Shown in pieces: positions 1 to 28,791 of a DNA stretch of 28,791 nucleotides. This DNA is from a virus, in IMG/VR virus record IMGVR_UViG_3300042524_000214, positions 102,663 to 131,453 of that record. One strand, given 5' to 3'. The translations under genes were made by a program, and so were the position numbers. Under the pieces are notes generated by a model. It was given only the letters and a program-made list of their open reading frames with translations. It was not told the DNA's origin and made no database searches. Numbering within the stretch: the first letter of the stretch is position 1; the number at the start of each line of letters is the position of its first letter.

Positions 1-3000
1 TGTGTTGATGTCTTCGTATCTCTCTTCCGGTAAAGGTAGTTCTAAACCTAAATTTTCGGAGATAATGTTGTACTCCGCTAATTCTTGTAGGAACCTTTCT
101 GGAACACTATTAACTGCTTCTACTTTTGATAACTCATCATTGTTTATTAATTCTATTCCTTTATTAGTTACTTTGAAATATGTGTTACCAGTTGTTAAAA
201 TCCACTTGTTGAAGTCCTTTACAAAAACATCTGTCAAGTACTCCTCAGAGTTAGTTATTTTATTGAAATTATCAACAGCAACTCTTGATTTTTGAGTGGA
301 CATAGGAAAGTCAAAAAACTTTTTGTATAGAAACATTTTTTCTAAATTGTCAACATCTATTTCATAATCAGAAATCTCTAATTGATTTGCATTTTTTTGA
401 ACATAAGATTTTAAATCCTCTACTGTTGCTATACCCTCTGGCAATAAGTTTTTGTATTCAAAAAAGTTTTCATAAAGTGTGTCTAAAGATTCCTCTTTAA
501 CTTGTCTATAAATACCCTCGTCTTTTTTAACTAAACCAAATTTTGAAAACATTTCGTAATCAGATAAAGGCTCCTCAACAATAACATCATTATCACTATC
601 GCTTTTTATAATTTCTGTTTTGGCTTCTTTATCCCCAAGTACTTCATAGTACATATCAGAAAATTCTCTTAGGCTTTCCGTGTCTCCGGTGTTTGTTATA
701 GCGTTCTCCATAGAATCCAAAAATCCTAAAAGTTCCCCCCTAGATAATTCTAAAGCTAGTGTTGGTAAATTCCTTAAATCAATACCGTTTAAAAAAGCAT
801 TCTTCTTAATTTTGTTAAGTACCTTTGATACGTTTTTTAAATTGCTACTAAAAACTTCTTCCCCAATTTCTTCTCTTAAAAACTTTATGTCTTCTGAAAG
901 AGTGTCATTAAAGTTGTCTGTAATTGTGTTCTCCAACATTCCCTCAACGTCTTCTGTTTTGTCTGTTAACTCTTCACCTATTACATTTTTTATAGGGGCT
1001 TTTTTATAATCCCTTGCAATAGAATCCACTGTATCTCTAAAATCAGAATCTGTATAGTATTTATTAGTGAAAGCTGTTGGTAATGCTTCGTCAATTTCTG
1101 ACTCTTTTAACCCGGCTACACTTTGCATCAAATCGTCCTCTACTACATTAGGGTTGATAACCTCTTGTTTACCAAATTGGTTAACCTCTCTTCCTTGAGG
1201 TACAATAAAGTTTTCATCGTACTCTATAGTAAAAGGTTCACTATTTCTTAGTGCCAAAAGACTTTCTTTTATTTGCTTTTGTAATTTAGGCGAGCTAAGA
1301 ATAGTGTTTATTTCAAAACTATTGTATAACTTACTTCTTTGTAAAGACAGTTTATCAAAAAGGACAATTCCATTCTTCATCAAAGCTTTTTCCATCTTTT
1401 CAATAAGCTCTTGTGAGCTTTTGACTTTTAGCCCCATTGCTGCATTTTTGGCAGCTTTTATACCTTCTAGCCCTAAAGGTTTTACTTTAGAGTTTGAAAA
1501 GTCCATAAGAGTATTTATAGATGGCTCTCCATTAGAGTCTGTTTCCTTTAAAGAAACTTTTTTGGCTCTTCTTACCATTTCAAAATCAGAAGTTTTTTCA
1601 AATCCTAATGAAGAGTAGAAAGACTCAAGTCTCTCTGGTTTTGTGTTGTTGTCTCTAGGGCTTACGATTAGATAAACATCTTTGCCTTGGGCATCCGTTC
1701 CTTGTAAAAAAACATTGGCTACTTTTCTAGCGTTACCTTTACCTCTATCTAAAGACTCTATAAGCTCCCATTCAATACCATCAAGCTTCTCTCCCGTTGC
1801 TGGGTTAGTTCTTTCTTTTGCAAATATTTTAACTCCATCTTTTTCTAAAGAAGGTTGTCTAGTTGAAACTGGTGCAGATGGTGGATTGAATATTGACATT
1901 CTTGAGCCATCTTGTCCATTAACTATCTCTTTATACTTATCTTTTAACCCTTGAGAAATATCAGAGTTTTGTATAATATCTGCTATTTCCTTCTGTGTCT
2001 TTTTATAATAACCTACATACAAATTGTATAAAGGGTCATACCTTTTTTGAGCATTTCTTTCGCTGTTTATTTCTAAATATAGGCTTTTTAGTTTTTCCTC
2101 TTTGGAAACTGGTATAATAGATTTATAACCTTTTGTGGTATTACTATCATAAGAGTTCTGAAAAGGTTTTGATATTACGTTACCGTTTAGGGTTTGTGAA
2201 TCAACTGGAGAAAGTTCTTTTATTGACTGTGCTCTAGTTATGTTTTTCCATTGGCTAACAACCATTTCATACCCTAAATCCCCTGCTATTTTTGTAATGT
2301 AAGCTACTTGACTATTCGGGTCAAAGCTTTTTCCTGGATTCTCTTTATCGTGTTGTTCTTTGGCTACATCGTATAGGTTTAAAACATCTGTATTAAAGTC
2401 ATATACTTTATCTGTAGCTACTTTAACCATATATTTTGAACTTCCTGAAACCATTGTTTCTCCGTCTTCCGGTCTAGTATAATACATAGCTACTCCACCA
2501 ACTTTTGATAATGCAAATGCTTCTTGCTTTGATGTAGCAGTAGTGGCTCCGGAATTTACTTTTATAGTTTCATACCCGTTGTTACCAACATGATAGAACA
2601 CATAATTACCTTCTCCATCTTCTGTTAAATTCGCATAATTAGAAGAGTTTTCCGGGCTTATGTTTTCCCCTTTTGGTATTGATGTCCACTCTGGTAGTAA
2701 GCCTATTTTTTGCTCTGCAAAAGACATTTCCTCATAAACTTGTTCAGTAAGCTTTTTGGCTTCATCTAGTTTACCTTGTTGTCTCAAAACTCTAGCTTTA
2801 TCTCTCTTTTTGAAGACTTCATCATTAACTCCTGAGAAATTAACAAATGAATTTTGCCCTCTAGTTTCGGTAGTCATTGCTCTTCTAGCTAACGGTGAGT
2901 ACATTCTTGCGTGTATATTCCAAGCATTTTCTTCACCAATTGCTCCAAAGCCATTACCAAACTTAGCGTGACCAAAAAAGTCATGTACAAACCTAAAAAT

Positions 3001-6000
3001 ATCATTGGCTAATAAAGGTAATCCATTAGCATCTTTGTACTTAGTTTCTTGTAACAAAGGGTTCTCTTTTCTTTGTTTATCTGTTATTGGCTCATCTCCA
3101 AATCCTGACTCTGTAGAAAAGATTTTCATACTTTTGTTTTCACGCAAGTCTTTAATCATATCAGCAGAGCTGTCGTATGGTTCTGAATTGTTTATCTCAA
3201 CTTGATAACCTTTGTTTATTATTTTTTGGTACTGTTCCAAAGTCTCATCAACCATCGCCTTATACGCAGCTTTAGTTTCAGAGTCATTAGGTGTAGCTTT
3301 CATTTTAACAAACTCTTGAGCTATTCTTTTACTGTTATCCGTATCTAATTTTGTTATTTTTTGGATAGGGTTAGTACTCATTCCTTTTTCAGACATGTAC
3401 TCATTAGCTATAACAGCTGCATCTTCTAAAGGTTCGTTAAAAAGCTTATTCCCAGCTACAATAGAAAAGTTTATGTTTGAACTTCCTTCTATATCCCCAA
3501 ACTTAGCTTTTGCTTCTTGGGTTTTCTCATAAACTTGTTTAAAGTCCTCGAAAGACATATCTTTTCTTCTGGCGTAAGCTCTTATCATGTACATACCACC
3601 AAAAGTACCTGCATCTAAATGTACAGGTTTACCTCCTTTTATTCCCCAATTTTCTATATTTGTTAAGTCACCATAGATTATATCATAGTTTAAAAATTCT
3701 TGCAAACCATAGCTTTTAAGAACTTCTATTAAATCGGGATTTCTGGTGTCGAAATCAGCTTGACCATAAGGTGTAAGCTCTTGTATCATAACATCTGCAT
3801 CCTCAGTGTCATACTGCTTTCCGGTGTTAATGTCGTAAACAGGTACTTTGGTTTTGCTGCCAAGGACTTCTAATTTTTCAACTACTACATAATTTAACCC
3901 AGTTTCATACACTTGTGGAAGTAAGCCTTTGTCTATCAACTCAGGGTCTCCTTCTTGCATATTTTGGGCTAATCCTCTAGCTGTATTAGCTACTTTTAAT
4001 ACTTTACCGTCTCCCAAATCAAATACAACTCGGTCAGAACCTGAGGATAACTTTTTTAAGTTTGGTATGTCAAATCTTTCTCTAGCCACTTGGTTAATAT
4101 CGTATTTATATCTGAGGTAAACGTTGTTTTCCCCCATATTTCTTGATATTCTGTTACCAGATAACATTTCTGTAGCAGAGGCTGTCCCAAAATCGGCTAA
4201 TGTCATATTAGATACTTCATCTGCTGTGTAACTTGTCAGACCTAATACGTCTTTTATAGATTCCCAAAAACTTCTTAACCAATCTGCTATAGATTGCTCT
4301 TCTTTTGATTGTATTAGTTTAGCACCTTGGTCGCCAATTACTTGAGCTAGTACTTCATTGTTAAATTTCTCAGTACCTTCTTTTAAATCTGGCTGAGTTT
4401 CTTTTACAATGTCTATGTATTGCTGAGCCTCTTCTTTATTTTTTCCAATCAAAGATACCCCGGCTTTGTATAAGTCGTTTCTATTTTCTTTTAACCAATC
4501 TATGTGCAAATGACCAAACTCGTGAATAGGGGTGTCTAATGTCATAGCATCTGTGTTTAGATACACATCTCCTTTATAGGTAAACCCGGCAGTTGTTTTT
4601 TCTACATTTTCTTCTCCAAGTTCTACTAACTTATCTTCTATCTCAGAGTTAGACATCTGGTAGACATTATTAGCCAAACCTGATTGTTTTAGACGGTCTG
4701 ATACTTCTGTTAGTACCTCTTTTTTATTTGTTACTATCTCATTAGAAGATTTTCTATTCTGAGGAATAAATATTTGGTTCTCTCTTGCTGCATCTTCTGT
4801 ATCTTGTAGCAAAGAGTATAGTCTCTCTTTAGGAGTCATCTTTAAACGCTTTTCTACGTTTCTAGCTTCTTCTTCCCCCATAGCAGAACGATACCTTTGG
4901 TATAAATAATTGCTAGGTGCGAATATAATATCTCGGATTTCAGAAGGTGCATCATACCATTTTTTACCATTTAGTTTTGCTTCTTCCTCTTTTTTCTTTT
5001 CAACTAAGTCTTTATATTCATTTTCCTGCTCTGTACTTAAAAAGTAATATATCCCCCTAGTATTGGCTCCTTTTGCAAATCCCTCTTTTTGTTGAATCCA
5101 GTGTTGTATTTCATGTAAAGTTACTGGCAGTAATACAGCATTCAAATTATTAAAATCTGATTTTTGTAATGTTTCATTTGAACCCTCTTTAAAATCCTTT
5201 ACTATTTTGTCAAAACTGTCATTCTCCATCAAAAACATTGAATTAGAGGAACTCATTTTTGTCATTTCAGCATATCCTAATCTTTCAAGAATTTGTAAAT
5301 CTGCTTGTCTTTTATCATACGGGTACTTTTCAAAAGCCATATCTAAAATGTCTGAATATGACATACCAGAATCTCTTAAAGACTCTTTATAAGCATCTAT
5401 CTCTAGGTGCTTATTAACTATCCTTAAAACTTCCGGGTCTAAATTTTTGTATTTTTCTAACCTTGATTTAGCTTCAAAAAAGTCTTTTAGTTTATTGCTT
5501 TCTATACCCAATACAATTTGGCTACCGTCAAAGAACCCCTCTGTGGTAGTACCTCCTTTTTTAGATACAGATATTTTTACATCATTTAATTCTGGGTAGG
5601 CTTGGAATAATTCCGGGTAATTTAGTATAGATTTTAGGCTGTACTTTTTACCAAGTTTGCCCATAGAGTCTATCTTAAAATTCAATGAAGCTTTTGAACT
5701 ATCTAATTCATACTTCCATTGATTATCAGCTCCTTTTTGCCAACCCGTTGCTATTTTTATTTTTAGAGGGTTTTCGTTTGCTTTCTCCATTTCTATAGCA
5801 ACCTCTAAATTGTCAACTACAATTGTGTCTCCAGAGATAGCATCTAAATTTTGTGCACCTTTTAGTCCAACTATCGAAAAGCTAACGTCAGCCGGAGCCA
5901 CTTTGACTATTTTTTTAAAACGTTCTTTTAAAGCATTTAACTTAGTATCCATAGCTTCTTTAAGCTCTTCTACTTCGGTTAGTGCATAAATGTTTAAGGC

Positions 6001-6126
6001 GGTATTTTTATTACCGCCTGTTATATCTACTAAGTTATCAAAAAGTTTACTTCTGTTACCATTGCTAGCATTAACAAAATCTATTTGACCTTTTTCATCT
6101 CTGAAAATTCTACATTTTAAACTCAT
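1..6126 (-). CDS. Giant polyvalent effector protein (zincin, kinase-like, ART-like, GNAT), C-terminus cut by window edge
   Basis: An ATG at 6126 opens a frame with no stop down to base 1, so 2042 residues are visible and the C-terminus lies outside. The leader is A-rich and a promoter sits just upstream. Domains by approximate residue: a TGW..GAD..W motif (122-138) followed by HEIQHWIQ (336), a zincin signature with the downstream ARNVEKRL segment (425); a second zincin HEFGH (533); a kinase-like domain (690-850) with GDGKVLKVA, GDL...NWG and a DAG in place of DFG; an HDFFGHA...ETRGQN domain (1045-1095); an ART-like segment starting FYHVGNNG (1175-1290); and a GNAT-like segment with RGKGNAR and LESFYSSLGFE (1445-1522). 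The first zincin module and the overall make-up match phage 'polyvalent' proteins, which are injected with DNA to act on host targets. The remaining C-terminal 500 residues are unrecognised. The reading frame and zincins are secure; the ART assignment is the weakest. Confidence 0.82.
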   Translation of the reverse strand, partial: MSLKCRIFRDEKGQIDFVNASNGNRSKLFDNLVDITGGNKNTALNIYALTEVEELKEAMDTKLNALKERFKKIVKVAPADVSFSIVGLKGAQNLDAISGDTIVVDNLEVAIEMEKANENPLKIKIATGWQKGADNQWKYELDSSKASLNFKIDSMGKLGKKYSLKSILNYPELFQAYPELNDVKISVSKKGGTTTEGFFDGSQIVLGIESNKLKDFFEAKSRLEKYKNLDPEVLRIVNKHLEIDAYKESLRDSGMSYSDILDMAFEKYPYDKRQADLQILERLGYAEMTKMSSSNSMFLMENDSFDKIVKDFKEGSNETLQKSDFNNLNAVLLPVTLHEIQHWIQQKEGFAKGANTRGIYYFLSTEQENEYKDLVEKKKEEEAKLNGKKWYDAPSEIRDIIFAPSNYLYQRYRSAMGEEEARNVEKRLKMTPKERLYSLLQDTEDAARENQIFIPQNRKSSNEIVTNKKEVLTEVSDRLKQSGLANNVYQMSNSEIEDKLVELGEENVEKTTAGFTYKGDVYLNTDAMTLDTPIHEFGHLHIDWLKENRNDLYKAGVSLIGKNKEEAQQYIDIVKETQPDLKEGTEKFNNEVLAQVIGDQGAKLIQSKEEQSIADWLRSFWESIKDVLGLTSYTADEVSNMTLADFGTASATEMLSGNRISRNMGENNVYLRYKYDINQVARERFDIPNLKKLSSGSDRVVFDLGDGKVLKVANTARGLAQNMQEGDPELIDKGLLPQVYETGLNYVVVEKLEVLGSKTKVPVYDINTGKQYDTEDADVMIQELTPYGQADFDTRNPDLIEVLKSYGLQEFLNYDIIYGDLTNIENWGIKGGKPVHLDAGTFGGMYMIRAYARRKDMSFEDFKQVYEKTQEAKAKFGDIEGSSNINFSIVAGNKLFNEPLEDAAVIANEYMSEKGMSTNPIQKITKLDTDNSKRIAQEFVKMKATPNDSETKAAYKAMVDETLEQYQKIINKGYQVEINNSEPYDSSADMIKDLRENKSMKIFSTESGFGDEPITDKQRKENPLLQETKYKDANGLPLLANDIFRFVHDFFGHAKFGNGFGAIGEENAWNIHARMYSPLARRAMTTETRGQNSFVNFSGVNDEVFKKRDKARVLRQQGKLDEAKKLTEQVYEEMSFAEQKIGLLPEWTSIPKGENISPENSSNYANLTEDGEGNYVFYHVGNNGYETIKVNSGATTATSKQEAFALSKVGGVAMYYTRPEDGETMVSGSSKYMVKVATDKVYDFNTDVLNLYDVAKEQHDKENPGKSFDPNSQVAYITKIAGDLGYEMVVSQWKNITRAQSIKELSPVDSQTLNGNVISKPFQNSYDSNTTKGYKSIIPVSKEEKLKSLYLEINSERNAQKRYDPLYNLYVGYYKKTQKEIADIIQNSDISQGLKDKYKEIVNGQDGSRMSIFNPPSAPVSTRQPSLEKDGVKIFAKERTNPATGEKLDGIEWELIESLDRGKGNARKVANVFLQGTDAQGKDVYLIVSPRDNNTKPERLESFYSSLGFEKTSDFEMVRRAKKVSLKETDSNGEPSINTLMDFSNSKVKPLGLEGIKAAKNAAMGLKVKSSQELIEKMEKALMKNGIVLFDKLSLQRSKLYNSFEINTILSSPKLQKQIKESLLALRNSEPFTIEYDENFIVPQGREVNQFGKQEVINPNVVEDDLMQSVAGLKESEIDEALPTAFTNKYYTDSDFRDTVDSIARDYKKAPIKNVIGEELTDKTEDVEGMLENTITDNFNDTLSEDIKFLREEIGEEVFSSNLKNVSKVLNKIKKNAFLNGIDLRNLPTLALELSRGELLGFLDSMENAITNTGDTESLREFSDMYYEVLGDKEAKTEIIKSDSDNDVIVEEPLSDYEMFSKFGLVKKDEGIYRQVKEESLDTLYENFFEYKNLLPEGIATVEDLKSYVQKNANQLEISDYEIDVDNLEKMFLYKKFFDFPMSTQKSRVAVDNFNKITNSEEYLTDVFVKDFNKWILTTGNTYFKVTNKGIELINNDELSKVEAVNSVPERFLQELAEYNIISENLGLELPLPEERYEDINT

Positions 6127-6145
6127 CGTTTTTATTTATTTTATG

Positions 6146-6177
6146 CAAAATTAAGAATTTATTTTTAAAAAAACAAA
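6146..6177 (-). promoter_or_regulatory. Bacteroidetes-type promoter of the polyvalent gene
   Basis: On the minus strand TTTG (6174-6177) is followed by exactly 20 bases and then TAATTTTG (6146-6153), matching the Bacteroidetes TTTG-N17-23-TAnnTTTG consensus. It lies in the 65-base gap between the 1929-aa gene and the polyvalent gene, 19 bases before the ATG at 6126. The bases after the -7 box, CATAAA, are the same as at the promoter at 14806-14837. Confidence 0.75.
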
Positions 6178-6191
6178 TTTGTTAACTTTTT

Positions 6192-9100
6192 TTACTTACA
6201 AGGTTTGTTTTTTTCGCTGTTTGCATCATCTTGTGCTTCATCGTTTAACTCGTACATTCTGTTTAACGCTTCCGTAACTCTGTCGCTTTGTACAAACTGG
6301 GCTTCTTCTAAAGATATTTTCTTTCTAAAGAATATTTTAGTGGCTATTTCTATAGCTTTTTCTTCAGTCACATCCCCCGTTTTCTGTGCTTCTGCAAACC
6401 AATCTTTTATAAGGTCTTTCAAATCATCTAGTTCTATGATAGGTTTCGGTGAAGAGAACATGTTGTTTTCCATATCTAAACCTATGCTAGCATCATTGGC
6501 TAAGTCATTAGCTGTATGTTCTGGCAACATCCAATCTTTTACACTACCTACATTAGTAACACTAGCTAAAGCATTTACTGCTTTCAACAAGTCTTCTGTA
6601 GGTAAACCTTCTGAATCAAGTATATTTTGATTATTTTCGTCTACATAAAATAAATTGTAAGATGCAGGAGAAAATCCATTATCTGCCAAAAGCTGATTAA
6701 GTTTTAAGGCTGACTCAGCTCTGTTTTTAGAACTGTTGAATATCTCAGTAACTTGTTCTGCTAAATCAGTTCCGGACTCTTTTAATGCTATTGGGAAAGC
6801 TACTAAATACTTACCTTGTCTTACAACAATTATTGGTTGATTTGTTCTTCCTAATAAACCTTTTATAAAATCTTCTCTTACCCCTTTTGTATTGTTTTTT
6901 AATACTAATTTACCATTTTCTATGTAACCGTAATCTATAACTTGGTCTGGTATAATGTCAAACATTTTTATAGAACCATCTTCAAAAGTAAAATTAGGAG
7001 AGCCTAAAAATATGTGTTTTATATAACTTGCTTTTGACAACGAAGCTACGCCCATAATCCCAGATTCCATTCTGCTTTTGAATACTTGTAAAGCTTCTGT
7101 TCTTAAATCTAAATAGCCAGGAATACCTGCTATATCATAAGCCGCTTTTAAATCCCCTAGTTTTCTACCATTTGCATCTACTACGTTTACTTTTATGTTC
7201 TCAAAAAGCTCTTTTTCCAGTTCTTCTACACTTCTACCCTCTTCTAAGCCTTTTTCATAGTTTTGTATAAGTTTTAAGTTGTACTCATCGTTCATGTCTA
7301 AACTAAAAGTAACTTCTGCTGACTCTCCCGGCTCCATGTTGTATATCTCCCTAGGAGAATAATCAGATGCGTTTCTGTAGTCTGTTTTTAGCTTCTCTCC
7401 AGACTCTAAATCATAAACAGGGGAATACCCCCCATTTCTGTTTAAAGTGCCTTCTACGTGCTTCATATTAGCTTCAGCCATTACTTTAGGGAAGTCTTCG
7501 CTTCTTACAGATATAGCACCGCTTCTTTCTATTGTTAGATTAACTTTGCTTCCATCGGTAAGGGTAACTATAAAGTTTGCCCCCGGTAAAGAGTTATCTT
7601 CTACCTCTGCTTGTGTAATTACTTTGGCGGAACCTTTTACTTCTACGTTTTTACCTTTCTCCCATTTAGTTTGTACATAACCTATTTCACCAGTTATGCC
7701 CATTCTTTGTAAAAGTCCAGGTAAAGTAAAGTGTGATATTTGTACAGAGTTTCCTTTTTTCTTAACAAAAACATTCTCATAAACTTGTATGTACTGCTCG
7801 TTTCTAATACCTTTGCTGTTCTCTATTTCTAGAGGTTCATTATCAGATAAGTTTATTAAATCGGAATCTGTGAGTTTTTCTCTAATTATCGGCTCCACTG
7901 TTTGTTTTACCGCCACAGCTTGCATTATCATTTGTTGTAAAGATACCCCATTTTCATTTTGGTACCCCTCTATCAATTGCCAATTAGCCATTTTATCATT
8001 TAGCTCTTGTAATCTAATTACCTCAGCTTTTGTTAAAGATGGTCTTGTTGTAGGTGTAAACCTATTTGAGTTGTACGGGTTTTTGAAAGCAATTAACTCC
8101 GTGTCAATACGTGGGTCGTCAATAGCTCTAGCTGCTAGTTCATAAAACTCTTCTATCTCGGCTTGTGTTGGAACTAAATCTAAAATATTACTTCCAAAAT
8201 TTTCTAATAGATAAGGACTATTCTTAACCATATCTACTATAGAGTCTATCAATGACTTTTTCTCTTGGATTGGTTCTGCTGTTTTTTCTTCATACTTTTT
8301 ATCAATAGCATCTAACTTAGCTTGTTTTTCTTTTTCAAGTTTAGTTATTTCTTTAGTGTTGTCTGCTATTTTTGTAGTTTGTGTGTTTTTATTTTCTTTT
8401 AACTTGTTTATTTTTGTATCGTAACTATCATTAATCTCTTTTAATCTTGATTTTTCTATTACCGGAATAACCTCAGAACCTATAATATTCAATAGATTAG
8501 CTCTGTGATTGCCATCTTCAAATTGTATTGTGCCATCAGGTAAGCGAATTATTTCTGAAGGGTTTGTTTTTACATATTCTACTATTTTATCAACAATACT
8601 TTTATCTGATTTTATAAAATCAATTAGCGGTTTTAATTCTTCTTTGGATTTATCTAATAATTCAGATGGTATACTTAATCCTAATAAATCTGACATATAG
8701 GATACTAAATCTTTCATTTGCTCAGAGGCAAACCCTTGAGTACCTATTCCTCCATTAGGTCTTCTAACATCCTCTGTATTTAATAATTCAACCTGTGAAC
8801 TTATTTCTTTTTGTCTTTCAGCTTCTATATCAGATTGAGAAATACCGACCTGTTGATTATTTAGCAACGGTGTTATTAGGTTATCATATTTATCATAGAT
8901 TTCTTCAAACTTAGCTTTATCATCTGGATTAGTTAATTTGTTTTTGTCTACTTTACCATCTGTCAAAGCATTTTTTGCCTCCGGTATACTCGAAAGTAAT
9001 TCTTTTTGCTCTTGTTCTCTTAACTTAGCTATTTGTTTAGGGCTGTCCTCTTCATCAACTATCTCTTCAGTTGTAGTTTGTAGACCTGCAATCTTGGCAG

Positions 9101-11981
9101 CATACTCATCAATTACTTTTTGTTTTTCTGCTTCTTTTGCGGCTTGTTTTTCCTCAGCTGTAGGCTTAGGTATAGTATCCCCATTCTTTTCAGTTTCTCT
9201 TACGTCTTCCCCTTTATCTGTAACTTCTTGTACTTTTTCATTACCTTCAAGAGTAGCTAAAACAACTTGGTTTTTGGCTTGTACCATTCTAGGTAACAAA
9301 GTTTCAATCATTTCGATTGTAGCTTCATTAGGAGATTTATCTCTTTTTATTTCAGAGATTATGTTTCTCTTACCTCTAAGACCAAGTTTAGGGTCTGTAA
9401 TTTGTCTTGCTAAATCTGCATACCTTTCAAAAGCACCTAATGATTTACCATACTCTTCCGCCAATTTTTGTAGCTCTAAAGCATCTTGTGGGCTAACTTT
9501 TTCATAAGAAGATACTAATTCTTTTATAGCTTGCGATTGCTCTTTTAAAACCTCTAACTTAGCTGCTGTAATAATTATATTTGTGCCGCTTTTGTTAAAT
9601 GGGTTTTTTAATTTAGCTGTATTAAATAAAATATCTGCCTCCTTAGCTAAGTTAGTTCTTTCTTGTTCTAACTGTGCTTTTTTGGTAGTTATGGAATCCA
9701 TCTTACCTAATATACTTTTCTTCTGTTCTTCAGAAGTAGAGTTGTAGAAAGTAGTTTCTAATTTTTTGTATTCCTCGTCTAAAGACATCATCTCAGATTT
9801 TAATTTTGTTATCTGAGAAACTTTATTTTCAACTTGTCTTTTGGTGTCTTTACCAGCTTTTGCTAATACGTCTTCAATAGCCAAGGTGTCAGAAATATCT
9901 TGCCCTAGTATTGTATTACCTACTTTGTTTTTTATAGCCTCCAGTATGTTGCTTGAAAAAGTGTCCATTTCTGCACCCATTGTCAATTCATAAGCTAGAG
10001 CTTCTCTAAGGGCGGTTACATCGTGCCCTTTAAGCATTTCTTTTTCTTGTTTTGATAATTTTGAGTTTATAAAATAATTAGCAAAATCACTATTTTTTTT
10101 GTAGTTATTTGCTGTAGTTTTATACTCATCTATCATTTTTTGTTTTAACTCTTGTGCACCTTTCTCATCTACTCCGTACTCTTGCATCAAAGTTGCATCA
10201 TCCATATTTTTTATGGCTGTCTCGGTATCTGCAACAGCATCATCCATATAACCTAAGTTATAAGCAAAGTTTAACTGTGCTAAAGCTGCATCTTTTCTTG
10301 ACATTTCTTGTCCTACAAAATCCCCATCTGCCTCGGCTCTTTGAGAGTTTTCTTGTGCTTGTTGTACTCTATTACCGTAAGCCATTACTTCGGCAATCCT
10401 AGTCCCAGAGTATGTGTTTCTAGTATCTACAATAAGTTTGTTTTCGGCTACTGCTCTACTATAATCAGGGTTCCATTTTCCGGTAGAAATTCTGTTACCA
10501 GCGGTACCACCTATTAAACCAATAAGCATACCCATTTGTATCTCTTTCCAACCCTCAGCTGTACCATAGGTTTTAGCTAATCCGCTAGAAAAAGAGTCAA
10601 TTAAGTCTAACCCATTCTTAGTATATTTTGGGTCATATTTTGCTTCTACCCAATTCTTACCGGTATTTTGTACAGCGGACTGCATACCCTCTTCCCAAAC
10701 ACCCTCTACGAACATTGGTTTAGTAAAACCATAAGTTTTTCCTAAGGCTTTTTGAAATTTGTTTGCAGAAGTTTCTACAAATTCTTCCCCTACTTTTTTA
10801 TAACCTACTCCAAAAAGTTTAGAGTCTGCCCATTTTCCTGGTGCCGATAAAGGATTTTTTACGTTGAACCATTTACCCATTACAGCTAAGTTGGATGAAC
10901 CTACAATAGCCATATTAGTTGCAAATACCCCATTTGAGGCACTGCTTAGGTTTCTTCTAAACTCAGACTCTTCTTCAGCTGTAGGCATTCTACCATTTAG
11001 CCTTTCAAAGTCGGTATAGTAACCTTCTTCCATTTCTTTTTTGAAAGCATTTGCTTCAAATGCTGACTCAAAGCCTGCACTTGTAGCTGTAAATCTAGCT
11101 GTGTGTAACAACTCTCCTACTCTTCCAAAAGTGGTAGCTAGCTTGGTTTCTAACTGCCCCGTTGCAAAAACTTTTGCTGCTGGGTTCGCTAATGTTCTAG
11201 CTTTATTTAATGTGTTTAAAAATCTTTCTGACTGAGCTAATTTTGCTCCCCATCTTGCCCCTGCTGTTGAAGCTGCTGCTCCACCTGTAGCCCATTCTAT
11301 AGCAACCTCTGAAAGAATAGCTCCTCCAAAGAATGCCATACCATTAGCAAAATCATCTGCCCAAGTTGTAGCATTAGTAAAATAATCTAACCCCGTGGCT
11401 TCTCTGTCTGCTTTTGATTTATATGTTGTAAGTTTATTGTCTAAATATGTATTTACATCATTAACGTAATCCATAAATTTATTGTCATAAAGAGACTGCA
11501 TATTACCTGTCTGAGCCATGTCATACAGACCATACGCAACACCACCAATTTGACCTACTGTGTTGTTTAAAAGTTTTCCCCAATATTTTGGGAAAGCGTT
11601 CCCCCATATTTCACCAGAAGTTTGTTTACTTGCTGCATAATCCTCTTGGTCTAAGTTTACTGTAGAGTAAGTATCATACCTTGCTACTCTACTTCCGTCA
11701 GAGTAATCTCTATAAACATCTGAAGAGCTAACGTTAGAGTAGTCAACAAGCTTTACCTTGTTAGCCTCTTTCATACTAAGGCTAGCAATTGTATCTTGTT
11801 TTGGCATACTACCAACGCTTTGAAGATTACCTACGATTTCATCCATAGGAGTAACCACTGATAACGCTTTGTCATAGTTGGTTGCTCTGATGTCGTCTAC
11901 AATAAAATTTAACTCATCATTTCTTACGTCTGAAAGAGTTTTTGCTGGTGTGTCTATATCTGGAAGGTTTCCTGTTAACAT
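6192..11981 (-). CDS. Internal virion-like protein, 1929 aa, coiled coils and ParB-like motif
   Basis: A 1929-aa protein starting two bases after the stop of the 934-aa gene, so the pair is probably translated together; it ends in TAA. The N-terminal 500 residues have several Gly/Ala-rich amphipathic or hydrophobic stretches (about 140, 214-240 and 490) of the kind seen in ejected or membrane-interacting virion proteins, though no clear signal peptide. Charged coiled-coil segments lie near 700-790, 940-1000 and 1185-1240. Around 1135-1175 the sequence runs IIRLPDGTIQFEDGNHRANL then IIGSEVIPV, which fits the DG.HR...G...IPV pattern of the ParB/sulfiredoxin fold. No RNA-polymerase DxDxD signature was found. 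Its role as an internal or cargo protein is inferred from size, coils and neighbours. No specific family was recognised for the C-terminal third. Confidence 0.75.
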   Translation of the reverse strand: MLTGNLPDIDTPAKTLSDVRNDELNFIVDDIRATNYDKALSVVTPMDEIVGNLQSVGSMPKQDTIASLSMKEANKVKLVDYSNVSSSDVYRDYSDGSRVARYDTYSTVNLDQEDYAASKQTSGEIWGNAFPKYWGKLLNNTVGQIGGVAYGLYDMAQTGNMQSLYDNKFMDYVNDVNTYLDNKLTTYKSKADREATGLDYFTNATTWADDFANGMAFFGGAILSEVAIEWATGGAAASTAGARWGAKLAQSERFLNTLNKARTLANPAAKVFATGQLETKLATTFGRVGELLHTARFTATSAGFESAFEANAFKKEMEEGYYTDFERLNGRMPTAEEESEFRRNLSSASNGVFATNMAIVGSSNLAVMGKWFNVKNPLSAPGKWADSKLFGVGYKKVGEEFVETSANKFQKALGKTYGFTKPMFVEGVWEEGMQSAVQNTGKNWVEAKYDPKYTKNGLDLIDSFSSGLAKTYGTAEGWKEIQMGMLIGLIGGTAGNRISTGKWNPDYSRAVAENKLIVDTRNTYSGTRIAEVMAYGNRVQQAQENSQRAEADGDFVGQEMSRKDAALAQLNFAYNLGYMDDAVADTETAIKNMDDATLMQEYGVDEKGAQELKQKMIDEYKTTANNYKKNSDFANYFINSKLSKQEKEMLKGHDVTALREALAYELTMGAEMDTFSSNILEAIKNKVGNTILGQDISDTLAIEDVLAKAGKDTKRQVENKVSQITKLKSEMMSLDEEYKKLETTFYNSTSEEQKKSILGKMDSITTKKAQLEQERTNLAKEADILFNTAKLKNPFNKSGTNIIITAAKLEVLKEQSQAIKELVSSYEKVSPQDALELQKLAEEYGKSLGAFERYADLARQITDPKLGLRGKRNIISEIKRDKSPNEATIEMIETLLPRMVQAKNQVVLATLEGNEKVQEVTDKGEDVRETEKNGDTIPKPTAEEKQAAKEAEKQKVIDEYAAKIAGLQTTTEEIVDEEDSPKQIAKLREQEQKELLSSIPEAKNALTDGKVDKNKLTNPDDKAKFEEIYDKYDNLITPLLNNQQVGISQSDIEAERQKEISSQVELLNTEDVRRPNGGIGTQGFASEQMKDLVSYMSDLLGLSIPSELLDKSKEELKPLIDFIKSDKSIVDKIVEYVKTNPSEIIRLPDGTIQFEDGNHRANLLNIIGSEVIPVIEKSRLKEINDSYDTKINKLKENKNTQTTKIADNTKEITKLEKEKQAKLDAIDKKYEEKTAEPIQEKKSLIDSIVDMVKNSPYLLENFGSNILDLVPTQAEIEEFYELAARAIDDPRIDTELIAFKNPYNSNRFTPTTRPSLTKAEVIRLQELNDKMANWQLIEGYQNENGVSLQQMIMQAVAVKQTVEPIIREKLTDSDLINLSDNEPLEIENSKGIRNEQYIQVYENVFVKKKGNSVQISHFTLPGLLQRMGITGEIGYVQTKWEKGKNVEVKGSAKVITQAEVEDNSLPGANFIVTLTDGSKVNLTIERSGAISVRSEDFPKVMAEANMKHVEGTLNRNGGYSPVYDLESGEKLKTDYRNASDYSPREIYNMEPGESAEVTFSLDMNDEYNLKLIQNYEKGLEEGRSVEELEKELFENIKVNVVDANGRKLGDLKAAYDIAGIPGYLDLRTEALQVFKSRMESGIMGVASLSKASYIKHIFLGSPNFTFEDGSIKMFDIIPDQVIDYGYIENGKLVLKNNTKGVREDFIKGLLGRTNQPIIVVRQGKYLVAFPIALKESGTDLAEQVTEIFNSSKNRAESALKLNQLLADNGFSPASYNLFYVDENNQNILDSEGLPTEDLLKAVNALASVTNVGSVKDWMLPEHTANDLANDASIGLDMENNMFSSPKPIIELDDLKDLIKDWFAEAQKTGDVTEEKAIEIATKIFFRKKISLEEAQFVQSDRVTEALNRMYELNDEAQDDANSEKNKPCK
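8908..8933. repeat. Copy 1 of a 26-bp exact direct repeat
   Basis: These 26 bases recur exactly at 13944-13969. On the minus strand both are read in the same frame and encode TNPDDKAK. This copy lies in the 1929-aa protein at about residue 1020; the flanks differ. Confidence 0.85.
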
Positions 11982-11983
11982 TT

Positions 11984-14788
11984 TTATCTTATTTTTGTTT
12001 GTAGTACTTGTTTTCTTCTTTCCATTATTTCATTTTCTAAGTAACTATTTATTAAAGACATAGTGTTAGTATTAAATGTATGGGTATTGTAATCAATAGC
12101 TACTGGAGGCATGTTTTTAATCATTTTACCGTTCTTCATAAGAGTTGGATAAAACGCTCCTGATTTTCTTTCCCAGTTAACTGAGTAGTTTGCCTCTAAT
12201 ACATTTGTAGAATAGTCTTGTAAGTATTCTTTTGGTAAGTACTTTGATGCTACGTCTAACAATTCGTCTTTTGTTTTAAACTCAGAAAAATTTGTTCTTT
12301 GTATTAATTCAGTTATCCCTTGAGGTAAAGAATTAGAGTAGTTGCCCAAATACTTATTAGAAAACTCATATCTTGAGTCTAAGTCTACAAAAGGTTTATA
12401 GTGTAACAACACTTTCATTTCTTGCGGATTGCTCTTAGAATAAGCCCATTCTGTTTTATTGGTCTGCATGCTGCTCATTAAGTTAGAAGGTAAGTTAGAA
12501 ACAGGTATTTGTACCGTGTCTCTTACTATTTCTTTTGTTTGTCCTCCTTTTTCTTTTGGTATTAGTAGTTCGTTGTCAAAAGAAACTGTGGCTATACCGT
12601 TCTCTACTTTTTGTATTAATATGTTTGTGCCTTTTTCTGGGCTTTTCCCTTGTGCATATAAAGCAGATTTAACTGCATCAATATACGGTACATCCCCTTT
12701 ATTACCTGAACTTAAAACTACAGACATTGTTTTATCTAAATTAGCTTCTTGTTGTTTTAGTATAAGGTCGAATTTTGAAGCTACTGATGTTTTTGTGTTT
12801 AATATTCTATCAGTTACTCCTTCTCCATTTTTTAGATTAATATCGTTTCCTTCAATCTCATTCAAATTAGTATCTGAACTAAACGTTCTACCTATTACTT
12901 TAGCTTGATTTAAAATTCCTTTGAAGCCTTTTGCAAAACCTTCTCTTGAATCTTGTGCGTATTTTGAGGCATCTGTATTAAATATTTTTGCTTTGGCACC
13001 CATAGTCATAGCAGACCATGTTCCTTGAGCAATACCTGACATAGTTTCCCAACCAGATTCCCAAAACCCTGGATTTTCTGTTTTGTATTTTTCTAGCTCT
13101 TTATCAGAAATTTTATTTTCTTGTTTTACTCCTTGTAGATAAAAGTCCATTCTTTTTTTATCGTCTTCATCATCAAGAACGTAATCCTTTATATTTTTGG
13201 CAATCTCATAAGAAGCCATTGCTTTTTCTTTTGGTGTTAACTGTGAAGCATTTTTGTATTTTTTAAGAAGTTCTGCTGTATATGGCATGCTGGTTGAAAG
13301 ACCACTTACATTTAAGTCTTTTGTTTTACCTCCAAATAAACCATTTAAAGTCTCATTAACATCTTTGCTATAATACTCGGTAGCGGCTTTCTTTAAGTTA
13401 TAAGAAATTTTATTATGGTATTCTACTTTTTTATAACTTTCTAATACCTCTGGACTAAATCCTTGGGCATTAATGTCTGTACCCTCTTTAGAAGTTTTCT
13501 TTAAGTTAATGTAATAGTTGGTTACATCCTTGTCTGTAGCACTCTTACCTTCTTTTTGTAACTGTTGTTTTACTACTTGTTTGAATTCGTTGTATGAAGT
13601 GTTTCTTCCTTTTTCATATAGTGCTAAAGGAGATTCTTTTTCTTTTTCATTAACTTTTTCTTCTACGCTTGTAAATGCAGTACCTGCTGGCAATCCTTGT
13701 GCTGCACCTGTACCTAAACCAGCACCTTTACCTGTTCCGGTTCCTTTTCCTGATTTGTAAAAATCATCGTTTTCTATGTCTGTTATTTCAGAATACCCAA
13801 AAGTTTTCTTGTAAGACTCAATTAAATTGTGTGTCTCATTTTTGTATAAAAAGCTATCTCTATTAAAATTTTTAGGGTCTAATTGAGATTCAAAAAATTC
13901 TTTTTGTTGACTTGTATAAGACTTCTTCTGATTAAGTGTTTCTAACTTAGCTTTATCATCTGGATTAGTATTTTTAATATCCGTGTCTATAGAAGACAAC
14001 GTTACATCGTACTTATTTAACAAAGGTTTAGCTTGGTCTTGGTACTCTTTTAATAAAGACTCATCTGGAACACCTCTATATTTATAGTGGGCATTAATCA
14101 TTAGCTGGTCTTTAAGTTTTGTATCAGATTGAATTCTATTATTTACAAAACTGTCTATCTCTTCCGGTTTTATCCTTTTTCCTTTTACTGTTTGGTAAAT
14201 GTAACCACCCTGTACACTAGTGTCTACAACTCTTTCAAAACCTCTTTCTTTAGCCCATTTATCTAATGGCTCGTTAAGGTTTTTTGTTACATCGTAGTAT
14301 TCTTTGTATTGTAAGTTACCTAAATCATCTGTTTCCCCTTTCATATAAGCAGCATAGCCCGACTTATCTAACGCATACGCATAATTGGCATCGTTATATA
14401 ATTCAGGCTTTTGTTTTTTAACTCTTGCAGCTTCTTGTTGAAAGCTTTGTATTTTTTGGGAATTTCCTATTTGTGTTTTTACATTCTCATCAATAGCAGT
14501 ACTAATATAGTTGTTTACTTGTCTAGCAACATTATTATTAGTCATATCTACTTTAGAGTTAGCATCTACCATTGATAATAGCCCATGGAGTCTATCCCCA
14601 AGATACTTTTTATCCTGTTCTCTAGCTAAAGGAACACTTGTTATTTTTTGTATTAAGTCGTCTACTTTAGCTACGTTGACATCAAATCTTTGTTGTAAAG
14701 CTGTTTGAACTTGACCCGTTAATTGCACCACATCCATAGTGGATATAGCGTGCCCGTAGTTTATAGGTGTAGAATATGCGTTTGCCAT
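11984..14788 (-). CDS. Putative internal virion structural protein, 934 aa
   Basis: A 934-aa protein starting MANAYSTPINYGHAIS, directly behind a well-formed promoter and an A/T-rich leader. It is hydrophilic and Lys/Asn/Gln-rich, mostly predicted helical by eye. A Gly/Thr-rich flexible linker (about 344-366) separates an N-terminal helical part from the rest, and an amphipathic Gly/Ala/Met stretch lies near 576-600. The N-terminal segment resembles, from memory, large structural proteins of crAss-like and other Bacteroidetes phages; this could not be verified. It is followed after two bases by the 1929-aa gene, so the two may work as one virion complex. The frame is secure. The specific role (cargo, ejection or inner scaffold) is unknown. 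Confidence 0.7.
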   Translation of the reverse strand: MANAYSTPINYGHAISTMDVVQLTGQVQTALQQRFDVNVAKVDDLIQKITSVPLAREQDKKYLGDRLHGLLSMVDANSKVDMTNNNVARQVNNYISTAIDENVKTQIGNSQKIQSFQQEAARVKKQKPELYNDANYAYALDKSGYAAYMKGETDDLGNLQYKEYYDVTKNLNEPLDKWAKERGFERVVDTSVQGGYIYQTVKGKRIKPEEIDSFVNNRIQSDTKLKDQLMINAHYKYRGVPDESLLKEYQDQAKPLLNKYDVTLSSIDTDIKNTNPDDKAKLETLNQKKSYTSQQKEFFESQLDPKNFNRDSFLYKNETHNLIESYKKTFGYSEITDIENDDFYKSGKGTGTGKGAGLGTGAAQGLPAGTAFTSVEEKVNEKEKESPLALYEKGRNTSYNEFKQVVKQQLQKEGKSATDKDVTNYYINLKKTSKEGTDINAQGFSPEVLESYKKVEYHNKISYNLKKAATEYYSKDVNETLNGLFGGKTKDLNVSGLSTSMPYTAELLKKYKNASQLTPKEKAMASYEIAKNIKDYVLDDEDDKKRMDFYLQGVKQENKISDKELEKYKTENPGFWESGWETMSGIAQGTWSAMTMGAKAKIFNTDASKYAQDSREGFAKGFKGILNQAKVIGRTFSSDTNLNEIEGNDINLKNGEGVTDRILNTKTSVASKFDLILKQQEANLDKTMSVVLSSGNKGDVPYIDAVKSALYAQGKSPEKGTNILIQKVENGIATVSFDNELLIPKEKGGQTKEIVRDTVQIPVSNLPSNLMSSMQTNKTEWAYSKSNPQEMKVLLHYKPFVDLDSRYEFSNKYLGNYSNSLPQGITELIQRTNFSEFKTKDELLDVASKYLPKEYLQDYSTNVLEANYSVNWERKSGAFYPTLMKNGKMIKNMPPVAIDYNTHTFNTNTMSLINSYLENEIMERRKQVLQTKIR
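13944..13969. repeat. Copy 2 of a 26-bp exact direct repeat
   Basis: Identical over 26 bases to 8908-8933, same orientation and reading frame. Here it falls in the 934-aa protein at about residue 275 and encodes TNPDDKAK followed by Leu instead of Phe. Confidence 0.85.
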
Positions 14789-14805
14789 ATTATATTAAAT
14801 TTATG

Positions 14806-14837
14806 CAAAAGTACAAACTTTATTTGTTTTTCGCAAA
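14806..14837 (-). promoter_or_regulatory. Bacteroidetes-type promoter of the 934/1929-aa gene pair
   Basis: On the minus strand TTTG (14834-14837), 20 bases, then TACTTTTG (14806-14813), in the 58-base gap before the ATG at 14788. Spacing equals that of the 6146-6177 promoter, and both continue with CATAAA after the -7 box. It would drive the 934-aa gene and its coupled 1929-aa neighbour. Confidence 0.78.
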
Positions 14838-14846
14838 TTAATTAAA

Positions 14847-17066
14847 TTATTTTTTAAATCTACCTCCAAATTTTTTCTTTTCGGTCTTTTTTGTTTTAGC
14901 AGCCTCTTGTTCTTTTGAATAAAGTTCTTTTAAAAAGTTTGTTTCACCTTCATTAAAATTTGGTGTCTTATTTACTTCATAACCTTCTCCAGTAAACTGT
15001 ACATCTGGATTTAGTGCATTGTATCTATTAAACCCTTCTACTGTCTTCCAGTTATTCATCTGGTTTTCTTGAAGTCTATTATAAAAGTTATTTAAGTTTT
15101 GCTCATAAGCATTTTGTGCTGTATAAGTTCTTTTTTCGTAGTCTAAAGCATCTTGACCTGCTGCATTTTCTTCAGCATCGGATATTTTTGCATTGTATGT
15201 ATCAACTGCATTTCTACCTGCTGCATTAGACCTATTTACATCTGCAATTACTTTATTAGAATTCATATTGTAATTAGCTGTTACCCCTATAGAAGCTGCT
15301 GCTCTTTGTGCTGGGGTCATATCTTTTAGCTGGTCTTGTGTAGCATTTTCGGAACGATTCATCTCAGCTAATTGTTGTTCTGGAGATATATCATTGTACC
15401 CTATTCTACTGTATCTTCTTTGTAGTTTTAAACTAGGTTGTATAGAAGATGGCATTAATGGAGTTTGGTCAGGTAGTAACAACAAACCTCTTCTGTTTTT
15501 GTCTTTTACTATATCTTTTGTAGGTTCTTCTACAACATTGTTTTGTTTAAATTTAAAAGGGTTTTCCGCAAATCTAACAGTCCCTGTTGATGGTGTTTCC
15601 GGTGTTTCCCCTGGAGTAACCGGCTTATTCTCACCAGTAAGTTTTAAAAACTTATTTGTAGGGTTTTTTGCTGACTCATCTAAATCTTGTACTGTAACCC
15701 CATATTCATCTGCTATCATTTGCTTACCCCCTGGGGATTGCTTTCTATAAGCATCTAAATCTACATTACCTGATTTTTTAGCAGGTTTTGCTACTACAAA
15801 CCCAGGCTCTGAAGCTACTATGTTACCATAAGCATCTGTCTTTTGGTTTCTAAACGGTGCACCTTGGTACACTATCCCTTTTTCTTTTAAGGCAGGTATT
15901 ACTTCATTGTATATTAATTTAGTGTCCTCTGGGTTATTTGGATTAAAATCTCTACCTGTTTTTTGTTTGAATGTGGTATTATACAAATACCCATTTATTC
16001 TTGCTTCGTCTTGTCCTCCGTAAGAGCCATTAGGATTATCTTTGTGTTGTAACTGTATAGGCAGCACTTTTCCTGTACCTATTGTTTCTAACATACCTGG
16101 ATTAAATACTAACTCATTACTGTCAATTGCTTTGTTTAAATTGTCTAAACTCTTCTTATCTAATACAAATTTAGAATAGTGTTTTTTAATTGCTTCTTTT
16201 TCTTTATCCGTGTAAGTTCTAGCTTTACCTGTTACTTCCCCTAAAACACCTTTTTTAGCCTCTTTCTGGTAGTATTCTGCATCGGACATATTTTCGGGTC
16301 TCTCTGAACCTTTGTTAAGCCCTAACTGTTTTACTAAATCAGCAAATGGGTTTACAAATCCTGCATCTTGGTAATGTGGTAGGGTTTTTAAAAGTTCTTT
16401 AGCTCTTTCTGGGTCTATCTTATGTTTGGCGGCTAGTTCCAAGTAGTCTCCTCCCATTTGCATTTTATACCCAGATTGTTCTGTTTTAGCCTCCTCTTGT
16501 TTTTTAAATAGCATATCAAAAAATTTAGCTCTCTCTTTTTCAAGAGGTTCTTTTTCTTTACTTTTGCTGTTTACACTGTTGTTTAGGAATTGATTGTTTA
16601 AAGCAAAAGTTTCTTTATCTTTGCTCTTATCTTTCTGCTCATCCATAGATTTAATAAACTTTTCTAACTCTTCATTTACTTTAGTTAACCCCGAAGCATT
16701 AGTAAACCTATCTAAAGCTTTAGAGTAAGTGTCATTAGCTTTAAAAGGTAATTTTAATGATTTGTTTAATTCTTTAGCTAAGTCAACCCCAATTTTTAAA
16801 TGGTTACTTATAATTCTAGAGCCCTCTTCAAGTTTAACTGGCATACCTCCCTTTTCGTGGGATTTACCTTCAAACTTTCTTATGCCTTTAGAGTCAAGTA
16901 TGTATTCTCCACCTTCTACCTCTGCGTTAGGTTTTGCTATGGGTTTATCCATATCCAGTGCAAACTGGTACTCACCAGTCATAGCTTTATGCAAATCCTT
17001 TTTCTCGCCACCGTTTGCAAAGAAGATATTTTCAAAAACTTCTTTTGGTATTTCTATTTTATTCAT
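14847..17066 (-). CDS. Virion-associated protein, 739 aa, with EVEGGE/SHEKGG domain
   Basis: The ATG at 17066 overlaps the stop of the preceding gene (TATGAATAA), so translation is coupled. Residues 13-95 hold GGEKKD (19-24), EVEGGE (49-54), SHEKGG (69-74) and then a VKLEEGSRIIS strand. The EVEGGE...SHE.GG pattern is one I recall in large structural proteins of many Bacteroidetes phages. MQMGGDYLEL (near 200) and the C-terminal FGGRFKK belong to the Gly-Gly motif style shared with the 711-aa protein and the lysin. A Lys/Glu-rich linker (about 140-195) separates the N-terminal domain from the middle, and the C-terminal 150 residues are Asn/Gln-rich and probably helical (AQNAYEQNLNNFYNRLQENQ). 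The enzymatic role, if any, is unknown. It is most likely a structural or internal protein. Confidence 0.7.
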   Translation of the reverse strand: MNKIEIPKEVFENIFFANGGEKKDLHKAMTGEYQFALDMDKPIAKPNAEVEGGEYILDSKGIRKFEGKSHEKGGMPVKLEEGSRIISNHLKIGVDLAKELNKSLKLPFKANDTYSKALDRFTNASGLTKVNEELEKFIKSMDEQKDKSKDKETFALNNQFLNNSVNSKSKEKEPLEKERAKFFDMLFKKQEEAKTEQSGYKMQMGGDYLELAAKHKIDPERAKELLKTLPHYQDAGFVNPFADLVKQLGLNKGSERPENMSDAEYYQKEAKKGVLGEVTGKARTYTDKEKEAIKKHYSKFVLDKKSLDNLNKAIDSNELVFNPGMLETIGTGKVLPIQLQHKDNPNGSYGGQDEARINGYLYNTTFKQKTGRDFNPNNPEDTKLIYNEVIPALKEKGIVYQGAPFRNQKTDAYGNIVASEPGFVVAKPAKKSGNVDLDAYRKQSPGGKQMIADEYGVTVQDLDESAKNPTNKFLKLTGENKPVTPGETPETPSTGTVRFAENPFKFKQNNVVEEPTKDIVKDKNRRGLLLLPDQTPLMPSSIQPSLKLQRRYSRIGYNDISPEQQLAEMNRSENATQDQLKDMTPAQRAAASIGVTANYNMNSNKVIADVNRSNAAGRNAVDTYNAKISDAEENAAGQDALDYEKRTYTAQNAYEQNLNNFYNRLQENQMNNWKTVEGFNRYNALNPDVQFTGEGYEVNKTPNFNEGETNFLKELYSKEQEAAKTKKTEKKKFGGRFKK

Positions 17067-19194
17067 AGCTTACTTCGTATTTTCCGGTTGTACTATTAAA
17101 AGTATAATCTTTTATTGTTTTTCCTTTCAAAGAATTTAAGTATTCTCCTCCTTTTCTCATCTGTGGAGTACCTTGCTCTGGGGATTCCATTCCTGTTTCT
17201 CCCCCTTGTATTTCTTGTAGTATTTCTTGTATCATTTGCATAGCTTGCTCTTGAGGTATACCCATTTGAACTAATTGTTCTAATACTTGTTTAGGGTCTG
17301 CCCCTTGTTTAAGAGCTTGTTCAACTTGTGATTCAATTTGCTCCATACTTGGTGTTTCTCCTTCGGTTCCTTCATTTTCCCCCTCTGCTTTCTCATCCAT
17401 TGCTTCCCCACCTTCTTGGTAATATTTACCCCCTCTTTTCATTTGTGGGCTAGCTTGTGGTGCTTGTTGACCTCCTTGCATTTGTTGCATAGCTGCTTGC
17501 ACTATTTGTTGAGCTTGTTCTTGTGGAACACCTGCTTCAATGAGTTGTTGTAGTATTTGTTGAGGGTCGGCACCTTGCTGTAGCATTTGTGAAACTTGCT
17601 GCATGATAGCTTGCATTTGTTCGTTTTGTTGTGGTTCAGCTGCTTGTTCCTCACCACCTTCTTGATACATATAACCGCCTCTTTTCATTTGTGGGGTACC
17701 TTGTTCCATCTGCTCTTCTTGTGGGTTTGGCTGTCCACCTTCGGCACCTTCTTCCTGAGAACTTTGTCCTTGTTGTTGTATTTGCTGCATAACAGCTTGT
17801 ACAAGTTGAACTGCTTGTTCTTGTGGCATACCTGATTTTAACAACATCTGCATAACTTGTTGCGGTTGAGCTCCTTGTTGTAATGCTTGAGAGACTTGTT
17901 CTGCCATTTGTTGCTCTCCACCGTCTTGGTAGTACATCGTACCACCTCTTTTCATTTGTGGAGTGGCACCTTGAGATTGCTGCATCACTGTTTGTACCAT
18001 TTGAACTGCTTGTTCTTGTGGTATCCCCATTTGGACTAATTGTTGGATTACTTGTTGTGGGTCAGCTCCTTGTTGTAACATTTGTGCTACTTCTTGCATT
18101 ATTTGCTGTTCTTGACCTCCTCCTTGTTGTTCCATACCTTCTTCTTGTGAATTTGATGTTTGTCCTTCTAATCCTTCTTCCATTCCTGGTTGCATTCCTC
18201 CTTCTTGGTAATAGCCTCCAAATCTTGCCATTTGCTCTCTTCCTTGACCAGTCATACCTTCTCTTTGTTTTTCTGCGTATTGTTTTTTAACGTAATTTTC
18301 TCTTCTAGCTTGCCCCATACCTCCTAGTATATTTCTAGCTGTTCCTAAAGCAACTTTAGCTCCAGATGCAACTGCACCTAGGGTGTCTTTGTTTTCTAGA
18401 GATTGACCAAACATAACACTAGCAGATGGTATATCTACTCCTGAGTAAGGGTTGAAAAATTGAAATGGTTGTCCTTCTTTAATATCTGGTTTTTGTAATC
18501 CGGTTGTTTCTGTTTTTGCTTTTGCATCTTCTACTTCTGCACCAAACACATTGCTAGACATAGGTTTTTCTATACCTTGTGGTAAAGGATTTTTTGCAGC
18601 CCAATCTTTTCCTGCTGTTAGAGATTCTGGAGATAATGGACTTGGTTTATTTGGGTCTACTCCTAATCCATTTTCATTTGGATTTATTGCTGTTATTTTA
18701 TTTAAACTGGCTGAAAATTCTTCCGGAGAAGCTATGTTTGTGTTTTCGCCAAATTTAGGCTTAGGGAACGTACTACCTGGGAAATTCCCTGCAAACTGGT
18801 AGCTAGGTAGTTGATAACCACCCTCTCCATGAATATTATCATACATTTCGTATGCTACAGCAACTGCTTGTTTTTGGGGATAGCCCTCACGTACAAGTTT
18901 TGAAATTTTAGCACTTATCCAGTCATTCTTTTCACCACCGTGACCAAACATAGGGGTTTCCGCCACATAAGAAGCTCCACCAAATCTATACTCTTCTCCC
19001 GGTTGCATAACCACGCTATTACCAATTGGATTACCATTTTGGTCTAGAGGGGTTGCTTGCAATGGGTAAGGGGTATTAGCCATAGTTATATTCTCACTTG
19101 GTATAAAATTAACAGGGTTTTTCTCTGAGCTATACCCTGGAGTATAACCTGTTCTATTTACTAGGTTAGACTTTTTTTTGTACTTTCTTTCCAT
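17059..19194 (-). CDS. Gln-rich repeat virion protein, 711 aa
   Basis: The start at 19194 has an A-rich leader. N-terminal features: NITM...P (35-43), VMQPGEEYRFGG (62-73), GHGGEKNDW (84-92) and a helical motif LVREGYPQKQAV (100-111). Residues 130-320 are low complexity and Pro/Asn/Gly-rich. Residues 330-690 hold four copies of a Gln-rich module: a helix, QGA(D/Q)P(Q/K)QV, a second helix with G.PQEQA (near 392, 457, 556 and 645), and then PQM(K/R)(R/K)GG with, in three copies, YYQ.GG. The last 20 residues are a separate strand-like tail. The composition suggests a flexible, multivalent structural or assembly protein. It couples to the next gene through overlapping stop and start codons. No clear promoter was seen between it and the plus-strand VanZ-like gene, so transcription may read through from the lysin gene. 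Confidence 0.72.
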   Translation of the reverse strand: MERKYKKKSNLVNRTGYTPGYSSEKNPVNFIPSENITMANTPYPLQATPLDQNGNPIGNSVVMQPGEEYRFGGASYVAETPMFGHGGEKNDWISAKISKLVREGYPQKQAVAVAYEMYDNIHGEGGYQLPSYQFAGNFPGSTFPKPKFGENTNIASPEEFSASLNKITAINPNENGLGVDPNKPSPLSPESLTAGKDWAAKNPLPQGIEKPMSSNVFGAEVEDAKAKTETTGLQKPDIKEGQPFQFFNPYSGVDIPSASVMFGQSLENKDTLGAVASGAKVALGTARNILGGMGQARRENYVKKQYAEKQREGMTGQGREQMARFGGYYQEGGMQPGMEEGLEGQTSNSQEEGMEQQGGGQEQQIMQEVAQMLQQGADPQQVIQQLVQMGIPQEQAVQMVQTVMQQSQGATPQMKRGGTMYYQDGGEQQMAEQVSQALQQGAQPQQVMQMLLKSGMPQEQAVQLVQAVMQQIQQQGQSSQEEGAEGGQPNPQEEQMEQGTPQMKRGGYMYQEGGEEQAAEPQQNEQMQAIMQQVSQMLQQGADPQQILQQLIEAGVPQEQAQQIVQAAMQQMQGGQQAPQASPQMKRGGKYYQEGGEAMDEKAEGENEGTEGETPSMEQIESQVEQALKQGADPKQVLEQLVQMGIPQEQAMQMIQEILQEIQGGETGMESPEQGTPQMRKGGEYLNSLKGKTIKDYTFNSTTGKYEVSYE
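17145..18105 (-). repeat. Four tandem Gln-rich helical modules within the 711-aa protein
   Basis: Each module is about 65-100 codons: two Gln-rich helices joined by QGADPQQV and ending in G.PQEQAV, a variable linker, then PQMKRGG. The PQMKRGG-like segments lie near 17150, 17435, 17680 and 17947. The helix cores are well conserved while the linkers differ in length and composition, so these are old, diverged duplications and not a recent DNA-level tandem repeat. Confidence 0.85.
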
Positions 19195-19222
19195 TTTATT
19201 TTTTTATTTGAAATATTTTTAT

Positions 19223-19230
19223 TAATTTTG
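19223..19230 (+). promoter_or_regulatory. Candidate -7 box for the VanZ-like gene
   Basis: TAATTTTG followed by CA, 22 bases before the plus-strand ATG at 19253, matching the -7 element of the three minus-strand promoters (TA(A/C)TTTTGC). The nearest upstream TTTG (19207-19210) is only 12 bases away instead of 19-20, so the -33 element is weak or absent. Confidence 0.45.
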
Positions 19231-19252
19231 CACTTTAATTAAACGATTTATT

Positions 19253-19618
19253 ATGAAAACTTTATTACTAGGAATTTTTAGTTTTATTTTTTACAACGGG
19301 TTTTTTACATTCTCAAAAAGTAATACTATTATTTTATCTATATTTACAGATAAGCAATTACATTTTGCTGTATTCTTTTTATACCCTTTGGTTTTTTTAT
19401 ATTTTCTTCCTAAAAATAAGATTATTACTATAATAACTCTTTTATTTTTTGGTACTATGACTTTTGGTATAGAAGTATTACAAAGAAAATATTTCCATAG
19501 AACTTATTCTATGCTAGATTTTAAATACTCCTTTTGTGGGTTTTTGTCCTCTTGCCTTGTATTACTAATCCTAAATACTATATCTTATTTTGGCTCTTTA
19601 AAGAAGTTCTCCATTTAG
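19253..19618 (+). CDS. VanZ-like small membrane protein, 121 aa
   Basis: The only plus-strand gene. A hydrophobic N-terminus (1-20) is followed by TDKQLHF (32-38), a membrane segment (39-52), another (56-72), and GIEVLQRKYFHRTYSMLDF (72-90) leading into a last membrane segment (92-112). DK.LHF, then E..Q, R, S..D and G at VanZ-like spacing are the family's hallmark; the usual Asn four residues after the Asp is Ser here. VanZ-family proteins are membrane proteins linked to glycopeptide resistance in bacteria, and their biochemical role is unclear. In a phage next to a lysin it could alter the envelope or help lysis, which is inference. It overlaps the lysin gene's 3' end by 41 bases and is antisense to the flow of the surrounding genes. 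An A/T-rich start without Shine-Dalgarno and a candidate -7 box support the frame. Confidence 0.75.
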   Translation: MKTLLLGIFSFIFYNGFFTFSKSNTIILSIFTDKQLHFAVFFLYPLVFLYFLPKNKIITIITLLFFGTMTFGIEVLQRKYFHRTYSMLDFKYSFCGFLSSCLVLLILNTISYFGSLKKFSI

Positions 19619-22343
19619 CAACATTCTTTTGTAATAGTAAACTATCAGAAGTTGTTTTGTAAGATTTTTTATTATCCCCTACATCAAACATATTTGAGTA
19701 ATTCAAAACTTTATTAGTATAATCTACATCATAGTCTTTAGCCCAGTCTTCTATTTTCTTACCATTTACCACACGACCCATCGTACTATTATAAGTTGTT
19801 ATAGCTCTATACATAGCATCTTTTTTACTAAATCCTTTATCTAGAAATTTTTTATAGTCTTTAGATAATTTATACATAGTAGTCAATGATGCTTTATTTT
19901 CATCAGAAAAATTATCTTTTGTGATACCTAATTCTGTTACATCATCATTTCCAAAGTTAGATTCATATTTTAATTGTCCTGCTCCTTGGGATGCTTCGTC
20001 TTTTTTAAGCCCTACAGCATGTGCAGATTTAGCTACTGTTTGTTTTATACCGGTAGTGTATTTAGCACTTGTACCAAAACCTGTCTCTTGACCTAGTATG
20101 CCCAAGGATGCCTTAGCTAATGAGTTGTACTCATCGTCACCAAGGTTAAATACTTTTGAAAGTACTTTTTTATTCTTGTTATCATTCAAAGGTTTTATAA
20201 AAGAGTTCTCTAATTTACTTTTTGCAGAAGCTGATGTAAAAAAGTTATCATAATCCCCAGTGGATAAAGTGGCTGCTTTTTTAGGGTTTAGTTTTATAGC
20301 TAAGTCTTCTCTAACTATTTTCTTTTCCCCATTCTCTACAGAACCATAATTTGGTCTAAATATATGCTTTACTGTGTATGGGCTACTATGCCCTTGTATT
20401 TCACTTGCTTTAACTAAATCTCTATACTCTCTACCTTCAAAACCATCTTCTTTATTCCCTTTGTGCAGATTATGTAGTATGTAGTAACTTCCATCTGGGT
20501 TTACTTTATCTACTATACCTACGTGGGTTGTTCCGGTTCCTGCTGCATCGGCTTCTTTTTGGAAAGGGCTAATACCATGTGTGTAAACTGTGATTACATC
20601 TCCAGCTTGTACTTGTTTAGGTTTTACCTCTTGCCCACCTTTGCTTATTATATTTTTACCTATACTCCAAGCATCCCCTGTTATACCAGTCTTGGCATTC
20701 CATTCATCTCTCGATACATTAGGTTGCACGTTTCTAAATAGCTCATTTTGGCTATATTCTGAACACTGTGACTCTGTGCACTTGCCTAATAAACCTTTAC
20801 CCTCTTTTATGCTAGAGTATCCATTATTAGATAAGTTTTGGTTATACTGTTGTATTGCTTTTAATGTTACTTTACCTGCTTTACCATCTATACCTGAATT
20901 CTCAAACTTACCTTCTGGATTTAGATTATATCCTTTTTCTACTAAGAAAGACTGTAGTTTTTTTACTTGGTCTTGGCTTTTAAAATCAGATAGTTTTAAA
21001 TCTATATCTTTATTTTCTATAGAATCCTCTAAAGTAGCTTTGCTTGAAAGTTCCTTATTTATTTCAGATAAATTCAATCTATCTTTTTTATCTTCTATTT
21101 CTTTTAATATCTCTTTTTTAGTACCGTATTTTAATTCCTGTTTTTTTTCTAGTACTTGCTCTTGTATATTTCCAGTACCTTCCCTAACTCCGGTAAATTG
21201 TCTTCTGGGTAAATCCTTGAATACTACCTTTTCGCCTGGTTTAGAGCCATATTTAGATATTAACTCGTCTACTTTGCTAGTTGGTTCTGCTTTTTTTGTA
21301 GTTGGTTTTGCAGTCGGTTTCTGAGTTGTTCTTTGAGGTGTTCCAAAACCCTGAGATAACTGTTCTTGAAAAGTTTTAGGAGCCGCCCCGAAAGGGTTTT
21401 CTTCATCCTCTGCATAAGTTTCTGCAAAATCTCCACCTTCAGCAAATCTTTTTAGTTCTTTGTTGAACACCTCGTAATCAATACCCCCTTGTGTACCCCC
21501 TTGTGTACCACCATTTTCAAAATAGCTTGGTGCTTGTTGAGCTTGATATTCTGGAAGTTCTGGCATATATAATTCATAGCCTGATTGATTAGCTTGAGGA
21601 GCTTGTTGCTCTTCTTGTCTTGCTTGTAGTTCTTGGATAAAGTTTTGCTCTTGTTGAGATTTTTTTAGTTCTTCTTTTGCGGAGTCTCCTTCAATATCTT
21701 CTTGGCTTTTATCCGTTTCATAATAATCTTGTGCTGTTACGTAATCCCCAGAATTCTCTGTTAAGTTAAGAGTTGAATCTAAATAGTAGTCTTTTGGTTC
21801 AGACTTATCTGCATAATAGCTATCTCTAGACTCTGTGCTAGAAGGGTAATTATTGTTTTCCGGATTAGACTTATTTGAGCTAATTCCTATTTTTCCTAAA
21901 ATACTTTTTATTTTTACATCGTACTTATCATCTGTGGCATAACCTTCTCCGCTACCGGTTCTTGGGTTATACTTCCAAATTTTTCCTAATGCTTCGTCTA
22001 CGGTGCTTGCATTTTTGTATTTGCTACCCCATTTTTTTATTCTATCATCTACTGCTTCTTCTAGGGTATCATAATCTCTAAATTTGGCATTAGTTCTGTA
22101 AGACCTATTATTTGATACCTCTAATGTAGACTTATTGCTACCTTTTTGGGAGGCTGATGCTTTTTGCCCAAAATAGTTGTACTTACCGGCAGGGCTCTTA
22201 AACCAACCAGTTTCTAAAATTGCTTGGGCTAAGGTTAGCTCTGGGTGTCTATCTCCTCTATTTTTTGCTGTATCGTAGAGTTGTGTAGCTTTGCTCCACT
22301 GCTCATTACTTACATCTTTTGGTTTTATTAAAACATCTGCCAT
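19578..22343 (-). CDS. Multi-domain virion-type peptidoglycan hydrolase, 921 aa
   Basis: Domains in order. (1) Residues 15-155, glucosaminidase of the FlgJ/endo-beta-N-acetylglucosaminidase type: AILETGW with catalytic Glu44, YNYFGQKA, FRDYDTLEEA and GYATDDKYDVKI. (2) A Gln/Glu-rich linker (200-275) and a Gly-Gly stretch (RFAEGGDF, near 305). (3) Near 455-510, a peptidoglycan-binding-like segment (VKKLQSFLVEKGYN...GIDGKAGKVTLKAIQQYN). (4) Residues 515-660, CHAP/NlpC-like papain-fold hydrolase: ESQCSEYSQNE (probable catalytic Cys), AGDVITVYTHG, THVGIVD (near 606) and a following HN. (5) Residues 740-895, lytic-transglycosylase-like: GILGQETGFG (Glu near 750), SQGAGQLKYES and TTYNSTMGR (near 852). 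It would cut both glycan and peptide bonds. The lack of a signal peptide, large size and position after the tail genes favour a virion-associated entry lysin over a cytoplasmic endolysin. It ends in TAG. Confidence 0.85.
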   Translation of the reverse strand: MADVLIKPKDVSNEQWSKATQLYDTAKNRGDRHPELTLAQAILETGWFKSPAGKYNYFGQKASASQKGSNKSTLEVSNNRSYRTNAKFRDYDTLEEAVDDRIKKWGSKYKNASTVDEALGKIWKYNPRTGSGEGYATDDKYDVKIKSILGKIGISSNKSNPENNNYPSSTESRDSYYADKSEPKDYYLDSTLNLTENSGDYVTAQDYYETDKSQEDIEGDSAKEELKKSQQEQNFIQELQARQEEQQAPQANQSGYELYMPELPEYQAQQAPSYFENGGTQGGTQGGIDYEVFNKELKRFAEGGDFAETYAEDEENPFGAAPKTFQEQLSQGFGTPQRTTQKPTAKPTTKKAEPTSKVDELISKYGSKPGEKVVFKDLPRRQFTGVREGTGNIQEQVLEKKQELKYGTKKEILKEIEDKKDRLNLSEINKELSSKATLEDSIENKDIDLKLSDFKSQDQVKKLQSFLVEKGYNLNPEGKFENSGIDGKAGKVTLKAIQQYNQNLSNNGYSSIKEGKGLLGKCTESQCSEYSQNELFRNVQPNVSRDEWNAKTGITGDAWSIGKNIISKGGQEVKPKQVQAGDVITVYTHGISPFQKEADAAGTGTTHVGIVDKVNPDGSYYILHNLHKGNKEDGFEGREYRDLVKASEIQGHSSPYTVKHIFRPNYGSVENGEKKIVREDLAIKLNPKKAATLSTGDYDNFFTSASAKSKLENSFIKPLNDNKNKKVLSKVFNLGDDEYNSLAKASLGILGQETGFGTSAKYTTGIKQTVAKSAHAVGLKKDEASQGAGQLKYESNFGNDDVTELGITKDNFSDENKASLTTMYKLSKDYKKFLDKGFSKKDAMYRAITTYNSTMGRVVNGKKIEDWAKDYDVDYTNKVLNYSNMFDVGDNKKSYKTTSDSLLLQKNVAKWRTSLKSQNKI

Positions 22344-22357
22344 ATTAAAAAAATTAA

Positions 22358-22381
22358 GCCCCTAAAAGTTAAATTAGGGGC
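22358..22381 (-). terminator. GC-rich hairpin with T-tract between the tail block and the lysin gene
   Basis: A perfect inverted repeat: GCCCCTAA, an 8-base loop, TTAGGGGC. On the minus strand it is followed by TTAATTTTTTT, as in an intrinsic terminator, and then the lysin ATG 14 bases after the stem. Its first base is the last G of the -7 box of the lysin promoter, so promoter and hairpin overlap by one base. It could terminate tail-block transcripts or act as a 5' leader structure. Confidence 0.6.
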
Positions 22382-22411
22382 AAAATTACTAAAAATTATT
22401 GTAACTTCAAA
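22381..22411 (-). promoter_or_regulatory. Bacteroidetes-type promoter of the lysin gene
   Basis: On the minus strand TTTG (22408-22411), 19 bases, then TAATTTTG (22381-22388), within the 80-base gap between the 311-aa gene and the lysin gene. Spacing and boxes match the promoters at 6146-6177 and 14806-14837, but the sequence after the -7 box is a hairpin stem instead of CATAAA. Confidence 0.75.
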
Positions 22412-22423
22412 ATTAGTTAAATT

Positions 22424-23359
22424 TTATGTGTTTTGGGATTCGTTTAGCACAAATTTAAGTGCTAAGCTAAATCTACTATCTTTATCATAAGAAAGCCTAT
22501 TTAAGAACCAATCTCCTTCCATTTTTCTAAGTGGGTTAATACCTTGGAATTTAATTACCGCTGGGTTAGGTTGTTTATCTATCTGATTCTTGTCTTGGAG
22601 TAAAGCTGGTATGTTTGTTGTATTGTACTTTACTCTGTTAAAAATATAATCATAAGAAAACTGAAAATTATCTTTATTAGTAATCAAAATATTTTGTGTA
22701 TTATTCGGATTTGTTTTTGGATAATTTTTTACAGTGGCTAGGTTAGGCTCTTGTATATCTAATAGTAGTTGCCCTGAACAACCTACGTTATTGTAAATCA
22801 AAGACTTGTTAAACGTTAGTGAAGGTGTTACAGCAAAATCATAATCATTGCTATATCTTTTTGCTTCTGTCCATAATTTTACACCTTTTAACCTTTTTGT
22901 CATATACTCAGATTTTATAGGGTACTCAACAGTGAAAATCTGTTTTTTACCATAAAATACTTGGTAGGACTTGTTTGTTAGTAAGTGTGACCATAAACCT
23001 AATTCTTGGCTATCTAAAGCATTATTTCTTCCTGTTTGGAAGTAACTGTTATGATTAATATAATAGTTAGGGTAGAAGCCATAAAAGCTTAACCAAGAGC
23101 CTGTGTTTAATGAAAAAGCTATCGTCCAAGATACCTCTTCAAAATATCTAACATCTGTTAAACTAGCAGGGGTTAATATGTCAACTACTGTTGGTGGTAT
23201 AGAATCTTCACAACTACAGTAAGCATTACCATTTTCTAATCTAATTAGCGTACAGCCTTCTGGGCAAAGCACGTTTGTAATAGTACCAGAACAGGAGCAG
23301 TATACTACTCCTAATTCTGTGTACTGTGTACAATTTGTTTGTGGGCAAGTGCAATTCAT
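22424..23359 (-). CDS. Cys-rich tail/virion protein, 311 aa
   Basis: The start was set at MNCTCPQ (23359). A start 45 bases further up would run into the preceding gene, and this ATG has an AAAAATAAAAAT leader ten bases after that gene's stop. Residues 1-60 are Cys-rich (CTCPQTNC, VLCPEGC, YCSCEDSIPP), related to modules in the 736-aa protein and the right-edge protein. The rest is beta-rich with aromatic motifs: VSWTIAFS, GSWLSFYGFYPNYY, YQVFYGKKQIFTVEYP. From memory, the SWTI.S...W.SFY...PNYY...YQ.FYG pattern forms the C-terminal part of large crAss-like tail/muzzle proteins, so this may be the detached C-terminal half of such a protein. It has no signal peptide or membrane segment. Confidence 0.68.
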   Translation of the reverse strand: MNCTCPQTNCTQYTELGVVYCSCSGTITNVLCPEGCTLIRLENGNAYCSCEDSIPPTVVDILTPASLTDVRYFEEVSWTIAFSLNTGSWLSFYGFYPNYYINHNSYFQTGRNNALDSQELGLWSHLLTNKSYQVFYGKKQIFTVEYPIKSEYMTKRLKGVKLWTEAKRYSNDYDFAVTPSLTFNKSLIYNNVGCSGQLLLDIQEPNLATVKNYPKTNPNNTQNILITNKDNFQFSYDYIFNRVKYNTTNIPALLQDKNQIDKQPNPAVIKFQGINPLRKMEGDWFLNRLSYDKDSRFSLALKFVLNESQNT

Positions 23360-23369
23360 ATTTTTATTT

Positions 23370-25580
23370 TTATAATACTGTAATATCAAATGTTGGTGGT
23401 ACAAGCCATAGTTGTGAATAGGTTGGTTCAGGTATTGCTAAATCTAATTCAAAAGTAGATACGCCAGTTGTAATAGGTGTCCCTAAGGCTTGCATAGTTA
23501 TTGTTTGAGAACCTAGTGTTGTAAAAGTACCTTTCGCTCTAAATGTTACTCCATTAGCATATCCTATAAAATCGTATGTTCCTAAGAATGTAACATTTAC
23601 TGTAATATTTTGTGTTACTGTGCTTGGTGTTATTGCAACACCTGCTGTTAAAGTTCCTGTTTGTGTGCCTATTGAAATACTATCTATTTTACTATTACCC
23701 CCAGTTGAACTTTCGTAAGTGGTTAAAACTTGCCCAGGTACAAAAGTACAAGGGTTTATTTCTAATACTTTAGAACCTATAACTCCATCATAAACGCTAA
23801 CTCCATTTATAAAGAACTGTAACCCTACTACATCACTGTGCTGGTTATAGTATTTTCCAATAAGGGTGACTCCTACAGTTGGTGTGGGGTTTGTTACTAC
23901 GTTTGTGCCTCTTAGTCTTATTTTTAGTGTGTTTGCGGTAGCTGATAAGCCCTCTTCTATAATACCTGATTTAATTACTGAATACTCTACAAAACTCTCT
24001 CTAGAACTTGTATCACCTGCTAATGGGGAAGTAGTAAATCTCCCGTATACTATTTTATTAAATTCGTCTGGTGTACTTGAATTATTTAAGCTGACATAAG
24101 TTGCAGGGGTTTCCACATTTGATGGGGATGGTAAAATGCTTGCTGATGGTAAATAATGGAAGCAATCTATTGGTACACCATTTGTCATAAAATTATATCT
24201 AGCCCTATTACAATTATGCCCAAACGTAGAACTAATAGGAGACCAAAAAGCTGTGTAATTTGCTTCTGTACTTGTTCCAGTAACATACGTTGTCCCATTC
24301 CAAGTATAAAAAAGGTTTGTATCAGATGCAACATAAACCTGACCTAATAATCCAGGAGTAGGGAATAATGCGTAGTTAAGATAATTATTTCCGCCTAATC
24401 TTTGAATCCCTGGAGTGGGTGAAAATACGCTACAGGATAAATTTACTGTAGTGTTTGAAAAAGTAACTACTGGTGCTGTTGCACTATACTTTAAAATACT
24501 TATATTATTTGCAGAGCCACCGAGTGTAATACCTAAAGCAAGTAATGTTGTATTGTGGGTATTTCTAAAATCAGTAGCTGTTTGTGTAGTACTTGAGTTA
24601 AATGATATAGCATAGGGTGTACCATCTATAATAATGTTACCTGAACCACTTGTACCAGATACACTAATACTTATACTTGTATATGGTAGAGTAAACTCTC
24701 TCAAATTGTCATAAAATACCCTAGCTGTAAGCACTGCTAAACATTCTTCTATTGTAGCTCCTATATTTATTGTGTAAACTAAAGTGTTTGTACATCCATT
24801 TGGGGCTGTTGCTACTATGGTGTAAACTACTGCGGCAGCATTAGGGCATGTTAGTGTGTCTGTTATTACACTGCCTGTTCCAGATGTTGCTCCAGTAACA
24901 CCTGCATCTGCTACAACAGTCCATGCAAAAGTTGTTCCTGGAACTCCACTACTAAGAGCTACGTTCAATGAATCACCGCTTGTAATTGTTTGTGGGCTAT
25001 TTGGCACTGCTATTATATTTGGTTTTGGGTTAACTGTAACTGTAACTTGTATAGGTGTTCCTGAACATCCTGACAAACCTTGTTCATAAGGTGTTATTGT
25101 GTATATTGCAGTCCCTGGTGTTGCACCTGTCGCAACTAAAGCTTGAGATATAGTATTACCTGATGCAATAGAGTTACCTGAAGTACCTCCATTAACACCC
25201 GTTTGTAAAACTACCCATGAATACACGACCCCACTAGGTAGTGTGGATGTAAGGGGTACAGATGTATTATCACCACTACAAATCGTTTGTGGGGATGCTA
25301 TTACATCAGCTAAACAGAGACAATCTGCTGGTATATCATTACTTGCTTCGCAATAAGAATCCTCTGGATTTTGTGCGACATACACGTATAAATAACCATC
25401 TGGACATAAATTTCCTGTGTTATACGCTAGAATACATTCTGTTTCATCTTCACTTAAAGTGTAGCCTGGTGGACAAGACTTTGGTTTACAAGATGGGGGT
25501 ACTGTAGTTGTTGTTTCACAGTATTTTACTCCTTGTATATCTACCAGTATGGCATTTTCGTTTTCACAATAGCAACTCAT
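23370..25580 (-). CDS. Cys-rich adhesin-like virion protein with PKD/Ig-like domains, 736 aa
   Basis: The start at 25580 follows the nucleotidyltransferase stop by ten bases, with an A-rich leader. Residues 1-90 are Cys-rich with repeated CP.GY modules (CPPGYTLSEDETEC, LCPDGYLY) and the linkers YCETTTTVPP and YCEASNDIPA. Residues 93-185 and 186-275 are two PKD-like Ig domains (SPQTICSGD..., VYSWVV, then SPQTITSGD..., TFAWTVV), as in Bacteroidetes surface proteins. Residues 276-390 form a beta module (IIIDGTPYAISF). A following segment contains GLLGQVYVASDTNLFYTWNG, a style common in phage tail proteins. The C-terminal 300 residues are Thr/Val/Gly-rich beta. A receptor- or glycan-binding tail fibre or decoration role is the likeliest reading. 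The host range specificity cannot be read from the sequence. Confidence 0.68.
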   Translation of the reverse strand: MSCYCENENAILVDIQGVKYCETTTTVPPSCKPKSCPPGYTLSEDETECILAYNTGNLCPDGYLYVYVAQNPEDSYCEASNDIPADCLCLADVIASPQTICSGDNTSVPLTSTLPSGVVYSWVVLQTGVNGGTSGNSIASGNTISQALVATGATPGTAIYTITPYEQGLSGCSGTPIQVTVTVNPKPNIIAVPNSPQTITSGDSLNVALSSGVPGTTFAWTVVADAGVTGATSGTGSVITDTLTCPNAAAVVYTIVATAPNGCTNTLVYTINIGATIEECLAVLTARVFYDNLREFTLPYTSISISVSGTSGSGNIIIDGTPYAISFNSSTTQTATDFRNTHNTTLLALGITLGGSANNISILKYSATAPVVTFSNTTVNLSCSVFSPTPGIQRLGGNNYLNYALFPTPGLLGQVYVASDTNLFYTWNGTTYVTGTSTEANYTAFWSPISSTFGHNCNRARYNFMTNGVPIDCFHYLPSASILPSPSNVETPATYVSLNNSSTPDEFNKIVYGRFTTSPLAGDTSSRESFVEYSVIKSGIIEEGLSATANTLKIRLRGTNVVTNPTPTVGVTLIGKYYNQHSDVVGLQFFINGVSVYDGVIGSKVLEINPCTFVPGQVLTTYESSTGGNSKIDSISIGTQTGTLTAGVAITPSTVTQNITVNVTFLGTYDFIGYANGVTFRAKGTFTTLGSQTITMQALGTPITTGVSTFELDLAIPEPTYSQLWLVPPTFDITVL

Positions 25581-25590
25581 ATTTTTGGTT

Positions 25591-25947
25591 TTATTTTATT
25601 AATACAGCTTCTTTTCCGAAACCATCTACCCTCAGCATAAATTTAAAATCTACTTTTACCGGGAATTTTATTTTATTGATTTCTAAAACTTGTTTTTGTG
25701 TTATATTTTTTTGTATGATAATATCATAATCACTTGAATCTATCCAATACCCTTTTACTCTTGACCCAAATAAATACATCTGACACTCTCCTATAGTAGT
25801 TTCTAGTAAGTCCTTTATAATGTGTAATACTTTTTTACAATCCTCTGGTAATTCTTTCCACTCTGTTATTAAAGGATGAACTGCCAGTCTTTTTACTGGC
25901 AGCTTAAATCCTAATGGGTTCCCTATGTATGGGTATTGTTTTCTCAT
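25591..25947 (-). CDS. Small nucleotidyltransferase-fold protein (MNT-like), 118 aa
   Basis: The start was set at MRKQYPY (25947), five bases after the upstream stop; in-frame ATGs at 25965 and 25983 would overlap that gene. Residues 58-77 read YLFGSRVKGYWIDSSDYDII: a GS(x10)DxD signature of DNA-polymerase-beta-like nucleotidyltransferases, with metal ligands Asp73 and Asp75. VKVDFKF near the C-terminus supplies the likely third carboxylate (Asp100). This matches minimal MNT domains, which transfer nucleotides to proteins, RNA or small molecules and often pair with a HEPN partner. No HEPN protein is visible. Its place between two tail genes, with gaps of 5 and 10 bases, suggests co-expression with virion proteins. 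A modifier of a virion component or an injected protein are both possible. All key acidic residues are present, so it is probably active. Confidence 0.75.
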   Translation of the reverse strand: MRKQYPYIGNPLGFKLPVKRLAVHPLITEWKELPEDCKKVLHIIKDLLETTIGECQMYLFGSRVKGYWIDSSDYDIIIQKNITQKQVLEINKIKFPVKVDFKFMLRVDGFGKEAVLIK

Positions 25948-25952
25948 ATTAT

Positions 25953-28791
25953 TTAATTCCACCATGTCCCTTTTGGTATACAACTATAAGCACCAAATCC
26001 AGTTGTTGGTTGTACATTTGGTAAAAAAGGACTTTCAATACTCATACCTAAATTTTTTGTCCACCAAAATATTACTGGAAAAGCTTCCCCAGATATTTGT
26101 CTGCTTATACTTATAGTAAAGGTAGAGCCTGAATATGGGCAATCTATCGTAGATAAATCGTCATGGAACACAAAACCACTTCCTGCTACACCTATTATGC
26201 TGTTTAACCAGTTGTTTATGTTTTGTACGTATGTTGTAACTCCATTAAGACCTACCCCAACCACTAAACCTGATGGTGCGTTTATTGTTAAAGTTTGCCC
26301 GGAAGCATACTCAGTGCCATCTAATTTTAGCTTATTTAGTGTAAAAGTGTATGTCGCACTAGCCCAATTTTTTTCAATACTTGAGTACTCTTGGTAACAT
26401 CTACTTGGAGATATTGTTGGACATATCGCTAAAACTCTATCTAATCTTTCACATAACCCTGTTTTTGAATTGTATGTAAAATCAGGAGGGCAATTAGTGG
26501 TTGTCTCTTCATTACAACATTTTGTCTCATTGTAAAAGTAACCTTGACCTGGGATATAATCTATACAAGGGTCTGGTATGTAATCTTTCTTAGTTATAAA
26601 AACTCTTCTATATCTACTGTCCCAACCCATTGTAATACCAACACCGTTGTACGGGTTGTCTACATCCACATTAGGTAAGTACTTTAGTATTTTGAATGGG
26701 AGCTGTTCTTTAAACCAGTTCCTCATTCCACTAGCTTTACTGCCGGCAGCTGTAGATATTTCTACAATACCTGAACTGTTAGGTGCCACCATTAAGACTT
26801 GACCTCTTTTTGCATCTGCCCAAAAATGACCAGCTTCACAAGATACTTGAGCAAAGTTTTGAGTTCCACCATATCCTAACTTAGCATTCACAAATGATGT
26901 AGATGCTCTTTGGAAGAACATATTACCTCCTAGGGTAGTTGCTGTTATAGCAGCCCCCGTGTCTATTTTAGTATCTACCTTATTGTACAGTACAGAAGTA
27001 TCCGAAAATCTAGCAAGTATTGCTCCACTTTCAACATCAATTACATCTTTTAATTTACCGTAGTTTGAAGGAAATTCAAATGTATCTAATGGTCTATAAA
27101 TCAACCATGGGTCATAAGAAGAGGTTTCAGAATTATCTGGTAAACTTGCTATGATACCATTTGGCATATTTTGTATAACATCATACAATCTCTTTTTGTA
27201 GATTTCTGGTATCGTTCTAGTTCTAATTCTAGAAACTTGATTAGAATAAGCACTGTTATATCTAAAGATGTTTGGTTCTCTTATAGGTACGTTTGTCTCT
27301 TGTGTCCACTCCCCTAAATCACCTACTTGGGGATAAAACCCTTCTCTTTTTTCTTTACCTGCGTATCTGTATGCAGTGTTTATCCTTGTTTCTGTTAAGA
27401 AATTTGGAACCCCGTAATGGTATAAATAAAATTTAGACGGTGGGGTATAATAATTACCGCTTGATGAAGGGGTATCAAAATTAAAATCACTAGATATATC
27501 GGGTAATAATCTATTACCTTGTCCAAAATCTTTATTTTCTTCGTAACTAACATAAAAATGAGGTCTTCTACCTATATTATTGTAAAAATAATAATTGTAA
27601 GGTGTAAGGTCTGCTTGTTTCATAGCTGTTACTAAGAACTGAGACATCTTTCTTTTTAAGCTATGTCTAGTAATAAAAGTGTCTCCTCCAAAAATTGATA
27701 TACAACTTGTTTGTGGATTTCTTAAATTCCCTCTATAACCTGTGCTTAGCCACTTAACTGAGCTTATTGTACCATACTGTGTGGGTAAATAATTCTTTAG
27801 TGCTGCATACGGTGATGCGATATTTTTTATTATCTCTTGGCTTCTTCCGGTTGTAATTAAGTTATTTTCCCCCAGATAAGTCATACTTGAATCATTAGAC
27901 GATTTATCATAGTTTGTATAATCAACAGGGTACTCTACAGGAAATTTACCAAAAGATAAAAATACAGATTTCTCTCTATCAATGTTATTTACACTTAGTC
28001 TTTCTCCGGTAGTTTCATTTGTAACAATATATCTACCATCTCCTAGGTATTTACCTATATTCGCTGCTCTAAGTTTATTACCTTCATCCCCCCAAATTCC
28101 TTGTGGGTTTGGAGAAGAGTGGCTTATATAATTGTAAAACCCTTCTGAAAAATAGTAGTACGCAAAATTATGTGGTGTTCCTAAATCTCTAAATATTTTT
28201 AACCACTCATATCTGTATCTACCATACTGAAAGTATGCTCCACTAATACCACCTATTGCTGCAATAGCTATGGAAGCTACTAGCCCCCCAGGAAAAACTG
28301 TACTAGAAAAACCTACTACTATATTGGTATTTGATAAGGCTTGTAATGCTTCAATCAAGACATTAAAAATGGTCTCTGCTATTGCTAAATCATTTGCTAA
28401 TGTATATGCTCTCTCTGTTAAAATTACCCATTTTGGGTGTTGTTTTACTTGGTCAAAATTACCTCTTGAATTGCCATATTGGTATCCTTGAAAACTCACC
28501 TCAGAAGGAAGTCCAACTTTTGTATAGTCCGTTTCTGGAGAATGAAAAGTATAATGCCTATTAGATTCTCCAAATATGGCACCTTCTCCTAAATTCTCTC
28601 TATTTGTCTCAGTTGCATAAGGCTCATTGAACTTATCGGTTGAAAATGTATTGTAAGGATAATTGGAATACAATATGTCTTTGTCAACAGTTTCTGTTTC
28701 TCTATACTTACGCATATCATATAACAGTCCTGAGGCTACTACACTTCTATCTAAACTAATATCTCCTCTAAATAGTTCGTAACCAACTATT
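25953..28791 (-). CDS. Large tail/muzzle-like virion protein, N-terminus cut by window edge
   Basis: The frame is open to the right edge with no stop: 25 codons precede the first in-window ATG (28715), so the true start probably lies outside. 945 residues are visible. Counting from 28715: a segment with SPETDYTKVGLPSEV (near 60-75); a Gly/Ala-rich hydrophobic stretch (near 140-165); a long aromatic beta-rich region; TTLGGNMFFQRAST; GHFWADAKRGQVL (near 630); and DNPYNGVGITMGWDSRYRRV followed by TKKDYIP. A Cys-rich module (about 712-772) with CPPDFTYNSKTGLC is followed by a C-terminal beta module (LDGTEYASGQTLTIN). From memory the central motifs resemble distal tail (muzzle) proteins of crAss-like phages; that identity is tentative. 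The first gene of the tail block in this window, it is followed after five bases by the nucleotidyltransferase gene. Confidence 0.7.
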   Translation of the reverse strand, partial: IVGYELFRGDISLDRSVVASGLLYDMRKYRETETVDKDILYSNYPYNTFSTDKFNEPYATETNRENLGEGAIFGESNRHYTFHSPETDYTKVGLPSEVSFQGYQYGNSRGNFDQVKQHPKWVILTERAYTLANDLAIAETIFNVLIEALQALSNTNIVVGFSSTVFPGGLVASIAIAAIGGISGAYFQYGRYRYEWLKIFRDLGTPHNFAYYYFSEGFYNYISHSSPNPQGIWGDEGNKLRAANIGKYLGDGRYIVTNETTGERLSVNNIDREKSVFLSFGKFPVEYPVDYTNYDKSSNDSSMTYLGENNLITTGRSQEIIKNIASPYAALKNYLPTQYGTISSVKWLSTGYRGNLRNPQTSCISIFGGDTFITRHSLKRKMSQFLVTAMKQADLTPYNYYFYNNIGRRPHFYVSYEENKDFGQGNRLLPDISSDFNFDTPSSSGNYYTPPSKFYLYHYGVPNFLTETRINTAYRYAGKEKREGFYPQVGDLGEWTQETNVPIREPNIFRYNSAYSNQVSRIRTRTIPEIYKKRLYDVIQNMPNGIIASLPDNSETSSYDPWLIYRPLDTFEFPSNYGKLKDVIDVESGAILARFSDTSVLYNKVDTKIDTGAAITATTLGGNMFFQRASTSFVNAKLGYGGTQNFAQVSCEAGHFWADAKRGQVLMVAPNSSGIVEISTAAGSKASGMRNWFKEQLPFKILKYLPNVDVDNPYNGVGITMGWDSRYRRVFITKKDYIPDPCIDYIPGQGYFYNETKCCNEETTTNCPPDFTYNSKTGLCERLDRVLAICPTISPSRCYQEYSSIEKNWASATYTFTLNKLKLDGTEYASGQTLTINAPSGLVVGVGLNGVTTYVQNINNWLNSIIGVAGSGFVFHDDLSTIDCPYSGSTFTISISRQISGEAFPVIFWWTKNLGMSIESPFLPNVQPTTGFGAYSCIPKGTWWN

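Follow-up and report, generated by a model that had tools for sequence, protein, structure and literature searches.

The stretch of viral DNA analyzed here (the window) is 28,791 nt long and corresponds to bases 102663-131453, the terminal part of a 131,453-bp virus record. Its G+C content is 34.2%, and the large genes on its minus strand have matches among the virion proteins of csAssE-Sib and of Cellulophaga phages phi4:1 and phi17:2. The record as a whole is organized as a plus-strand block at ~33-96 kb with minus-strand late blocks to each side. Judged by its sequence, the source contig is a crAss-like phage that has Cellulophaga phage phi4:1 as a relative. A short open reading frame (ORF) of opposite orientation lies between two neighboring late genes of the window, and the features of this locus are as follows.

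17059 to 19194, minus strand: gene for a 711-aa virion structural protein (phrog_36695).
19195 to 19577, no strand: 383-bp stretch with a G+C content of 21.1%, missing from relatives as seen at the junctions of L002, L011, L010, and L009.
19223 to 19230, plus strand: -7-like box TAATTTTG of the VanZ-like gene, an octamer as in several late-gene promoters, with no TTG at 20 bp.
19253 to 19618, plus strand: ATG-to-TAG ORF of 121 aa for a putative VanZ-like (lipocone-type) small integral membrane protein, with remote VanZ homology.
19361 to 19363, plus strand: codon for H37 (within FTDKQLHF), a candidate for the active-site histidine of helix 2, aligned by hhalign onto RKxAH of VanZ.
19472 to 19474, plus strand: codon of E74 in GIEVLQ (ExxQ), candidate helix-3 glutamate from the alignment.
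19517 to 19519, plus strand: codon for D89 (within RTYSMLD), a candidate for the aspartate of helix 4 from the alignment.
19578 to 19618, no single strand: tail-to-tail overlap of 41 bases with the hydrolase gene, encoding residues 109 to 121 of the VanZ-like protein.
19578 to 22343, minus strand: gene for a 921-aa peptidoglycan hydrolase ("lysin") with a glucosaminidase domain and CHAP-like and PG-binding-like parts.
22381 to 22410 (record 125043-125072), minus strand: candidate promoter of the hydrolase gene, TTG - 19 bp - TAATTTTG, from the promoter survey.

The 921-aa hydrolase matched the glucosaminidase family PF01832 in Pfam (E value of 6e-16) and a PHROG endolysin (3.4e-21), and its CHAP and PG_binding_1 matches were under the Pfam cutoff. 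The glucosaminidase part is also present in cyanophages. Upstream of the hydrolase gene, between its promoter and start codon, positions 22358-22381 contain a GC-rich hairpin (GCCCCTAA...TTAGGGGC), with T-rich sequence after it. Elsewhere in the window, a small gene at 25591-25983, located between two same-strand virion genes, showed weak similarity to nucleotidyltransferases (PF18765, 3.2e-5; PF22600, 2e-5).

An earlier note on this DNA had described a lone plus-strand gene at 19223-19618. Indeed, the 121-aa ORF is the sole long plus-strand ORF of the window that is not inside a minus-strand gene, and the end of the range was correct, but position 19223 marks where the -7-like box begins, and the gene itself starts at 19253. 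The 41-base tail-to-tail overlap was confirmed, with the hydrolase gene occupying 19578-22343 on the minus strand and the ORF ending at 19618 on the plus strand. The claim that the gene is real also held, since its ATG-to-stop frame is longer than any ORF obtained when the region was resampled 3000 times with a first-order Markov model (longest ORF with a mean of 26 aa and a maximum of 91 aa; 0/3000 reaching 121 aa). Codon usage was neutral on this point: the codon model preferred neither the 121-aa frame nor its antisense, and the phage's other small hydrophobic genes likewise scored near zero. This neutrality and the lack of an above-threshold Pfam or PHROGs family would be compatible with a chance ORF within inserted noncoding DNA. 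However, that reading is extremely improbable in view of the resampling result, the VanZ motif register, and the existence of two relatives of the protein (L005 and L006, described below). The 121-aa protein has a GRAVY value of 0.88 and is predicted to reside in the membrane. Its gene has a G+C content of 23.8% versus 34.2% for the window, a deviation for which the hydrophobicity of the protein may account in part.

In four related phages (L002, L011, L010, and L009), the 711-aa-type gene lies 6, 2, 3, and 29 nt, respectively, from the hydrolase gene or the gene in the equivalent position, with no gene between them. The L011 junction, AAGATATAGTGATG, matches the hydrolase end of the window, AAGATATAG. 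The 121-aa protein was undetected in eight related records, some of them fragments, from collections that may lack the closest neighbors of the window. A match to the VanZ family PF04892 in the relative L019 was discarded, as it corresponded to an antisense reading of a structural gene. Repeats flanking the inserted stretch were limited to a single direct repeat of 15 nt and two inverted pairs, both weak, with no sign of a mobile element. A single-gene insertion in the lineage of the window is the simplest reading of these sequences, and we infer acquisition rather than loss in every relative. Because of its low G+C content relative to the window, the gene looks like a lone accessory (moron-type) insertion, and its last 13 residues, antisense to the hydrolase end, fit a gene that ran into its neighbor. 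The absence from relatives and the deviating G+C content would also be consistent with an inert passenger, that is, a VanZ-like gene gained horizontally from a host and either unexpressed or without a role in infection. An incomplete promoter points the same way, as does the position of the final 13 residues, which lie past the conserved motifs and overlap the hydrolase gene, as though the gene had lost its original end. Yet the ATG-to-stop frame and the motif residues are intact within a densely packed genome, and we consider an inert passenger unlikely.

The VanZ-like label proposed for the protein was retained in the sense of a remote homology, supported by the L005/L006 bridge and by hhalign but not by a direct Pfam VanZ match. 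Searches of Pfam, PHROGs, and NCBIfam with the 121-aa protein returned nothing informative; PF04892 was not matched by hmmscan at an E value of ≤1 or by the genome scan at an E value of ≤10, and its curated cutoff of 30.1 bits was not reached. No homologue was found among annotated phages, plasmids, or IMG/VR. A pattern search of genome contigs yielded the two clostridial relatives L005 and L006, which gave tblastn E values of ~1e-5 with the 121-aa protein (relative to the candidate stretches) and which themselves match PF04892 at 9e-6 and 4.5e-5, slightly below its cutoff. Both share with the phage protein an identical FTDKQLHF block, a TF[AG]IE[IV]xQ motif, and a later D and G, at 32-35% identity. 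Unlike the phage protein, they are chromosomal, have a longer helix-2 region, and belong to Gram-positive hosts. A wider survey, covering 299 genomes from the phylum to which L005 belongs, recovered a single match, which was weak and contained a stop.

Single-sequence hhalign of the 121-aa protein against a VanZ alignment built from PF04892 loci (among them, as L026, the L005 protein) gave a score of 22.5, compared with ≤15.7 for 100 composition-preserving shuffles and 9.9-13.7 for the other small membrane proteins of the phage that were tested. With L005 and L006 included, the E value was 2.4e-11, a signal coming mostly from those two bacterial relatives. A VanZ found on the IMG/VR contig L051 was set aside, as its neighbors are bacterial-looking genes, and our search of the literature on VanZ in phage genomes returned nothing specific. 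In Eubacterium sp. An11 (L005:3583-4683), the VanZ-like relative is directly downstream of a gene resembling a glucosaminidase; that both this gene and the phage gene have a glucosaminidase-type neighbor is probably a coincidence.

The hhalign register places DKxxH of the phage protein on RKxAH of VanZ, ExxQ on ExxQ, D89 on D, and G96 on G. VanZ (VanZ-1/VanZ-2) belongs to the lipocone superfamily, whose ancestral active site is composed of a His in helix 2, a Glu in helix 3, and an Asp in helix 4, with a Gly near the end of helix 4, and whose predicted substrates are lipid head groups (PMC12419801). AlphaFold models of the 121-aa protein were all-helical (residues 2-23, 33-50, 56-80, and 87-120), with a confidence (pLDDT of 64 and 60) too low for the four-helix cone fold of lipocones to be read from them, and a Foldseek search gave no match.

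The same phage encodes a second protein that is of interest with respect to the lipocone type, as given here.

L017:3172-3432 (G000 record 79172-79435), plus strand: 87-aa membrane protein with an HDKLLHF...KE..D...D pattern.

This protein is possibly a second lipocone, of a YfiM-like kind. Hypothetical proteins of Prochlorococcus phages P-TIM68 and P-RSP2 share ~50% identity with it, and two IMG/VR contigs share 61%; it was undetected in the crAss-like relatives searched. Like the 121-aa protein, the 87-aa protein and its cyanophage homologues appear to be of the wider lipocone type, with their HDKLLHF ... KE ... D pattern. In contrast to the 121-aa gene, its gene is in the early block, and the two proteins have no significant similarity to each other.

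Concerning expression of the inserted gene, a recurrent promoter of the phage has the form TTG - 20 bp - TANNTTTG, with many copies in the early block and similar late ones that often carry TAATTTTG. This motif could provide a usable promoter map for a crAss-like phage. The -7-like box attributed to the VanZ-like gene is present as TAATTTTG; however, TTT occupies the 20-bp spacing and the only TTG is 12 bp from the box. By chance, a bare TANNTTTG turns up in 8% of random 60-mers from the plus strand. No TANNTTTG box was seen upstream of the 711-aa gene, so this gene is probably expressed via read-through from the hydrolase gene, across the inserted gene.

The earlier note had further proposed that plus-strand transcription could regulate the lysin and structural genes. 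An antisense regulator of this kind would repress the 3' end of the lysin transcript and the read-through into the 711-aa gene. The 41-base overlap, the likely dependence of the 711-aa gene on read-through across the antisense region, and the absence of a terminator-like site on the plus strand close after the VanZ-like gene would all suit such a regulator. However, the whole element is missing from the four relatives of the same gene order and was undetected in their records, showing that this order works without the VanZ-like gene; its promoter is weak and incomplete, with a box of the kind found by chance at the above frequency; and Rfam gave no match at the locus. A coding sequence with conserved motifs is a better account of the locus, and antisense regulation is in our view very unlikely. 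Judged by the note's own refuting condition, a frame not conserved in related phages, the regulatory idea fails, but a real, lineage-specific gene does not. Transcription of both strands would make the antisense overlap a physical reality; regulation through it is unsupported.

A role as a lysis helper had also been put forward. In this reading, the 121-aa protein would aid the neighboring lysin in a holin-like or holin-modulating manner, through a weaker inner membrane or a weaker supply of peptidoglycan precursors. The protein is small and hydrophobic, its gene abuts a peptidoglycan hydrolase gene, and its -7 octamer is common to late promoters. However, this claim was weakened by a separate gene pair elsewhere in the record.

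L013:16384-17245, minus strand: M15 endolysin and PF05105 holin side by side, from Pfam.

The holin (PF05105, E value of 8.7e-12) adjoins the M15 endopeptidase (PF13539, E value of 8.8e-15), and the pair is likely the true lysis cassette of the phage. The 921-aa hydrolase is more likely virion associated, given its place among virion genes, and hydrolases of this type are kept in relatives without the VanZ-like gene. The 121-aa protein had no holin match in Pfam or PHROGs, and to our knowledge VanZ proteins are not known as holins. We therefore regard a lysis helper as quite unlikely.

Together, these observations are best accounted for by an accessory envelope-acting membrane protein of the VanZ/lipocone type, derived from a lone moron-type insertion, an explanation that we favor with moderate confidence, a little above even. 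A single accessory gene would have entered the genome of a crAss-like phage between two neighboring late genes, in the orientation opposite to their transcription. Its product would be a small multihelix inner-membrane protein of the VanZ/lipocone kind with an intact H-E-D triad (H37, E74, and D89), which during infection would probably act on lipids of the host envelope (undecaprenyl-linked precursors or phospholipids) at their phosphate-linked head groups. Rather than controlling lysin expression, it would most likely serve to alter the envelope or surface, for example, to counter superinfection. VanZ has been described as altering envelope ligand binding (PMC7146870), and phage-encoded Min-Wnt domains have been mentioned, with a suggested role in superinfection (PMC12419801). 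A more specific proposal, that the phage recruited a VanZ/lipocone enzyme that during infection remodels lipid-linked precursors of the cell wall or surface polysaccharides of its Bacteroidota host, for example, to block superinfection, is tentative and rather unlikely as it stands. The ORF, the overlap, the insertion relative to the four related phages, and the motif register were observed directly; enzymatic activity, substrate, and benefit to the phage are presumed. If the proposal is correct, the phage would carry a membrane lipocone with a definable role. A membrane VanZ-like protein carried as an insertion by a crAss-like phage would offer a simple test system for VanZ-type action on lipid-linked envelope precursors; in other respects, the finding is an ordinary one, an accessory gene in a phage.

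Phage morons are accessory genes with their own signals between conserved late genes. The 121-aa gene shares with them its status as a single gene, its deviating G+C content, its opposite strand, and its location at a junction that is empty in relatives (2-29 nt in the four phages); as for signals of its own, its promoter appears incomplete, with a -7 box but no TTG at 20 bp, and no terminator-like site on the plus strand was seen nearby. In comparison with VanZ-2, the phage protein has D in place of the R of RKxxH (DKQLH), S86 in place of the extra aspartate 3 residues before D89, and S93, not D, after D89, so that the RKxxH and DxxxD motifs of VanZ-2 are absent. It also differs from the VanZ family (PF04892) in falling under Pfam detection and in being carried by a phage without a resistance cluster. 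It nevertheless has the residue set of the VanZ-Skillet clade of lipocones, H37, E74, D89, and G96, in register. Like the VanZ family, it is small and hydrophobic, and it presents the H-E-D triad and the order and register of DKxxH, ExxQ, D, and G over helices 2-4.

Follow-up and report, generated by a model that had tools for sequence, protein, structure and literature searches.

A crAss-like phage muzzle protein encoded as two chains and cut repeatedly at one loop of its β-propeller

Introduction

The muzzle of crAss-like phages is known from gp44 of phiCrAss001 (7QOK, 7QOL), a single chain of 1371 aa composed of a ring-joining domain, a seven-bladed propeller, two Ig-like domains and a crass domain (PMC10172136). 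The reported insertions lie in the crass and IG2 domains (PMC10172136) and not in the loop that concerns us here (residues about 1197–1200), which in gp44 carries no insert. Another relative, gp042 of Cellulophaga phage phi4:1 (PHROG 37948), is also a single protein, of 2289 aa with a 310-aa Cys-free insert at this loop, and according to its record was found in virions by MS. Phage genes in pieces have been described for nrdA/mobE of phage Aeh1, the T4 topoisomerase (mobA) and the 43A/43B polymerase (PMC2988022), while gut phages encode modular Ig/BACON/PKD adhesins, some of which attach to epithelium once presented by a different phage (PMC13370021). In the open-access text we found no paper on a split muzzle.

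Here we describe a muzzle gene that is divided at this loop in a stretch of 28,791 nucleotides (the window; positions 102,663 to 131,453 of the IMG/VR record IMGVR_UViG_3300042524_000214). The two chains, A and B, resemble gp44 in fold around the cut and in the C-terminal domain of B, so that a hexameric tail-tip gate is expected here, and share 47% (A) and 39% (B) identity with phi4:1 gp042 over the matched parts, but unlike both of these proteins they are encoded separately.

A muzzle divided between two genes

The window is one end of a virus record of 131,453 bp, the last 143 bases of which repeat the first 143 with 1 mismatch; the genome is thus circular or terminally redundant, and A, which leaves the window at its right edge, runs on at the other end of the record. 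Identities to csAssE-Sib (MCP 38%, TerL 36–47%, ring proteins 33%) identify the phage, as judged from its proteins, as crAss-like. The minus strand presents the order A, a 118-aa putative nucleotidyltransferase, a 736-aa protein and B, with the following features:

25953..28790, minus strand: A, N-terminal chain of the split muzzle (PHROG 37948; 47% to phi4:1 gp042)
26571..27323, minus strand: final 250 conserved aa of A ahead of the cut, with TKKDYIP at their end; equivalent to the C-terminal propeller region in phiCrAss001 gp44 (same region modelled from the uncut relative L009, matching 7qok_A 1025–1370)
26391..26570, minus strand: A-side Cys-rich module at the start of the C-terminal extension of A (7 Cys in 60 aa)
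25956..26390, minus strand: remainder of the 205-aa C-terminal extension of A, a small extra domain
25591..25947, minus strand: 118-aa putative minimal nucleotidyltransferase (NTP_transf_2, 21.1 bits, cut-off 21)
23370..25580, minus strand: 736-aa putative adhesin with N-terminal Cys modules and PKD_5 Ig-like domains (PKD_5, E 1.9e-21)
23360..23372, minus strand: stop–restart junction before B, TAA-aaataaaaat-ATG
22424..23359, minus strand: B, C-terminal chain of the split muzzle, 311 aa
23180..23359, minus strand: B-side Cys-rich module, beginning MNCTC, with 9 Cys (by alignment; homologous stretch within the uncut L033)
22943..23179, minus strand: strands of B completing the cut propeller blade, YFEEVSWTIAFS...NKSYQVFYG (bordering the cut in the L009 model)
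22427..22954, minus strand: C-terminal domain of B, probably ring-joining (model residues 136–310 on 7qol_P 1250–1371)

The window shows the C-terminal 945 of the 2062 aa of the joined A, whose first 1117 aa lie at about G000:C1:142-3493. An earlier note on this DNA had taken A and B for consecutive parts of one crAss-like muzzle protein, separated here by two genes. The motifs it quoted are all found in the translations, GGNMFFQ, FWADAKRGQV, DNPYNG and TKKDYIP in A and SWTIAFS, WLSFYGFYPNYY and YQVFYGK in B (the listed ORF of B begins at TTG, while relatives favour the ATG at 23359), and the two intervening genes are there as described. Along the 2289 positions of PHROG 37948, A matches 1002–1749 (E 5e-218) and B 2051–2288 (E 3e-50), and these ordered, non-overlapping matches make them consecutive parts of one family. 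A and B occupy one reading frame in phi4:1, csAssE-Sib, Lbo-JY46, MT837925 and Fpv1 (in the last of these the A core is too distant for BLAST with the cut-adjacent region) as well as in L009, a close uncut relative with a B part that is 86% identical. Both halves therefore match the muzzle family, its members are not always separate proteins, and the gene is indeed split in this phage, as had been proposed. A scan of genome contigs for the muzzle returned only two relatives, both uncut, in MAGs labelled Methylophaga and Lacinutrix, labels that give a weak pointer to the host.

Two further observations concern the neighbouring genes. B is followed by a gene (19578–22343, minus strand) for a probable tail lysin of 921 aa, in which a glucosaminidase domain and, more weakly, a CHAP-like domain were matched. 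A second fission lies at 14847–19194 (minus strand), where proteins of 711 and 739 aa, with ORFs overlapping by 8 nt, are consecutive parts of phrog_36695; this protein is one ORF in phi4:1, L013, L026, L032, L033 and L040 and two ORFs in the window, L009, L011/L029, L012, L014, L018, L019, L021–L024 and L030.

Position of the cut in a propeller hairpin

Searches of PDB sequences with phmmer for A and with a profile of B gave no true relative, so that structure models were needed. Similarity to gp44 in sequence is itself marginal. The junction was modelled from a 528-aa stretch of L009 that spans the cut position; the model is weak (pLDDT 52, pTM 0.36), with the phiCrAss001 muzzle (7QOK/7QOL) as its top match at a Foldseek E of 6.5e-8, the next match being at 0.04. 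Residues 48–525 of the model align on muzzle residues 1025–1370 (VIA Z 9.4–9.6), and the cut falls between the neighbouring strands 240–246 and 295–300, a position that in gp44 corresponds, weakly by sequence, to a tight turn near residue 1197. The break between A and B is in this way placed by the modelled fold in a hairpin loop of the muzzle β-propeller.

When B is folded alone its C-terminal domain (residues 140–310) is predicted with confidence, mostly at pLDDT 70–90, and superposes on 7qol_P 1250–1371 with Z 10.7 and an rmsd of 2.3 Å. Its first part, with the strands by the cut, is predicted poorly (pLDDT 39–53), as would be expected if A is needed for its folding. According to the models B probably comprises the last propeller strands, assigned by position, and the ring-joining domain, assigned by elimination. 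An N-terminal Cys module of its own might suggest that B has left the muzzle for another job and that A alone builds the tail tip; this is improbable, as B shares its core with uncut proteins and adopts the fold of the muzzle C-terminal domain, A alone would lack a propeller blade and the docking domain, and L009, which lies inside the split clade, has A and B fused.

Inserts, Cys-rich arms and passengers at the cut

In uncut genes the loop either measures 12–28 aa and is devoid of Cys or bears an insert, the loop of L009 having 26 aa with 2 Cys. The inserts of uncut genes include a VWA domain in L012 and L013, homologous inserts in L030 and L032 and a PA14-like domain in L036, the rest being unassigned. 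Those of cut genes are Ig/PKD strings and BspA-type and LRR repeats: PKD_5/Ig strings in the window, L014, L018, L019, L021 and L022, PKD with leucine-rich repeats in the L026 group, DUF11 with DUF285 in L011, Fib_succ_major in L023 and Ig/LRR/BACON in L040. The two ends of a VWA domain are close together, those of long Ig strings and solenoids far apart, which suggests that the cut frees the slot for domains with distant ends; since the VWA inserts of uncut genes derive in part from a common ancestor, the cases that link domain type to cutting are not independent of one another.

Inserts at most loci of the group are flanked by Cys-rich arms, and at the window locus Cys modules occur in the C-terminal extension of A and open both the 736-aa protein and B; their presence at the break points had already been noticed. 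The earlier note took them to hold the cut protein together. Both arms are nevertheless present in the uncut L030, L032, L033 and L089, and the protein of L033 runs straight from one arm into the other; as the arms flank inserts in uncut genes, they predate the cut and were not added on its account. The B-side arm has 9, 7 or 3 Cys, an odd number in every split locus with this arm, so that one Cys is left over to bond elsewhere, whereas the parity in the extension of A varies among loci and so by itself lends no support to an interchain bond. The tails of crAss001 use interchain disulfides (PMC10172136), and a disulfide linkage between A and B is suggested by these Cys counts.

Cassette exchange at the cut is documented by one pair of genomes, L021 and L022, whose DNA is 87% identical as far as 37 nt beyond the conserved core and 92.5% identical again from 10 nt ahead of the stop, with the intervening insert largely replaced. 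From this comparison the swapped unit is a cassette delimited by the A-side arm and the restart.

The two genes between A and B in the window differ in kind. The putative nucleotidyltransferase gene, which begins 5 nt past the TAA of A, contains GSRVKGYWIDSSDYD (the GS...DxD active-site motif) and scores below the cut-offs for MntA and ANT(9). With no relatives in phage records, viral contigs or the rest of the genome, and missing from the other surveyed muzzle loci, it is probably a passenger, and it looks like the only such gene among those that intervene in the window. In the 736-aa protein PKD_5 matches two stretches above cut-off (76 bits), and residues 22–731 are 47% identical to the C-terminal extension of the L014 muzzle (710 residues); its counterpart is thus fused into the chain of A in L014, and it is a separate gene in L021. 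A direct search of phage records and viral contigs gave no relatives of this protein, which were found only via the survey of B. On its sequence the 736-aa protein is the putative displayed adhesin of the cut loop. The proposal of inserted cargo can accordingly be retained for the nucleotidyltransferase but not for the Ig protein, which is not foreign to the muzzle.

Other passengers occupy the A–B site elsewhere. L026 (9319–10000), L027 and L031 have an HNH endonuclease (phrog_953, E 3e-63) between A and B, and the L026 group presents a decayed second copy of the start of B (MACNCLSEICVLTILLLYL*), its close relatives L028 and L047 being devoid of the endonuclease. L040 (7246–8334) carries a 363-aa protein with repeated DGINW-type motifs, with no match in Pfam or PHROG.

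Breaks and inserts are seen at a further loop. A distant muzzle homologue in L015 (7391–14647) is interrupted at two loops, one following KLDYIP and the other being YFQTG...GLWSH, and the breaks carry threonine homopolymer tracts; B of L011 (12843–13907) has a second, Cys-rich insert in the YFQTG...GLWSH loop, which, being cut in L015, may be a second display site.

The cut recurs among relatives

Viral contigs were scanned twice with B profiles, giving 34 and 43 loci, from which a tree of 37 rows was built with duplicates and one very divergent row left out. In 15 of the 37 the gene is cut at the loop and in 22 it is uncut. The tree requires at least 7 changes of state, 6 of them forced by strongly supported branches, and contains sister pairs of opposite state (L032 uncut and L079 cut; L033 uncut and L081 cut), with the uncut L009 nested in the split clade of the window itself. 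One origin for all splits is rejected (p-AU 7e-63), as is a split clade that excludes L009 (p-AU 3e-5). The idea of a single split caused by the arrival of cargo thus gives way to a cut that has come and gone at one loop, with at least 6–7 changes.

L009 retains half of the A-side Cys module, followed directly by the core of B, which looks like re-fusion by deletion. Its placement differs between the two parts of the protein, the window grouping with L014 in the tree of A and with L009 in that of B; as the AU values are marginal (0.03 and 0.09), an acquisition of its state through exchange of B is only suggested by the trees.

An origin of the cut in mobile endonucleases, as for the genes in pieces of T4-like phages, would make the Cys modules and adhesins irrelevant to it. 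The precedent (PMC2988022) and the HNH endonuclease of L026, L027 and L031 speak for such an origin, but L028 and L047 are split with no endonuclease and with an intact start of B, so that the enzyme is most likely a later arrival, and there is none at most split loci or in the window. We consider this unlikely, though marginally less so than a B that has left the muzzle.

Probable separate translation of A and B

In the split relatives B is preceded by a stop codon, which is TAA with one exception, and then by a short spacer rich in A, of 10–26 nt in the first set of relatives and 9 nt in L079. Every B opens with an ATG of its own behind this A-rich leader, and its first residues follow a conserved MxCxC pattern. 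Relative to the upstream gene B occurs in all three frames, so recoding is not a general route to B, and dN/dS for B is 0.06–0.14 within several pairs of relatives, indicating purifying selection; together these make splicing, frameshifting and decay unlikely. L079 (6989–7001), L085 (3992–4014) and L086 have a single in-frame TAA between A and B, and readthrough in the L079 and L085 lineages would yield a fused A–B.

Introns, inteins and recoded stops are abundant in crAss-like phages (PMC7886860), and a self-splicing intron, an intein, readthrough or frameshifting might bridge the cut so that a single protein is still made, for which the lone TAA of L079 and L085/L086 also speaks. Rfam searches nevertheless detected no intron, either in the window (E up to 1) or in five split relatives (gathering cut-off), a Pfam search of the 736-aa and 118-aa proteins gave no intein or intron-type domain, and two whole genes lie between A and B in the window; with the variable frame and the conserved start of B, this makes bridging very improbable. 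Still harder to credit is a gene that is broken and decaying, or an assembly that is wrong. The record is metagenomic, some relatives have an endonuclease at the site and the L026 start of B is decayed, but B is under strong purifying selection and the same layout is repeated across many separate assemblies.

Discussion

The reading that we favour, at a probability of roughly 0.78, is that of a two-chain muzzle in which A and B co-assemble and the cut loop serves as a C-terminal adhesin slot. The muzzle would be encoded as two separately translated chains, A being the N-terminal part with the Ig and crass domains and most of the gating β-propeller, and B the last propeller strands together with the domain at its C-terminus, probably the ring-joining one, by which the muzzle docks on the tail barrel. 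The two would fold into one muzzle subunit, six A and six B making up the hexamer, and the conservation of both chains is most simply accounted for if they do so. In uncut relatives the hairpin loop of the propeller blade either is empty or presents an additional domain, frequently raised on a stalk rich in Cys. In cut genes a stop here, with translation restarting immediately ahead of the stalk's return arm, would make the adhesin either a C-terminal extension of A or, as in the window, a separate chain. The adhesin would then be freed from having to end in frame and from the need for close ends, an advantage of the cut that we infer, and could be swapped as a cassette. The 736-aa PKD protein would be the current adhesin, displayed, by homology to the known muzzle, at the tail tip, and the nucleotidyltransferase a later passenger.

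A bolder form of this proposal, in which the stop–restart in the Cys stalk, cutting a propeller blade of the gate, is an evolved exchange slot where any adhesin can dock as a free chain end with no limits of frame or end spacing and be swapped by recombination at the stalk arms, and in which A and B are linked by a disulfide through the unpaired Cys found in every B module examined, is tentative, and we hold it to be somewhat doubtful as a whole.

Compared with known genes in pieces, the split muzzle likewise divides a conserved phage protein between two chains, whose genes are in some cases separated by a further one; uncut homologues exist and both parts are maintained. However, those are enzymes mostly cut by endonucleases, whereas here a structural protein of the virion is cut at a loop for adhesin display, repeatedly and usually with no endonuclease. 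As for the Ig/BACON/PKD adhesins of gut phages (PMC13370021), PKD and Ig-like domains are encoded near phage structural genes, but here the adhesin lies in or beside the muzzle gene itself. The new elements are the recurrence of the cut, its location in a hairpin of the propeller that serves as adhesin slot, and Cys arms that arose before it.

For annotation, the finding is a warning that a muzzle may appear as two or three proteins, easily listed as unrelated hypothetical genes. Split phage genes have been known mostly for enzymes invaded by endonucleases, and here it is a core protein of the virion, the tail-tip gate, whose gene has switched repeatedly between cut and uncut; should the two chains co-assemble, a conserved gate would be kept while the domains that touch the cell are exchanged.
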